Shown in pieces: positions 1 through 64,000 of a stretch of 64,000 nt of DNA. Position numbers and translations under genes: made by a program. Where the stretch lies: positions 1 through 64,000 of the forward strand of contig NZ_JAUSUW010000002.1 of assembly GCF_030814435.1 (NCBI RefSeq). Direction: 5' to 3'. A model generated the notes under the pieces. It did no database searches. It saw nothing but the letters and a program-made list of their open reading frames with translations, and had not been told where the DNA came from. Each line of letters starts with the position of its first letter. Position 1 is the first letter of the stretch. The DNA comes from Peteryoungia aggregata LMG 23059. Its GTDB lineage: Bacteria > Pseudomonadota > Alphaproteobacteria > Rhizobiales > Rhizobiaceae.

Positions 1-710
<710 letters not shown>

Positions 711-726
711 CTGCCAAGACAGTCGC

Positions 727-893
727 TCTCCCCAGCGGGGAGAAGGTGGCCCGCAGGGCCGGATGAGGGGGGCGCGAAGCGCTAAAGCTGTGCCGGGCAG
801 CCCCCTCATCGCCTCGCATACGCTCGGCACTTCTCCCCGCTGGGGAGAAGAGGGAGCCCGGAACCGCCGCAGCTATCCATATGCGATAGCCCT
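727..893. repeat. Rhizobial palindromic repeat, family B, copy 1
   Basis: GC-rich composite hairpin element starting with CTCCCCAGCGGGGAG and followed by GGCCCGCAGGGCC. It is repeated in the same orientation at 3123-3289 with one mismatch over 167 bases (AAGCTG here, AAGTTG there). A related inverted copy lies at 63730-63806. Short ORFs crossing it are not genes. Confidence 0.85.
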
Positions 894-1004
894 GCCCACA
901 TGGGGGAGAGCAGAGGGTGTGCGCGGCACCCGCCCCGGATCGATCTCCCCCCTTATGGGGGAGATGCCCGCCCTTCGACAGCCTCAGGAGGGCAGAGGGG
1001 GGTA
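894..1004. repeat. Rhizobial palindromic repeat, family A, partial copy
   Basis: Contains the arm CTCCCCCCTTATGGGGGAG and ends in CAGAGGGGGGTA, the same terminus as the elements at 2866-2990 and 16269-16480. It directly abuts the family B copy, so the whole gap between the transposase and hisG is repeat sequence. Confidence 0.65.
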
Positions 1005-1027
1005 CGGCACGACGACGAGTGTGCCCC

Positions 1028-1723
1028 TCAGAGGACGCCGCGCACGGCCTCGACGATCCGACCGATCATCGCATTGCCCTCATGCTCCGGCTTCCGCGCC
1101 CGCACAAGGCAGGCTTCCGAGCGCAGGATCACGCCATCCGAGAGCACCTTGAGATGATTGGCGCGTAGCGTCGAACCGGTCGAGGTGATGTCGACGATGA
1201 TGTCGGCCTGGCCGGCAGCGGGGGCGCCTTCGGTGGCACCTAAGCTTTCCACGATGCGATAGAGCTGGATGCCGTGGCTCCCGGAAAAATGCTGTTGGGT
1301 CAGGCGCCAGTATTTGGTGGCAATCGCCAGGCGGCGGCCATGGCGGGTGCGGAATTCGGCAGCGACGTCGCCGAGATCAGCCATGGTGTCGACGTCGTAC
1401 CAGACCTCGGGAACGGCAACGATGACATCGGCATGGCCGAAGCCGAGGCGGGCCGCGATCTCAACGCGGCTGTCTGCCTCTGCCAATCCCTCGCGGATCA
1501 GGTCTTCGCCAGTGACGCCGAAATCGACCGTGCCATTGCCGATCTCGCGCGAGATCTCGGAGGCCGAGAGATAGGCGATCTCGACATCGTCGAAACCTTC
1601 GACGCGGCCGCGATAGGAACGGTCATTGCCGACGGCAACGATCTTCATTCCAGCCTTCTCGAAGATGGCGGAGGCATCGTCCTTCATGCGGCCCTTGGAG
1701 GGCAGACCGATGGTGATGGTCAT
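1028..1723 (-). CDS. hisG: ATP phosphoribosyltransferase catalytic subunit HisG (short form)
   Basis: Catalyses the first step of histidine synthesis: ATP and PRPP give phosphoribosyl-ATP. At 231 residues it is the short HisG form, which lacks the C-terminal regulatory domain and needs HisZ. Visible motifs are GLPSKGRM at residues 6-13 and the PRPP-binding loop [12 protein letters not shown] at about 178-189. Its ATG overlaps the hisZ stop codon by one base (TGATG), so the two subunits are probably translationally coupled in a fixed ratio. Palindromic repeats follow directly downstream. Short HisG plus an adjacent HisZ is a textbook pairing, so the call is firm. Confidence 0.97.
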
Positions 1724-2841
1724 CAGGCTGTCCTCTCAGTTTCTATGCGGTCGAGCCAGAGCGAGAAGCCGACGGCCGGGATATGCGTCTCGGCACCAAG
1801 CAGCGTCAGCAGCCGGTCGAAACGACCGCCACCGGCAAGCACCGCAGGTTTGCCCTTCACCGCCACCTCAAACACGAGGCCGGTGTAATAATCCAGCGGA
1901 CGACCGAAGGCGGCGCGGTAGGTGATCAGGTCGAGATCGACGCCGGTGCTGGCGAGCGCTGCGACGCGCTCGTCAAAGCGGGTCAGTGCCGGCCCGAGCT
2001 TGAGGCCTGCTGCATCGGCAAAGCCGGCGAGCGCGGCGGATGCGTCGCCAAGCGGCAGCTCGAGCGAGAGGAATTCGCGCAGCAGCAGCAGGGCCGCGCC
2101 ATCGAGGCGGGTCTCGGAGAGCTCCAGCTTTTCCTTCAGGCGGCGGGCGATTTCGGCAGGCGTCCGGCTCGCATTGGTGAGATAGCCGGTTTCCTGCATG
2201 GTCGCGTCGATATGGGTGATCAGGGCCTTCTGGTCACCCCTGGCCAGAAGGGCAGAAACCTCCGGCGCAAGACCCGGCACCGGCGTCGGGGTCGCAAGCC
2301 GGCGCAACAACTGGTCGATCTGGGCGGAATTGCCGAAGGCCTGGATCAGGCGCTTCTGCCAGCCGGCGGGCAGGCCGAGCGCCTTGACGACGGCCTCAAA
2401 AACGGACTGATCGCCGAGGGTGACGCTCAGCGGTTTGGTCGGCAGCAGGCGGGTGAGGATGGCGACGCTGTCTGAAATGGCGCGGGCATCCGAGGCAGCG
2501 GTCGCGATGTCACCCAGGTCCTCGATCCCTGCCTGATAGAATTCCTGCGGACCTTCACGGCGCTGGCGGAAGACTTCGCCGAGATAGGCATAACGCTTCG
2601 GCGTGCCGGTCGCGGTTTCGATATGGCGCAGGCAGACGGGGATTGTGAATTCGGGGCGCAGGCAGAGGCTTTCGCCGCGCTCGTTCTCGGTGAGGAAGAT
2701 GCGGCGGCGCAGGTCTTCGCCCGCCATGTCGAGGAAGGGGGCAGCCGGCTGGATCACGGGTGTATCGACGCGGGTCGTGCCGCGTGATGTGAATTCCTGC
2801 AGGATGGTGCCGGCGAAATCGGGCATGTCGGTCAGGGGCAT
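1723..2841 (-). CDS. hisZ: ATP phosphoribosyltransferase regulatory subunit HisZ
   Basis: A histidyl-tRNA synthetase-like paralogue that activates short-form HisG and gives histidine feedback; it does not charge tRNA. The 372-residue product keeps a class II synthetase core, with [13 protein letters not shown] at about residues 61-73 (motif 2-like) and [10 protein letters not shown] and GGGRFDRLL near the C-terminus. I start at the ATG giving MPLTDMPDF, as in rhizobial homologues. The longer open frame upstream only translates the palindromic repeat in the leader (residues such as SPPLWGRCPAGQRG). The gene lies between hisS and hisG on the same strand. Confidence 0.95.
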
Positions 2842-2865
2842 GAGATTGAACCTGGAATTTGTGGA

Positions 2866-2990
2866 TACCCCCCTCTGCCCTGCCGGGCATCTCCCCCACA
2901 AGGGGGGAGAGCGGATTGGGGCCGACGTCTCGCGCACCCCCCACTCTCCCCCCTTGTGGGGGAGATGTCACGCAGTGACAGAGGGGGGTA
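2866..2990. repeat. Rhizobial palindromic repeat, family A (hisZ leader)
   Basis: Perfect 12-base terminal inverted repeat, TACCCCCCTCTG and CAGAGGGGGGTA. Inner arms CTCCCCCACAAGGGGGGAG and CTCTCCCCCCTTGTGGGGGAG can each form strong hairpins. It sits 25 bases upstream of the hisZ start, inside the likely hisS-hisZ transcript. Confidence 0.85.
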
Positions 2991-3122
2991 ACCGCAAGCT
3001 CTGACATCAGATGCCGCAAACGGGATTCTCAGCATCAGCGACATGCGCCGACAGGCCCCCTCCCCCTTTTGGCAGGGCAATTGCATATGGATTTTGAGCG
3101 GCGCACGAGGCGGGGTCCCTCT

Positions 3123-3289
3123 TCTCCCCAGCGGGGAGAAGGTGGCCCGCAGGGCCGGATGAGGGGGGCGCGAAGCGCTAAAGTTGTGCCGGGCAGCCCC
3201 CTCATCGCCTCGCATACGCTCGGCACTTCTCCCCGCTGGGGAGAAGAGGGAGCCCGGAACCGCCGCAGCTATCCATATGCGATAGCCCT
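3123..3289. repeat. Rhizobial palindromic repeat, family B, copy 2
   Basis: 166 of 167 bases identical to 727-893 in the same orientation. Such identity over non-coding sequence implies recent duplication or gene conversion. Further hairpin sequence (CCCTCCCCCTTGTGGGGAGGG) runs on to about 3318, so the whole hisS-hisZ gap of roughly 490 bases is repeats and holds no gene. Confidence 0.85.
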
Positions 3290-3330
3290 CCCCCTTGTGG
3301 GGAGGGTTGGGGAGGGGAAAATCCACCCGC

Positions 3331-5034
3331 TCAGATATCGGCATCGTCATACGGCTGCTGCTTGGGATCATACTGCGTACCCTTCGACCGACGGCGGTCT
3401 TCCGCCTGGGCGGCCAGGATCTCCTTCACCTTGGCGACCAGGTCCGTCTCGGCCACGACTTCCTGCGCCACCCGGGCCTCGCGCCATTCGGCATTGTCGG
3501 TGATCTCGCCGGAGAGACGCTTGCCCTCGATCAGGTCCTTGATCTGGACGACGCCTTGCGCGCGCTCGTCGCCGCCCTGGATGATGGCGATGGGAGCATT
3601 GCGGCGGTCGGCATATTTCAGCTGGTTGCCGAACTTCTTCCAGTTGCCCTGGTACATTTCGGCGCGAATGCCAGCGTTACGCAGGTCCTGCGTGAACTTC
3701 TGGTAGCGGCCCATGCTCTCGACATCGCCGTCCATGACGGTGACGAGGACCGGACCAAGCACGTCGTCCTGGCCGAGCTTGCCGAGGTTCTTCAGCGCCG
3801 TCATCAGGCGCGAGACGCCGATGGAGAAGCCCGTGGCCGGGACCGGCTGGCCCATGAAGCGCGAGACGAGACCATCGTAGCGACCACCGCCGCCAACCGA
3901 ACCGAAGACGACCTTTTCACCCTTTTCGTTGGTGACGTCGAAGGTGAGTTCGGCTTCGAAGACGGGACCGGTGTAGTATTCGAGGCCGCGGACACACGAC
4001 GGATCGATCTTGATGCGATCGGAACCGTAACCCGCACTCCTGACCATCCTGTGAATTTGAAAAACGCGGATGAGCGACAACAAGTCGACCCTTGTTTCAT
4101 CGAGCGGACTTGCCAACAGAACGATAATCGGAAGCAGCCAATTCAGCTCGCCCGAACGAACTTCCTCTTCCGAGAAGACTGGTTCACCATCCTCTTTATA
4201 CGCCGCATATAATTCCAGCTGGGTCTGTGAAAAGGTTACGACTTCTGGCCCAAAACTACATACCAGAGGTTCGTCCGGGGTACTCTGAATACTCGGTTCC
4301 ACGAAGAGGCGGTATAGTTCTGCGGCACGTTCGGCAGGCAAGCCGACACCTGCGGTAACGTCACCGCTCTCGTCCTTACGTCCAGTGGTAAGCAGTCGGA
4401 AAACACCTTCCCAACCAAATTTGTCGAACTTGTCCAAGCTTCTGAGCACACCCAACTTCTGAGTGTCAGTCACCCCGCGAGCCGCTAGAATTGAGTCTAG
4501 AAGCGCACGGCTGTTAACCCGGATCACATAATCGCCGCGCTTGATGCCCAGCGCTTCCAGCGTATCGGCCATCATCATGCACATTTCGGCATCGGCCTGG
4601 ACGCCCGGTGCGCCGACAGTGTCGGCATCGAACTGCATAAACTGGCGGAAGCGGCCCGGGCCCGGCTTCTCGTTGCGGAAGACGTAGCCTGCGCGATAGG
4701 TGCGGAACGGCAGCTGGATTTCCTGGAAATTCTCCGCGACATGACGGGCCATCGGCGCCGTCAGGTCATAGCGCAGCGACATCCACTGCTCGTCATCGTC
4801 CTGCAGCGAGAAGACGCCTTCGTTCGGGCGGTCCGAGTCCGGCAGGAACTTGCCGAGTGCATCGGTGTATTCGAAGAGCGGGGTTTCGATCGGGTCGAAG
4901 CCGTAGCGCTCATAGACCTCGCGGATGGTCTCCATCATCTGGTTGGCAGCCCTGATGTCAGCAGCCTCGCGATCGACGAAGCCGCGCGGCAGGCGGGCCT
5001 TCAGCTTACTTGGCTTCTTGTTCTTATCGCTCAT
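3331..5034 (-). CDS. hisS: Histidyl-tRNA synthetase with an atypical internal segment
   Basis: Charges tRNA-His; class II synthetase. I start at [19 protein letters not shown], because the open frame above it reaches into the antitoxin promoter. Motif 2 is at about residues 119-133 ([14 protein letters not shown]), the histidine-binding [10 protein letters not shown] at 351-360, and [12 protein letters not shown] follows; all look functional. At 567 residues it is longer than the roughly 500 I recall for rhizobial HisS. The excess lies around residues 185-335, the insertion-domain region, which resembles my memory of relatives poorly. Bases 4081-4320 are 50% GC by count, against 68% at 3841-3900 and 63% at 4561-4620. 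I infer a recombined or inserted segment in an otherwise native, probably functional gene. A short basic tail ends the protein. Confidence 0.95.
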
Positions 5035-5188
5035 GATGACAACCGGAATTTTCGTTTCAAAAAGGTGCCGGTGTCTTAGAGGATCAAGGATTTGGCGGCA
5101 AGGGCGAAGGCGGGCGGGGGAAAGGCCGGATGCTCGAAAATGGGTGTGTTCGGTGGTATGTTTGCACGCGAAACCAGAGGTTGGACCG

Positions 5189-5422
5189 ATGAACAAGCGC
5201 GTCACGCTCGAGATGCCGGAGGAAATGCACCAGTTGGTGGTCAAGTATGCCGCAGAAGCCGGGGCAGAGCCGGATGCCTATTTGCTCGAAATGATAGAAG
5301 AGCAGTTGGAAGACGCGTATTTCCTGCGGCGTGCCCAGGAGGTTCTGGAAGCGCGGGAACGTGGTGAGAGCCGCACCTATACTTGGGCGGAAATGGAGCG
5401 CGAGCTTGGCGTGGACGATTGA
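5189..5422 (+). CDS. RelB-like antitoxin of a disrupted toxin-antitoxin pair
   Basis: A 77-residue protein starting [16 protein letters not shown]: an amphipathic N-terminus like ribbon-helix-helix DNA-binding antitoxins, then an acidic helical toxin-binding tail ([21 protein letters not shown]). The ATG follows AGAGG at a good distance. It is divergent from hisS. The toxin start lies inside its 3' end (overlap of 17 bases), the usual layout for RelBE/ParDE operons. The partner is split by an insertion sequence, so this antitoxin should now have no functional neighbour. Family is inferred from size, organisation and the recognisable partner; RelB and ParD cannot be separated by eye. Confidence 0.8.
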
Positions 5423-5436
5423 GTTCGACGACACAG

Positions 5437-5441
5437 CCATC
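5437..5441. repeat. Left target-site duplication (CCATC)
   Basis: Five bases directly outside the left IS end, matched by the same five outside the right end. A 5-base duplication is what IS2-group elements make. Confidence 0.85.
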
Positions 5442-5473
5442 TGGAGTGCACCCCGTTTCACCGGACATGTCGG

Positions 5474-6301
5474 CTAGTTTGATTTAGCCCTGATGAACTG
5501 CCGAGGGGAAGCCATCTTGAGCGCGGAATGCGGATGGATTTCGTTGTAGTCTTCGATCCATCCGTCGATGAGCCTGAGCGCTGTTTCGGCGTCCGGTAGT
5601 GCTGAGATGCGGATATAATCCCGCTTCAGGGTTTTGACGAAGGCTTCCGACATGCCGTTCGATTGCGGACTGGCCACCGGCGTGAAGCAAGGCGTCAGAT
5701 TGAGCGCCTGGGCAAATAACCTTGTGTCCCTCGCGGTGTAAGCCGAGCCATTGTCCGAGAGATGCTCGATTGCGTGCGGGGCTCGGGTCGCTGCGAAGCG
5801 CTTCTCGACCGCCTCCAGCATCATGTCGCGAACGTCAGAGCCGGAGATACCCGCGTTGGCGATCGCCGTCCAGGCGATGATCTCCCGGTCGAAGGCGTCG
5901 ATGATGAAGGCGAGACGAATGACCTCGCCGTTCCAGCATGTGAACTCCAGACCGTCCGAGCACCAGCGCAGGTTCGAGCGCATGACCATCACCTTGCCGT
6001 CGTGGAGGCGGCCCTTGCGAACGGCCGTATGCTTCTCCAGCAGCATGGCGTGGTTGCCCATGATGCGATGAACCCGTTTGGCGTTGACGACAGGCTCATC
6101 GGCGGCTCGCCTCTCGCGATTGAGGAGCGCGGCGATCCGCCGATAGCCATAGGTGGGCCTTTGATCCACCAGCCTGCGGATGATGGGCAGCAACTCTGTA
6201 TCCTCGGCCTTCCGATAGGGCCCGCGCGGCTTCGATCCGCCTCTCAGCCGCTCGACGAGGTTGGAACGGGAGACGCCCAGCGTGTCGGCGACGGTCTTCA
6301 T
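5474..6301 (-). CDS. IS2-group transposase OrfB (DDE integrase core)
   Basis: The 275-residue catalytic half of the IS3-family transposase. An HTH_21-like N-terminus (LPIIRRLVDQRPTYGYRRI, NAKRVHRIM) precedes an rve integrase core. DDE residues are visible in RWCSDGLEF, LSDNGSAYTA and SPQSNGMSEAFVKTLKRDY, and it ends HPHSALKMASPRQFI. It probably works mainly as an OrfAB fusion made by frameshifting in the overlap with orfA. No internal stop or frameshift is seen. Confidence 0.93.
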   Translation of the reverse strand: MKTVADTLGVSRSNLVERLRGGSKPRGPYRKAEDTELLPIIRRLVDQRPTYGYRRIAALLNRERRAADEPVVNAKRVHRIMGNHAMLLEKHTAVRKGRLHDGKVMVMRSNLRWCSDGLEFTCWNGEVIRLAFIIDAFDREIIAWTAIANAGISGSDVRDMMLEAVEKRFAATRAPHAIEHLSDNGSAYTARDTRLFAQALNLTPCFTPVASPQSNGMSEAFVKTLKRDYIRISALPDAETALRLIDGWIEDYNEIHPHSALKMASPRQFIRAKSN

Positions 6302-6687
6302 CGGGAACCGTCCTTCGGCAACAAGATCGGTCGCGATATCCGTTTTTTTGAGTCTGCTTTGGACAGGGCTTCCCGGAGGATTTCGACTTCCATCGTCTTG
6401 CGACCGAGCATGCGCTCCAGCTCGCGGACACGATCCTCCAGCTTCTTCACTTCCGAATTGCCGACAACCGGCTCGTCAGAATCCACGGCTGCAGCACCTC
6501 CCTCACTCAAGAGCCTGCGCCACCGGTAAAGCAGATTGGGCGCAACGCCATGGCGGCGAGCGGTGGACGATACCGTCTCGCCTGGTTCGAAACTCTGCTC
6601 AATGATTGTCAGCTTCTGCTCGGTTGTCCACCGTCTACGGCGGACATCACCCGTCAGCAATTCAACGTGTCGATACTCGTTAGACAT
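6298..6687 (-). CDS. IS2-group transposase OrfA (helix-turn-helix)
   Basis: The 129-residue DNA-binding half. RRRRWTTEQKLTIIEQSF and TARRHGVAPNLLYRWRR form the HTH_Tnp_1-type domain, followed by a leucine-rich coiled coil (EVKKLEDRVRELERMLGRK). Near the end the codons pass through CAAAAAAAC, a suitable slippery run for entering the orfB frame, which overlaps by four bases. The gene reads toward hisS, against the split toxin. Confidence 0.92.
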   Translation of the reverse strand: MSNEYRHVELLTGDVRRRRWTTEQKLTIIEQSFEPGETVSSTARRHGVAPNLLYRWRRLLSEGGAAAVDSDEPVVGNSEVKKLEDRVRELERMLGRKTMEVEILREALSKADSKKRISRPILLPKDGSR

Positions 6688-6723
6688 AAGCCTGTCCTCA
6701 AGCCTGTCCTCAAGCCTGTGCTT
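6688..6723. repeat. 12-bp tandem repeat upstream of orfA
   Basis: AAGCCTGTCCTC occurs twice in a row, then a third imperfect copy (AAGCCTGTGCTT), directly upstream of the orfA start and inside the element. It could bind transposase or be replication slippage. Confidence 0.8.
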
Positions 6724-6772
6724 GAGCCTTTCTGCTTATGCCGACTGTCCGGTCGAAATGGGGGGCAGTTCA

Positions 6773-6777
6773 CCATC
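6773..6777. repeat. Right target-site duplication (CCATC)
   Basis: Second copy of the target duplication, adjoining the right IS end and in phase with the toxin 3' piece. Confidence 0.85.
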
Positions 6778-7013
6778 AAACAGCTCAAGAAGCTGGGCGA
6801 CACCGAGTCGCAACGCATCAGGAACTATCTCCACACTCGCATCAAACCTCTCGATAACCCGCGCCAAAAAGGCGCCGCCTTGCAGGGGCCAGAGTTCAAC
6901 CGTCTCTGGCGTTACCGGGTTGGCGACTACCGCGTCATCTGCGATATCCAGGACGGAAAACTCATCGTGCTGGTGGTCGAGATCGGCCATCGCAGCTCGT
7001 CTATCGGTAACAT

Positions 7014-7760
7014 ATGATCCTCGAAGCCCTGAATTATGCCGCGACCTGGCCGCTGACCTCCGCTGGCCATCGTCCTTTCATTCGTTCCTCGGTCAGCCTT
7101 TGGGCGCGCGCCAATCGCTGTCGCGCCGCCTGGGCCGAGCATGAGCGGCGGACGAAGGCGGCGATCCTCGCTACGGCTGAAGGATGCCGGCAGCGGCGGA
7201 CGGTGGTGGTGCTGGGATCGGGGCTGCTGCGCGATGTGCCGGTCATGGAGCTGTCGCGGCTCTTTGACACGGTGGTGCTGGTCGATCTCGTGCATCTCGC
7301 CAGCGTGCGCGGCTGGCTGACGATGAAAGGGCTGAAGAATGTGCGGCTGATCGAGCGGGATCTTTCCGGGCTCGATGCGCTGCTGGCCGGGCAGCCTTTG
7401 GAACCGCTCGCCTTCCTCCGGCAGGTGCCCTATCTCGATCTCGTCGTCTCGGCCAATCTGCTGTCGCAGATCGGCATCGGCGCCAGCCGCCGTCTCAACG
7501 GTCATGCGGAAGAAGAGACGTTTGTTCGTCAGGTGATCGCCGCGCATGCCGAGGGGCTGGCGCAGATTGCGGCCGAGACCTGCCTCGTCACCGATGTTGG
7601 CTATACGGTGATGGACCGCACCGGCGGACGGCACGAGACAGTCGACCTGATGCACGGCGTCGATCCGGGTTCTGCGCGGGAAAGCTGGGACTGGCCGGTC
7701 GTTCCCTTCGGCGAGGAGAGCCGCGACTACCAGGTCGTGCATCACGTGATTGCGCATTGA
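7014..7760 (+). CDS. Conserved hypothetical, possible SAM-methyltransferase fold
   Basis: A 248-residue soluble protein I recognise only as conserved in rhizobia. TVVVLGSGLLRDVPVMEL at about residues 63-80, followed by VVLVDLVHL, resembles the glycine loop and acidic strand of a class I SAM-dependent methyltransferase. A later segment, YLDLVVSANLLSQIG, resembles the post-motif strand. Catalytic residues and substrate cannot be named. Its ATG overlaps the stop of the split toxin (ATGA), so before the IS insertion it may have been translated behind the toxin. The insertion could have changed its expression. Confidence 0.6.
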   Translation: MILEALNYAATWPLTSAGHRPFIRSSVSLWARANRCRAAWAEHERRTKAAILATAEGCRQRRTVVVLGSGLLRDVPVMELSRLFDTVVLVDLVHLASVRGWLTMKGLKNVRLIERDLSGLDALLAGQPLEPLAFLRQVPYLDLVVSANLLSQIGIGASRRLNGHAEEETFVRQVIAAHAEGLAQIAAETCLVTDVGYTVMDRTGGRHETVDLMHGVDPGSARESWDWPVVPFGEESRDYQVVHHVIAH

Positions 7761-7813
7761 GCGGCGACACTGTCGGCCTTGCATTCGCCCCGATCGAGCA
7801 TCATCTTCATCCC

Positions 7814-8209
7814 ATGAGATCACTCGCCCGTCTCCTGCTGCTGATTGCGGCATTCGCCTATGGCACCATGCCGATGACCGGCATGGCGGTGGTGGCTATG
7901 CCCGTGGCACATGCGATGGATGCCGGCGATCCGCATGGGACGGTTTCCGCCCCCGCAGTTCAAACCATGGCCGATGTGGATTGTCCTCATTCGGGCAACC
8001 GCATGACGGTTGCCGATGCTGGCGGTGGCACGGAACAAAACCCCAAGCCAGTGAAGATCAGCTGGCATTGCTCAGCCTGTCTGACGCTGCCGGCCCTTCC
8101 CGTCGTTGCCGACAGCGGCAAACCGGCGCGTGCAGCCGAAGCGGTCACTCTTGCGCCGAGGCTCGTGTCGCAGACGACGGCACCGCTGACGCCCCCTCCC
8201 CGCGCCTGA
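7814..8209 (+). CDS. Small secreted hypothetical, Met/His-containing
   Basis: About 131 residues. I start at MRSLARLLLLIAAFAYG, which gives a clear signal peptide; an earlier TTG overlapping the previous stop would add 19 residues and bury it. The mature part holds scattered His, Met and Cys (ADVDCPHSG, SWHCSACL) and a Pro-rich end. This composition and the neighbouring DUF305 gene recall small periplasmic metal-handling proteins (DUF2946-like), but I see no decisive motif. The role in copper handling is a guess; the reading frame and export signal are the solid part. Confidence 0.55.
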   Translation: MRSLARLLLLIAAFAYGTMPMTGMAVVAMPVAHAMDAGDPHGTVSAPAVQTMADVDCPHSGNRMTVADAGGGTEQNPKPVKISWHCSACLTLPALPVVADSGKPARAAEAVTLAPRLVSQTTAPLTPPPRA

Positions 8210-8273
8210 TCTGATGACACCGCGCAGGCTTCCGCCTGCGCTATTCCCTCATCGATCAGCACAGGAGATTTCA

Positions 8274-8672
8274 ATGCTGAAGACCATTCTCGTTGCGGCG
8301 TCGCTTGCGACCGCGCTTTCCACGTCGACTGTCCTTGCGCAGGACAATACGACGCATCAGGGCCATGACATGTCCTCCATGGACCATAGCAGCATGGATC
8401 ACGGCGCGACGGGCGACAGCCCGTCTTCCAAGGCCTTTGTCGAAGCCAATGCCAAAATGCACAAGGACATGGCCGTACCGCTCACCGGTAATGCCGATGT
8501 CGACTTCGTGCAGGGCATGATCCCGCACCATCAGGGCGCGATCGACATGGCGAAGATCGTTCTGGAGCACGGCAAGGATCCGGAGATCCGCAAGCTCGCC
8601 GAAGAGGTGATCGCTGCCCAAGAGGGTGAGATCGCCATGATGAAGGCCTGGCTGGCCAAGAACGGCCAGTAA
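8274..8672 (+). CDS. DUF305 family periplasmic protein
   Basis: 132 residues with a signal peptide (cleavage near TVLAQD), a Met/His-rich linker (HDMSSMDHSSMDHG) and a C-terminal DUF305 ferritin-like helical domain marked by FVQGMIPHHQGAIDMAKIVLEHG. DUF305 proteins often occur in copper or other metal resistance loci and may bind metal through the HH pair and methionines. The ATG follows ACAGGAGATTTCA, a good ribosome site. It probably shares a transcript with the secreted gene upstream and is closed by a hairpin terminator. Confidence 0.85.
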   Translation: MLKTILVAASLATALSTSTVLAQDNTTHQGHDMSSMDHSSMDHGATGDSPSSKAFVEANAKMHKDMAVPLTGNADVDFVQGMIPHHQGAIDMAKIVLEHGKDPEIRKLAEEVIAAQEGEIAMMKAWLAKNGQ

Positions 8673-8695
8673 GCATGGGCAAAACTTAAACTGTG

Positions 8696-8720
8696 ATGGC
8701 GCCTTCGGGCGCCATTGCTT
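8696..8720 (+). terminator. Hairpin terminator after the DUF305 gene
   Basis: Perfect 8-bp stem ATGGCGCC/GGCGCCAT with a stable TTCG loop, followed by a moderately T-rich TGCTTTGCCTT. Confidence 0.6.
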
Positions 8721-8769
8721 TGCCTTGCGGAGCGATTAGTCTGCCGCTCCTGATCGATAAGGAGGCGTC

Positions 8770-9474
8770 ATGTCCAACCGCCCTGTCTCCGTGATCGGCT
8801 TTGATGCCGACGACACGCTCTGGCAGAACGAGCAGTATTACAAGCTGACGGAGCACCATTTTCGCAGCCTGCTCTCCGAGTTTGCCGAGCGGGAGCATGT
8901 GTCCGAGCGTTTGCTGGAGGCCGAGAAGCGCAATCTTGCCCATTACGGCTTCGGCATCAAAGGTTTTACCCTCTCGATGATCGAGACGGCGCTGGAGATT
9001 ACCGAGGGTCGGGCACCCTCCTCCGTGATATCAGAGATCCTTGCCATCGGGCGCGATCTCTTGAGCCACCCGGTTGAATGCCTGCCACATGCCCGCGACG
9101 CGCTGGAGGCGCTTTCGGGCAAATATTTCCTGGTGCTGATCACCAAAGGCGACCTCTTCGACCAGGAGCGCAAGCTGGCGCAATCCGGGCTCGGCGACTA
9201 TTTCGATGCGGTCGAGATCGTCTCCGACAAGACGGCCACCACCTATCGGCGGATCTTCGGCAAACATGGCGAAGGACCGGAGCGGTCCATGATGATCGGC
9301 AATTCGCTGAAATCCGACATCGTGCCGGCGATCGCCGCCGGTGCCTGGGGTGTCTTCGTGCCGCATGAGCTGACCTGGGTGCTCGAACATGTCGACAAGC
9401 CCGAGGAGGCGCCACGCTTCCGCGAGATCCCGGATCTCGGGCATGTGCCCGATCTCGTGATGAGCCTTGCCTGA
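8770..9474 (+). CDS. HAD-superfamily hydrolase
   Basis: A 234-residue haloacid dehalogenase-like phosphohydrolase. Motif I is FDADDTLW (nucleophile Asp12, acid Asp14), motif II contains Thr125 in LVLITKGD, motif III is Lys154, and motif IV is IGNSLKSDIVPA at about 176-187. The helical cap lies between residues 20 and 100. Substrate cannot be told from sequence; homologues are annotated as phosphoglycolate phosphatase-like or 2-haloacid dehalogenase-like. The start follows AAGGAGGCGTC. It ends back-to-back with tag, with no base between the two stop codons. Confidence 0.88.
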   Translation: MSNRPVSVIGFDADDTLWQNEQYYKLTEHHFRSLLSEFAEREHVSERLLEAEKRNLAHYGFGIKGFTLSMIETALEITEGRAPSSVISEILAIGRDLLSHPVECLPHARDALEALSGKYFLVLITKGDLFDQERKLAQSGLGDYFDAVEIVSDKTATTYRRIFGKHGEGPERSMMIGNSLKSDIVPAIAAGAWGVFVPHELTWVLEHVDKPEEAPRFREIPDLGHVPDLVMSLA

Positions 9475-10110
9475 TCAGGGGCGCACGAGCCGGGATCGCT
9501 GTTCCTCGGTCGGTGCGCGACGGCAGCAGCCCTCGATATGGTCGTTGACCAGGCCCATGGCCTGCATGAAGGCATAGACGGTGGTCGGGCCGACAAAGGT
9601 CCAGCCGCGCTTCTTCAGATCCTTCGACAGGCGGATCGAGGTCGGCGAGGTCGGATTGGCCCTGAGTGTCGCATAGTCCATGCGCCGTGGGCGTTCCGAG
9701 ACCTCGGGTTCGTAACTCCAGAAGTAACGAGAGAGCGAGCCGAATTCCGCCTGCAGGTCGATTGCGCGGCGGGCGTTGTTGATCGTCGAGACGATCTTGC
9801 CGCGATGGCGGATGATGCCGGCATCGGCTATGCATCGGGCAATATCCTCATCACCAAAGCACGCGACCTGATGGAAGTCAAAGCCGGCAAAGGCTGCGCG
9901 GAAGTTTTCGCGCTTCCTCAGGATCGTCAGCCAGGACAGGCCGGACTGGAAGCCTTCGAGACAGATCTTCTCGAAAAGCCTGACATCGTCCGTGACCGGG
10001 CGGCCCCACTCCTCGTCATGGTAGTGGCGATAGTCTTCAAGGCCGCCATGCCAGAAGCAACGGTCGAGACCGTCCTCTCCCCGGATCAGGCCTTCCGCGA
10101 TCATGTCCAT
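9475..10110 (-). CDS. tag: DNA-3-methyladenine glycosylase I
   Basis: Removes 3-methyladenine from alkylated DNA, starting base-excision repair. The 211-residue length is typical. Family features are RCFWHGG near the N-terminus, YHDEEWGRPV at about 29-38, the substrate-pocket segment EGFQSGLSWLTIL, GWTFVGPTTVYAFMQAMG, and the C-terminal VNDHIEGCCRR. The early Cys and His with the late His and Cys make up the Tag zinc site. It is convergent with the HAD gene and monocistronic. Confidence 0.95.
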   Translation of the reverse strand: MDMIAEGLIRGEDGLDRCFWHGGLEDYRHYHDEEWGRPVTDDVRLFEKICLEGFQSGLSWLTILRKRENFRAAFAGFDFHQVACFGDEDIARCIADAGIIRHRGKIVSTINNARRAIDLQAEFGSLSRYFWSYEPEVSERPRRMDYATLRANPTSPTSIRLSKDLKKRGWTFVGPTTVYAFMQAMGLVNDHIEGCCRRAPTEEQRSRLVRP

Positions 10111-10316
10111 ACGATTCTCTCCCGATGCGCAGAGGTGTTTACCATTTGTTCACGATTTTTCCAAACCGGACGCTAACCCTTCCGAAAGGTTTACGGCCTC
10201 GATCGCATTTTCATGAACGCCTCTTTACCAATTGGCGGGGCTGGCTCTGGCACGATCCGGGAGAAATGGCGGCAATGTATGCCGCCGCATCCGGTCCCAA
10301 GTTCATGAGTTGTCCG

Positions 10317-11135
10317 ATGTCGAAACGATCCCTTCTGATGGCCGTTCTGGCCTGCCTGCCACTTGCCCTGCCCGCCCATGCCAATGATCGCTACCAGAGC
10401 CGTCCGCCGGTGATGGTGAGCCCCGATCTGCAGGCCTCCTGGGTGTTGCAGCTGGGTGGCGTTCCCGCGCAGACCCGCGGTTACGCCACGCAACCGGCCA
10501 TGCGGCAGGCTGTTCCGGCGGGGCGCCAGCGCGTGATTCAACCGCAGCAGGTGCTTCGCCAGCAGCCGGTGCAGCAGCGGCGGCTCGTGCAGCAGCGGCG
10601 CGTGCTTTTCCCGCAGCAGCAGCAGCCGGCGGCGCAACAGGTCGCGATGCGGCCGGACAAGCCGGTTCGGACCCAGATCGATCCGCAGTTCCTGCCGCAG
10701 ATGGTCGAATACCAGACCGAGCAGAAGCCGGGCACGATCGTCATCGATACGCGCGAGCGCTTCCTTTATCTCGTCATGGCAGACGGCATGGCCAAGCGTT
10801 ATGGCGTGGGCGTCGGCAAGCCTGGCTTCGAATGGGCAGGCACCCACAAGGTCACATCGAAGCGGGAATGGCCGGACTGGCGCCCGCCGCAGGAGATGAT
10901 CGCCCGCGAGGCGGCCAAGGGCCACTTCCTGCCCGCACATATGCCCGGCGGTCCGGAAAATCCGCTCGGCGCCCGCGCGCTCTATCTCGGCTCGACGCTC
11001 TACCGCATCCATGGAACGAACGCCCCCTGGTCGATCGGCAGCGGCGTTTCCTCCGGCTGCATCCGCATGCGCAACGAGGACGTCACCGATCTCTATGAGC
11101 GGGTGAAGGTCGGCACCAAGGTCATTGTGATCTGA
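10317..11135 (+). CDS. L,D-transpeptidase (YkuD domain) with Gln-rich linker
   Basis: A periplasmic enzyme that makes 3-3 peptidoglycan cross-links or attaches proteins to the wall. The start MSKRSLLMAVLACLPLALPAH gives a clean signal peptide; ATGs 12 and 51 bases upstream are alternatives, the farther one with a better ribosome site. Residues about 65-110 are Gln/Arg-rich low complexity (QQVLRQQPVQQRR). The catalytic domain follows, with His232 in YRIHGTN and nucleophile Cys248 in SSGCIRM. The WPDWRPPQEM segment and the order GGPENPLGARALYLG match the exported ErfK/YbiS group. A second, closely similar enzyme follows. Confidence 0.92.
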   Translation: MSKRSLLMAVLACLPLALPAHANDRYQSRPPVMVSPDLQASWVLQLGGVPAQTRGYATQPAMRQAVPAGRQRVIQPQQVLRQQPVQQRRLVQQRRVLFPQQQQPAAQQVAMRPDKPVRTQIDPQFLPQMVEYQTEQKPGTIVIDTRERFLYLVMADGMAKRYGVGVGKPGFEWAGTHKVTSKREWPDWRPPQEMIAREAAKGHFLPAHMPGGPENPLGARALYLGSTLYRIHGTNAPWSIGSGVSSGCIRMRNEDVTDLYERVKVGTKVIVI

Positions 11136-11226
11136 GGCACTCATCAGATCACACAACCTTGATTAGCTCTTGCTTTGAAGGGCGAAGCGGCTAGGCTGGA
11201 AGCCCTGCAAATCAGGGGGATTGCCT

Positions 11227-11913
11227 ATGTTCAACACGACTTTCAGCAAGGCGGCTGTGGCGATGATCGCGCTTACACTCGCCTTGCCGGCGCCCGCCAG
11301 CGCCATCAGCCTCAATCGCATCCAGACCACCAGCGACGTGACGTTCGTTGCGCAGCAGCGCAAGGAAGTGCCGGAGAAGTTCAAGCGCAAGGTCGTGCGC
11401 CTGACCACCGACGAAAAGCCGGGCACGATCATCATCGATACCAACAACAAGTTTCTCTACTATGTCGAGGGCAACAACCGCGCGACGCGTTACGGCGTCG
11501 GCGTCGGTCGTGAAGGCTTCGGCTGGTCGGGCGTGGTGAAGATCGGCCGTAAGGCGGAATGGCCGGAATGGCGCCCGCCGGCAGAGATGCGCCGCCGGGA
11601 AGCCGCCAAGGGCCATATCCTGCCCGTCGTGCAGGAAGGTGGTCCGGACAATCCGCTCGGCGCGCGCGCCATGTATCTCTACAAGGGCGGCCGCGACACG
11701 ATTTTCCGCATCCATGGCACCAACCAGCCCTGGACGATCGGCCTCAACATGTCCTCCGGCTGCATCCGCATGATGAACAAGGATGTCGAGCATCTCTATG
11801 ATCGCGCCGATATCGGCTCCAAGGTGATCGTGATCGGCCCGGGCAATCGCCAGGGCGACGTGTCCTTCGACGACAAGGGCGTGGATATCCTGCGCACGAT
11901 CTTCGGCGGCTGA
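11227..11913 (+). CDS. L,D-transpeptidase (YkuD domain), paralogue
   Basis: A 228-residue ErfK/YbiS/YcfS-type enzyme with a signal peptide cut near PASAIS and a near-minimal catalytic domain: WPEWRPPAEMRRREAAKG, GGPDNPLGARAMYL, His163 in RIHGTN and Cys179 in MSSGCIRMMN. Unlike the preceding paralogue it lacks a Gln-rich linker. The ATG is preceded by GGGGGATTGCCT. The pair probably arose by tandem duplication. Rhizobiales rely heavily on 3-3 cross-links and on tethering outer-membrane proteins, so redundancy is expected. Confidence 0.92.
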   Translation: MFNTTFSKAAVAMIALTLALPAPASAISLNRIQTTSDVTFVAQQRKEVPEKFKRKVVRLTTDEKPGTIIIDTNNKFLYYVEGNNRATRYGVGVGREGFGWSGVVKIGRKAEWPEWRPPAEMRRREAAKGHILPVVQEGGPDNPLGARAMYLYKGGRDTIFRIHGTNQPWTIGLNMSSGCIRMMNKDVEHLYDRADIGSKVIVIGPGNRQGDVSFDDKGVDILRTIFGG

Positions 11914-11937
11914 GCTCAGTCCCCTCTGGATGCAAGC

Positions 11938-11969
11938 AACGGTCGCGCTCACGAGGCGCGACCGTTTTT
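11938..11969 (+). terminator. Rho-independent terminator after the second L,D-transpeptidase
   Basis: Stem CGGTCGCGC/GCGCGACCG with a 7-base loop, extended by flanking A-T pairs and followed by TTTTT. Confidence 0.85.
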
Positions 11970-12064
11970 GTGTCATGAAACTGTTGTCTCGACGGTGCAG
12001 TCTCCACTGAAATCGGGGCTTGAGGCCCTGCGGCCGACATGCATCGATTATCGGGGACTTGTTG

Positions 12065-12727
12065 ATGACCTATCGCTCGCTTGCGCTCGCACTCGCCGGT
12101 GCATGCTTCACCCTGCTTTCCACCGTGTCTGCCACCGCTGAAATGGGCCTATCCGTCTATGGCGGTTTTCAGACGGCTCCGCACAGCGATATCGAGGTTT
12201 CGGACGGCCCCGATTTCCGCGCAGGCTGGGAGGGCAAGTCGTTCCAGACACCTCCCTATTATGGGGTGCGCGGCACCTGGTGGATGACAAATCTGGGCAA
12301 GCCCAATCTCGGTCTCTCTGTCGATTTCACCCATGCCAAGGTCTATGCCGACAGCGAGACGCTCGCCTCTTCCGGATGGTCGCATTTCGAGTTTTCCGAC
12401 GGCATCAATCTTCTCACGCTGAACGCGCTTTATCGCATGCCGATCGAGGGCACGAAGTTCGTCCCCTATGTCGGCGCCGGCGCCGGTATCAACGTGCCCC
12501 ATGTGGAAGTGACGCGCGGCTCGGGCAAGACGTTCGAATATCAGCTGGGTGGTGCGACCGTGCAGGCACAAGCCGGTGTGGCCTATGATTTCAATGAGAA
12601 CTGGTCGGCTTTCGTCGAGTACAAGGGCAACTATTCCTGGGTCGATGTCGACATCGATTCCGGTGCGTCGCTCAAGACCAACATCCTGACGAATGCCGTG
12701 AATGTCGGTGTCAGCTATCGATTCTGA
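12065..12727 (+). CDS. Outer-membrane beta-barrel protein
   Basis: 220 residues with a signal peptide ending near SATAEM. Alternating aromatic/polar strands follow, and the C-terminus (NAVNVGVSYRF) ends in Phe, the sorting signal for outer-membrane barrels. Segments such as FVPYVGAGAGINVPHVEV and WSAFVEYKGNYSWVDV fit an eight-stranded OmpA/OmpW-like small barrel. No enzymatic residues are recognised. The start codon follows GGGGACTTGTTG. It converges on the next gene with three bases between stop codons. Confidence 0.8.
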   Translation: MTYRSLALALAGACFTLLSTVSATAEMGLSVYGGFQTAPHSDIEVSDGPDFRAGWEGKSFQTPPYYGVRGTWWMTNLGKPNLGLSVDFTHAKVYADSETLASSGWSHFEFSDGINLLTLNALYRMPIEGTKFVPYVGAGAGINVPHVEVTRGSGKTFEYQLGGATVQAQAGVAYDFNENWSAFVEYKGNYSWVDVDIDSGASLKTNILTNAVNVGVSYRF

Positions 12728-12730
12728 CGT

Positions 12731-13207
12731 TCAGCGCTGCTTGATGTCACAGAAGATCGCGGCCGTATGGGAGATGAGGATCTCGGCTCCCACCGTGCTG
12801 CCCATTTTGAGCTTTTCGACCTTCAGCTCGTAGCGCCCGTTGAACCGTGTGGCGGTGCTTGAACTGCGATCGGTGCGCATCGACATCGTCACGCGATAGA
12901 CCGGCTGGCTTGGCGGCGTGAAGGCCTGGATGCTGAAACGCAGGTCGCGTTCATCGACCCAGTATTGCCGCAACATGTCCGAATTGATCTGGAAGCGCCT
13001 GAGTTCGCGCGGCGCCGCAGCATCCTTCACACCCGCCATCCCCCGGAAATGCACGAGCTTTTCCTGGTCCTTGCTGCTGAACCCGCTTTCGAGCGATATA
13101 TCGACAATCTTGTCGGAGCTCGCGCAATAGATACGCTCCGTAGCCTGCACCCCGGAGGCCAGGGGACAGAGAAACAGCAATGTGATGAACAGGGTCTTCT
13201 TCGCCAT
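12731..13207 (-). CDS. Secreted hypothetical protein
   Basis: A 158-residue protein starting MAKKTLFITLLFLCPLASG, an evident signal peptide; upstream in-frame residues look non-coding. The mature part has two cysteines far apart (RIYCASSD and AIFCDIKQR at the very end) that could form a disulphide, and an otherwise beta-rich composition. I recognise no family. It is separated from glcF by about 60 bases. Confidence 0.6.
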   Translation of the reverse strand: MAKKTLFITLLFLCPLASGVQATERIYCASSDKIVDISLESGFSSKDQEKLVHFRGMAGVKDAAAPRELRRFQINSDMLRQYWVDERDLRFSIQAFTPPSQPVYRVTMSMRTDRSSSTATRFNGRYELKVEKLKMGSTVGAEILISHTAAIFCDIKQR

Positions 13208-13267
13208 GACGGCCTCCCGGATGCTCCATCCTGAGGCAATCATCGCAGAGACGGCTTAACAATTCGC

Positions 13268-14581
13268 TCAGGCTGCCGGGCGTCGGTCGAGGGCTTTCGG
13301 GCGCGGGCCGCCATAGGCCCAGTTCAACAGCTCGACCGTATGGACCACGGGGATCCCGGTCGCCGAGCCGATCTGGGTCATGCAGCCGATATTGCCGGCG
13401 GCGATGACATCCGGCTTGGTCGACTCGATATTCCTGACTTTACGGGCCTTCAGGCGTGCGGAGATCTCCGGCTGCATGATGTTATAGGTGCCGGCGGAGC
13501 CGCAGCAGAGATGACCTTCCGGCGGGTCCTTGACCGTGAAACCCGCCGACTTCAAGAGCAGTTTCGGCGCTACGGTCACCTTCTGGCCGTGCTGCAGGGA
13601 GCAGGCGGAGTGATAGGCGACCGTCAGGCCTTTGGTCTCGGCCAATGGCAGGTCGAGGGTCGACAGATATTCGGTCACGTCTTTCGCCAACGCCGAGACG
13701 CGCGCCGCCTTTTCCGCATAGGCGGGGTCGAGGCGCAGCATGTGGCCGTAATCCTTGATCGTCGTGCCGCAGCCCGAGGTCGTGACGATGATCGCGTCGA
13801 GACCGCCGTCTTCGATGGCACGCGTCCAGACGTCGACATTGCGCCGCGCGCTATCGAGTGCCTGTTCCTCGCGGCCCATGTGATGGACGAGCGCGCCACA
13901 GCAGCCCTCGCCCTGGGGCACGACGACCTCGACACCGAGACGGGTGAGGAGCGAGATCGCGGCTTCGTTGATACCGGGATCAAGCACGGGCTGTGCGCAG
14001 CCGGTGAGGATCGCGACACGGCCACGACGGGTGGCGGCTGCGGCATGGGTGGCGGGTTTGGCGAAGTCCGAGGGGGGCGCGACACTGGAGGGGGCGAGCC
14101 TCAGCATGGCGGCCATGGGCTTGAGCGACTTTACCTGATCGAAAAGGCCGGCGAAGGGACGGCCGAGGGCGGCGAGCTTCAACGCCAGGCGGAAACGGCC
14201 CGGATAGGGCAAGACCATGGCCAGCATGTTGCGCGTCAGCCGGTTCATCAGCGGGCGGCGATAGGTCTTTTCGATATGGGTGCGGGCATGGTCGACCAGA
14301 TGCATGTAGTCGACGCCCGAGGGACAGGTCGTCGTGCAGGCGAGACAGGAGAGACAGCGGTCGATATGGGTTACGATCTGCTCATCCGCCGGGCGGCCAT
14401 TTTCCAGCATGTCCTTGATCAGGTAGATGCGACCGCGCGGGCTGTCGAGCTCGTTGCCGAGCGTCACATAGGTGGGACAGGTGGCTGTGCAGAAGCCGCA
14501 ATGCACGCATTTGCGTAGGATGCTTTCGGCTTCCGCGACATGGGGATCGGCGAGCTGCTCGGCGGTGAAATTGGTCTGCAC
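13268..14581 (-). CDS. glcF: Glycolate oxidase iron-sulfur subunit GlcF
   Basis: Electron-transfer subunit of membrane-associated glycolate oxidase, which turns glycolate into glyoxylate. Two ferredoxin-type clusters are clear: C25-x2-C28-x2-C31-x3-C35 (CVHCGFCTATCP) and C76-x2-C79-x2-C82-x3-C86 (CLSCLACTTTCP). Two cysteine-rich CCG domains follow (EGCCGALVHH and HLCCGSAGTYN). The 437-residue length is normal. It is the last gene of the glcD-glcE-DUF4870-glcF set on the minus strand. Confidence 0.96.
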   Translation of the reverse strand: MQTNFTAEQLADPHVAEAESILRKCVHCGFCTATCPTYVTLGNELDSPRGRIYLIKDMLENGRPADEQIVTHIDRCLSCLACTTTCPSGVDYMHLVDHARTHIEKTYRRPLMNRLTRNMLAMVLPYPGRFRLALKLAALGRPFAGLFDQVKSLKPMAAMLRLAPSSVAPPSDFAKPATHAAAATRRGRVAILTGCAQPVLDPGINEAAISLLTRLGVEVVVPQGEGCCGALVHHMGREEQALDSARRNVDVWTRAIEDGGLDAIIVTTSGCGTTIKDYGHMLRLDPAYAEKAARVSALAKDVTEYLSTLDLPLAETKGLTVAYHSACSLQHGQKVTVAPKLLLKSAGFTVKDPPEGHLCCGSAGTYNIMQPEISARLKARKVRNIESTKPDVIAAGNIGCMTQIGSATGIPVVHTVELLNWAYGGPRPKALDRRPAA

Positions 14582-14630
14582 GCGTTTCCTCCCGAGGAGC
14601 GGCCGGCAAGGCCGCCCCGTTCATTCGATT

Positions 14631-15012
14631 TCAGATCCACCAGCTGGTGGGACGGGCGATCGGCTCGCCGGCAGAGGCCTTCTGCAGACCGATAACGCAG
14701 CGGACAACGATCCAGATGGCGACGCCGAAGATCAGGATCACGCCGATAAAGGCGACCATCAGGATGCTTGCGCATCAGCGCATAAAGCAGGCCGATCCAG
14801 AAGGTTCTGATGGCATAGGTGTAGTGCGTATCGACCCAAGGCTCGCCCTTGCCGCGGTTCACATAAGCCATGATCAGGCCGACGATGCCGGTCAGGCCGA
14901 CGACGAAGCTGACGAGATAGAGGCAGTAGACCACCTGGACATTCAGGCGACCGGGGGAAAACCAGCCCTCGCCGCCGGATGTCACGGGCGGCTGGTATTG
15001 CGGATCAGTCAT
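14631..15012 (-). pseudogene. DUF4870-like membrane protein gene with a 1-base frameshift
   Basis: The N-terminal frame encodes MTDPQYQPPVTSGGEGWF and two hydrophobic segments up to FWIGLLYALMR. The expected third membrane segment continues in another frame as SILMVAFIGVILIFGVAIW, then VVRCVIGLQKASAGEPIARP and TSWWI with a stop. Removing one base at 14768-14769 (TT on the plus strand) restores a 126-residue protein. As written, the frame runs 180 residues into glcF antisense-like sequence. Start overlaps the glcE stop (ATGA). Either a real null allele or a sequencing error; similar genes sit between glcE and glcF in relatives, as I recall. Confidence 0.8.
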
Positions 15013-16217
15013 GACAAAACTCCTTGCGTCATCAGACCGGGATTGAAGATCCCGTGTGGGTCGAGTTTTGCCCTGACTCGGGCCGAAAGCAAAGCGACGG
15101 CCGGCGATTGTGGCTCGAAGGTGGCGACTTCGGCGCGGATCTGGGGAGCGGCCCTGACAAGCGTCGCGTGACCGCCGCCAAGGGTGCGGATGCCATGGCG
15201 CAGAACCTCGGCCTCGGGGTCGGCCTCCATGCGCATCCAGACGAGGCCGCCCTGCCAGTCGTAATAGGCGTCAATACCAGCACGAAGCCTCAAGCCCGCG
15301 ACCAGTTTCCAGGCTTGCGAGGGCGCCATTGAGACGCGCCAGAGTGGTCGGGCCGTGCCATCGGCATAGGGCAGGACATCGCGGACTTCGGTCCATAGGG
15401 CTTTCGTCTCGTCAGCGTCGAGACGACTGACCGGGCCGAAGCCAGCAACGGCCGCCATCAGCTTTTCGGCACGGACGGTAACGGAAGCTTCCAAGCCCTC
15501 CAAGCGCATGACGGTGGCAGCGCCTTCGGGGAGCTTGCCGCCGATGAAGCAACTACGCACGCTTTCCGGCAGATGGGCGGCACCGGAGACCTCCACGGAA
15601 AGCGACAGGGCGGCGGCGAGCGCCTTCATGGCCTGCTCGTCTTCCAGCCCGGAGACGATGATCGTGGCTGCCGTCTTCGGCACGGGCAGAACCTTGAAGG
15701 TGACTTCGGTGAGGAAGCCCAGCGTGCCATGGGAACCGGCGAGCAGCTTGACGAGATCGAGGCCGGTGACATTTTTCATCACCTTGCCGCCGGCCTTCAC
15801 CACCTCGCCTGCGCCGTTGACGAAGCGGACGCCGAGCAGATGGTCACGGGCAGCACCTGCCGTGAAACGGCGCGGGCCAGAACTGTTGACGGCAAAGAGG
15901 CCGCCGATGGTCGGCATGCCCGAGGTGCCCATGGCGCCACGATGATCCATGGGTTCGAAGGCGATGGCTTGTCCGTTTTCGGCAAGCGCTGCCTCGATTT
16001 CGGCGACGGGGGTTCCGGCGCGGGCGGTGATGACCATTTCGGCGGGATTGTATTCGACGATGCCCGTGAGTGATGCGGAGGACAGGGTGGCGTCTGCGGA
16101 GACGGTGTTGCCGAAGCCCGCACGGGTGCCGCCGCCACGGATGTGGAGCGAGGCTTTGCGGGCGGTGTGATCGCGGATGATGTCGGCGGCTTCGGTTTCG
16201 GTCGAGGGGGTCAGCAT
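15009..16217 (-). CDS. glcE: Glycolate oxidase FAD-binding subunit GlcE
   Basis: A 402-residue subunit with a PCMH-type FAD-binding domain (LHIRGGGTRAGFG, VEYNPAEMVITARAGTP, GGLFAVNSSGPRR, GGKVMKNVTGLDLVKLLAGS) and the family C-terminus FNPGLM. Works with GlcD and GlcF in glycolate oxidation. I start at MLTPSTETEAADI; the open frame above it only translates palindromic repeat sequence. Its stop overlaps the start of the DUF4870-like gene. Confidence 0.95.
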   Translation of the reverse strand: MLTPSTETEAADIIRDHTARKASLHIRGGGTRAGFGNTVSADATLSSASLTGIVEYNPAEMVITARAGTPVAEIEAALAENGQAIAFEPMDHRGAMGTSGMPTIGGLFAVNSSGPRRFTAGAARDHLLGVRFVNGAGEVVKAGGKVMKNVTGLDLVKLLAGSHGTLGFLTEVTFKVLPVPKTAATIIVSGLEDEQAMKALAAALSLSVEVSGAAHLPESVRSCFIGGKLPEGAATVMRLEGLEASVTVRAEKLMAAVAGFGPVSRLDADETKALWTEVRDVLPYADGTARPLWRVSMAPSQAWKLVAGLRLRAGIDAYYDWQGGLVWMRMEADPEAEVLRHGIRTLGGGHATLVRAAPQIRAEVATFEPQSPAVALLSARVRAKLDPHGIFNPGLMTQGVLS

Positions 16218-16268
16218 GGGGTGGCTTTCGCGGTTACGGCGGCTTGCGGATGACTCGGCGCAAGCTCG

Positions 16269-16480
16269 CCCCCCTCTGCCCTGCCGGGCATCTCCCCCAC
16301 GAGGGGGGAGAGTGGATGGGGCTGCCGCTCTGCCCTTCGGGTCCAATCCGACACAGGCTCATGAGAGGGCGCGAAACGGCGAGAGGCTTCACCGGGCGAA
16401 TGCTTACCGAGCGCAGGGCGCTGGCGGGTTCCCACTCTCCCCCCTTGTGGGGGAGATGTCCGGCAGGACAGAGGGGGGTA
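16269..16480. repeat. Rhizobial palindromic repeat, family A (glcD-glcE gap)
   Basis: Left arm CCCCCCTCTGCCCTGCCGGG and right arm CGGCAGGACAGAGGGGGG are inverted copies, each with an inner hairpin CTCCCCC..GGGGGGAG. It resembles the hisZ leader element but has a longer unrelated centre. It lies within the probable glc transcript, 18 bases downstream of the glcD stop, where the hairpin could protect or attenuate the message. Confidence 0.8.
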
Positions 16481-16497
16481 ACTCAGACACAAACGCA

Positions 16498-17931
16498 TCA
16501 TCCCCTCCCCTCCAGCGGAAACACCTTCGACGGGTTGAGGATCCAGTCCGCATCGAAGGCAGAGCGCACGGCCATCTGCTGATCGAGATCGACCTGGGTG
16601 AACTGGTGAAGCATCAGATCGCGTTTCTCGATGCCGACGCCGTGTTCGCCGGTGAGGCAGCCGCCGGCATCGACGCAGAGTTTGAGGATCTCCATGCCGG
16701 CGGCTTCCGCTTTGGCCGCATCATCAGGGTCATTGATGTTGTAGAGGATCAGCGGGTGCATGTTGCCGTCACCAGCGTGGAAGACGTTGGCGACGCGCAA
16801 CCCGTAGCGGTCGATGATCTCGGAGGTCTTGCGCAGGACGTAAGCGAGCTGGCTGAGCGGCACCGTGCCGTCCATGCAGATATAGTCGGCGATGCGGCCG
16901 GTGGCGCCGAAGGCGGATTTGCGGCCTTTCCAGATGAGCGCCGCTTCCGTCGCCGATTGGCTTTCGCGCACGGTCTTCACGCCATGGCGCTTGGCGATCT
17001 CGACGATGGCGGCGAGCATGGCGTCCATCTCGGCGTCGGAACCCTCCACCTCGACGATCAGCAGAGCCTCCACGTCGAGCGGATAGCCAGCCTTGGCGAA
17101 GGCCTCGCAGATCTCGATGGCCGGCTTGTCCATGAATTCGATGGCAACCGGGATGATGCCGGCGCCGATGACATCGGCCACGCAGGAGCCGGCAGCCTCT
17201 GCGCTATCGAAGCCGAAGAGTACGGGGCGGGCGCCTTCCGGCTTGGCAAGCAGGCGGACGGTCGCTTCGGTGACGATGCCGAGCTGCCCCTCTGAGCCGC
17301 AGACGAGGCCGAGCAGGTCATAACCCTCGGCATCGAGATGCTTGCCGCCGAGATCAATGATCGTGCCATCGACGAGGACCAGCTTGACGCCGAGCAGGTT
17401 GTTTGTGGTGACGCCGTATTTAAGACAGTGGGCGCCGCCGGAATTCATGGCGATATTGCCGCCGATGGTGCAGGCGAGCTGCGAGCTCGGATCGGGGGCG
17501 TAGAAATAGCCGTCGGCACCGACCGCATCCGAGATGGCGAGGTTCGTGACGCCGGCTTGAACGGTTGCGCAGCGATTGGCGTAGTCCACCTCGAGGATGC
17601 GCGTCATGGCGGAGAGGCCGAGTACGACGGCATCTTCCTGCGGGATGGCTCCGCCTGAGAGCGAGGTGCCGGCGCCGCGCGGGACGACGGGAATGCCGTA
17701 GCGATGGCAGTATTTCATCACGGCTGCGACCTGCGCGGTCGTCTCGGGCAGGACAACGGCGAGCGGGCGGCGGCGATAGGCAATGAAACCATCGGTCTCG
17801 AAGGGCACCAGCGCATTCCGATCCTCGACGAGGCGGCCCGGTGGCACCAGTTCCTTCAAATCGGCGAGGATCTCGGCGCGGCGCGACAGGACCTCAGGCC
17901 TCGGCGGCAAAAAGGCGATGGCCTCGCTCAT
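16498..17931 (-). CDS. glcD: Glycolate oxidase catalytic subunit GlcD
   Basis: FAD-linked oxidase of 477 residues that oxidises glycolate (often D-lactate too). The PCMH FAD domain shows VVPRGAGTSLSGGAIP, CTIGGNIAMNSGGAHCLKYG and the C-terminal FAD-oxidase domain shows NVFHAGDGNMHPLILY and GCLTGEHGVGIEKRD, hallmarks of GlcD. Start MSEAIAFLPPRPE was chosen over an upstream in-frame ATG because the intervening codons look non-coding. It is divergent from the LysR gene, which probably controls the operon. Confidence 0.95.
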   Translation of the reverse strand: MSEAIAFLPPRPEVLSRRAEILADLKELVPPGRLVEDRNALVPFETDGFIAYRRRPLAVVLPETTAQVAAVMKYCHRYGIPVVPRGAGTSLSGGAIPQEDAVVLGLSAMTRILEVDYANRCATVQAGVTNLAISDAVGADGYFYAPDPSSQLACTIGGNIAMNSGGAHCLKYGVTTNNLLGVKLVLVDGTIIDLGGKHLDAEGYDLLGLVCGSEGQLGIVTEATVRLLAKPEGARPVLFGFDSAEAAGSCVADVIGAGIIPVAIEFMDKPAIEICEAFAKAGYPLDVEALLIVEVEGSDAEMDAMLAAIVEIAKRHGVKTVRESQSATEAALIWKGRKSAFGATGRIADYICMDGTVPLSQLAYVLRKTSEIIDRYGLRVANVFHAGDGNMHPLILYNINDPDDAAKAEAAGMEILKLCVDAGGCLTGEHGVGIEKRDLMLHQFTQVDLDQQMAVRSAFDADWILNPSKVFPLEGRG

Positions 17932-18069
17932 GACGGTCTCCTCCCCATTTGCGCCGATCCTAGCTGCAGGACGCCCACCACTCAACTGGTCTATTTTTCT
18001 TACCACTAGGACTTTCGCAGGGCAAATGCTATGCACTTATGACAAAAATGGAAAAAGTAGCATTCACTC

Positions 18070-18966
18070 ATGACCAATCTCGGTGATCTCGAAGTTTTCG
18101 TCCGGGTGATCGCGGCCGGCAGCATGTCGACGGCGGCGCGCGACCTCGGCCTTTCGCCCGCCGTTGTCTCCAAGCGCATCAAGCGGCTGGAGGACAAGCT
18201 CGGCACGCGGCTTTTGCAGCGCACGACCCGGCAGATCTCGCTGACGGAAGCCGGCCAGGGATTTCACGAGCGGGTGCTGACCGTGCTGGGCGGGCTCGAA
18301 GAGGCGGAAGCCTTTGCCTCGGGCCGCTCGTCGGAGGTCAACGGCACGCTGAAGATCTCGGCATCGACCTCCTTCGGTCGCATGCATGTCGCGCCGCACT
18401 TAAAACCCTTCATGGAAGCACATCCGGATCTCGCCATTCATCTGGTGCTGTCCGACGAGTTCACCGACATTGTCGGCGGCGGCTTCGACCTCGCCATTCG
18501 GATTGCCGAGCTCAACGATTCCTCGCTGGTCGCGCGCCGGCTTGCTCCGGTGCGCCGCGTGCTCTGTGCGTCGCCTGACTATCTCGCCGAACACGGGACG
18601 CCATCGACACTGGATGATCTCAAGAAGCACCGCTGCCTGCCGGCCCATAACCATGAGTCCTGGCGGTTGGAAGGTCCGAACGGACCGGTGACCCTCAGAC
18701 CGGAGGGCATGCTGATCACCAATTCCAGCGAGGTGATCCGCGAAGCTGTTATCGCCGGCCTCGGCATTGCGCTGCGCTCGACCTGGGACATCGGAGCGGA
18801 ACTGAAGAGCGGCAAGCTGGTACAGGTGCTGCCGCAATATGAAAGCTCGCGCAACGTGGCGCTGTCGGCCGTCTATCCGAGCCGTCAGTTTTTGCCGGCC
18901 AAGGTTCGACTGTTCATCGACTATCTGGCGGAGCTGTATGGGTCGGTGCCTTATTGGGAGCGCTAG
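18070..18966 (+). CDS. LysR-family transcriptional regulator, divergent from glcDEF
   Basis: 298 residues. The N-terminal winged helix shows FVRVIAAGSMSTAARDLGLS and VVSKRIKRLEDKLGTRLLQRTTR, and the rest is a periplasmic-binding-protein-like effector domain (GTLKISASTSFGRMHV onward). Lying back-to-back with glcD across about 140 AT-richer bases, it is the obvious candidate to control glycolate oxidase genes. The effector is not deducible. The final TAG shares bases with the stop codon of the convergent DUF6880 gene (CTAG). Confidence 0.93.
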   Translation: MTNLGDLEVFVRVIAAGSMSTAARDLGLSPAVVSKRIKRLEDKLGTRLLQRTTRQISLTEAGQGFHERVLTVLGGLEEAEAFASGRSSEVNGTLKISASTSFGRMHVAPHLKPFMEAHPDLAIHLVLSDEFTDIVGGGFDLAIRIAELNDSSLVARRLAPVRRVLCASPDYLAEHGTPSTLDDLKKHRCLPAHNHESWRLEGPNGPVTLRPEGMLITNSSEVIREAVIAGLGIALRSTWDIGAELKSGKLVQVLPQYESSRNVALSAVYPSRQFLPAKVRLFIDYLAELYGSVPYWER

Positions 18967-20381
18967 GACTGCGCCGCCAGCCCGCCCGGCACCGAGCTCC
19001 AGAAGCCGTATTTCTTCGAATGATTGCGCTTCAGCTCCGCGAGAAAGGCAGCGTGGGTCGAGAGGCCGTGGCCTTCGGGCAGGTTCGGCATGAGGCGTGC
19101 GAGTTCGCCGACGTAACGCCCGGCATGGGGATAGGCCATGCCGATGCCGCGCCGCAGGATATCTTCGACCAGCACACGGTAAAGCACCACAGCGGCCAGT
19201 GGCTCCTTTGCCGACAAAGCTTCGGCGGCGGGGGCGAGGTCGTCATAGTGACGGCCTTCCCAATCGTGGCTGTGGCGCAGCACATGGCCGGCGGCGAGAT
19301 CTAGGCGCGGCCAGGCGAGGAAGAAATCGAGCGCGAGGTAGATGTCCTCATGCGCCTTAGCGAGCGCCAAGGCACGGTCGAGTTCGTCGAATTCGGCAAA
19401 ATCGTCGAGCTTCGAGAGGTAGAGCTTCAGCACGGATGGATCGAGGGTTTCGGAAAACTCGCGCCAGCGCAGTTCCTGCGCATCCTCGCGGCGCTTGAGC
19501 TTTTCGAGGATTTCGGCTTCCAGCAGACGGCGCTCATGGGCGCCGTAGTCCGGGCCGACGGAGGCGAGCACGCCGTTGACCGGGATGAGGCGCATACCGC
19601 GCGGGCGCTCGCGCACCCATTCGAGCGCGTCCTCGAAACGGCCGGCCTGATGCAGCATATTGGCCACGGCCAGCGTGTCACGCCGGTTGTCGGGCTTCTG
19701 GCGTTCAAGCATCAGGAAATCATCGATGTCGCCCTGATGCAGGGCAAGCGACTGCAGGAGATCAAGGGCGCCGAGCTTCAAGGGTTCGGAGGGCAGGACT
19801 TCAGCCAGCGCCTTGCGCCAGGCCTTGGCGGCCGGTGCGGAGACGACGCCGGTGAGCGCCCGCAGAAAGCCGGTGTGTTCGCCGTAGCGATCCCGCAGGC
19901 GCAGACGCTCGATCTGCGGGACCAGGAGTGCTTGATCCTCTGCGCCCACTGTCTTGATCAGTTCAAGGGCGGCAAGCTCCGTGTCGTCAAAGACCTTCCA
20001 CAGGCGGGCACTGTCGGCGACAAGACGTGCCGAGAGCGAAAACCGTAATCCGATGAAGCGCAGGATGCGTTCACCCGCTGCCTGCGGATCGACCGAGCCG
20101 AGTTCCGACAGGATGTTTCGCGCAAGAGCGGCAAACTCAACGGCCATGTCGCGAGCCCGCGCCTTGTTGATCCGCGTCGTCGCCTGGTCGATCGCATCGA
20201 GGCGCCTGTCGATCAGACGGGCCATTTCGTCCGGCCCCGTCTCGCCGGCCAGCGCCGTCTGCAGCCTTGCCTTCAACGCCTTGTTGGCGGCAGCCTCCTC
20301 CAGAAGGATATCGACGAGTTTCTCGAGCCCAAGGCCTGATAGCCCCTTCTTGTCGAGTTTCGCCTTGGTCTGCTTCGCCAT
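18963..20381 (-). CDS. DUF6880 family protein
   Basis: A 472-residue soluble, largely helical protein rich in Leu, Ala, Arg and Glu. It begins MAKQTKAKLDKKGLSGLG and ends KKYGFWSSVPG. Helical-repeat-like stretches (EDALEWVRERPRGMRL, DRALALAKAHEDIYLALDFF) suggest a TPR/HEAT-like array. I recognise it as a conserved family without an assigned function, annotated DUF6880 in relatives. It overlaps the LysR stop by four bases, convergently, and is followed upstream by the DUF3422 gene in the same direction. Confidence 0.7.
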   Translation of the reverse strand: MAKQTKAKLDKKGLSGLGLEKLVDILLEEAAANKALKARLQTALAGETGPDEMARLIDRRLDAIDQATTRINKARARDMAVEFAALARNILSELGSVDPQAAGERILRFIGLRFSLSARLVADSARLWKVFDDTELAALELIKTVGAEDQALLVPQIERLRLRDRYGEHTGFLRALTGVVSAPAAKAWRKALAEVLPSEPLKLGALDLLQSLALHQGDIDDFLMLERQKPDNRRDTLAVANMLHQAGRFEDALEWVRERPRGMRLIPVNGVLASVGPDYGAHERRLLEAEILEKLKRREDAQELRWREFSETLDPSVLKLYLSKLDDFAEFDELDRALALAKAHEDIYLALDFFLAWPRLDLAAGHVLRHSHDWEGRHYDDLAPAAEALSAKEPLAAVVLYRVLVEDILRRGIGMAYPHAGRYVGELARLMPNLPEGHGLSTHAAFLAELKRNHSKKYGFWSSVPGGLAAQS

Positions 20382-20447
20382 TCTGCCCGTTACCTGCCGC
20401 TTTGCGCGATCTTATATCGATCGGCAGGGCGCGTCAGCAAGAGCTGA

Positions 20448-21719
20448 TCATCCGTCCCGCTCGTGGCTCTTGCGGATGCGTCGCACGACCCACCAGACGC
20501 CGAGCACGGCAAGCGGGACCGACAGGCCCGTGATGATGGCCGGGTCGAAGGGCAGAGCCTCGTGCGGGATGGCTTTGACAGCATAGCCGACGAGACCGAC
20601 GACATAATAGGAGATCGCCGCCACCGAGAGGCCTTCGACCGTCTGCTGCAGGCGCAGCTGCATTTCGGCGCGGCTGTTCATGGCGGTCAGAAGGTCGGAG
20701 TTCTGGCGTTCCAGCTCGACATCGATCCAGGACCGGACAAGGGCCGTGGCGCGCGACAACTTTCGCGACAGGTTCGCCTGGCGCTCTTCGATCGACTGAC
20801 AGGTGCGCATGGCGGGCGCGAGGCGCCGTTCGAGGAAGGCGCCGAGCGTTTCGTGGCCGGGCACCTGGGTCTCATCAAGGGTCTTGACGCGTTCACGCAC
20901 GATGCCGTCATAGGCGCGGCTTGCGCCGAAACGGTAGAGGCTCAGGGCCGCGTTGGCTTCAAGTTCGGCGGCAAGGCGCGTGAGCTCGGAGAGCATCTCG
21001 TCGGATTCGTCGCGCGCATGCGCCTTCATCCGCTGGGTCACGGCCGTCAGCCCGTCCTCGATCCGACGGATCTCGGGTGACAGCGTCTGGGCGAGCGGCA
21101 GGCCGAGCATGGCCATGGTGCGATAGGTCTCGATGTCGAGCAGGCGCTGGACGACGGCGCCTCGACCGGCCTCGGTCATGCCTCTGTCAATGACGAGGAT
21201 CTGGGTCAGGCCGTGACCATCCTGGCGGAAATCGGTAAGCACCGCTGCCTGGCCATTCTTAAGCTCACTGTAACACAGGCTCGCCGGGTCGAAGGCGGCG
21301 CGCGCCTCGGCGATTTCAGGACCATCGGGGCGCAGTTCCAGACGAATGCCAGAGATCAGCGGGCCAGGCGCGATGAAACCGTCGCCGAAGGGATGGATCG
21401 GCACATCTCCGCCGAAGCTTTCGGGCAAAGGCCCGTCCCAGAACCAGGTCGAAAACTCGGTGTGACGCTCCCAGCGAAGCGTGCCCTGCCCCCAGGGAAG
21501 CGCGTGGTAGCGGCCCTGCTTCTCCGGTGGGGCAACGCCGCGCGCACGCGACAGTTCGGAAATGGCCGCATGATGGACCGCCGAGCCGCCATCCATCATG
21601 AAGGCAAGCTGGAAAATGACGCGGCCGGATTTCACCAGCGCATAGGGACGCGCATGGATTTCGCCGAGTGCCAGCGCCCGTTCCGGCGCCATTGGAAATG
21701 CAAAATCACCCTTTGCCAC
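20448..21719 (-). CDS. DUF3422 family membrane-anchored protein
   Basis: 423 residues. The large N-terminal region (ALALGEIHARPYALVKSGR, LPWGQGTLRWERHTEFSTW, GDGFIAPGP) is the recognisable DUF3422 signature. A long coiled-coil-like stretch (AQTLSPEIRRIEDGLTAVTQ onward) leads to two C-terminal membrane segments near residues 365-410 and a basic tail RRIRKSHERDG. No catalytic role is known to me. Widespread in alphaproteobacteria. Confidence 0.85.
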   Translation of the reverse strand: MAKGDFAFPMAPERALALGEIHARPYALVKSGRVIFQLAFMMDGGSAVHHAAISELSRARGVAPPEKQGRYHALPWGQGTLRWERHTEFSTWFWDGPLPESFGGDVPIHPFGDGFIAPGPLISGIRLELRPDGPEIAEARAAFDPASLCYSELKNGQAAVLTDFRQDGHGLTQILVIDRGMTEAGRGAVVQRLLDIETYRTMAMLGLPLAQTLSPEIRRIEDGLTAVTQRMKAHARDESDEMLSELTRLAAELEANAALSLYRFGASRAYDGIVRERVKTLDETQVPGHETLGAFLERRLAPAMRTCQSIEERQANLSRKLSRATALVRSWIDVELERQNSDLLTAMNSRAEMQLRLQQTVEGLSVAAISYYVVGLVGYAVKAIPHEALPFDPAIITGLSVPLAVLGVWWVVRRIRKSHERDG

Positions 21720-21825
21720 GCCGACAGTCTCCCTTGCCCTGCTCTCAAGCTACCAGCGGCATGGGTGAACCGCAAAGGCGCATTCGTCACAGCATGGCGG
21801 GACCGTGTGTCGCAGCGCGAGCAAG

Positions 21826-21844
21826 TGGACAAATTATTTGACCA
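21826..21844. promoter_or_regulatory. Palindromic operator upstream of the GntR-lutABC genes
   Basis: TGGACAAATTATTTGACCA is a 19-base palindrome with one mismatched pair besides the centre. The TGGNC..GNCCA arms fit FadR/LldR-type GntR sites. TTGACC inside it could be a -35, with a weak -10 (TTAAGT) at 21861-21866, so bound regulator would block the promoter. Autoregulation and lactate response are inferred. Confidence 0.65.
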
Positions 21845-21885
21845 ATTCTCGACGGTCTTGTTAAGTGAGTGGGATGGAGGCCCCT

Positions 21886-22722
21886 ATGCCCGATGACGAC
21901 GACAAACTGTTTTCCGGTGTGAGCCACAGCCGAACTGCCGACGAGGTGGTGCAGCAGATCGAGCTTCTGATCCTCGACGGCGTGCTGCGCGACGGAGATC
22001 GGCTACCCGGCGAACGGGAGCTTTCGCAATCGCTGGAGGTCTCCCGCCCGATCCTGCGCGATGCGCTCAAGGAGCTGGAAAGCCGGGGATTACTGATCAG
22101 CCATCACGGCGGCGGCACCTTTGTTGCCGACATCATCGGCCAGGTCTTTTCCAAGCCGATCACCGACCTCATCTCGCGACATGCGCGGGCGACGCGCGAC
22201 TATCTCGAATATCGCCGTGAACTGGAAGGGCTAACCGCAGAGCTTGCGGCACAACGGGCAACCGAGACGGACAAGGCGCTGCTCTCGCGGATCATCGAGG
22301 ATATGCGGCGGGCGCATGGGAGCCAAGAGCCGGAAGACGAGCTGGCGGCTGACGTCGAATTTCACAACGCTGTCGGCGAAGCGGCCCACAACATCATCCT
22401 CCTGCACACGATGCGAGCCTGCTACCGGCTTTTGTCGGAAGGCATCTTCTTCAATCGCAAGGCCGTGTTCTCGCTGCCCAACGCGCGGGAGCGGCTGCTG
22501 GAACAGCATGTGGCGATCCATGAGGCGATCCAGGCCGGCGACCCGGCGGGCGCCAAGGCGGCCGCGCAGGCGCATATCGACTTTGTCATGCGGGCTGCGG
22601 ACGAAAGCGCGCGGGCGGACGAATGGGGACGGGTCGCGAAACTCAGGCTGATCCGACGCGATGGCGGACAGACATCATCGCGACAGGCGCGCGGCAGCAT
22701 CAAGACGGAGACCTCCCGATGA
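21886..22722 (+). CDS. GntR/FadR-family regulator of the lut operon
   Basis: 278 residues: an N-terminal winged helix (LPGERELSQSLEVSRPILRD, LESRGLLISHHGGGTFV) and an all-helical FCD effector domain (DYLEYRRELEGLTAELAA, DVEFHNAVGEAAHN). FCD residues include Asp/His metal-ligand candidates, as in lactate-responsive LldR. Start MPDDDDKLFSG is set by GGAGG five bases upstream, not the earlier in-frame ATG. Its stop overlaps lutA (ATGA), so it belongs to the operon it probably represses. A palindromic operator lies about 40 bases upstream. Confidence 0.9.
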   Translation: MPDDDDKLFSGVSHSRTADEVVQQIELLILDGVLRDGDRLPGERELSQSLEVSRPILRDALKELESRGLLISHHGGGTFVADIIGQVFSKPITDLISRHARATRDYLEYRRELEGLTAELAAQRATETDKALLSRIIEDMRRAHGSQEPEDELAADVEFHNAVGEAAHNIILLHTMRACYRLLSEGIFFNRKAVFSLPNARERLLEQHVAIHEAIQAGDPAGAKAAAQAHIDFVMRAADESARADEWGRVAKLRLIRRDGGQTSSRQARGSIKTETSR

Positions 22723-23492
22723 ACGACGTGACCCTGCGGCCAAAGGTCGGCCTGTTTGCCACCTGTCTGGTTGATCTCTTCCGGCCCAGTGTCGGCTTCT
22801 CCGCCGCCAAGCTGATCGAGGAGACCGGTTGCGACGTGCATGTGCCAATCGCCCAGACCTGCTGCGGCCAGCCGGCCTATAATTCCGGCGACACGAAGGA
22901 TACGCGCGATCTGGCAAAACAGGTGATCGAGCAGTTCGAAGGCTTCGACTATGTCGTCGTGCCCTCGGGTTCCTGCGGCGCCATGCTGAAGATGCACTAT
23001 CCCGAACTGTTCAAGGGCGACGTCCTCTGGGAAGAGCGCTGTCGGCGCTTCTCGGACAAGGTGTTCGAGCTCGTTTCCTTCCTGACCGATATACGTGGCA
23101 TGACGCAAGTACAGGCGCGTCTCGACAGAACCGTGACCTATCACGACAGCTGTTCGGGCTTGCGCGAGCTCGGCATCTCGAAACAGCCGCGCGCGCTGCT
23201 GTCGAGCGTCGAGGGGCTGGACCTCAAGGAAATGGCCGGGCCGGATGTCTGCTGCGGTTTCGGCGGAACCTTCTGCGTCAAATATCCCGATATCTCCGGC
23301 AAGATCGTCTCGAAGAAGACGGCGATGATTGCCGAGACCGGCGCCGAACTGCTGCTCGCGGGTGACATGGGCTGCCTGATGAACATGGCGGGCAAGCTCA
23401 AGCGCGAGGGCTCATCCATCGAGGTGCGGCATGTCGCGGAGGTGCTGGCCGGCATGACCGACGGGCGGCCGATTGCCGGCAGCAGCAAGTAA
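22719..23492 (+). CDS. lutA: L-lactate oxidation Fe-S protein LutA
   Basis: A 257-residue protein with two cysteine-rich CCG domains: TCCGQPAYNSGD (Cys48-Cys49) with PSGSCGAML, and DVCCGFGGTFCVKYP (Cys178-Cys179) with YHDSCSGLRELG. This is the LutA/LldE/YkgE family, part of a LutABC complex oxidising lactate to pyruvate. Translationally coupled to the regulator and followed 24 bases later by lutB. Confidence 0.95.
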   Translation: MNDVTLRPKVGLFATCLVDLFRPSVGFSAAKLIEETGCDVHVPIAQTCCGQPAYNSGDTKDTRDLAKQVIEQFEGFDYVVVPSGSCGAMLKMHYPELFKGDVLWEERCRRFSDKVFELVSFLTDIRGMTQVQARLDRTVTYHDSCSGLRELGISKQPRALLSSVEGLDLKEMAGPDVCCGFGGTFCVKYPDISGKIVSKKTAMIAETGAELLLAGDMGCLMNMAGKLKREGSSIEVRHVAEVLAGMTDGRPIAGSSK

Positions 23493-23516
23493 CGGACACG
23501 AAGGGAGGAGGAAGGC

Positions 23517-24941
23517 ATGCAATTCACCGCCCCGCAGTTCAAGGACAATGCCGCCAGAGCGCTGGCCGACGGACAGTTGCAGAAGGCGCTGACCAATGTC
23601 GAGAAGGGTTTCATCGCCAAACGCGCAGCCGCGGTGGCCGCCCTTCCCGAATTCGACGCCCTGCGCGACAAGGGCCGCGAGATCAAGAACCATACGCTCG
23701 CGCATCTCGACCTCTATCTCGAAGCCTATGAGCGCAAGGTGACGGCATCAGGTGGCCATGTGCATTGGGCGGAAAGTGCCGAGGATGCGCGCCGGCTGGT
23801 GCTCGACATCTGCCGGCGGGTCGGGGCAAAGACCGTGACCAAGGGCAAGTCGATGATCACCGAGGAGATCAACCTCAACGACTTCCTCTCCGGTCATGCG
23901 ATCGAACCGATCGAGACCGATCTCGGCGAATATATCATCCAGCTTCGCGGCGAGCATCCGAGCCATATCATCGCGCCGGCGGTGCATCTCAACAAGGAAC
24001 AGGTGGAAGAGGATTTCCGCCGGGTGCATACGCATCTCGACCCGAAGCGCGATCTGACCGCACCGGAAACGCTGCTGTCGGAAGCCCGCCAGGTGCTGCG
24101 CAAGCGTTACTTCCAGGCCGATGTCGGGATCACCGGCGCCAACTTCCTGATCGCCGAAACCGGCACTTCCGTCATCGTCACCAATGAGGGCAATGGCGAT
24201 CTCACCCAATCGCTGCCGAAGGTGCATATCGTCGTCGCCTCGATCGAAAAGCTGGTGCCGACGCTGGAAGACTGTTCGCAGATCCTGCGGCTCCTCGCCC
24301 GCTCCGCGACGGGGCAGGACATCTCGGTCTACACGACCTTTTCCACCGGGCCCCGGCGGGCCGAAGATCCTGATGGGCCGGAGGAGTATCACGTCATCCT
24401 GCTCGACAATGGCCGCACCGCCATGCTCGGCAGCGAGTTCCAGGACATGCTCCGCTGCATCCGCTGCGGTGCCTGCATGAACCACTGTCCCGTCTATCAC
24501 GCGGTCGGCGGCCACGCCTATGGCTCGGTCTATCCGGGGCCGATGGGCGCGGTACTCACACCCTCCCTCTTCGGCGTCGACATTTCAGGGCATCTGCCGA
24601 ATGCCTCGACCTTTTGCGGGCGCTGCGAAAGCGTCTGTCCGATGCATATTCCGCTGCCGAAGATGATGCGGCACTGGCGCGAGCGCGAGTTCGAGAAACA
24701 TCTGAACCCGGCCACGGCGCGCTACGGCCTTGGGGTCTGGGCCTTCTTCGCCAAGCGGCCGAAGCTCTACCGGCTAGCGACCTCAATCGGTGCCCGCATG
24801 CTGTACGTTCTCGGCGGCAGACGCGGGCGGATCACCGCCCTCCCCTTCGCCTCGGGCTGGACCAGCGTCCGCGATCTGCCGGCACCGGAGGGACAGACCT
24901 TTGCCCAGCAATGGGCCGCACGTCAGAAGCAGGGAGCCTGA
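23517..24941 (+). CDS. lutB: L-lactate oxidation Fe-S protein LutB
   Basis: A 474-residue LutB/LldF/YkgF-type protein. The N-terminal LUD domain (TVTKGKSMITEEINLNDFL, ITGANFLIAETGTSVIVTNE) is followed by two 4Fe-4S motifs, CIRCGACMNHCPVY near residue 315 and CGRCESVCPMHIP near 370, then a C-terminal segment. Carries electrons in lactate oxidation with LutA and LutC. A strong ribosome site, AAGGGAGGAGGAAGG, precedes the ATG. Confidence 0.95.
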   Translation: MQFTAPQFKDNAARALADGQLQKALTNVEKGFIAKRAAAVAALPEFDALRDKGREIKNHTLAHLDLYLEAYERKVTASGGHVHWAESAEDARRLVLDICRRVGAKTVTKGKSMITEEINLNDFLSGHAIEPIETDLGEYIIQLRGEHPSHIIAPAVHLNKEQVEEDFRRVHTHLDPKRDLTAPETLLSEARQVLRKRYFQADVGITGANFLIAETGTSVIVTNEGNGDLTQSLPKVHIVVASIEKLVPTLEDCSQILRLLARSATGQDISVYTTFSTGPRRAEDPDGPEEYHVILLDNGRTAMLGSEFQDMLRCIRCGACMNHCPVYHAVGGHAYGSVYPGPMGAVLTPSLFGVDISGHLPNASTFCGRCESVCPMHIPLPKMMRHWREREFEKHLNPATARYGLGVWAFFAKRPKLYRLATSIGARMLYVLGGRRGRITALPFASGWTSVRDLPAPEGQTFAQQWAARQKQGA

Positions 24942-24944
24942 ACC

Positions 24945-25628
24945 ATGGACAGCCGCCAGGCCATTCTTTCCCGCATCCGCACCTCGCTGAAGGTGAGCGC
25001 AGGCGACACTGATCGTGCCGCATCCGTCTCGACACGACTTGCCGAGCGTCCGCGCGGGACTATCCCGAAGCGCGGCCAGCTGCCGGCCGAGGAGCGGCTC
25101 GCGCTCTTCATCGCCATGGCCAAGAAATACAATGCGACCACGGAGCGCCTCGCATCGCGCCAGACCCTGCCGCAGGCGGTCGCCGAGTATCTGAAGCAGC
25201 GCAATCTGCCGGCGGCGATCCGGATCGGCGCTGATCTGCGTCTGTCGTCGCTATCCTGGCAGAGCGCCGGAGCGCTTGAGATCCTGAATGGCGCCTCGGA
25301 TGGCAACGACCTTGTCGCCGTCAGCCATGCATTTGGCGGCATTGCCGAGACGGGGACGCTGTGTGTGTTCTCCGGCCCCGACAATCCGGTGACGCTGAAT
25401 TTCCTGCCCGACCACCATATCGTCGTCGTCGCGGCGTCTGACATTGTCGGCGACATGGAGAGCCTCTGGGCCAATCTGCGTACCGCCGAGGGGGACGCGA
25501 TGCCGCGCACGGTCAATATGATCACCGGGCCATCACGCTCGGCCGACATCGAGCAGACCCTGCTGCTCGGGGCGCATGGACCGCGTGCCCTGCACATCGT
25601 CATTGTCGGAGATGCCCGCGCAAACTGA
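24945..25628 (+). CDS. lutC: Lactate utilization protein LutC
   Basis: 227 residues, LUD-domain protein (LutC/YkgG). It contains AFGGIAETGTLCVFSGPDNP and LNFLPDHHIVVVAASDIVG, and ends with the family's ITGPSRSADIEQTLLLGAHG. No iron-sulfur motif, as expected. Starts three bases after the lutB stop and is the last lut gene; mfpsA follows after 108 bases without an obvious terminator. Confidence 0.94.
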   Translation: MDSRQAILSRIRTSLKVSAGDTDRAASVSTRLAERPRGTIPKRGQLPAEERLALFIAMAKKYNATTERLASRQTLPQAVAEYLKQRNLPAAIRIGADLRLSSLSWQSAGALEILNGASDGNDLVAVSHAFGGIAETGTLCVFSGPDNPVTLNFLPDHHIVVVAASDIVGDMESLWANLRTAEGDAMPRTVNMITGPSRSADIEQTLLLGAHGPRALHIVIVGDARAN

Positions 25629-25736
25629 TTGCGCGGCGCACTCCAAACGGCGGCCTAGACCCGAGAATTGGAACAATCGTATCGCGGAGGCGTTCCTTAC
25701 GCTCTTCTTGCGAACAAATCTTCCAGAGTGGGGATT

Positions 25737-27074
25737 ATGGCTTTACCAACGGATCCGCCGGAAACGCCGCGTATCGCGCTCGTTTCCACGCATGGCTATG
25801 TGGCCGCCCAGCCGCCTCTCGGGGCTGCCGATACAGGCGGTCAGGTGGTCTATGTTCTCGAGCTTGCGAAGAAGCTCGCGCAGCTCGGACACAAGGTCGA
25901 CATCTTTACGCGCCGCTTCGAGGAGCAGCCGGAGATCGACGAGGTGGACGAGAATGTGCGGGTTGTGCGCATTGCCTGCGGCGGCCGCGACTTCATCGCC
26001 AAGGAGTATCTCCACCGCCATCTGACCGAGTGGAACGAGAAGGCGCTGCGCTGGATCAAGCGCGAGGGTCTCTCCTATCTCTTCATCAACAGCCATTACT
26101 GGGACGCAGGCGTTGCCGGGCAGCGCCTGTCGGAAGCGCTTCGCGTGCCGCATATCCACACGCCGCATTCGCTCGGTATCTGGAAGAAGCGGCAGATGGA
26201 GACGGACTATCCCGAACGTGCCGACCGGTTCGAGCAGGAGTTCAACTTCAAGGAACGCATCCAGCACGAGCTGATCGTCTATCGCAGCTGCCAGCTGGTC
26301 GTGGCGACAACGCCGATCCAGCTCGACATGCTGACGGAAGATTATGGGCTGCCGCGCAATCATGTGCACATGATACCGCCGGGCTATGACGACAACCGCT
26401 TCTATCCGGTCTCGGAATCGTCGCGTCAGATGGTGCGGCAGCGCTTCGGCTTCGAGGGCAAGACGGTCCTCGCACTGGGACGGCTCGCGACCAACAAGGG
26501 CTATGACCTTCTGATAGACGGCTTTTCCGTGCTGGCTGAACGCGTGCCTGACGCCCGGCTGAGACTGGCGCTCGGCGGCGAGAACATGGATGCGCAGGAA
26601 GAGACGATCCTTGCCCAGCTCAAGCAGCAGGTTGCCGATCTCGGTTTGACGGAGAAGGTCGAATTCTCCGGCTTCATTCCGGACGACGACCTACCCGACA
26701 TGTATCGCGCGGCCGATCTCTTCGTGTTGTCGAGCCGCTACGAACCCTTCGGCATGACGGCAATCGAGGCGATGGCGAGCGGCACGCCGACAATCGTCAC
26801 CATCCATGGCGGGTTGTTCCGGGCGGTCAGCTACGGCCGTCACGCACTGTTTGCCGACCCGTTCGACAGATATGATCTCGGCATCACCATGATGAAGCCG
26901 TTCAAGCATCCGCGTCTTTACGGGCGGCTGTCGCGCATGGGTGCCCACAAGGCGCGTAGCCTGTTTACCTGGACCGGGATCGCACAACAGCTGGTGGCTC
27001 TTGTCGAAGGCCGTCCGGTGGCGCAAGCTCTGGAGGAAAGCGACTGGGCAGAGCCATGGAACGACGGGGACTGA
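25737..27074 (+). CDS. mfpsA: Mannosylfructose-phosphate synthase
   Basis: GT4 glycosyltransferase related to sucrose-phosphate synthase; in Agrobacterium the enzyme joins GDP-mannose and fructose 6-phosphate to mannosylfructose phosphate, precursor of a compatible solute. 445 residues. N-terminal donor/acceptor loop PPLGAADTGGQVVYVLELAK, then HTPHSLGIWKKRQME, ALGRLATNKGYDLLIDGFSV, and the GT4 EX7E segment SRYEPFGMTAIEAMASG. The close match to what I recall of Atu0661, down to the EPWNDGD end, favours this over plain sucrose-phosphate synthase. Start MALPTDPP follows GTGGGGATT. Confidence 0.88.
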   Translation: MALPTDPPETPRIALVSTHGYVAAQPPLGAADTGGQVVYVLELAKKLAQLGHKVDIFTRRFEEQPEIDEVDENVRVVRIACGGRDFIAKEYLHRHLTEWNEKALRWIKREGLSYLFINSHYWDAGVAGQRLSEALRVPHIHTPHSLGIWKKRQMETDYPERADRFEQEFNFKERIQHELIVYRSCQLVVATTPIQLDMLTEDYGLPRNHVHMIPPGYDDNRFYPVSESSRQMVRQRFGFEGKTVLALGRLATNKGYDLLIDGFSVLAERVPDARLRLALGGENMDAQEETILAQLKQQVADLGLTEKVEFSGFIPDDDLPDMYRAADLFVLSSRYEPFGMTAIEAMASGTPTIVTIHGGLFRAVSYGRHALFADPFDRYDLGITMMKPFKHPRLYGRLSRMGAHKARSLFTWTGIAQQLVALVEGRPVAQALEESDWAEPWNDGD

Positions 27075-27820
27075 AACGGGTACGCCTCTTTTCATCCGAT
27101 CTCGACGGGACGCTCGCGGGCGACCGGGAGGCATCGAGGGAGTTTGCGCGGCTCTGGCAGGCGCTGCCGGACAGCGGGCGACCGCTGCTGGTCTACAATA
27201 GTGGCCGTCTGATCAATGACATTGTGGAGTTCACATCCGAGGAAGGCTTGCCGAAGGCTGACGTCCTGATCGGCGGTGTCGGCACTATGGTGCATTCGCA
27301 CACCCATCCGCATCTCTCCGACCAGTACAGGCGCCTGATAGGTGACGGCTTCGACGTCGATCTGATCGAGGCCGAACTGGTGATGATGGAGCAGCTGAGG
27401 CGACAGCCAGCGCAGTACCAGCATGACTACAAGTCGAGCTGGTATCTGCATGACGCGACGCCGGAGGAAATTCGGGAACTGGAACGACTGCTCGAAGGTT
27501 CGGGTCACCGGACGCGAGTGGTTTATTCAAGCGATCGTGATCTCGACGTACTGCCCGAGATCGCCGACAAGGGTCAGGCGCTGGCCTGGCTCTGCCGGGA
27601 GCTGAAGATCGGACTGGACGAGGTGGTCGTGGCCGGCGACACGGGCAACGACCGGGCGATGTTCGAACTTCAAGGCGTGCGCGGGATCTTGCCCGGCAAT
27701 GCGTTGCCCGAGCTCACCAGCCTCGCGCAGGCAAAGAGCGGCATGATATCCGCTCAAGGCATGGCCGCCTGCGGCGTGATCGACGGGCTCCGGGAATTTG
27801 GTGTGTTTGCGGCATCCTGA
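27056..27820 (+). CDS. mfpsB: Mannosylfructose-phosphate phosphatase
   Basis: A 254-residue HAD-IIB (sucrose-phosphate phosphatase-like) enzyme removing the phosphate to give mannosylfructose. Motif I FSSDLDGTLAGD at residues 13-24, motif II within PLLVYNSGR, motif III Lys in IADKGQALAWL, and motif IV VVAGDTGNDRAMFE. It overlaps the end of mfpsA by 19 bases, so the two enzymes of the pathway are translated together. Specificity follows from the pairing rather than from its own residues. Confidence 0.87.
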   Translation: MERRGLKRVRLFSSDLDGTLAGDREASREFARLWQALPDSGRPLLVYNSGRLINDIVEFTSEEGLPKADVLIGGVGTMVHSHTHPHLSDQYRRLIGDGFDVDLIEAELVMMEQLRRQPAQYQHDYKSSWYLHDATPEEIRELERLLEGSGHRTRVVYSSDRDLDVLPEIADKGQALAWLCRELKIGLDEVVVAGDTGNDRAMFELQGVRGILPGNALPELTSLAQAKSGMISAQGMAACGVIDGLREFGVFAAS

Positions 27821-28004
27821 CCCTTCACAATGTCGGGAAAAGGCGAAGTCCGGGCAGCGGATGTCGCATTGAAATGAACTCGGCCCGCTCACACCTGATA
27901 GGCAGCAATAACCATCGTGTGAAAAGCGCCCAGATTCGGCGCGGGCCTTCGTGCCTTGCGCGTATTTTGGCGTATGCTTAACAACGAATCGAGGTGCAAG
28001 TTCA

Positions 28005-28517
28005 TTGGGTATCATCGGCCGCATCACATCCAACCTCAAACTCATGCTGCAGCGTCCGCCGCGGCAGCAATTCGCCGCGATCTGTTATCGACGCAAGAAG
28101 AAGACAGGCGAACTGGAGGTTCTCGTGATCACCAGCCGGGATACGGGCCGCTGGGTTATTCCCAAGGGCTGGCACATGCCGGGCAAGCAGCCGCACGCGA
28201 TTGCCGAGCAGGAAGCCTATGAAGAGGCCGGCATCAAGGGCAAGGCCGGCCGCGCCCCTTTCGGCTACTACAGCTACATGAAGCGCATGCGGGGCGGGCA
28301 TCAGGTGCTGACCCGCGTGCAGGTGCATGCGCTCGAGGTGAAGACCCTGCTCAAGGAATTTCCGGAAAAGGGAACCCGCAGGCTCGAATGGGTGAGCTGC
28401 GAGGAAGCTGCGATACGGGTCGACGAACCCGAACTCAAGGCGCTGTTTCTCGCCTTCAGCGGACAGGCTGGCCCGCAATCCGATACATCCGGCAAGATCA
28501 CAGCCAACGTCGCTTGA
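28005..28517 (+). CDS. Nudix hydrolase (DIPP-like)
   Basis: 170 residues. The Nudix box includes the EQEAYEEAGI core preceded by a conserved glycine, and WVIPKGWHMPGK matches the diphosphoinositol-polyphosphate-phosphatase-like subgroup, which splits NDP-X compounds including diadenosine polyphosphates. I choose the TTG start (LGIIGRITSNLK) because GAGGTG sits eight bases upstream and rhizobial relatives begin at this point. The previous roughly 180 bases carry no gene. Confidence 0.88.
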   Translation: MGIIGRITSNLKLMLQRPPRQQFAAICYRRKKKTGELEVLVITSRDTGRWVIPKGWHMPGKQPHAIAEQEAYEEAGIKGKAGRAPFGYYSYMKRMRGGHQVLTRVQVHALEVKTLLKEFPEKGTRRLEWVSCEEAAIRVDEPELKALFLAFSGQAGPQSDTSGKITANVA

Positions 28518-28523
28518 ATTTTA

Positions 28524-28541
28524 TTGTCACGATACTGTCAT
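28524..28541 (+). promoter_or_regulatory. Candidate PHO box upstream of the phosphate transporter
   Basis: TTGTCAC-GATA-CTGTCAT: two 7-base direct repeats with four bases between, matching the PhoB consensus (CTGTCAT, 4 nt, CTGTCAT) at 12 of 14 positions. Its position 144 bases before pit fits regulation by phosphate. Confidence 0.65.
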
Positions 28542-28684
28542 ATTGAACCTGGCCGTCTTTGCCATTAGGCCTTGATGCCGAAGCGAAGCGCGGCCTGATT
28601 TGGCATCGTCTTCGCTTCACATCATTCTGACATCATGACACCTATGAGGAACCGGAAGGGAACCTCTTCCGGAAGGCATTCGCC

Positions 28685-30190
28685 ATGGGCAAGACGACGC
28701 CAAAGCTCGTAAAGCCGACCCTCGACAAGGATCTGGAGAAGATCGCCCATGTCGAAGAAGCCTCGCAGCATGTCTCGCGAGGGCTCGCTCCTTATGGCCT
28801 CGCCCTGATCTTCCTCATTCTGGCCGCCATCGTTGCCGCCGGTGCCGCGATGGACCGGCCTGGCACGACCATCGTCATGGCCGCCGCCGCCCTTGCCGCC
28901 TACATGGCGATGAACATCGGCGCCAACGACGTGACCAACAATGTCGGCCCCGCCGTCGGTGCCCGTGTCATCAGCATGGGGGCCGCGCTTGCCATGGCCG
29001 TCGCGTTCGAGATCGCTGGCGCGATGATCGCAGGCGATCAGGTGGTCGCGACGATTTCGCAAGGGATCATCGATCCATCCGTGACACCGACGGCCGGCGC
29101 CTATGTCTGGGCGATGATGGCGGCGCTGCTGTCTGCCGGGCTCTGGGTCAATTTTGCAACCTGGGTCAACGCGCCCGTTTCGACGACCCATTCGATCGTC
29201 GGCGGCGTGCTCGGTGCGGGCGTTGCCGCAGCAGGGATAGGCGCCCTCAACTGGGGTATCGTCGCCGGCATTACCGCCAGCTGGGTCGTCTCACCGCTTC
29301 TCGGCGGTGCGATCGCGGCCCTGGTTCTCGCCTTCATCAAGGAATTCATCGTCTACCGCGAGAACAAGATCGCCGCCGCTCAGCGCTGGGTTCCCGTTCT
29401 CATTGCGCTGATGACGACCACCTTCGTCACCTATCTGAGCGTCGAAGGCCTCAACCAGCTGACGCCGATCAGCCTGCCGACCGCGTTCCTGATCGGCATC
29501 GCTTGCGGTCTCATCGCCTGGCTCATCGTCAGGCCACTGATCCGCAGGCAGGCCGCAGGGCTCGAAAACCGTAACCAGTCGCTGCGCAAACTCTTCCGTC
29601 TTCCGCTGATCTTCGCGGCGGCCCTGCTCTCGTTCGCCCATGGCGCAAACGACGTGGCAAACGCCATCGGTCCGCTGACGGGTATCGTTGAGGCGACGCG
29701 GGCCGGCGGCACGGCGGAAGGCGGACAGCCGCAGCTTTGGGTCGTCCTGATTGGCGCGCTGGGCATCTCGCTCGGTATTCTGCTGTTCGGGCCGCGCCTC
29801 ATCCGCATCGTCGGCGAGGAGATCACCAAGCTCAATCCGATGCGGGCCTATTGCGTCTCGCTGTCGACAGCAACGACTGTCATCCTCGCCTCCGCGCTCG
29901 GCCTTCCCGTCAGTTCGACCCATATCGCGGTCGGAGCCGTCTTCGGCGTCGGCTTTTTCCGCGAATGGTATACGCGCAACTCGAAACGCCGCGTCGAATA
30001 CATGCGGGCCAAGGCGGAGCGCTGGGAGGTGGAACCGAAGCCCGAGCGCAATTCGGCAGAGGTGCGTCGGCGTTATCTGGTGCGCCGCTCACATTTCATG
30101 ACGATCGTTGCGGCCTGGGTGATCACCGTTCCCGCCTCGGCCGGGCTTGCAGCCGCGCTCTATTGGGTTATGTCTCACCTCGTTCTTTGA
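28685..30190 (+). CDS. pit: PiT-family inorganic phosphate transporter
   Basis: A 501-residue inner-membrane symporter for phosphate or metal-phosphate. It shows the internal duplication typical of Pi[17 protein letters not shown] near residue 79 and [14 protein letters not shown] near 322, each followed by an APVSTTH or LPVSSTH motif. About ten to twelve membrane segments; a 30-residue charged N-terminus is cytoplasmic. A candidate PHO box lies upstream. In rhizobia Pit is usually the low-affinity, PhoB-repressed route, so the box could be repressing. Confidence 0.94.
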
Positions 30191-30209
30191 TCCCGGAGAC
30201 GAGACTTCC

Positions 30210-30947
30210 ATGCGTGCCAACTACCGGATGCAGCGGCTTTACGTGACCGCCGACCTTGCCCATAGCCAAGCCTTCGAGGCGACGGCAGTGCAATTCAACT
30301 ACCTCGCCAACGTGCTGCGCTTCGAGGAAGGGGCAGAGCTGCTCGTCTTCAACGGGCGGGATGGCGAGTGGAAGGCGAGCGTCCAGTTTCCGACGCGCAA
30401 GAAGATCCTGTTCACCCCCGTCGAAGAGACGCGACCGCAGCCTGCGGATTGCGACCTGCATTTCCTGTTTGCTCCGCTCAAGGTCGGCCGCATGGACTAT
30501 CTCGTCCAGAAGGCCGTGGAGATGGGCGCAGGCGTGCTGCAGCCCGTGATGACCCAGCATGTGCAGGGCAAGATCGGCAGCATCGACCGGCTGCAGGCCA
30601 ATGCCGTCGAGGCTGCAGAGCAATGCGGAATCCTCGCCATTCCGAGAGTTGTCGAGCCGGTCAAGCTCAAAGACCTGCTCGAGCGCTGGCCGAACGACCG
30701 ACGGATTGTCTATTGCGACGAGGACAGCGCGACGCAGAATCCGCTCCCGGCCCTGTCGCGGATCGCAGAAAAGTCGCTCGCCCTGCTTGTCGGGCCGGAG
30801 GGCGGTTTCTCGGAGGAGGAGCGTCTGTTGCTGCGCTCCCTGCCCTTTGTTACCGCCATTCCGCTCGGACCACGGATCCTGCGCGCAGACACCGCTGCCG
30901 TCGCGGCCCTGGCTGTCGTGCAAGCCGCCATCGGCGACTGGCGCTAG
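30210..30947 (+). CDS. rsmE: 16S rRNA (uracil-1498-N3)-methyltransferase
   Basis: A SPOUT-class methyltransferase of 245 residues. N-terminal PUA-like part ([24 protein letters not shown]-like [16 protein letters not shown]), middle segment [16 protein letters not shown], and C-terminal knot [14 protein letters not shown] with [16 protein letters not shown] for SAM binding. All are standard RsmE features. I start at [12 protein letters not shown], 19 bases after the pit stop. Confidence 0.94.
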
Positions 30948-30983
30948 CCCTCTTTCCGTTTCTGTTCGTTCCAGATTTTTGAG

Positions 30984-31012
30984 CCGTGCATGAGAGATTT
31001 TCACTTGCACGG
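30984..31012. repeat. Inverted repeat before gshA
   Basis: CCGTGCA and TGCACGG separated by 15 bases. Could form a hairpin ending the pit-rsmE message, although no T-run follows, or be a protein site. Confidence 0.4.
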
Positions 31013-31089
31013 CACATAAATCCGGTTCAATCAGCCTCAGTAATGGGCCCGCTCGTGGCCCGCCGGCGACGCCCAGCAAGGTAGCTTTC

Positions 31090-32463
31090 ATGGCCCGTGA
31101 TACCACCGACCAGACCCCTCTCGGCACTCTCGACGACATGGCAGCCTATATGGCTGCAGGGTCGAAGCCGATCGAGCAGTGCCGGATCGGCACCGAGCAT
31201 GAGAAATTCGCCTTTTTCCGCGCCGATAACAGTCCTGTCCCCTATTTCGGCGATGCGAGCATTTCGGCCCTGCTGAAGGGCATGCAGGAGAAGCTTGGCT
31301 GGGAGCCGATCCTGGACGGCGAGAACATCATCGGGCTTGGCGAACAGCATGGCATGGGTGCGATCTCGATCGAGCCGGGCGGCCAGTTCGAACTGTCGGG
31401 CGCGCCGCTGGAAACCCTGCACCAGACCTGCAAGGAATCGAACCAGCATCTGGCCGTGCTGCGCGAAGTCGCCGAGCCCATGGGCATCCGGTTCCTCGGC
31501 ATCGGCGGCAGTCCGAAATGGACGCTGGCAGAGACGCCGCGCATGCCGAAGTCGCGCTACGACATCATGACCCGCTACATGCCGAAAGTCGGCAGCCAGG
31601 GTCTCGACATGATGTATCGGACCTGTACCATTCAGGTGAACCTCGACTTCTCGTCTGAAGCCGACATGCGCCAGAAGATGCGGGTTTCGATGAAGCTGCA
31701 GTCGCTCGCGACCGCGCTCTTTGCCTCTTCCCCATTCACCGAAGGCAAGCCCAACGGGCTTCTCTCCTGGCGTGGCGACATCTGGCGCGACACCGACAAC
31801 CGCCGCGCCGGCGTGCTGCCCTTCACCTTCTCCAAGGACTTCTCCTTCGGTGACTACGTCGCCTGGGCGATCGATGCTCCGATGTATTTCATCGTGCGCG
31901 ACGGACGCTATCACGACTGTACCCACATCACCTTCCGGCAGTTCATGGATGGCGCGCTGAAGGGCGAGATCGCCGAGTGGGAACCGCAGCAGGGCGACTG
32001 GACGAACCATCTCTCGACGCTTTTCCCGGATGTGCGGCTGAAGCGCTTCCTGGAAATGCGCGGTGCAGATGGCGGCCCGTGGCGGCGCATCTGTGCGCTG
32101 CCGGCATTCTGGGTAGGCCTGCTTTACGACGAAACGGCGCTTTCCGCCGCAGACGAGCTGACCGCGAACTGGACTGTCGAGGACGTGGTTGCCATGCGCG
32201 ATGCCGTTCCGGCTCAAGGGCTCAAGGCGTCCGTTGCCGGTCGCCCGCTGATGGAGGTCGCCCGCGAGGTCGTCGAGCTTTCCCGCGCAGGGCTGAAGGC
32301 CCGTGCCCGCCTCAACGGTGATGGCCAGGACGAGAGCGTGTTCCTGAATACGCTGGACGAAGTGCTCGCCAAGCGTACGACTCTCGCCGACGACATGCTG
32401 GCGCTCTATCACGGGCGGTGGAACGGATCTGTCGAGCCGATCTTCGAGGAATATCAGTACTAA
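31090..32463 (+). CDS. gshA: Glutamate-cysteine ligase (plant/alphaproteobacterial class)
   Basis: First enzyme of glutathione synthesis. At 457 residues it matches the GCS2 class 3 enzymes shared by alphaproteobacteria and plants rather than the E. coli type. Diagnostic stretches are RIGTEHEKFAFF, SIEPGGQFELSG, MMYRTCTIQVNLDFSSE, and SWRGDIWRDTDNRRAGVLPF. In the plant enzyme a regulatory disulphide exists; here CTIQVN and DCTHIT cysteines are candidates only. Monocistronic by spacing. Confidence 0.95.
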   Translation: MARDTTDQTPLGTLDDMAAYMAAGSKPIEQCRIGTEHEKFAFFRADNSPVPYFGDASISALLKGMQEKLGWEPILDGENIIGLGEQHGMGAISIEPGGQFELSGAPLETLHQTCKESNQHLAVLREVAEPMGIRFLGIGGSPKWTLAETPRMPKSRYDIMTRYMPKVGSQGLDMMYRTCTIQVNLDFSSEADMRQKMRVSMKLQSLATALFASSPFTEGKPNGLLSWRGDIWRDTDNRRAGVLPFTFSKDFSFGDYVAWAIDAPMYFIVRDGRYHDCTHITFRQFMDGALKGEIAEWEPQQGDWTNHLSTLFPDVRLKRFLEMRGADGGPWRRICALPAFWVGLLYDETALSAADELTANWTVEDVVAMRDAVPAQGLKASVAGRPLMEVAREVVELSRAGLKARARLNGDGQDESVFLNTLDEVLAKRTTLADDMLALYHGRWNGSVEPIFEEYQY

Positions 32464-32575
32464 GTTTGAGGTTGTGGGGCGCGTCGCGTTTCAGCAAGAC
32501 GGCAAAAACCGGTTTGCCTGAGAGCCTTTCCGGATATAGTGCGGAATCATCTGCACGCATCCGGGGAGATTCCAC

Positions 32576-33475
32576 ATGCTGCCACTGTTCGACATGATGC
32601 TGCAGGCGCAGAATGGCATGGCGATGGACGCCATGGCGAAACAGTACGGGCTTGCGCAGGAACAGGCAGCCAAGGCGGTTGCGGCGCTGATGCCGGCATT
32701 TGCGTCCGGCTTCAAGCGCAACACAACCAATCCCTACGACTTCTCCACCCTTCTCCAGGCGATGACCTCCGGGAACTACGCCAAATATTTCGAAGACATG
32801 AACTCGGCCTTCACTCCGCAGGGGATCGCCGACGGCAACCAGATCCTGCAGCAATTGTTCGGATCCAAGGAAGTCTCGCGGGCAATCGCGGCCCAGGCAG
32901 CGCAGCTGACGGGCATCGGTCAGGACATCCTGAAGCAGATGATGCCTGTGATGGCCGACACGCTGATGGGCGGGCTCTTCAAGCAGACGACAGGCCAGTT
33001 CCCGGGTGCCAACGCCTTTACCGCAACGCCGATGGGCGCGATGATGCAGCAGTGGCTGGAGAGCACCGGCCTGCAGCCCAAGCCGCAGCCGCAGGCAGCG
33101 ACGATGTTCGACAATCCGTTCATGCGCGCCTTCCAGGACATGATGGGCGGCCAGAAGAAGGCACCGCAGGCGCCGGCCAATCCCTTCCTCGACAATCCCT
33201 TCACCAAGGCTTTCCAGGACATGGCTGCCGCCTATACCGCGCAGATGACGGGACAGCCCGCCGAAGCGCCGAAGCCCGCGCCGGAGCCGGCCAAGGCACC
33301 GGAAAAGGAAGCGCAGGAGAGCTTCGCCGCGATGATGAACACCATGTTCGACAGCGGGCTTGAGGTGCAGAAGAGCTACCAGAAGAGCATGGAGCAGATC
33401 TTCGACACCTATCTCTCAGCATCCCGCAAGGACGCTTCGACGCCAGCTGCTCCCGCCCCTGAAGACAAGGGCTGA
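32576..33475 (+). CDS. DUF937 family protein
   Basis: 299 residues. The N-terminal DUF937 domain shows YGLAQEQAAKAVAALMPAF and FGSKEVSRAIAAQAAQLTG. The middle has two near-copies of a short motif, DNPFMRAFQDMMGG and DNPFTKAFQDMAAA, and the C-terminal third is Ala/Pro/Lys-rich (EAPKPAPEPAKAPEKE) before a helix MFDSGLEVQKSYQKSMEQIF. Function unknown; no signal peptide or membrane segment. A bidirectional terminator separates it from the chemoreceptor. Confidence 0.8.
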   Translation: MLPLFDMMLQAQNGMAMDAMAKQYGLAQEQAAKAVAALMPAFASGFKRNTTNPYDFSTLLQAMTSGNYAKYFEDMNSAFTPQGIADGNQILQQLFGSKEVSRAIAAQAAQLTGIGQDILKQMMPVMADTLMGGLFKQTTGQFPGANAFTATPMGAMMQQWLESTGLQPKPQPQAATMFDNPFMRAFQDMMGGQKKAPQAPANPFLDNPFTKAFQDMAAAYTAQMTGQPAEAPKPAPEPAKAPEKEAQESFAAMMNTMFDSGLEVQKSYQKSMEQIFDTYLSASRKDASTPAAPAPEDKG

Positions 33476-33502
33476 AACAGCCTCAGTTCCAGCGGAAATG
33501 AA

Positions 33503-33528
33503 AAACGGCGCGGTTTCCCGCGCCGTTT
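33503..33528. terminator. Bidirectional terminator between DUF937 gene and chemoreceptor
   Basis: Perfect 11-bp stem AAACGGCGCGG/CCGCGCCGTTT with a TTTC loop. Preceding As and following Ts serve both convergent genes. Confidence 0.85.
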
Positions 33529-33551
33529 GGCATTCTGGCGGCAGTCCAGCC

Positions 33552-36146
<2,595 letters not shown>

Positions 36147-36177
36147 TCACAACAGGCCTCGTTATTTTAGCGTTTAC

Positions 36178-36211
36178 AAAAAAGCCCGGCCCAAAACAAT
36201 CGGGACCGGGC
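36178..36211 (-). terminator. Rho-independent terminator of the DUF1127 gene
   Basis: Read on the minus strand: GCCCGGTCCC, a 9-base loop, GGGCCGGGC, then TTTTTT, about 50 bases past the DUF1127 stop. Confidence 0.8.
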
Positions 36212-36257
36212 AAGAGGCAGGGCTATTGGCTATCACCCTGCGGGGATGGAAGGCGAA

Positions 36258-36569
36258 TCACTCGGCCTTGTGACCGCGAAGGGACCTTTCGGCGCGGCGG
36301 CGGGCGAGACGGGTCAGTTGCAGCGAAGGATCGTCAGCATAGCCGTGCCGGCGCAGCACATCCCGGACCTCGCCTTGGCTCAAGCCGAGATCATTCAGGA
36401 GGCGCTCGTCGAGATCGGCGAGGCTGTTCGCGGCAAGACGATTGCGCACAGCAACGCGAAGGGATCCGAGCCAGCCATTCAAGCCAGCGAGACGCGCAGC
36501 AAGCGTCCGGGCCGGTTTTTCAACGGCAAGGTCGAGGTCGAAATCGAGGATCCGATCGTTCGTGCGCAT
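36258..36569 (-). CDS. DUF1127 domain small protein
   Basis: A 103-residue basic protein ending in a DUF1127 (YjiS-like) motif: NSLADLDERLLNDLGLSQGE, then RDVLRRHGY. In Agrobacterium and Rhodobacter such Arg-rich proteins bind RNA and affect small-RNA turnover and phosphate metabolism; whether this one does is unknown. Start MRTNDRILDFDL is supported by AGGAAG upstream. A terminator follows it, and a LysR gene is divergent. Confidence 0.85.
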   Translation of the reverse strand: MRTNDRILDFDLDLAVEKPARTLAARLAGLNGWLGSLRVAVRNRLAANSLADLDERLLNDLGLSQGEVRDVLRRHGYADDPSLQLTRLARRRAERSLRGHKAE

Positions 36570-36761
36570 GGCTATCTTCCTTTCAGCGGGCACGAGAAAA
36601 CTGTCCCGTCTGCGAACGCAGACAGGTGACGGGGTTTGAGGTGAAGGCTTGGCCGGGAACCGGTCGGTGAGAATTACACCGCTGAAGATGCCGAAAGGAT
36701 ATTGATCAGTCCAACGAATGTTTCTAATGATAACCATCAACACTTCTGATGGACCATTCCC

Positions 36762-37715
36762 ATGTCGGCTCCCCTCGATATCGATCAGTTGCAGACCTTC
36801 ATCGCCATCGTCGACACCGGCAGCTTCACCAAGGCGGCCGGGCGCGTGTTCAAAACACAGTCGGCGGTTTCCATGCAGATGCGCAGGCTCGAGGAGCGCG
36901 TCGGGAAACAGCTCTTCATCAAGGACGGTCGCGGCAACAGGTTGACGGCCGATGGCGACAAGCTTTTGAACTACGCGCGGCGCATCATCCGTCTCAATTC
37001 GGAGGCGATCGCTGCCTTCGACGACAACCGTCTCGAGGGCACGCTGAGGATCGGAACGCCGGACGATTATGCCGACCGCTACATGCCCGAAATTATCGGG
37101 CGCTTTGCCAAGACCCACCCGAATGTCGAGCTCTACATCGTCTGTGAACCCTCCGTGGATCTTGCCGAGAAGATGGCAAAGGGGGAGCTCGACATAGCAC
37201 TCGTGACCCACAATCCCCTGCTGCGGCAGTCTGATGTGGTGCGGACTGAGCCGCTTTGCTGGGTCGGTTCAGCCAATCACCCGCTGAAGGACGATGCACC
37301 CGTACCACTTGCCGTGGGACGCCGCGATTGCCAGTGGCGCCAGCTCGCATGTTCGGCTCTGGACGCGGATGGACGCAACTATCAGATCCTGTTCACCAGT
37401 TGGTCCTCGACCGTCGTCGCTGCTGCCGTTCTGGCCGGCATGGCGGTTTCCATCCTGCCGGAGTCTGCCCTGCGCACCGGCATGAAGGTACTGACATCCC
37501 ATGACGGTTTTCCACCGCTACCGCCGGTGCAGATCGGTCTGATGAAGCGGCCGGGGCTTTCGACGTCGCTTCTCAACGCGATCACCGATCACATCACCGC
37601 CTGCCTCGACAACATCACGCCGGCCCAGGTCGAAGACGAGATGGACGGCGAGCCCAAGACCTATGCGCGCTACTATCCGCGCCTTCGTGCGGGCCACATG
37701 ATCCCCGGCTGGTGA
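36762..37715 (+). CDS. LysR-family transcriptional regulator
   Basis: 317 residues. HTH: FIAIVDTGSFTKAAGRVFKT and MQMRRLEERVGKQLFIKDGR, then an effector domain (GTLRIGTPDDYADRYMPEII, LFTSWSSTVVAAAVLAGMAV). Its HTH and length fit the LrhA/HexA-like branch. The unusually long C-terminus ends TYARYYPRLRAGHMIPGW. Transcribed away from the DUF1127 gene across about 190 bases that contain AT-rich sequence and probably both promoters. Target unknown. Confidence 0.92.
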   Translation: MSAPLDIDQLQTFIAIVDTGSFTKAAGRVFKTQSAVSMQMRRLEERVGKQLFIKDGRGNRLTADGDKLLNYARRIIRLNSEAIAAFDDNRLEGTLRIGTPDDYADRYMPEIIGRFAKTHPNVELYIVCEPSVDLAEKMAKGELDIALVTHNPLLRQSDVVRTEPLCWVGSANHPLKDDAPVPLAVGRRDCQWRQLACSALDADGRNYQILFTSWSSTVVAAAVLAGMAVSILPESALRTGMKVLTSHDGFPPLPPVQIGLMKRPGLSTSLLNAITDHITACLDNITPAQVEDEMDGEPKTYARYYPRLRAGHMIPGW

Positions 37716-37720
37716 GCGCC

Positions 37721-38350
37721 TCAGTAGGCGAAGACATTGGCGCGGATGAACCGCCGCCAATGGTCGAGATGAGCGCGGGCAACGTCATCGCTTTCGCGGC
37801 AGGCAAAGCGAATGACTTCGGCCGTCGACAGGATCATCAGCTTCATGTGAATCCGAAAGCGCTCGAAATCCGGCGCCGGCACGAGATGAGACAGGTCCTT
37901 GTGGAAGGTCTGGATCAGCTGATCGTGAAAGTCAGCGACCAGTCTTGAAAGACCATTGTCGGTCGCGACGACCTGCCAGAGGCTGATATAGATCGGCTCC
38001 TTGCGAAACCGCGCATAGATGTCGAGCAGACAATCGGCTGCGCGCTCGGCCGCATGGTCGAGCGATTCCACATCGGCGAAGATGTTGCGGAAGAGGTTCT
38101 CCATGTGGCCTGCCAAACGGTCGTGCAACGCCTTGACCACTGCAGCTTTCTGCGGGAAGAACTGGTAGAGGGAACCGATCGGGATCGCGGCCCGCTGGGC
38201 AATCTCGCTCATGGTGACATCACCAACCCCCTTTTCGAGGATCAGGGTTTCGGCCGCCTCCATGATCGCTTCGAGCCGCTGGATACTGCGTTCCTGCCGG
38301 GGCTGCTTGCGGAGCTGCAACCGGCCATCCACCATGTGTTCGTCCATCAC
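37721..38350 (-). CDS. TetR-family transcriptional regulator
   Basis: A 209-residue repressor-type protein. N-terminal TetR HTH: AIMEAAETLILEKGVGDVTM, SEIAQRAAIPIGSLYQFFPQK. The C-terminal helical ligand domain is not diagnostic. The neighbouring patatin gene lies upstream on the same strand, separated by about 125 bases; regulation of it is only a guess. Either of two consecutive ATG codons could be the start. Confidence 0.92.
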   Translation of the reverse strand: MMDEHMVDGRLQLRKQPRQERSIQRLEAIMEAAETLILEKGVGDVTMSEIAQRAAIPIGSLYQFFPQKAAVVKALHDRLAGHMENLFRNIFADVESLDHAAERAADCLLDIYARFRKEPIYISLWQVVATDNGLSRLVADFHDQLIQTFHKDLSHLVPAPDFERFRIHMKLMILSTAEVIRFACRESDDVARAHLDHWRRFIRANVFAY

Positions 38351-38475
38351 CCATTCCCTGTCTGAAGCCCGTTCGCTCCCCGACCTCCTTCATGGAGATA
38401 GGTCCCCCATCTGGCGAAAACGTTAACAGGAGACAACAGTACCATGTTTGATCGAGCCTATCCAAAAAAGGTCGG

Positions 38476-39639
38476 TCATGTCGCCGGGCCACCAACCCTC
38501 AGATGACGCTCCCGTGCCAGGTCGAAGATCTGGATGCCATCCTTCGGGCGGCCGCGCCGACGCCATTTCGGGTGTTTCAGGGTGTAGCTCGCGTCGTCAT
38601 AGCCCGCCTTCCAGTGTTCGTCGATCGAGCGGCGGGAGAATTCGGCATCCATCGCATGGGTGGCATGGCTGGCCCGGCGGTGGATGAGATGAACGATGGT
38701 CACGTCATATTCGTGGCCGATTGAGCGCAGAACTTGGGCATCCTCGTCATTCTGGAACTCCGGCGGGAGCTTCTCGAGCAGGCGCTTGGCGGCGCGGCGA
38801 ACGACCTGACGGCGGGCGAAGTCGTCGGTATTCATGCGGGTTCGGCTCGAATAGCGGATTTCCTTGACCCGGCTTTCGACCTCGAACTGATCACGCGGCA
38901 TGTCGCCCCGCGCGTTGAACAGGTCGACCTGGAAGATCTCCAGATCCCGCGACGCGTCGTTCACATTGAGAACGTGCTGAAGCGGCGTGTTTGAGACGAG
39001 ACCACCGTCCCAGTAATAGCGACCGTCAATCTCAATCGGCGGGAAGCCGGGGGGCAGAGCGCCAGAGGCCGCGATATGGCGCGAATCCAGCCGACACATG
39101 CGATTGTCGAAGTAGGCGAAGTTGCCCGAACGGATCTCGACGGCGCCAAGGCTCAGCCGAGTCTGGCAATCATTGAGGAGATCGAAGTCGATCAACCGGT
39201 CGAGTGTCTTCATCAGCGGTTCGGTATCGTAGAAGCTGACATGCAGGTCCGGATTGGCGAACACCTGCATCGGCGTCATCAGCCGCGGCGAGAAGAAGCC
39301 GGGAACGCCGAACACTGCCCCTGCCATGGCCGCCGCGTCGTTCTGGATGCGGCGCAAAGTGTTGTCTTGGGCAGACCAGCCGAAGTCGAGCGTCGATGAG
39401 ACCGTGTGCCAAAAGTCCCGCAGATTGGCAATGCGCTGTTCGCGGGGGCTGCCTGCGATGATCGCCGCATTGATCGCGCCGATGGAAATGCCCGCCAGCC
39501 AGTCCGGCTCGACATCGTTCTGATGCAGCGCCTCATAGGCGCCCGCCTGGTATGCGCCGAGAGCTCCCCCACCCTGGAAAACGAAGATGCGGTCGGTTGT
39601 GGCGTTGCTCTCTGCCTGGGTCATGTCGTGTTCCGTCAC
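38476..39639 (-). CDS. Patatin-like phospholipase
   Basis: 387 residues. Serine acyl-hydrolase with oxyanion loop FQGGGALGAYQAGAYEAL at about 21-38, nucleophile elbow GISIG (Ser52) and catalytic Asp in YYWDGGLVSN near 211, completing the Ser-Asp dyad. The C-terminal third (DFARRQVVRRAAKRLLEKLP, YDVTIVHLIHR) matches the DUF3734 region that accompanies this patatin subgroup. Membrane-lipid or polyhydroxybutyrate turnover are possible roles. A second ATG at codon 6 is an alternative start. Confidence 0.92.
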   Translation of the reverse strand: MTEHDMTQAESNATTDRIFVFQGGGALGAYQAGAYEALHQNDVEPDWLAGISIGAINAAIIAGSPREQRIANLRDFWHTVSSTLDFGWSAQDNTLRRIQNDAAAMAGAVFGVPGFFSPRLMTPMQVFANPDLHVSFYDTEPLMKTLDRLIDFDLLNDCQTRLSLGAVEIRSGNFAYFDNRMCRLDSRHIAASGALPPGFPPIEIDGRYYWDGGLVSNTPLQHVLNVNDASRDLEIFQVDLFNARGDMPRDQFEVESRVKEIRYSSRTRMNTDDFARRQVVRRAAKRLLEKLPPEFQNDEDAQVLRSIGHEYDVTIVHLIHRRASHATHAMDAEFSRRSIDEHWKAGYDDASYTLKHPKWRRRGRPKDGIQIFDLARERHLRVGGPAT

Positions 39640-39792
39640 TTGCTGCAGTGCACAACATATAGCGACCAGTCACGCGGCCGACCAGTGCCGCCCCTTTCAT
39701 GCAACGTTCACATTTGCAGCGATCTATTGCAGGTCCCTCCAAAAGTGATGCGATGTGTCGTCGCGGATCTGGATTATGAAGGAGGATATCGA

Positions 39793-40269
39793 TTGTCCGG
39801 GGACCGACATCACATGATCCGATCAACTGCCCTTCTTTTCTGCGCAGCCCTTGCCGCAGCGACCTTCGCAACCAGTTCGGCAAGGTCTGACGAAGCATCC
39901 GTCGACCAGCAGATAGAGTCCCTTCTAGGGGACGCTGCGGACTACAAGGAACTGTTTTACGCTTTCAAGGTGGCGCTCGAGGAGGGCAAGTCCGATATCG
40001 TTGTGAGCCTCGTGAGTTATCCGCTGACCGCCAATATCGATGGTGAAGAGACGACCTACGCCTCCGAGCAGGAACTGCTCGACGCCTATGATTCCGTCTT
40101 CACAGAGACGATCGTCGAGGCGGTCTCCAACCAGGAGTATGGCGACCTCTTCGTCAATTCCGAAGGCGTGATGATCGGCAATGGGGAAGTGTGGATCTCG
40201 GGCATCTGCGAGGACAGCGCCTGCACCAGCGCTCAGCCCCGCATCGCCGTCATCCAGTCAGGCAACTGA
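39793..40269 (+). CDS. Secreted hypothetical protein
   Basis: About 158 residues, with a signal peptide (MIRSTALLFCAALAAATFAT, cleavage near ARSDEA) and an acidic mature part (ESLLGDAADYKELFYAFKVA, LVSYPLTANIDGEETTYASE). The layout resembles SnoaL/DUF4440-like NTF2 folds but I cannot assign it. I place the start at TTG because AAGGAGG lies eight bases upstream; the in-frame ATG seven codons later lacks a ribosome site. A two-way terminator follows. Confidence 0.65.
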   Translation: MSGDRHHMIRSTALLFCAALAAATFATSSARSDEASVDQQIESLLGDAADYKELFYAFKVALEEGKSDIVVSLVSYPLTANIDGEETTYASEQELLDAYDSVFTETIVEAVSNQEYGDLFVNSEGVMIGNGEVWISGICEDSACTSAQPRIAVIQSGN

Positions 40270-40293
40270 GCCGTGCGGCCTCACCTGAACGCG

Positions 40294-40323
40294 AAGGAGG
40301 CGGCATCAAGATGCCGCCTCCTT
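40294..40323. terminator. Bidirectional terminator between the secreted protein gene and adhP
   Basis: Perfect 13-bp stem AAGGAGGCGGCAT/ATGCCGCCTCCTT with a CAAG loop, between two convergent genes. Confidence 0.8.
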
Positions 40324-40341
40324 GCAATTTGAGCCAACGCG

Positions 40342-41370
40342 TCAGGCGGCGAGATCGAGCACGATGCGGCCGTCGATCTTGCCCTGTTCCATGCGATGGA
40401 AGATCGCGTTGATGTTCTCAAGCTTGTCCCAGCTGAAATGCGAGGCGACCTTGCCTTCACCAGCGAATTGCAGGCTCTCTTCCAGATCCTGACGCGTGCC
40501 GACGATCGAGCCGCGCACGGTGATGCGCTTCAGGACTGTCTCGAAGACTGGCAACGAGATGAAGCCGGGCGGCAGGCCGACGAGCGACATGGTGCCCTTG
40601 GAGCGCAGGAAGCCATAGGCCTGCTCCATGGCCTTGGGCGAGACAGCCGTGACCAGTGCGCCATGCACGCCGCCGGTTGCCTTCTGCACCTGCTCGATGG
40701 CATCAGCCGCCGTGCCGTTCACCACCATGTCAGCGCCGAGGTCGGTTGCGAGCTTCAGCTTCTCGTCGAAGATGTCGGCGGCCACCACATGCATGCCCAT
40801 CGCCTTGGCATATTGCACGGCCATATGGCCGAGGCCGCCGATGCCGGAAATGACGACCCATTCGCCGGGGCGAACTTCGGTTTCCTTGAGGCCCTTATAG
40901 ACTGTCACCCCGGCGCAGAGGATCGGTGCGGCCGCACCGAATTCGAGATTGTCCGGCAGGCGGCCGACATAGTCCGGATCGGCGAGGCCATACTGGGCGA
41001 AGGTGCCATTGACCGAATAACCGGTATTCTGCTGGCTGCCGCAGAGCGTTTCCCAGCCGGTGCGGCAGGGCGAGCAGCAGCCGCAGGCGGTGTGCAGCCA
41101 CGGTACGCCGATCCGGTCGCCTTCCTTGATGCGGGAGACGCCGGAACCGAGCTTCGCAACATAGCCGACACCTTCATGGCCGGGAATGAAGGGCGGGCTG
41201 GGCTTCACCGGCCAGTCGCCGTTGGCGGCATGCAGGTCGGTGTGGCAGACACCGGTGGCCTCGTATTTCACCAGGATCTGGCCCGGACCGGGTTCCGGGA
41301 TCGCCATTTCCTCGATCACCAGCGGCTTGCCGAATTCGCGGACCACTGCAGCCTTCATCATCGATGCCAT
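40342..41370 (-). CDS. adhP: Zinc-dependent alcohol dehydrogenase AdhP
   Basis: A 342-residue NAD-dependent medium-chain alcohol dehydrogenase. Catalytic zinc ligands Cys42 (TGVCHTDLH) and His65 (PGHEGVGYV), structural zinc cysteines in ACGCCSPCRTGWETLC at 95-110, and Rossmann loop SGIGGLGHMAVQYAKAMG. Length and motifs match AdhP/AdhA that interconvert ethanol and acetaldehyde. Upstream 160 bases contain no gene, and it stands alone on its transcript. Confidence 0.95.
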   Translation of the reverse strand: MASMMKAAVVREFGKPLVIEEMAIPEPGPGQILVKYEATGVCHTDLHAANGDWPVKPSPPFIPGHEGVGYVAKLGSGVSRIKEGDRIGVPWLHTACGCCSPCRTGWETLCGSQQNTGYSVNGTFAQYGLADPDYVGRLPDNLEFGAAAPILCAGVTVYKGLKETEVRPGEWVVISGIGGLGHMAVQYAKAMGMHVVAADIFDEKLKLATDLGADMVVNGTAADAIEQVQKATGGVHGALVTAVSPKAMEQAYGFLRSKGTMSLVGLPPGFISLPVFETVLKRITVRGSIVGTRQDLEESLQFAGEGKVASHFSWDKLENINAIFHRMEQGKIDGRIVLDLAA

Positions 41371-41504
41371 GTCAAGCTCCCGTCGGTTTCTCGTGTCATT
41401 TCCCCCGGCGCTCGACCGGCGGGTATGGCGGGAGGTTATCCGCGGGATGGATGCGATCGGTTGATCGGTGTCAAACGGGCAAATATTTCATCAGTTTGTC
41501 ATGT

Positions 41505-41527
41505 TTGGGGAGCCAAGGGCTCCCCAA
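41505..41527 (-). terminator. GC hairpin after the dienelactone hydrolase gene
   Basis: TTGGGGAGCC/GGCTCCCCAA with a 3-base loop, three bases past the stop. It lacks a T-run on the coding strand, so it may stabilise the 3' end instead of terminating. Confidence 0.45.
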
Positions 41528-41530
41528 TGG

Positions 41531-42406
41531 TCAGGCGAGGTTCTTCTTGAGGAACTCGACCGTGCGTGACCAGGCGAGATCGGCGGCGGCCTTGTCGTAA
41601 CGGGCGGCCGAAGTGTCGTTGTTGAAAGCGTGGTTCACGCCCTCGTACATATGAAGCTCGTAAGTCTTGCCGTTGGCGTCCAAGGCTGCCTTGTAAGCGT
41701 CGATACCCGCATTGATGCGGTCGTCGAGGCTCGCATAGTGGAGCATCAGCGGCGCCTTGATTGACGGCACCTGATCGGCCGGCATCTGCAAGCCATAATA
41801 GGCGACACCGGCGCCGAGTTCGGGAGAGGCGACCGCCATCCGGTTGACCATGCCGCCGCCCCAGCAGAAGCCGATCGCACCGATCTTGCCATTGGTCTTC
41901 TGGTGGCCGGCCAGGAAGACGCGTGTGGCCTCGCCATTCGCCGTGGCGGCGGCCATGTCCAGCGACTGGAACATCGAGCGGGCCTCGTCCTCATTGGCCG
42001 GCGTGCCGCCGATGGGCGACAGGAAATCGGGTGCCAGCGCGACGAAGCCCTCGAGCGCCATACGGCGGGCGACATCTCGGATATGCGGGTTGAGGCCGCG
42101 GTTTTCGTGGATGACGATCACGGCCGGCAGCGGGCCGGCGGCATCCTTCGGAAAGGCCAGATAGCCCTTCATCTCGCCCGAGGCGCCGGGATAGGTCACA
42201 TCCTGCGCATCCAGACGCGGATCGCCCTCCTCGACGAGGGTCGCATTCGCCTGGCTGGCCGCCAGCATCGGCATGATCGCAGCGGCAGCGGCACCGGAGC
42301 CCGCGAGACGGGTCAGCTTCTCCATGAAACCGCGACGGTCGAGCGTCAGGTGGGTGTATTCGTCATAGGCGTCGATCATCGCCTGCGTGATGCCGGTCTT
42401 TTCCAT
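41531..42406 (-). CDS. Dienelactone hydrolase family protein, secreted
   Basis: A 291-residue alpha/beta hydrolase. Early residues LDRRGFMEKLTRLAGSGAAA form a twin-arginine-like export signal. Catalytic elements of the DLH family: Glu in VIHENRGLNPHIRDV, nucleophile Cys in GFCWGGGMVNR and His in GVNHAFNND. Start METGITQ-like MEKTGITQAMID follows AAGGAGGATATC. Homologues are often annotated carboxymethylenebutenolidase; an intradiol dioxygenase gene next door makes aromatic-compound handling plausible but unproven. Confidence 0.9.
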   Translation of the reverse strand: MEKTGITQAMIDAYDEYTHLTLDRRGFMEKLTRLAGSGAAAAAIMPMLAASQANATLVEEGDPRLDAQDVTYPGASGEMKGYLAFPKDAAGPLPAVIVIHENRGLNPHIRDVARRMALEGFVALAPDFLSPIGGTPANEDEARSMFQSLDMAAATANGEATRVFLAGHQKTNGKIGAIGFCWGGGMVNRMAVASPELGAGVAYYGLQMPADQVPSIKAPLMLHYASLDDRINAGIDAYKAALDANGKTYELHMYEGVNHAFNNDTSAARYDKAAADLAWSRTVEFLKKNLA

Positions 42407-42520
42407 GATATCCTCCTTTGCCGTATTACTCCGGTGCAACTTAGCGCCTGGGCATGACAGTCCCAGCCTGCGGCCCGTCATGGGGCAACACAGTTGCGTG
42501 ATCCTTCAGGCAATCCGGGG

Positions 42521-43306
42521 TCAGCAGCGATCTTGCGCGAGGCCGATGGTGAAGCTCCCCTGCAGAACCCCGGCATCGAGCTTCTCGACGTCGAAGATGT
42601 AGTCGGCGACCTCGTTCTTGGAGAAGATGCCGTCGTTGTCGTTGCGGACCCGCCGCTCGCCGCGACCGGCATAGTCGGGATGGTCGGCATAGATGACGTC
42701 GCTCAGGCTGTCGTCGAACAGCAGTTGCGACACCAGCAGTTCCTGGCCGTCGACGACAACGCGCAGGTGAATGTGTACCGTACGGGTGCGATACCAGCCG
42801 GGGTAGACAGTGAGGAAATCCACCCGACCGTCGGAATCCGTCACCTGCAGTCCCCTGGCGAAGTCTGCGGCCTTGGCCTGCGGATCGTCGGGGTTGCACA
42901 TGTTCGCAGCGTCTCCGGAATAAATCCCGCCGGCATTCGTGTGCCAGAGCTCGACGTTGGCGCCTGCGATCGGCCGGCAATCGGGCATCGAGACAAGCCT
43001 TATGGAGAGCCGCGTCGGCAGACCCGGGATGCCGGCGGAAATATCCTTGCGTAGCGGGCTTTCGACATGACAAGGGCCGAGCGTGCGCGCACAGGTCGCG
43101 ACGCAATTGGGACTTGCCCGGAATACCGGCTCCGGCAGATCGGCCGGTATGGTCCGCGTGCCGCCCGCGAGAAAATCGCTTCCCTTCCAGTCATAGCTGC
43201 GCGTCGAAACACCGACGGCTGCCCGCGGAAAGCCGACATAGCCGGCAGAAGCCACGGCCAGAGCGGTTGCCGTTCCGCCGCCGATGATCAGGGTTCGTCT
43301 TTGCAT
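42521..43306 (-). CDS. Secreted intradiol ring-cleavage dioxygenase-like protein
   Basis: 261 residues with an N-terminal signal/anchor (MQRRTLIIGGGTATALAVAS). The catalytic fold of protocatechuate/catechol dioxygenases is recognisable, and the non-haem iron ligands are all visible: Tyr in GGIYSGDAANM, then Tyr, His and His in YPGWYRTRTVHIHLRV. Export is unusual for the classical enzymes but typical of this uncharacterised secreted group. It is read in the same direction as the hydrolase downstream of it, 114 bases apart. Confidence 0.87.
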   Translation of the reverse strand: MQRRTLIIGGGTATALAVASAGYVGFPRAAVGVSTRSYDWKGSDFLAGGTRTIPADLPEPVFRASPNCVATCARTLGPCHVESPLRKDISAGIPGLPTRLSIRLVSMPDCRPIAGANVELWHTNAGGIYSGDAANMCNPDDPQAKAADFARGLQVTDSDGRVDFLTVYPGWYRTRTVHIHLRVVVDGQELLVSQLLFDDSLSDVIYADHPDYAGRGERRVRNDNDGIFSKNEVADYIFDVEKLDAGVLQGSFTIGLAQDRC

Positions 43307-43331
43307 TCCACCATCCTGCGCCAGAACGAAG

Positions 43332-43901
43332 TCAGGAATCGCCTATCGGTTTCGGTCCGAATGCGAGCCTGAGAACCACAATGCCCGAGACGACGAGAAA
43401 GACAAATTTCAATTGCGTGAGCCAGCTGATCACCTCGGCCATCCATACCGCCGCACCCGATGCCGGCACTGATGGCGGGAACAGCATAATGCACAGGATG
43501 TTTTCTGCGTAATCGATACCGGCATAGGCGACCGGGACTGCGAGCAGGAAGGGCAAGAGACGCTCGGCCGGGCGGCCGTAAAGGCTGGCACCACGCGCAA
43601 GCCGCTGCAGGAGAAGCGCGATGAAAAGCCCCAGCGAGGCCGGCAGTAGAAGATCCGGTCCGAGATGCATGCCACGCAGAAGTCCGGCCGCCTCCTGGCG
43701 ATCTTCCAGCACAGTTCTCAATTCGAGCAGCCTCAGCGCGGTGCTCCCGATGTCGAGATCCGGCATCGGCCGATTGCCGGCAAGCTCTCTGAAGGGCAAG
43801 GCAAAGCCGAGATTCATCCAGAGAAGCAAGGCGACCGACAAGACGCCGCTCCCCCAGAGGAGCGGCGCCTTGGTCGGTCCGGGCAATTGCCCCAAAATCA
43901 C
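43332..43901 (-). CDS. Integral membrane hypothetical protein
   Basis: 189 residues with four hydrophobic segments: near 14-34, 82-98, 115-135 and 155-180. I recognise no family. The start is GTG overlapping the guaB stop (GTGA), so it is probably cotranslated with guaB, though a functional link to GMP synthesis is not implied. The mid-region ([20 protein letters not shown]) is probably exposed to the periplasm or cytoplasm. Confidence 0.65.
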
Positions 43902-45388
43902 GCAGCGCCCGGATAGTTCGGGCTTTCGCGGGTGATGGTTACGCCATGCGGATGGCTTTCACGCAGGCCCGCACCGGAAATGCGCACGAAGGTCGCCTTT
44001 TCCTGGAAGTCCTTGATGTCCTTGCCACCGACATAACCCATGGCGGCCTTGAGGCCACCGGCGAGCTGGTGCAGGACGGCCGAGACCGGGCCCTTGTAAG
44101 GCACCTGGCCCTCGATGCCTTCAGGCACGAGCTTCAGCGTGTCACGCACTTCCGCCTGGAAGTAGCGATCGGCCGAACCGCGGGCCATGGCACCAACGGA
44201 GCCCATGCCGCGATAGGCTTTGAAGGAGCGGCCCTGGTAGAGATAGACCTCGCCCGGGCTTTCGTCCGTGCCGGCGAGCAGCGAGCCGACCATGACGGCC
44301 GAGGCGCCAGCGGCGATTGCCTTGGCGACGTCGCCGGAGAACTTCAGGCCACCATCGGCGATAACGGGAATGTCGAGCTTGTTGGCTTCCTCGACGGCGG
44401 CCATGACGGCTGCGAGCTGGGGAACGCCGACGCCGGCGACGACGCGGGTGGTGCAGATGGAGCCCGGGCCGATGCCGACCTTGACGCAGTCAGCGCCTGC
44501 ATCGATCAGCGCGCGGGTGCCCTCGCCCGTTGCCACATTGCCGGCGATGATGCGGATGGCGTTCGACATCTTCTTCACATGGGCGACGGCATCCAGCACC
44601 TTCTGGCTATGGCCGTGGGCGGTGTCGACGACGATCACATCGCAGCCGGCGTCGATCAGGCGCTCGGCGCGCTCGACACCGTCATCACCGGTGGAGATGG
44701 CGGCGGCGACGCGCAGACGACCCTGGGCGTCCTTGGCGGCATGCGGGTTGAGCTGTGACTTCTCGATGTCCTTGACGGTGATCAGGCCAACGCAGCGGCC
44801 TTCATTGTCGATGACGAGGAGCTTCTCGATGCGGTGCGAATGCAACAGGCGCTTGGCTTCCTGCTGGTCGACGCCGTCCTTGACCGTCACGAGGTTCTCG
44901 CGGGTCATCAGCTCGTAGATTTTCTGGTTGGGATCGGAAGCAAAACGGACGTCACGGTTGGTCAGGATGCCGACGAGACGACCGGGGCGGTTTGCACCCT
45001 CGACGACCGGAATACCGGAAATACCATGCGCGCCCATCAGCGCCTTGGCCTCGGCGAGCGTTGCCTCGGGGCCGATGGTCACCGGATTGACGACCATGCC
45101 GCTTTCGAACTTCTTCACCTGGCGAACCTCTTCGGCCTGCTCGGTGGGGGTCAGGTTGCGGTGGATGACGCCGATGCCGCCGGCCTGGGCCATGGCGATC
45201 GCAAGCCGGCTTTCGGTCACGGTGTCCATGGCTGAAGAGAGGATCGGCAGCGAAAGATCGATGTCCCGGGCAATCCGCGTCGCGATGTTGGTCTGCCCCG
45301 GCATCACTTCGGAGTGTCCCGGCTGCAGGAGGACGTCGTCAAAGGTGAGCGCTTCTGCGCCTGTTGCCGACATTACGATGCGTGCCAT
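43898..45388 (-). CDS. guaB: Inosine-5'-monophosphate dehydrogenase
   Basis: Oxidises IMP to XMP, the committed step to GMP. At 496 residues it has the classical layout: TIM-barrel catalytic domain interrupted by two CBS domains (about residues 95-210), active-site loop [13 protein letters not shown] with the nucleophilic Cys, and flap [16 protein letters not shown]. Start [19 protein letters not shown] was selected; the frame above it has an uncharacteristic composition. Divergent from the DUF1476 gene. Confidence 0.97.
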
Positions 45389-45692
45389 TGCCAATTCCTT
45401 CGTTTGAATAGGCAGAATCCGCCCGGAAAACGGGAAATCCCGTTCGGTCGCTTCTGCATGAAATGCTTGGAAGTTGGCGAGGGCTGGTAACACGTTCATG
45501 ACAGGAAGGGAATAGCAAAACGCCGGTCTCATCCTTCGCTTGCCGCCGACATGATGGCTCATCCAACAAAATCGACAATCATTAGAATTTTAAACAGCGC
45601 CTACACGGTCTTTGAAGTCATCGCTTATATAAGGGATCTGCTCTCGGGGCTGGGGGCACAACAAAGAACAAGAAGACGAGGGGACTTTCATC
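45389..45692. other. guaB-DUF1476 divergent intergenic region
   Basis: About 300 bases with an AT-rich patch (45560-45632) including TATATAA at 45626. No gene is visible. It should hold the two divergent promoters, but I cannot place -35/-10 pairs with confidence. Confidence 0.5.
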
Positions 45693-46004
45693 ATGACAGC
45701 ATTGAAGAAGCGCGCACAGGCACTGGAAAACCAGTTTGCCCGCCAGGCCGAAGTCGAGTTCAAGGCCAAGGTGCGCGGCAGCAAGATGATCGGCCGCTGG
45801 GCCGCCTATACGATGGGTCTCGACGATGTCGAAGCCTATGCGCGGACTGTCGCCATCAAGCAGGTCGTCGAACCGCACCGCCTGCTGGAACTGCTACGCC
45901 AGGACTTTTCCACGGCAGGCGTCGAAGTCAGCCAGGCCGATATCGACAGCCGCATGCATGACTTTGTCGAGCAGGCCACCGCAGAGATCTACGCCGGCCG
46001 ATAA
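45693..46004 (+). CDS. DUF1476 family protein (ATPase inhibitor zeta-like)
   Basis: A 103-residue helical protein: FARQAEVEFKAKVRGSKMIG, RWAAYTMGLDD, and EQATAEIYAGR. This is DUF1476, the family of the zeta subunit shown in Paracoccus to inhibit the F1-ATPase, found almost only in alphaproteobacteria. The N-terminal helix is the inhibitory part there; inhibitory strength varies between lineages and cannot be read here. Monocistronic, with a hairpin between it and the convergent next gene. Confidence 0.9.
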   Translation: MTALKKRAQALENQFARQAEVEFKAKVRGSKMIGRWAAYTMGLDDVEAYARTVAIKQVVEPHRLLELLRQDFSTAGVEVSQADIDSRMHDFVEQATAEIYAGR

Positions 46005-46012
46005 GGCCTGCA

Positions 46013-46037
46013 GGGGCCGCACCTGAAGCGCGGCCCC
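46013..46037. terminator. Hairpin between convergent DUF1476 and MBL-fold genes
   Basis: GGGGCCGC/GCGGCCCC with a 9-base loop. No T-run, so termination is possible but not certain. Confidence 0.45.
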
Positions 46038-46044
46038 CAAACCG

Positions 46045-47034
46045 TCAGATATCGAACTGATAGGCCTTGGGCACAAAGCGATAGCCCTGATCGACCTTCT
46101 CGACAAAACCCACGGCCGGAAACGGCATGTGGTAGCCGAGAAAGGCGAGCTTGTCCGTCGCCAGCATGTCAAAGACCCTGGTGCGGGTCGCTGCGGCTGC
46201 GGCCTTGTCCATGTCGAAGCGGACTTCCCAATCCGGCCGCTGGAGCGACAGCACGAAGTGGTTGGCCGTATCGGCGGTCAGGACCAGCTGACGGCCTTCC
46301 GACTCGAGCCTGTAGATCATGTGACCGGGCGAGTGACCGAAGGCGGCCATGCCGGTGATGCCGGAGACGACCTCGCCGCCGTCGCCGATGAAGGTCATCT
46401 TCTCGGCCATCGGCTTCACATTGGCGAGCACGCCCTTCTGGCCGTTCTCGGCCGGGGTGCCGACGCGCGCCGGATCGACCCAGAAATCATATTCCGCCTG
46501 GCCCGTGACATAGCGGGCATTCGGGAAAGCCGGCTGGCCGCCTTCCATCAGGCCACCGATATGGTCGCCATGCATGTGGGTGATGACAACGGTGGTGACA
46601 TCCTCACGCTTGTAACCGGCAGCCGTCAGGCCCTCGACGAGGCGGCCGAGACCGTTCTGCCGACCACCTTCTCCGAGACCGGTGTCGAAGAGGATGACAT
46701 TCGAGCCGGTGTTGACGAGGACAGGCGCGAAGCTGTTGACGAACTTGTCCGCCGGCAGGAAGTTCGCCTCCAGCAGCGCGCCGACCGTTTCGGGCGACTG
46801 ATTGGTGCCGAAGGTTTCCTGCGGCTTTTCGGAGGTTCGCGAGCCATCCTTCACCACGACGACTTCGAACTTGCCTACATTGAAGCGATGGGTATCGGGC
46901 GGCATGGTCGTTGCGGCGCTCATCGGGGTCTCTGCAGTCGCCTGCTGCGCGAAAGCAGCACGGGTCATGATCATCGGTGCGGCCAGAGCTACACCGGCAC
47001 TTCCGAGCAGCATACGTCTTTTCATCGAAATCAT
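46045..47034 (-). CDS. Secreted metallo-beta-lactamase-fold hydrolase
   Basis: 329 residues. The signal (MKRRMLLGSAGVALAAPM) begins with a twin-arginine-like pair. The zinc site is complete in VVITHMHGDHIGGLMEG (HxHxDH) with later His in FGHSPGHMIY and Asp in LVLTADTANH, and a terminal His in LGYHMPFP. It is related to lactonase/arylsulfatase-like MBL proteins; substrate unknown. Start MISMKRR follows GAGGAG. Confidence 0.87.
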   Translation of the reverse strand: MISMKRRMLLGSAGVALAAPMIMTRAAFAQQATAETPMSAATTMPPDTHRFNVGKFEVVVVKDGSRTSEKPQETFGTNQSPETVGALLEANFLPADKFVNSFAPVLVNTGSNVILFDTGLGEGGRQNGLGRLVEGLTAAGYKREDVTTVVITHMHGDHIGGLMEGGQPAFPNARYVTGQAEYDFWVDPARVGTPAENGQKGVLANVKPMAEKMTFIGDGGEVVSGITGMAAFGHSPGHMIYRLESEGRQLVLTADTANHFVLSLQRPDWEVRFDMDKAAAAATRTRVFDMLATDKLAFLGYHMPFPAVGFVEKVDQGYRFVPKAYQFDI

Positions 47035-47276
47035 CGCAATCTCCTCAATCAAATCGCCTCGCCCCGAACGGGCTCACCTCGACATAGGGGAAAGGCCGGT
47101 TGTGGGTAGCGCTCTCACACCATCGTGATGCCGTGTACTGGAAACGAGGGGAGCCGCCCCCCGCCCTCCCCCTCTGTATTGTCGCGATCGAACTTGAGCG
47201 GCAAGGTTTCAAGCGCGCCGAGATTGCGCTATGAGAACCGGTCTCAACCGCGCCTGCGGTCCCGCCCGGAACTTCG

Positions 47277-48683
47277 ATGAATCGCGTCACACCCCTCATT
47301 CTTGCCGTTGCGCTCTTCATGGAGCAGATGGATTCGACCGTCATCGCCACGGCGCTGCCGACGATCGCCACCGATCTCGGTGTCGGGCCGATCACGCTGA
47401 AGCTCGCGCTGACCTCCTACATGGTGGCGCTCGCGATCTTCATTCCCATCAGCGGCTGGATGGCCGACCGATACGGTGCCAAACGGGTGTTTCGCGCAGC
47501 GATCCTCGTCTTCATGCTGGGCTCCATCTTCTGCGCGATCTCCGATTCGCTGCTCACCTTCGTTGCAGCCCGTTTCCTGCAGGGCATGGGTGGAGCGATG
47601 ATGACGCCGGTCGGACGTCTCGTGCTGTTGCGCACGACGAAGAAGAGTGAGCTGGTCTCCGCCATGGCGCTGCTCACCATTCCCGGGCTGCTCGGACCGA
47701 TCACCGGGCCGCCGGTCGGCGGTTTCATCACCACCTTCTTCAGCTGGCACTGGATCTTTCTCATCAACATCCCGATCGGGCTCCTCGGCCTCTGGCTGTC
47801 CAGCATCTACCTGCCGGAGATCGAACCGATCGAGACAGCGCCGATCGACTGGAAAGGGTTCGTTCTGAGTTCGGCAGCCGCATCCGGGCTGGTCTTCGGG
47901 CTATCGGTCATGAGCCTGCCGGCGCTTCCCGTCTGGGTGGGGGCTGCGGCGACCGTGGTCGGGGTTCTGTCGATGGTGCTCTATGTGTTCCACGCCCGGC
48001 GGCACCCAGCCCCGCTGCTTGACCTGACGCTGTTTGCCAACAGGAGCTTCCGTGCCTCGATCATCGGCGGCACGCTGTTTCGCATCGCGGCCGGCGCCAC
48101 GCCCTTCCTGTTGCCGCTGATGTTGCAACTCGGCTTCGGCATGACCGCCTTTGAATCCGGCATGACCACCTTCATCGCCGCCGTTGGGGCCATCTCGACC
48201 AAATTCATCGCGCGGCGCGCATTCGCTGCGGCAGGCTTTCGCAACGTGCTGATCCTGGCCGGCCTTTTCGGGGCATTGACCACGGCGGTGAACGCGTTCT
48301 TTACCCCGGCGACGCCGGTCGTCCTGCTGATGGCAGTCCTGCTCGTCGGCGGCTTCTGCCGCTCGTTCTTCTTTACGGGCGTGAACACCCTTGGCTATGC
48401 GGAGATCGAAGACCGGGATGCGTCGCAGGCAACCTCGCTCACATCCGTTCTGCAGCAGGTGAGCCTCGCACTCGGCGTCGCAGCTGCCGCCTCGATCCTC
48501 GAAGCCAGCACCCGGATCACGGGAGAAACGCTGTCGCTTGGTGATTTCCACCTCGCCTTTGCCGTTGTCGCCGGCCTCTCGCTGTTTGCGGTCGTGCCCT
48601 TCCTCGGGCTGCCGCGCGATGTCGGGTCTGCTGTCTCCGGATACCGACAGGCGAGCGAAGACGAGACGATGTCGGTGAAGTGA
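47277..48683 (+). CDS. MFS transporter, DHA2-type
   Basis: A 468-residue inner-membrane exporter-type protein of about 14 hydrophobic segments. First-helix motif MEQMDSTVIATALPTIA and loop motif A GWMADRYGAKRVFRAA are those of DHA2/EmrB-like drug:H+ antiporters; the long mid-part includes PIGLLGLWLSSIYLPE. Substrate unknown. No adjacent EmrA-like membrane-fusion partner is present, so it may act alone. Confidence 0.9.
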   Translation: MNRVTPLILAVALFMEQMDSTVIATALPTIATDLGVGPITLKLALTSYMVALAIFIPISGWMADRYGAKRVFRAAILVFMLGSIFCAISDSLLTFVAARFLQGMGGAMMTPVGRLVLLRTTKKSELVSAMALLTIPGLLGPITGPPVGGFITTFFSWHWIFLINIPIGLLGLWLSSIYLPEIEPIETAPIDWKGFVLSSAAASGLVFGLSVMSLPALPVWVGAAATVVGVLSMVLYVFHARRHPAPLLDLTLFANRSFRASIIGGTLFRIAAGATPFLLPLMLQLGFGMTAFESGMTTFIAAVGAISTKFIARRAFAAAGFRNVLILAGLFGALTTAVNAFFTPATPVVLLMAVLLVGGFCRSFFFTGVNTLGYAEIEDRDASQATSLTSVLQQVSLALGVAAAASILEASTRITGETLSLGDFHLAFAVVAGLSLFAVVPFLGLPRDVGSAVSGYRQASEDETMSVK

Positions 48684-49067
48684 CTATTCCGGCCGTTCGC
48701 AGAGCGCCGACAGCTTGTTGCCATCGGGATCGCGGACGTAGCAGGCATAGAAGTTCGGGTGGTGCGAACGAATGCCCGGCGCGCCCTCATCCGTGCCACC
48801 ATTGGCAAGTGCAGCCGTCCAGAAGGCATCGACCGCTGCACGCGTGGTCGCCTCAAAGCAGGGCATCGAGCCATTGCCGACAGTCGAGGGGCTGCCATCG
48901 TAGGGGCGGGTTACCCAGAGACGGCAACGGCTATCGCCGGGTACGCCATAACCGACCTCGTCGGCCTCAGTCGCGCCCCTGATGAAGCCGAGTGTCGCCA
49001 TGACCGGGTCATAGAAGCGCGCCGCGCGCTCCACATCGTCAGTGCCGAGAGTGATATAGGTGAACAT
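48684..49067 (-). CDS. VOC-family (glyoxalase/bleomycin resistance-like) protein
   Basis: 127 residues in the paired beta-alpha-beta-beta-beta arrangement: MFTYITLGTDDVERAARFYD at the start and FYACYVRDPDGNKLSALCE at the end. Metal ligands cannot be assigned firmly. The family includes glyoxalase, fosfomycin-resistance and unknown enzymes; nothing here singles out one. Same strand as rlmE, 12 bases downstream of it. Confidence 0.87.
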   Translation of the reverse strand: MFTYITLGTDDVERAARFYDPVMATLGFIRGATEADEVGYGVPGDSRCRLWVTRPYDGSPSTVGNGSMPCFEATTRAAVDAFWTAALANGGTDEGAPGIRSHHPNFYACYVRDPDGNKLSALCERPE

Positions 49068-49079
49068 GCCGCCCGCACC

Positions 49080-49856
49080 TCAATCCTGATCTTCGTCGGC
49101 GGGCATGTCCTCACGCGGATCGCGGGCAAAGCCCTCCTCGTCGAGTTCGACGATCGCCGGTCCATTGCGGCCCTTGAAGCCCTTGGCGAGCAGAAACATC
49201 TCGACCGATTCCTGGCGCGAGGAGGCCGGCTTGATGTGCAGCACCTGGCGGAAATTCTGCTTCAGCATGTTGAGCAGATCCTTTTCCGTGCCGCCCTGGA
49301 AGGTCTTGGCGAGGAAATGGCCGCCTTCGGACAGGACTTCGACGGCAAAATGCGCCGCCACCTCGCACAGATGCATAGTGCGGATATGGTCGGTCTTCTG
49401 GTGGCCGGTGGTGGGGGCCGCCATGTCCGACAGGACGAGGTTCGGCGTGCCGCCAACGGCCTCGATCAGCTGGCGCGGGGCATCCGGATCGAGGAAGTCG
49501 AGCTGCAGGATTTTTACGCCCGGGATTTGCGCCATTTCCAGGAAGTCGATCGCTGCGACGCGGATGTCCTCGTCAGTCGAATCGGTGACCTTGGCGGCGA
49601 TCTGCGACCAGCTACCCGGTGCTGCGCCCAAGTCGATGATGCGCTTGGCACCTTTCAGGATCTGATGCTTCTCGTCGATTTCCAGCAGTTTGAAGGCGGC
49701 GCGCGCACGATAGCCCTCGAGCTTCGCCCGCTGGACATAGGGGTCATTGATGTGGCGCTCGATCCAGCGCCTCGACGACGCCTTCAGCTTGCCCTTCTTG
49801 ACCTTCTGGCCGAGCTTGCGGCCGGTTCTGTTCCCGCCGATGGGTGGCTTTGCCAT
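49080..49856 (-). CDS. rlmE: 23S rRNA (uridine-2552-2'-O)-methyltransferase
   Basis: RlmE/FtsJ. SAM loop [18 protein letters not shown], further motif [18 protein letters not shown] and [15 protein letters not shown] give the K-D-K-E catalytic set. 258 residues, longer than the 209 of E. coli owing to a basic N-terminus ([20 protein letters not shown]) and an acidic tail ending DEDQD, both seen in rhizobial forms. Starts two bases after the Ppx/GppA stop. Confidence 0.95.
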
Positions 49857-49858
49857 GG

Positions 49859-51547
49859 TCAGCGCTCCTTTACGGTCTGCGGCCGGCGACTGCGGCCACG
49901 TCGCCACACGCCGTCATCGGCCATCATGTCGGTCAATAGTCCCTCGCGCAGGCCACGGTCGGCGACACGCATGCGGCTGGCCGGCCAGCGGCGGCGAATG
50001 GCTTCGAGGATGGCACAGCCGGCCAGAACGAGATCGGCGCGGTCCGGGCCGATGCAGGGATTGCCGGCACGACCGGCATAGTCCCAGGAGAGAAGCTTGG
50101 CCTGCATGGCGGTCACCTCGGCATCGGAGAGCCAGAGGCCATCAACCTTCCGGCGGTCATAGCGCGGCAGGTCGAGATGGACACCGGCAAGTGTCGTGAC
50201 CGTGCCGGACGTTCCAATCAGGTGGAAATCCTCGGGGAAGCCGTCCGGACCCGCCGGCAGTTCGGGGCAGTCGAAGCGTTCGAGCATGCCCTCGACCTCG
50301 CGGGTCATGGCCTCGAAGATATCAGGGGTCACGTCGCGACCGCCATGGCGCTCGGACAGCGTCACCACGCCGACTGGCAGAGAGGTCCAATGGGTGATGT
50401 GATTGGCAAGCCGGCTGGAGCGATTGTCGCCGATCTTGATCACGGCGATTTCCGACGAGCCGCCGCCGATGTCGAAGAGCACCACGGACCGAGCCTCGCG
50501 ACCGACCAGCGAGGAACAGCCGGACACAGCAAGCCGAGCCTCGGTCTCGCGGTTGATGATCTCGAGGCTCAGGCCGGTCTCGACCGTCACGCGCTCCAGG
50601 AAGACTTCCCCGTTTTCGGCCGCGCGGCAGGCTTCGGTCGCGATCAGCCGCATGCGCCTGATATCGCGCGCGCCGAGCTTCGATGCACAGATGCGCAAGG
50701 CCTCCACCGCCCGATCCATGGCATCCTGCGACAGGCGACCGGTGGCGGCCAGGCCCTCCCCCAGACGCACGATGCGCGAAAAGGCATCAACCACACGAAA
50801 CTGACCGGGTCGGGTCGGCTGGGCGATCAGCAGTCGGCAGTTGTTGGTTCCGAGATCGAGCGCGGCATAGAGATCGTCGGCGACACCATCCGCCGCCAAG
50901 CGCAGGCGACCGGCAGTCTGGATCCCGCCGTGTTGCTGCGGCAGGCGCGACGACGTCACCGGAGCACTCTGCGGCTCCGGTCCGCGCACCTTGGCGGCGG
51001 TCACCGAAGGCGGTTGCGAGCCGGCCAGCGGGCGAACATGGCCCGGTTTCTGCGCCACGGCATGGCGGCTTCGATTGCGCTTGCGCTTGCGACCGGCGCG
51101 ATGCGCTGCCGGGTCGGACAGGTTTTCGGAGCTGTTCTGGCCGTTTTGCGACGACTGGCGATGGCCAACGGCGTTGCCTGCCTGCATTCCCGGGCGATCC
51201 GACGCTGTGAGGGGGCCTTTCGGCGCAGCAACTGCGGCGTGGATATCGTGTGTGACCGGGCTCGCGGCAGCGTTGCGGTTGCCACCAGGCTGTTCGGATG
51301 GCGCAGCACCGCCCTTGCCGCGCCGACGGCGCTTGCGCTTGCGGATGGGACCATCCGCAAAGACTGATTCGGAACGTCGCTCGGCAACCGGCGTGGCTGC
51401 CGATCCTGCCGAGGCAGAAGCATCGTGACCGTTCCTGAGCGGCCCCGTCTTCTTGCCCTTGCCGCGCCGGCGAGGAGACCCGCCCTTGCGCTTGCCTGTC
51501 GACGCCCCCTCGCTGTTCGGCTGTCCGCCGCGATTGGGGTCTGTCAC
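49859..51547 (-). CDS. Ppx/GppA family phosphatase with long basic N-terminal extension
   Basis: Exopolyphosphatase/guanosine pentaphosphatase fold, hydrolysing polyphosphate or pppGpp. The ASKHA domain begins at about residue 226 ([14 protein letters not shown]), with [16 protein letters not shown] and [16 protein letters not shown] as phosphate-loop motifs. The first roughly 225 residues are low-complexity and basic ([25 protein letters not shown]), probably disordered and nucleic-acid- or ribosome-binding. No ATG start exists; GTG at [14 protein letters not shown] is my choice, TTG 33 bases earlier the alternative. Coupling with rlmE suggests a role near ribosome biogenesis or stringent response. 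Confidence 0.88.
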
Positions 51548-51834
51548 TGAAGTTATCCACTGCACCGCGCAACGCGCCAAGTCCGACGCATGCCGCTGGT
51601 GTCATCATTCGTTTCGTTGGACAAAGCATACCAGCGCCCGCCCCTGGCGCCAAACGGTTTTTCAGAAGCGCTTCAAGGGGCAATATGAGCCACGCTGCTC
51701 CGGCTTTTTTCCTCTCGAATACGCCTGCGCGGGGGCCGCATTTGCGCTCCTGTCATTTTTTTGAAATTCGGTCTTTGCAATGCCGGATGTTTTGGCTATA
51801 AGCCCGCTCACCGGTCGCTGCGGCGGCACCCTGG

Positions 51835-51908
51835 TGGGGAATAGTTCAACGGTAGAACGACGGACTCTGACTCCGTTAATCTTGGTTCGAATCCAGGTTC
51901 CCCAGCCA
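51835..51908 (+). tRNA. tRNA-Gln (anticodon CUG)
   Basis: Acceptor stem TGGGGAA pairs with TTCCCCA, the anticodon stem is ACGGA/TCCGT with loop CTCTGAC (anticodon CTG), the T-arm contains GGTTCGAATCC, and CCA is encoded. The 3' part is duplicated at 54819-54835, so it served as the integration site of the following island. Confidence 0.95.
51889..51905. repeat. Candidate attL: 3' end of tRNA-Gln
   Basis: GAATCCAGGTTCCCCAG matches 54819-54835 at 16 of 17 bases. tRNA 3' ends are the standard target of tyrosine integrases, and an integrase gene follows about 160 bases later. Confidence 0.7.
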
Positions 51909-52065
51909 ATTCTCCCAAAAAGCCTTGATTCTCACGTTTTTCCGTCGTGCCGGATCCCGTTTTGGCGTCATCGGCGACCTGATGCCCAAAACTGATGCCC
52001 AAAGGTGGTACCCAAGCCGAAATCGGCACGGGTGATCTTCGGGCCTGATACAGGGTGTCTTCGTC

Positions 52066-53240
52066 ATGGCAGTGCGCCACGGGGTCGAAAATCTTATCCG
52101 CCGGGGAAACATCTTCTACTGGCGGCCACGCATTCCAGCAGCCTTCATTCACTGCCAACCCGGCAGCCGACTTTCACTGACCCTTCATTGTTCGGATCAT
52201 AGGAACGCACAGATGATCGGCCGCAAACTCAACACGCGGCTCGCCGAATTGAAGATGCACTCGAAGGAAGCAATGTCCAAGCAGCGGCTCCAGAAGCTCT
52301 TTGAACATGAGCGCGACAAGGAACTCGAGCGACTGGGAGAGATCAGCGAAGCCGCAAAGATCTTCGGGCGCGCGGGTGATGTCGTTGACATGGAGCTCGA
52401 TCTTGAAGCGGGCTGGGCCTACCAACTGCTTGCCAAGTTCGGAACCCGTGTGGAACTCTCCCTGGAGGGAGACTGCATCGGCCTTAGCTATCTCTTGAAG
52501 AATGGCGTACCAGTCTCTCACGTCGATGCCATCCGCATCAACTATCGTGCTGAGCGCACGACAGCCGTGAGCGCAAGTTTTGAAGCCGGCATCAGCAGGC
52601 TGATGTACCACTTCGAAATTGAAGACACCGCGATCAATCGCCAGCGAGCAGCGTCGAAGATCTTCGAGGGTCGCGCAGCAGCCCTCCTCGAGATCGATGA
52701 GCGCCACGAACTGGTCGATAAAACCTTAAGCGAGTTCACTGGCGGCGGCAGACCAGCCAGTCCCGCACCGCGGATCCCAGCAGTCGAAGTCGCCGCTCCG
52801 GTTTTAGACCAAACGCCTTCCATTCCTGCAGAGGCGGAGGCCCTACCTCCACCCCTGGCCCCGGCCCCGCCCTCGGAAGAAGCAAAGCCTGCCTATCTCG
52901 ACCTTACTCCGCGCCCGGCAGAGCCCAGCAAAGCCAGTGTGACACCGAAGTCGGGGGCACAGCGGGTCGTCCCCGTTCCTGACTTCGAGCAGGAATGTGA
53001 GAAGCTGATCGCCAATATGGGTAACGAGTGGGAGCCAGCGACCGGGCGAGATGCCATGGCGTTGGTTCGAATTTTCAAGTCCGTTCTCATCGAGCACGGC
53101 GTCGAGCATTCCGGCCAGATCGAGCAGTATCACATCGGCCAACTCCGTCAGCACTTCAACCATATCCCCACAGACTGGGGACGAAGCAGCAGAATGCGTG
53201 TGATGTCAGCCCCGGAATTGCGTGCTGAAGGTGACCGATT
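52066..53240 (+). pseudogene. DUF6538-type tyrosine integrase, 3'-truncated
   Basis: N-terminal and core-binding parts of a phage/island integrase. MAVRHGVENLIRRGNIFYWR, then IPAAFIHC and MIGRKLNTRLAELKM, are the DUF6538 start, followed by a Pro-rich linker and a SAM-like core-binding domain (WEPATGRDAMALVRIFKSVL, FNHIPTDWGRSSRMRVMSAP). The family's catalytic R-H-R-Y domain is missing: past LRAEGDRLK the frame runs into antisense helicase sequence and is meaningless to its stop at 53562. It should be inactive, so the island cannot excise with its own enzyme. Confidence 0.85.
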
Positions 53241-54409
53241 GAAACGCCTGCCCGCGCCATGCCTTGCACTTGATCAGCCATCAACGCGACTAGCGGGGAG
53301 ATCACCACCGTCAGCGCGCCGGTCTTGTCGAACTTCGAGAGGGCGGGGATCTGATAGCAGACCGATTTGCCGGTGCCGGTCGGTAGAATGCCGAGAACAC
53401 TTGCCCCGCGCATCGTCTCATCGACGATCCGCTCCTGCAGGGGGCGTCCCATGTCATCTACTGGCTCGGCGCGGAAAGCATCGAACCCGAACCAGCGTGA
53501 GAGCGCACGCACCGGGTCGTTCCTCTCGCTACACCAGGCGCAATCCGGACCATTGCAATTAGCGTCGCGCAGGTGCCGCACGATCAGTGCGGCCTCGCGG
53601 AACTGCGCCCGCACCCAGGGCGGCATGACGGAATCTCCGCCCGCGACCAATATCCAGGACAAAGCATAGGCCATCGGCCAACCGAGCTGCGGGTTGGAAA
53701 GGCGATTCAGCGTCTGCTCGAGCCGCCTCTCGCAGGCGCGCCCTGCCATAAGCCGGGCAATCGCCTTTTGTGCCGCAAGAGGATCGGGCGCGGGAACTCC
53801 GCGAACCTCCCGAAACGCCGCGTCGAACCCAACTGAATTCTCCATCCTCGTAGCAAGGAAATGAAAGGCTGTAACGGCATCAGGTTGGTCGGCGTTCTGC
53901 TGCCTCAGAGCCGCCAATTGATTGCGCAGCACCTGAAACACCAGTCGCGCATCCAGTTCAGGATTGTTGACGTGACCCGCTTGCAGACGCCCGTCATGGT
54001 AATGCTTGACCAGGTGATGGTAGGGATTACGCGGAAATGCGAGGGGATTGAGCCATAGAGTATCTATCGGTGATCGCAGAACATTCGCCAGCCCAGGCCG
54101 CATCGCGAACAGATGAGGCAAGTCATGCCGAAGTATGTTGTGGCCGAGCAGATGCACGCCATCGGTTGCTTCTGCTTCCAGACGGTCGAGCGCTATCACG
54201 AGATCGCGCTTTTTTGCCAAGATCGGGGGGCGAGCATCGTCGTGCACCGCAGCAAAAGCAAAGATGCTTGCGGCTGCGGGATCAACTTCCAGGTCGATCG
54301 AAACGCAACGCTGAAGAAAGAGTTGGAAGGGCTCGGCCAGATGCATCAATTTTTCATTCACGTGACGACACGAAGAGCGATCATGGTCGTGCGTGTAGGG
54401 AAAGGTCAA
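53240..54409 (-). pseudogene. Exonuclease-RecQ-like helicase, 3'-truncated
   Basis: Remnant of a large protein. Residues 30-170 look like a DEDD 3'-5' exonuclease: DLEV, GHNILRHDLPHL, and NPELDARLVFQVL. After a linker with a cysteine cluster (CNGPDCAWCSERNDP) come RecQ motif 0 (WFGFDAFRAEP), Walker A GILPTGTGKSVCYQIP and motif Ia VVISPLVALMADQV, then coding stops matching: the rest (DEAH box onward) is lost and the frame crosses antisense integrase, ending at 53156. Start MTFPYTHDHDRSS or a few codons later. Helicases of this type occur in mobile islands and may serve defence; here inactive. Confidence 0.75.
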
Positions 54410-54478
54410 CGTTCAACTTATGCCACACAACAACTTTGCCGGATTGCGACGTATGCAGCTCTGTTTCCTAATGAGACC

Positions 54479-54751
54479 CTAAACCCTGCGGCCCAGGGCA
54501 CACAGTACTTCGATACCAGAAGGTGCCGCGGAGAGTTGAGGAACCAAGGCTGATTTGCATCCATAGGCTCGGGTGGGCTGCCGCTCTTGGTGCGTCAGGG
54601 GCCATGGCTCAAAGTCTGCGTTGAACGCCCGAAAGCACCCGTCTTGGTAAGGCCGCCTGACCACAATCGTTAGGTCGGAAATCGGAAATAATTGCCGCTC
54701 TCCCGCCATGTTGACGTCGGCCCAAAGCCAGGGCACAAAGATGGCATCCAC
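54479..54751 (-). CDS. Possible small ORF, unrecognised
   Basis: A 90-residue frame, MDAIFVPWLWADVNMAGERQ onward, with non-random-looking DLTIVVRRPYQDGC and ADFEPWPL. It lies upstream of the helicase on the same strand. No ribosome site or family is evident; it could be the remains of a longer island gene or chance. Confidence 0.25.
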   Translation of the reverse strand: MDAIFVPWLWADVNMAGERQLFPISDLTIVVRRPYQDGCFRAFNADFEPWPLTHQERQPTRAYGCKSALVPQLSAAPSGIEVLCALGRRV

Positions 54752-54818
54752 GGTCGCTCGCGGCAGGAAAACAGAGGAAAATCAAAGGCGATTTTGCTAA
54801 GCCTTTGAAATCATGTGA

Positions 54819-54835
54819 GAATCCAGGTTCTCCAG
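54819..54835. repeat. Candidate attR: partial copy of the tRNA-Gln 3' end
   Basis: GAATCCAGGTTCTCCAG, one mismatch from the tRNA end, in direct orientation about 2.9 kb away. It closes the island. Confidence 0.7.
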
Positions 54836-55035
54836 GCGGTCCATTTTAGGTCGGTTTTCCGCTGCAAATCGGCGACTATTTCTCACAGAAAAAAGCGACG
54901 CCTTCTCAACAACTTGAGCAACCGTGGCTGCTGTTCTTCAGGCCATCCATCGTGCTTGGTCGGGTCTCGTAGAACTGGCTGGGGACCCTCTAGAACGCCA
55001 GCTCTGCCCCCCAAACCGACAACAGCGCTAGTAGA
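54836..55035. other. Gene-free spacer between island and cysG
   Basis: Sequence of about average-to-low GC with no convincing ORF, repeat or terminator seen. Together with 54410-54818 it makes a stretch of about 600 bases lacking a confident gene. Confidence 0.5.
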
Positions 55036-56535
55036 TCACAGAAGTGTTCGTTCACGTTGGTCAAATGCCCCGAAACTCTGTTCCTGAGAAAGGGAATGGT
55101 GGTTTGGGAGCGCAGCCTCGGTTCGCCGGCCGAAAACCGCGCCGACACCGATCAGAACAGGTTCGTCGACGCCGATTGTCCGCATGGCATCTGGCAGGCC
55201 TCCAAGGGGCCCGGCCCAGCGGTGTTCCTGCGTGCGGCTGACAGCGGACACGACGACCACAGGTGTGTCGGACGTCATGCCGTTCTCGCTCAGCCGTTGC
55301 TCGATCTGCCCTGCCATCCGCCCACCCATGTAGAAGACGGATGTCTGGTTGGCTTTGGCGAGCGAGGGCCAGTCCAGGGTTCGCGGCAATTCGGCGTTCC
55401 GGGAATGGCCGGTGATGAGACGAACCTGCTGGGCGTGGTCGCGGTGGGTGAGCGAGGTCTTTAGCGACGCCGCCATGGCAGAAGCCGCGGTGATGCCCGG
55501 CACGACGTCGACGGCAATCCCCTCGCTTTCCAGTCTTGCAATTTCTTCGCCCGCGCGACCGAAGATCATCGGGTCCCCCGATTTGAGGCGGACGACACGT
55601 TTGCCGGCCTTTGCGAAACGCACCATCATGTCGTTGATGTCGTCCTGGCGGCAGCTTTCCCGACCGCCTCTCTTGCCAACGAGGAAGCGTTTCGCCTCTC
55701 GTCTCGCCAGTTCCAGAACCTCGGGCGATACGAGGTCGTCGAAAAGGATGATGTCGGCCGCCTGCAATGCCCGCATGGCCTTCAGCGTCAGAAGTTCGGC
55801 ATCACCGGGCCCTGCCCCAACCAGTGTCACCGATCCCGAGCCCGGAGCGGACGCGATCTGCTCCGCCGTCACCAGCAATGCGTCCGCAGTCTCTTCCGTC
55901 GGCGGTTCATTCGTCATCAGGCTTTGCGCAACGAACCGCTCCCAAAAGAGCCGCCTTGGCCCACCGGGCGCAAGCCGGCGATTGACTGCTTCTCTGAGTC
56001 GATGCGCAAGGCTTGCCCATTGCTTCAAGGACGGCGGCAGCAGGGTTTCGATCCGCTGGCGGATGGCCTGGGCGAGGATGGGGGCAGCCCCATCCGTCGA
56101 GATCGACACGATCACCGGCGAGCGATTGACGATCGAGCCGAACTGGAACTGGCAGTATGCCGGTTTGTCGATCACGTTGACAGGGACGCCCGCCGCACGC
56201 GCCGCGCAGAAGAAGGCGCGGGCCTCGTCCTCGGTTTCGCAGTCAGCGAGCGCAAGTGATGCTCCGGTGAAGATGCCGCAATGCCACGGGTGTGCGTGGT
56301 GGATCAGAGAAGTCCGCTCGATCAGCGCCGCCATGGTCTCGCCGAGATCATCTGTTTCGCAATAGAGCTCTACCTTGGCTCCGCAGGCCTGCAAAAGCTC
56401 GGCCTTCCAGGCGGCGCCATCTGATCCGCCGGCGATGACCGTCCGCTTGCCTTGAAGGTTCCAGAACACTGGAAGCTTGGCGAGCGGCGAAATACGTTCC
56501 TGTCTGTCACTCGGCGGCAATGGGTTGCGTGGCAT
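55036..56535 (-). CDS. cysG: Siroheme synthase CysG
   Basis: A 499-residue multifunctional enzyme making siroheme from uroporphyrinogen III. N-terminal precorrin-2 dehydrogenase/ferrochelatase: FWNLQGKRTVIAGGSDGAAW and ANVIDKP-like VPVNVIDKPAYCQFQFG. C-terminal SUMT domain: VTLVGAGPGDAELLTLKAMR, RLKSGDPMIFGRAGEE, GITAASAMAASLKTSLTHRD. It supplies the cofactor of NirB in the same gene set. Start MPRNPLPPSDRQE, preceded by AGGAGA, lies 29 bases inside the end of nasA. Confidence 0.95.
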   Translation of the reverse strand: MPRNPLPPSDRQERISPLAKLPVFWNLQGKRTVIAGGSDGAAWKAELLQACGAKVELYCETDDLGETMAALIERTSLIHHAHPWHCGIFTGASLALADCETEDEARAFFCAARAAGVPVNVIDKPAYCQFQFGSIVNRSPVIVSISTDGAAPILAQAIRQRIETLLPPSLKQWASLAHRLREAVNRRLAPGGPRRLFWERFVAQSLMTNEPPTEETADALLVTAEQIASAPGSGSVTLVGAGPGDAELLTLKAMRALQAADIILFDDLVSPEVLELARREAKRFLVGKRGGRESCRQDDINDMMVRFAKAGKRVVRLKSGDPMIFGRAGEEIARLESEGIAVDVVPGITAASAMAASLKTSLTHRDHAQQVRLITGHSRNAELPRTLDWPSLAKANQTSVFYMGGRMAGQIEQRLSENGMTSDTPVVVVSAVSRTQEHRWAGPLGGLPDAMRTIGVDEPVLIGVGAVFGRRTEAALPNHHSLSQEQSFGAFDQRERTLL

Positions 56536-59164
56536 CCAGGATTCTCCTGATTTCGGGGCGGCACGAGCCGCAATTCGTTCCAGCACTCAAGGCAGCACCG
56601 ATTGCTTCCACCGACCGGCAGCCGCCTCGTGCAGCAGTGTTGATCTGGTTGATGCCAACCGAAAAGCAGGAGCAGAGGATCGCCCCCTTGTCCGGCCGGC
56701 CGGCAGCCGGTCGACCGGCAATCACCATCGAGCGCGCACTGCGATCCGGATGGCTTTCCTTGAGTTGATCGACCGCCCATTGGCGCGAGACCGAGACAGG
56801 GGCAGACGAGACGAAGAGCGCCGCTTGAAGCTTATCTCCCTCGAAGGCGAGCAGGCGGTTGTCACCGGCTCGCTGGTCGATGTAACCAGAGAACTCATGA
56901 TGATCCTCAAGCTGCAGGCTACGCCGCAGCCAGGTCTCCCAACCCTCGGCATGCGGGTCACCTGCAAATTCCAGCCGGTAGCCGCCTTCCGCTTTCGCAA
57001 TCGCCCAATAGGCAAACGGGAGATCAACAGGACGGCTCGCGGATACGAGAAAGCCGTGGGCCTTCGCCGCGTGGCGGTTTACGGACGCGCGGGACATCTT
57101 CAACGCCGGTTGGCCGGAGATCGGATCGACGCGGGAGGAGACCAGCGTATCGACCCGGGCACTGGGTGCTGTCTCGCCCGTCCAATGCATCGGCACGAAG
57201 ATCGAGCCTCGCCTCTGGCGTCCGGTCAGCAGGGCCCGCACGATGATCGATCTGCCGTTAGCACCCTCGACATTCACCAAATCGGCTTCGCCGATACCGG
57301 CTTCATCCGCGTCTGCCGGATGGATCTCGCAGTAGGGTTCGGCGATATGTGCGGAGAGCCGGGCGCTCTTTCCCGTCCGCGTCATCGTGTGCCAGTGATC
57401 GCGGATCCGGCCCGTGTTCAGGGTGAAGGGATGGCATTCATCGGCCTCTTCAGGCGCTGGTGCAGTTACAGGCACAAAGCGCGCCTTCCGGTCCGCAGTG
57501 AAGAACCCACCGTCGGCGAAGAAGCGGGCAGTCGATGATCCGTCTTGCCGCAAAGGCCATTGGAACGGCAGAAGGGCGTCATACTCTTCCACGTTGATCT
57601 CGGCATGGGCACCAATGTCGAAATCCCGTTCGCCGTCGTTCTCGAAAGCGGAGAGCGCCGCATGCTCGGCATAGATATCGGCCGGACCGCGATAGTCGAA
57701 ACCAGGATCGAAGCCTAAGCGTTTGCCGACCTCTGCCAACTGCCACCAGTCAGCGCGGGCCTCGCCTGGAACGGACAGGAATGGCCTCTGCCGGGAGATC
57801 CGCCTTTCGGAGTTCGTGACCGTTCCCGATTTTTCGCCCCAGCCGCTGGCCGGAAGCAGGACATGGGCGAGACGGGCCGTGTCGGTATCCTTTTGGATAT
57901 CCGAGACCACCACGAAAGGACAGGCCTCAAGCGCTGCCTTGACCGCATTGGCATCGGGCATGGAGACCACAGGATTGGTCGACATGATCCAGATCGCCTT
58001 GATCCGCCCATCGGCGACTGCCTCGAACATGTCGACGGCCTTCAGGCCAGCGTGCCCCGCGATGACCGGCGACTTCCAGAAGCGTTGCACGCGCTCGCGG
58101 TGCTCTGGGTTCTCGATTGCCATATGGGCCGCGAGCATGTTGGCGAGCCCGCCGACCTCGCGTCCGCCCATTGCATTCGGCTGGCCGGTCAGTGACAGCG
58201 GCCCCATACCGCGTCGACCGATCCGCCCTGTCGCCAAGTGACAGTTGAGAATGGCGTTGACCTTGTCGGTCCCGACCGACGACTGGTTCACACCCTGGCT
58301 GTAGCAGGTGACAACCTTTTCAGTCTGCGCGAACAGGCGGAAGAACTGGCGCAGCAGCATGCCGGAGACGCCGGTCGCCTCGGAGAGATCCGCCATCCTT
58401 ACATGCGAGGCTGCGAGCAGCGCTTCGCCAAAACCGGAGGTGTGCCTTCCGACATAGTTTTCATCGATCACGCCTGTCTCGGCCAGATGGGCAAGCAGGC
58501 CGTTGAACAGGGCGATGTCACCGTCAGCATGGACCGCGAGATGTAGGTCGGCAATGTCGCTGGTCGCGGTTCGTCGGGGGTCGATCACGACCACCTTCAT
58601 GGCAGGACGGGCAGCCCTGGCCGCCGCCAGGCGCTGGTAAAGGACCGGGTGGCACCAGGCCATGTTGGAGCCGACCAGGACGACAAGGTCGGAGAGCTCC
58701 AGGTCCTCGTAACAGGCGGGCACAGTATCGGCGCCGAAGGCACGGCGATGTCCAGCAACCGAGGATGCCATGCACAGGCGCGAATTGGTGTCGATATTGG
58801 CAGAGCCGATGAACCCCTTCATCAGCTTGTTGGCGACGTAGTAGTCCTCCGTCAGCAACTGCCCGGAGACGTAAAACGCGACGGAATCGGGTCCATGATC
58901 GGCGATCGTCCGCTGGAAGGTCGAGGCGACGAGATCGAGCGCCTCGTCCCAGCCGGCGCGTTGGCCTTGGATTTCCGGATAAAGCGCGCGACCTTCGAGG
59001 TCGAGCGTTTCGGCGAGCGCCGACCCCTTGGAGCAAAGACGACCGTAATTGGCCGGATGGTCCGGATCGCCCCGCACGCTGACCTTCCCCTTGTCGTCAA
59101 CTGCGGCGATCACGCCGCAGCCGACGCCGCAATAGGGGCAGGTCGTCTTGGTTTCACAAGCCAT
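56507..59164 (-). CDS. nasA: Assimilatory nitrate reductase, catalytic subunit
   Basis: Molybdenum (bis-MGD) enzyme reducing nitrate to nitrite in the cytoplasm. At 885 residues, with an N-terminal 4Fe-4S motif CPYCGVGCGV and a later Cys in RLCSKGSAL, molybdopterin-domain markers SNMAWCHPVLYQRL and GQPNAMGGREVGGLANML, the C-terminal DHWHTMTRTGKSARL dinucleotide-binding part, and a final BFD-like 2Fe-2S domain (ILCSCFSVG, TNCGSCRPEIRRIL) that accepts electrons from a reductase. Follows nirD by 30 bases. Confidence 0.96.
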   Translation of the reverse strand: MACETKTTCPYCGVGCGVIAAVDDKGKVSVRGDPDHPANYGRLCSKGSALAETLDLEGRALYPEIQGQRAGWDEALDLVASTFQRTIADHGPDSVAFYVSGQLLTEDYYVANKLMKGFIGSANIDTNSRLCMASSVAGHRRAFGADTVPACYEDLELSDLVVLVGSNMAWCHPVLYQRLAAARAARPAMKVVVIDPRRTATSDIADLHLAVHADGDIALFNGLLAHLAETGVIDENYVGRHTSGFGEALLAASHVRMADLSEATGVSGMLLRQFFRLFAQTEKVVTCYSQGVNQSSVGTDKVNAILNCHLATGRIGRRGMGPLSLTGQPNAMGGREVGGLANMLAAHMAIENPEHRERVQRFWKSPVIAGHAGLKAVDMFEAVADGRIKAIWIMSTNPVVSMPDANAVKAALEACPFVVVSDIQKDTDTARLAHVLLPASGWGEKSGTVTNSERRISRQRPFLSVPGEARADWWQLAEVGKRLGFDPGFDYRGPADIYAEHAALSAFENDGERDFDIGAHAEINVEEYDALLPFQWPLRQDGSSTARFFADGGFFTADRKARFVPVTAPAPEEADECHPFTLNTGRIRDHWHTMTRTGKSARLSAHIAEPYCEIHPADADEAGIGEADLVNVEGANGRSIIVRALLTGRQRRGSIFVPMHWTGETAPSARVDTLVSSRVDPISGQPALKMSRASVNRHAAKAHGFLVSASRPVDLPFAYWAIAKAEGGYRLEFAGDPHAEGWETWLRRSLQLEDHHEFSGYIDQRAGDNRLLAFEGDKLQAALFVSSAPVSVSRQWAVDQLKESHPDRSARSMVIAGRPAAGRPDKGAILCSCFSVGINQINTAARGGCRSVEAIGAALSAGTNCGSCRPEIRRILDATQPIAAE

Positions 59165-59194
59165 GTCTGCGGCTCCGCGTGTTTATCATCCCAG

Positions 59195-59530
59195 TTACTC
59201 GGCCGCGACCAGCATGCTGTCGAGCATGATGGAGAGATGACCGTCGATGTTGCGGACTGGAATGGTCTTGACCTCGCCTTCATCTGCCCCGAGTGCCTGG
59301 CCGGTTTCGAGCGAGATGACCCAGTTGTGCAATGGGCAGGTCACCGCCTTTCCATGGACGATGCCTTGCGTCAGCGGACCGCCCTTGTGGGGGCAGTGAT
59401 CCTCGATGGCGAAGACTTCGTTTTCGGCTGTCCGGAACACCCCGATCTTGCCTTGGGGGGTCTTCACGCAGCGCGCGCCACGTAGCGGAATGTCGTCAAT
59501 GGTGCCGATTGCGATCCAGTTTCCGTTCAT
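59195..59530 (-). CDS. nirD: Nitrite reductase small subunit NirD
   Basis: 111 residues, Rieske-type 2Fe-2S fold: C-x-H in IEDHCPHKGGPLTQG and C-x2-H in VTCPLHNWVISLE, all four ligands present. Partner of NirB in NADH-dependent nitrite reduction to ammonium. Start MNGNWIAIGTIDDIPLRG lies five bases past the nirB stop; upstream in-frame residues are antisense-like. Confidence 0.95.
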   Translation of the reverse strand: MNGNWIAIGTIDDIPLRGARCVKTPQGKIGVFRTAENEVFAIEDHCPHKGGPLTQGIVHGKAVTCPLHNWVISLETGQALGADEGEVKTIPVRNIDGHLSIMLDSMLVAAE

Positions 59531-59534
59531 CGCC

Positions 59535-61982
59535 TCACTCCGCAGCATGATTGTATTGGATGGTCGCCATAGGCTTGAACTCATGCTTGTCCTTGCCGGA
59601 GACGCGCTCGGACCAGGGGTCGACCTGGGCAAATTTCTGGCTTAAGACGAAGCGGTCGTAGTAGGAACGGCGCTTGTCGGCATCCTCGATGATCTGCCGG
59701 CGGATCTCGTCATGACCAATGCGTTTTGCCCATTTGTAGATGCGCTCGAGATAGCGCCCCTGCTCGCGATACATCTGGGTGAGTGCCACGATATGCTCCA
59801 GCGCCTCGTCCTCGGTCTTGACGAGGCCCAGGACATCGGTGCCCTTGATATCGAGGCCGGCGGCACCAGCGAAGTGGATCTCAAAGCCTGAATCGACGCA
59901 GATCACGCCGATATCCTTGCAGGTGGCTTCGGCGCAGTTGCGCGGACACCCGGATACGGCAAGCTTCAGCTTGGCCGGTGTCCACGAACCCCACATGAAT
60001 TTCTCGATGCGGATGCCAAGCCCCGTCGAATCCTGCGTGCCGAAGCGGCACCAGTCGGAACCGACACAGGTCTTCACGGTTCTGAGACCCTTTGCGTAAG
60101 CCTGACCTGACACAAAGCCTGCCTTGCCGAGATCGGCCCACACAGCGGGCAGGTCTTCCTTCTCGATACCGAGCAAGTCGATGCGCTGGCCGCCAGTCAC
60201 CTTCACCATCGGGATCTCGAACTTGTCGACGACATCAGCGATGGCACGAAGCTCGGCAGCATTGGTGACACCACCCCACATGCGAGGCACGACGGAATAG
60301 GTGCCGTCCTTCTGGATGTTGGCGTGGACGCGCTCGTTGATGTAGCGCGACTGATAATCGTCGGCATATTCGTCCGGCCAATCCGAGACGAGATAGTAGT
60401 TGAGCGCCGGGCGGCATTTGGCGCAGCCGCAAGAGGTCTTCCATTCCAGTTCCTGCATGACGGCGGGAATGGTCTTCAGCCCCTTGGCCTTGATCAGACG
60501 GCGTACATCGTCATGGCCAAGTTCGGTGCAGGAGCACATCGGCGTGACAGCGGCGGGATTGTAGCCGTCGCCCAGCGTCAGGGCCATCAACTGTTCGACA
60601 AGTCCTGTGCAGGAGCCGCAGGAGGCGGATGCCTTGGTATGGGCGCGCACGTCATCGAGCGAGGTCAGGCCCTTGGAGGAGATCGTCGTCGTGATCTTCC
60701 CCTTGCAGACGCCGTTGCAGCCGCAGATTTCTGCATCATCCGGCAAGGCTGCAACGGCCGCCATAGGGTCCAGCGGAGTGCCCCCCTGATAGGACTGGCC
60801 GAAGATCAGGGTGTCGCGCATCTCAGAGATATCGGTTCCACGCTTCATCAGGTCGAAGAACCAGGAGCCATCTCCCGTTTCGCCATAGAGCACGGCGCCA
60901 AGGATCTTGTTGTCTTTCAGCACAAGGCGCTTGTAGATGCCAGCCGCGGCATCGCGCAGCACGATTTCCTCACGGTCAGGCCCTTCTGCAAAGTCGCCAG
61001 CGGAGAACAGATTGATGCCGGTGACCTTAAGTTTCGTATTGACGACCGAGCCATGATATTCGCTGGTGCCGCCGGTTAGCCGGTCGGCGAGGACCCGGGC
61101 GGCTTCATAGAGCGGTGCGACGAGGCCGTAACAGGTTCCGCGATGTTCGGCGCATTCGCCAAGCGCAAAGACATGGGGGTCCGAGGTCATCATGCCATCG
61201 TCGACGACGATGCCGCGGTTGACGGCGATGCCAGCTTCCTTGGCGAGGCTCGATGCCGGGCGAATGCCGACCGCCATGATCACCATGTCGCCTGCAATCA
61301 CGCGGCCATCTTCCAGCTCGATGCCCTCTACCTTTTCGGTGCCAAGGATCTGCTTGGTATTGGCCTTGGTGATGATGTCGATGCCGCGTTCGGTGAGCGC
61401 CTTTTCGAGAAGATAGGCGGCGGCCGGGTCGAGCTGGCGTTCCATGATCGTCGGCATCAGGTGGATGACCGTGACATCCATACCCTGCTGCTTCAGTCCA
61501 TAAGCGGCTTCCAGACCCAGAAGGCCGGCGCCGATGACGATCGCCCTCCCCTTGCCTTCAGCGATCCTCAGCATGGCGTCGACGTCGTCGAGATCACGAT
61601 ACGGCAACACGCCGGGCAGTTGATGGCCAGGCACCGGGATGATGAAAGGCAGCGAGCCTGTCGCAATGACAAGCTTGTCGTAAGCGACGCTGATGCCGTT
61701 CGCCGAGGTGACCGTCTTCGCATGGCGGTCAATCTCTGTGACCCTGGCGCCCTTGTAGAGGGTCACCCCATGTGCGGCATACCAGTCGTCATTGTGGATG
61801 ACGATGTCTTCATATGCCTTTTCGCCTGACAGCACCGGCGACAGCATGATGCGGTCGTAGTTGACGCGCGGTTCGGCGTTGAAGATCGTCACGTCGAAAT
61901 GGCCGGGGGCCTTTTCGAACAGTTCTTCCAGCATGCGCCCTGGGGCCATGCCATTGCCGATGATGACGAGTTTTTCAGCCAT
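59535..61982 (-). CDS. nirB: NAD(P)H nitrite reductase large subunit NirB
   Basis: An 815-residue siroheme enzyme reducing nitrite to ammonium. N-terminal FAD/NAD module (LVIIGNGMAPGRMLEELFE, AIVIGAGLLGLEAAYGLKQQ), a BFD 2Fe-2S domain (CGCNGVCKG, SCGSCTGLVEQLM), and the C-terminal sulfite/nitrite reductase repeats with 4Fe-4S/siroheme cysteines in CVGSDWCRFGTQDS and SGCPRNCAEATCKD. Complete and normal length. Starts five bases after nrtD. Confidence 0.97.
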   Translation of the reverse strand: MAEKLVIIGNGMAPGRMLEELFEKAPGHFDVTIFNAEPRVNYDRIMLSPVLSGEKAYEDIVIHNDDWYAAHGVTLYKGARVTEIDRHAKTVTSANGISVAYDKLVIATGSLPFIIPVPGHQLPGVLPYRDLDDVDAMLRIAEGKGRAIVIGAGLLGLEAAYGLKQQGMDVTVIHLMPTIMERQLDPAAAYLLEKALTERGIDIITKANTKQILGTEKVEGIELEDGRVIAGDMVIMAVGIRPASSLAKEAGIAVNRGIVVDDGMMTSDPHVFALGECAEHRGTCYGLVAPLYEAARVLADRLTGGTSEYHGSVVNTKLKVTGINLFSAGDFAEGPDREEIVLRDAAAGIYKRLVLKDNKILGAVLYGETGDGSWFFDLMKRGTDISEMRDTLIFGQSYQGGTPLDPMAAVAALPDDAEICGCNGVCKGKITTTISSKGLTSLDDVRAHTKASASCGSCTGLVEQLMALTLGDGYNPAAVTPMCSCTELGHDDVRRLIKAKGLKTIPAVMQELEWKTSCGCAKCRPALNYYLVSDWPDEYADDYQSRYINERVHANIQKDGTYSVVPRMWGGVTNAAELRAIADVVDKFEIPMVKVTGGQRIDLLGIEKEDLPAVWADLGKAGFVSGQAYAKGLRTVKTCVGSDWCRFGTQDSTGLGIRIEKFMWGSWTPAKLKLAVSGCPRNCAEATCKDIGVICVDSGFEIHFAGAAGLDIKGTDVLGLVKTEDEALEHIVALTQMYREQGRYLERIYKWAKRIGHDEIRRQIIEDADKRRSYYDRFVLSQKFAQVDPWSERVSGKDKHEFKPMATIQYNHAAE

Positions 61983-61987
61983 CGATC

Positions 61988-62785
61988 TTACTCCGCAGCT
62001 TCGACGAAGCGGTGGCGTTCGTAGAGGAACTTCAACACGGCTTCGCGGGATTTGAGGTAAGTACGGTCAGCGGCGAGCGCGATACGGTCGCGCACCCGCG
62101 GGATCGGGACATCCAGGATTTCCCCGATTCTGGCGGCCGGTCCATTGGTCATCATCACGATGCGGTCGGACAACAGCACCGCCTCGTCGACGTCATGGGT
62201 GATCATGATCATCGTGTTGCCGAGGCGGGCATGGATCTCCATCACCGCATCCTGCAAATGGGCGCGGGTAAGCGCATCGAGCGCGCCGAAGGGCTCGTCA
62301 AGCAGCAGGATCTTCGGCTCCATGGCGAGCGCCCGGGCAATGCCGACACGCTGCTTCATGCCACCGGAGATTTCCGCCGGACGCTTGTCCTTGGCATGCG
62401 CCATCTGCACGAGATCGAGATTGCGCATGACCCATTCATGCTTCTCCGCCCGTGTCTTCTTGCCGACAAAGACCTTGGAAACGGCCAAATTGACGTTTTC
62501 GTAGACGGTCAGCCAGGGCAGCAGCGAGTGGTTCTGGAAGACGACGGCGCGTTCCGGACCCGGCTCGTTGACCTCGACATTTTCGAGGAGGACAGCGCCG
62601 GCGGAGACCCGCGTCAGCCCGGCGATGAGGTTCAGCAGCGTGGACTTGCCGCAGCCGGAATGGCCGATGATCGAGACGAATTCACCCTTGTCGATGGTGA
62701 GGCTGACATCCTTCAGGACCTCGGTCCTCGTGCCGCCGCGTTCGAAGCTTTTGTCGATATGGTCGATCTTGAGATAGGCGTTCAT
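61988..62785 (-). CDS. nrtD: Nitrate ABC transporter, ATP-binding protein
   Basis: 265 residues. Walker A IIGHSGCGKSTLLNL, Q-loop VVFQNHSLLPWLTVYEN, signature EISGGMKQRVGIARAL, Walker B ILLLDEPFGALDALT, and H-loop ITHDVDEAVLLSDR. It has the short NrtD form without a fused substrate-binding domain (unlike NrtC). Start MNAYLKIDHIDKS; the longer frame overlaps nrtB antisense-like residues. Energises nitrate or nitrite import with NrtA and NrtB. Confidence 0.95.
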   Translation of the reverse strand: MNAYLKIDHIDKSFERGGTRTEVLKDVSLTIDKGEFVSIIGHSGCGKSTLLNLIAGLTRVSAGAVLLENVEVNEPGPERAVVFQNHSLLPWLTVYENVNLAVSKVFVGKKTRAEKHEWVMRNLDLVQMAHAKDKRPAEISGGMKQRVGIARALAMEPKILLLDEPFGALDALTRAHLQDAVMEIHARLGNTMIMITHDVDEAVLLSDRIVMMTNGPAARIGEILDVPIPRVRDRIALAADRTYLKSREAVLKFLYERHRFVEAAE

Positions 62786-62796
62786 GGTCGCTCTCC

Positions 62797-63693
62797 TCAG
62801 TTCTTCGCGGTGCCGCGGGTGATGACGTTGCCGATGAATGCGACCAGCTTGTCGAGGACAAAGCCGGTCACGCCGATATAGGCGAGCGCCACGATGATGT
62901 CGGAGAGACGCGAGGAATTCCACGCATCCCAGATAAAGAAGCCGATGCCAACGCCGCCGGTCAGCATTTCCGCGGCAACGATGGCAAGCCAGGACAGGCC
63001 GATTCCGATGCGAAGGCCGGTGAAGATATAAGGGGCGGCAGCCGGCACCATGATGCGGATGAAGAATTCCATCGGGTTTAGGCGCAGCACGCGGGCGATG
63101 TTGCGATAGTCGTCCGGAATGTTGCGCACGCCGACGGCGGTGTTGATGATCACGGGCCAGATCGAGGTGATGAAAATGACGAAGATCGCCGACGGGTTTG
63201 AATTCTGGAAAGCCGCGAGCGACAGTGGCAGCCAGGCAAGCGGCGGCACCGTGCGCAGGATCTGGAAGATCGGGTCGAGACCGCGCATGGCCCAGACCGA
63301 CTGACCGACGACCGCGCCAAGAAACACTCCGACGATGGCCGCGAGGCCAAAGCCGATTGCGACGCGCTCGAGCGAGACGAGAACGCGCCAGGCAAGCCCG
63401 ATATCCTGCGAGCCAAAGTCAAAGAAAGGATAGGCGATGAGGTCATAGCTGTCAGCCCAGACCTGGGTCGGCGACGGCAGGGTGGCACCGGGCTGGGAAC
63501 AGGCGAGCTGCCATATGGCAAGCAACGCGAAGAGCACCACCAACGGCGGCAGGATGTTGCGACAGACAAGTGCCAGCATTTTGCGCATATCGATCCCGCG
63601 AGCAGGACGTTGCGCCATCACGACGACGGTGCCGGTCCTGTTCACAGACGAGGCCGTCGCCTCTGTGTGGGCCTTGCGGGCGGTTGCGGTCAT
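62797..63693 (-). CDS. nrtB: Nitrate ABC transporter, permease
   Basis: A 298-residue inner-membrane permease of the NrtB/SsuC type. A 45-residue hydrophilic N-terminus precedes five to six membrane segments and the EAA-like loop RNIARVLRLNPMEFFIRIMV before VPAAAPYIFTGLRIGIGLSW. Start MTATARKAHTEA follows GAGGATC. Eleven bases separate it from nrtD. Confidence 0.94.
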   Translation of the reverse strand: MTATARKAHTEATASSVNRTGTVVVMAQRPARGIDMRKMLALVCRNILPPLVVLFALLAIWQLACSQPGATLPSPTQVWADSYDLIAYPFFDFGSQDIGLAWRVLVSLERVAIGFGLAAIVGVFLGAVVGQSVWAMRGLDPIFQILRTVPPLAWLPLSLAAFQNSNPSAIFVIFITSIWPVIINTAVGVRNIPDDYRNIARVLRLNPMEFFIRIMVPAAAPYIFTGLRIGIGLSWLAIVAAEMLTGGVGIGFFIWDAWNSSRLSDIIVALAYIGVTGFVLDKLVAFIGNVITRGTAKN

Positions 63694-63729
63694 GGTTTGA
63701 TCCTCTTGGGCGGTTGGTGTGTAGCCAGC

Positions 63730-63806
63730 GATGAGGGGAGGCAAATGCGCCGAGCGTCGCTCCCCTCATCCGGCCATGCGTGGCCACAGCCTCCCCCGCG
63801 GGGGAG
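63730..63806. repeat. Palindromic repeat between nrtA and nrtB (family B, inverted)
   Basis: Nested hairpins: GATGAGGGGAG/CTCCCCTCATC, GGCCATGCGTGGCC and the palindrome CTCCCCCGCGGGGGAG. Reversed, it parallels 727-770. Sitting just after the nrtA stop, it could stabilise the nrtA message and lower expression of the downstream membrane genes. Confidence 0.7.
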
Positions 63807-63815
63807 ACTGTAAAA

Positions 63816-64000
63816 TCAGGCTCCGGCCTTGATTTCGAGGCTGTCGAGATAGGCCTTCGGGTTTTCCGGATCGAAGACTTTGCCGTCGAAGAAGGTTTCT
63901 GGACCGCGCGAGCTCGATGCCGGGATATCGGCGGCAGCAATGCCGAGATCAGCGGCTGCCGCGCGCCAGATGTCCTCGCGGTTGACCTTGTCGACCAACG
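63816..64000 (-). CDS. nrtA: Nitrate ABC transporter substrate-binding protein, C-terminal end only
   Basis: The last 61 or so residues of a periplasmic NrtA-type binding protein: [19 protein letters not shown], then [14 protein letters not shown] and [17 protein letters not shown]. Rhizobial NrtA proteins end this way ([16 protein letters not shown]). The gene begins beyond the window and probably heads this operon. No start can be given. Confidence 0.85.

Follow-up and report, generated by a model that had tools for sequence, protein, structure and literature searches.

The DNA analyzed here (the window) is a 64,000-nucleotide stretch of Peteryoungia aggregata LMG 23059 (NZ_JAUSUW010000002.1, positions 1 to 64,000), in which hisS, encoding histidyl-tRNA synthetase (HisRS; the protein product is called HisS below), lies on the reverse strand beside a pair of toxin-antitoxin genes. 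The features considered are as follows.

3331..5034, reverse strand: hisS, histidyl-tRNA synthetase, 567 amino acids with an ATG start at 5034, assigned by translation and TIGR00442
4513..5034, reverse strand: N-terminal flank with the catalytic core and motifs 1 and 2; identity of 0.76 to 1.00 to 122 relatives in 15-residue segments
3991..4512, reverse strand: apparently exchangeable insertion-domain module, about residues 175 to 348, delimited by the identity drop, DNA profiles, change-points, and saturated synonymous sites
4339..4512, reverse strand: entry part of the module, residues 175 to 232; alignable family-wide, apparently swapped in some exchanges and retained in others
4027..4338, reverse strand: hypervariable core, residues 233 to 336; mean identity of 0.01 to 0.15 over residues 241 to 330
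4222..4269, reverse strand: predicted beta-hairpin, residues 256 to 271 (AlphaFold2); the core of the native-type model is all helix
3334..3990, reverse strand: C-terminal flank with motif 3 and the anticodon-binding domain; identity of 0.73 to 1.00 over residues 331 to 540, ending in a rare tail
5189..5422 and 6775..7014, both forward strand: neighbors of hisS identified by Pfam, an antitoxin-like gene (DUF6290) and a ParE-like toxin gene

HisS passed the TIGR00442 equivalog cut-off (368.3 bits versus 286.75), and the genome-wide matches to PF13393 are hisS and its paralogue hisZ only; hisS is present in a single copy. When its AlphaFold2 model was searched with Foldseek, the top matches were HisRS, with the HisRS fold over the whole protein, and the best comparison with a solved HisRS gave a Z score of 34.4 and an rmsd of 4.7 over 414 aligned residues. 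PF03129 matched the C-terminal flank at residues 431 to 509. Because HisS is the sole copy and its catalytic flanks are conserved, it probably charges tRNA-His in the cell, and both flanks are, to judge by their identity to relatives, native to the lineage. Beyond residue 540, segment identity in the alignment with relatives fell to 0.60 and then to 0.01, and the C-terminal tail (residues 556 to 567; 3334-3378, reverse strand) is missing from 96% of the aligned relatives. The antitoxin-like and toxin genes are separated by two open reading frames on the reverse strand (5474-6687), which we take to be an IS3-type element, and an open reading frame downstream of hisG (18-710, forward strand) is presumably an IS110-type transposase gene.

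Within hisS, an earlier note made from the sequence had claimed a dip to 50% GC at 4081-4320, and we measured 50.4%, with 63-64% further out on one side (3601-3960) and 61-63% on the other (4441-4920). The mean GC of the window is 62.2% (sd 3.7), and 240-base windows as low as the dip make up 0.4%. Residues 175 to 348 have 52.9% GC versus 62.6% in the HisS flanks, and the GC3 values are 54.6% and 82.4%, respectively. The claim that the protein is about 60 residues longer than the rhizobial norm was likewise borne out, at 567 amino acids versus the commonest 504-508 among 142 relatives; residues 179 to 331 comprise 153 amino acids versus 106 in the common form and account for 47 of the roughly 60 extra residues, most of the remainder being the C-terminal tail. 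The block does lie, as had been proposed, in the insertion domain between motif 2 and RGLEYYTG; the range assigned to it, 4025-4510, was correct in location, and its true extent is somewhat wider (about 3991-4512), and variability peaks in a core at 4027-4338. Near-invariant N175, K177, and G181 are absent from the entry part of this HisS. In the AlphaFold2 model, 10-residue mean pLDDT values in the block range from 65 to 93; entry helices common to this and the native-type model are followed by strands (256-261 and 264-271) and helices here and by helices only in the native type. A Pfam search of the block alone gave no match.

To place the block among its relatives, HisS sequences were collected from same-genus genomes, 80 loci of named genomes, and further stretches, with one genome sampled per species; the first alignment held 123 distinct proteins of 142, and a later set held 194 distinct HisS, 175 in the family and 19 outside. 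Before counting, we removed identical sequences, L151, which lacks a start, and L020, L127, and L139, whose hisS is interrupted or short. The genus contributed 59 usable genes, 51 under genus identifiers and 8 identical to named loci. A hisS match was found in 62 of the 63 same-genus genomes searched, in one piece in 11 (own genome included) and broken or partial in the other 51, usually as separate N and C parts with an unaligned gap in between. Two matches (G033 contig 335 and G058 contig 4) are split into overlapping C-terminal pieces near residues 471-500, a pattern that resembles frameshifts or sequencing errors. Identity to the P. aggregata protein in 15-residue segments was 0.73-1.00 over residues 1-180 and 331-540, 0.28-0.73 over residues 181-240, and 0.01-0.15 over residues 241-330.

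At a 60% identity cut, the 175 distinct family HisS sequences fell into 65 block types, 45 of them singletons, the native type being common (78 of 175). The 51 same-genus sequences gave 26 types, 21 of them single, at this cut and 13 types at a 50% cut. Two Sinorhizobium meliloti records, the sole same-species pair, share one type and are 99.6% identical. Among HisS pairs with flank identity of 0.94-0.98, block identity ranged from 0.23 to 0.99. Native blocks match their flanks in GC (mean difference of -0.4 points), whereas the 97 non-native blocks lie on average 8.4 points below theirs, 91 of them by more than 3 points; non-native blocks are also longer (median of 152 versus 127 amino acids). 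The low-GC block is therefore not the peculiarity of one genome that it had been thought to be, and it belongs to what appears from these comparisons to be a family-wide module: the insertion domain of Rhizobiaceae HisS behaves as a hypervariable, exchangeable cassette. At the neighboring toxin-antitoxin genes, relatives of the antitoxin adjoin hisS in 63 of 145 loci scanned (not all independent), at 29-100% identity, and the pair stands beside 17 of 33 non-native versus 18 of 62 native hisS genes in 95 loci (p = 0.044, uncorrected for kinship). A link of the P. aggregata block type to the pair was rejected, as no match was found at the other scanned loci with that type.

The nearest relative, L002, has the same protein as L031 (Rhizobium sp. 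RU33A). Compared to L002, flank dS is 0.22-0.78, and synonymous differences over residues 179-330 are saturated (pS of about 1.0). Block edges are sharp in the DNA identity profiles. Six sisters that group on the flank tree with a support of 96 (L003, L006, L009, L137, L138, and L142) share 93-95% flank DNA identity, with core identity of 0.22-0.30, and carry six types. Similarly, Shinella L353 and L354 are 95.8% identical in DNA on both sides of the block, have no blastn match inside it, and differ in type. Overall, core identity was below 0.5 in 198 of the 319 pairs whose flanks were at least 0.92 identical in DNA; change-points in pairs with such flanks fell near residues 175-187 or 229-238 on the left and at 318-350 (median of 345) on the right. 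Similarity in the 30 codons adjoining the block matched that elsewhere in the flanks (0.932 and 0.930), and no donor flank tracts were seen next to the block. Nor did any rare-type pair have a core clearly closer than its flanks, apart from L148/L149 (0.92 versus 0.88), as recent transfer would leave. Altogether, the block is mosaic: repeatedly across the family, one precisely bounded domain of an essential gene present in a single copy has a history unlike that of its flanks. The import or replacement within hisS that the earlier note had suspected thus agrees with the differing histories of block and flanks, except that it is not peculiar to this genome. The note had also stated beforehand what would refute it, namely, close relatives with the same block and GC dip and trees that agree; the same-genus relatives L002 and L003 do carry the P. 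aggregata type with a GC dip, but flank and block disagree, so this refutation fails.

The 174-residue block of this type is found in seven sequences, L001, L002, L003, L034 (Martelella mediterranea), L148, L149, and L150, the last three from two other genera, and blocks of this type occur in three genera at about 45-57% identity. When mapped on a 94-row flank tree, the type requires seven changes to account for its seven rows, and four of these changes are forced by starred branches. The flank data reject a single clade for the seven carriers (AU p = 2.7e-60), so block sharing and flank sharing reflect separate histories. The entry-part tree is poorly resolved, with 4 of 90 inner branches starred, and splits the seven from native rows by one branch (support of 87). 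Beyond the genus, 3 of the 297 genomes of the family search (own genome included) had a block match over the full length; the other 384 genomes, covered by a class search, gave no full-length match and partial matches in 54. The own genome has only one block match at an E value of 0.001, so no silent cassette for this type was seen there.

Neither phages nor plasmids gained support as candidate carriers. Full HisS matched 20 phage records, each below 60% identity and short of 80% query coverage, as well as two IMG/VR contigs at 50-64% identity; the best full-length matches on plasmids, at 67-71%, lie on large Shinella and Sinorhizobium replicons that are labelled plasmids. Neither the block nor its core half had a relative in viral contigs or in plasmids.

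As controls, two other proteins were analyzed in the same manner. In ThrS from 29 same-genus genomes, no 20-residue window fell below 0.77 mean identity except at the ends, while HisS drops to 0.02; in HisZ from 28 loci, no window fell below 0.54, while HisS in 27 of those loci drops to 0.27. No such block is apparent in the ThrS or HisZ alignments, although HisZ nonetheless has one low window, at 0.54. A control family from outside the order gave matches in 79 of 80 genomes, and 30 were compared (two other control families held 4 and 3 genomes); among the 25 pairs whose flanks were at least 0.90 identical, two, both involving L293, had block identity below 0.70. L293 and L292 share 95% flank identity and 45% block identity; one swap in this family is likely from this contrast, which suggests that exchange is not confined to Rhizobiaceae. 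This reading is tempered by the fact that block identity is also below 0.5 for most pairs in that family with flank identity below 0.80. Outside the class (17 of 23 loci fetched), the block of the 17 HisS sequences is always 92 residues long and slightly less conserved than the flanks. Within the native type, 118 close pairs gave a core dN/dS of 0.14 versus 0.03-0.05 in the flanks, which shows purifying selection on the native core and argues against mere junk; between types, pN in the core is 0.57 in close pairs. The native-type core dN/dS lies below 1 and so gives no direct indication of positive selection at individual sites.

The insertion domain of HisRS is taken to touch the acceptor arm, which speaks for co-adaptation, i.e., for a block that changes along with its tRNA. 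We examined tRNA-His in 61 of the 63 same-genus genomes. As predicted by ARAGORN, it is 77 nucleotides long including CCA, its first base is a G that pairs with U72, position 73 is A, and no G-1 is encoded; G1, U72, and A73 agree with the Caulobacter identity set as given in the accessible part of the source (PMC9976931). The 77-nucleotide tRNA is identical in 41 genomes (30 letter by letter and 11 from full-identity rows), and in the other 20 of the 61 it differs at 3-7 positions, in the T arm only; besides the common haplotype, five others recur. All 61 genomes have the same sequence outside the T arm, acceptor stem, discriminator, and anticodon arm included, and 24 block types are represented among the 39 of the 41 identical-tRNA genomes whose hisS was typed. 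Across block types tRNA-His is near-invariant, and outside its T arm it is the same whatever the type; altered tRNA recognition, which the earlier note had raised, is therefore unlikely to be what drives the changes in the block. Co-adaptation, already contradicted by these counts, would require type-specific tRNA modification, and we consider it very improbable.

The explanation that we favor, with about even confidence, is that HisS carries a modular, type-switching cassette, exchanged by recombination through the flanks, kept in many types by selection, and likely selected by a binder. Recombination through the near-invariant coding sequence on either side would swap the insertion domain, with replacements drawn from a very large set of diverged versions lying beyond this sample. 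The hisS of P. aggregata would hold one of these imports, with a block of the 174-residue alpha/beta type; every type would remain functional, and diversifying selection would keep many of them circulating. The selecting agent would most likely be a macromolecule that binds the domain, e.g., a phage or competitor inhibitor, from which rare or new types escape. We infer homologous recombination as the route, and the existence of donors with it; diversifying selection by something that binds the domain is inferred more weakly. The low GC of the non-native blocks points to import from AT-richer sources, the flanks without donor tracts suggest older alleles, and the lack of a clear recent donor pair suggests a large pool beyond the sample. 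Against this explanation, no antagonist, resistance phenotype, or donor is known, and the missing donor tracts beside the block fit old alleles as well as recent import. Also weighing against it are the commonness of the native type, the single type of the S. meliloti pair in a sample of one genome per species, the native core dN/dS below 1, and the lack of a rare-type pair caught in recent transfer. A sharper version, in which phage or competitor proteins dock on HisRS and bacteria escape by trading whole insertion domains, is tentative; such an arms-race surface would be a cytosolic housekeeping counterpart of variable receptor loops. It is possible, as the earlier note had raised, that the block affects inhibitor sensitivity.

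Other explanations share parts of the evidence. If the domain simply tolerates replacement and recombinants persist by drift with no selective agent, then the core being least conserved even within the native type and the lack of a known agent would be accounted for; this is somewhat unlikely, as the native type is under purifying selection, as 45 single types among 175 sequences and precise edges without donor tracts are hard to obtain by drift in a single-copy essential gene, and as the family outside the order has just one exceptional sequence among its close pairs. A long-lived balanced polymorphism, with old alleles held in species pools, linkage eroded to the block edges, and few recent imports, would fit the saturated synonymous sites between blocks of the same type, the flanks without donor tracts or a recent donor pair, and the spread of the P. 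aggregata type over three genera at low identity. We regard it as unlikely, since long residence should ameliorate base composition and nearly all non-native blocks remain well below their flanks in GC. Types might instead suit different partners or lifestyles, making the block a partner-binding or regulatory domain and no antagonist the cause; the variable part is indeed predicted to be well folded, with a fold unlike that of the native type, but six types in six sister species and the absence of a link between the P. aggregata type and the toxin-antitoxin pair make this quite improbable. Fast evolution in place or assembly chimeras would explain why donors were not found, and are hardly credible given that synonymous sites in the block are saturated at ordinary flank dS, that conserved residues are kept, and that the pattern recurs in many separate assemblies.

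Genes for aminoacyl-tRNA synthetases are textbook examples of conservation, and the enzymes serve as antibiotic targets. If the type-switching cassette that we favor is real, dozens of apparently interchangeable HisRS domains with an unchanged tRNA would point to some agent that exerts selection on translation in bacteria living in soil or in association with plants, and the natural series of types would show what the HisRS insertion domain tolerates; whole hisS appears unsafe as a phylogenetic marker in Rhizobiaceae. By title and abstract, our literature search found no paper on a hypervariable or exchanged HisRS insertion domain, which is weak evidence of novelty, as most subscription papers lay outside the search.

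Among known systems, streptococcal penicillin-binding proteins are mosaic essential genes into which divergent segments have been imported under drug selection. HisS resembles them in that divergent segments enter an essential gene, presumably by homologous recombination; unlike theirs, its edges follow one domain, its types vary in both length and predicted fold, and drug selection is not known to act on it. In the HsdS subunit of type I restriction systems, which is dispensable, swapped target-recognition domains set DNA specificity. HisS likewise has a conserved frame, a hypervariable, swapped module of many rare types, and conflicting block and frame histories, a likeness of behavior and not of homology; unlike HsdS, whose module sets DNA specificity, its frame is an essential enzyme. 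The closest case by protein is an alphaproteobacterial clade whose tRNA-His has A73 and no encoded G-1, ascribed in the accessible text of the sources to one ancient joint change of HisRS and tRNA-His (PMC9976931, PMC3937112). As far as that text goes, Rhizobiaceae HisS shares with this clade the protein family, the overall fold, and a tRNA-His with A73 and U72; in place of one ancient joint change, the insertion domain alone appears to have been exchanged repeatedly, with the tRNA fixed.
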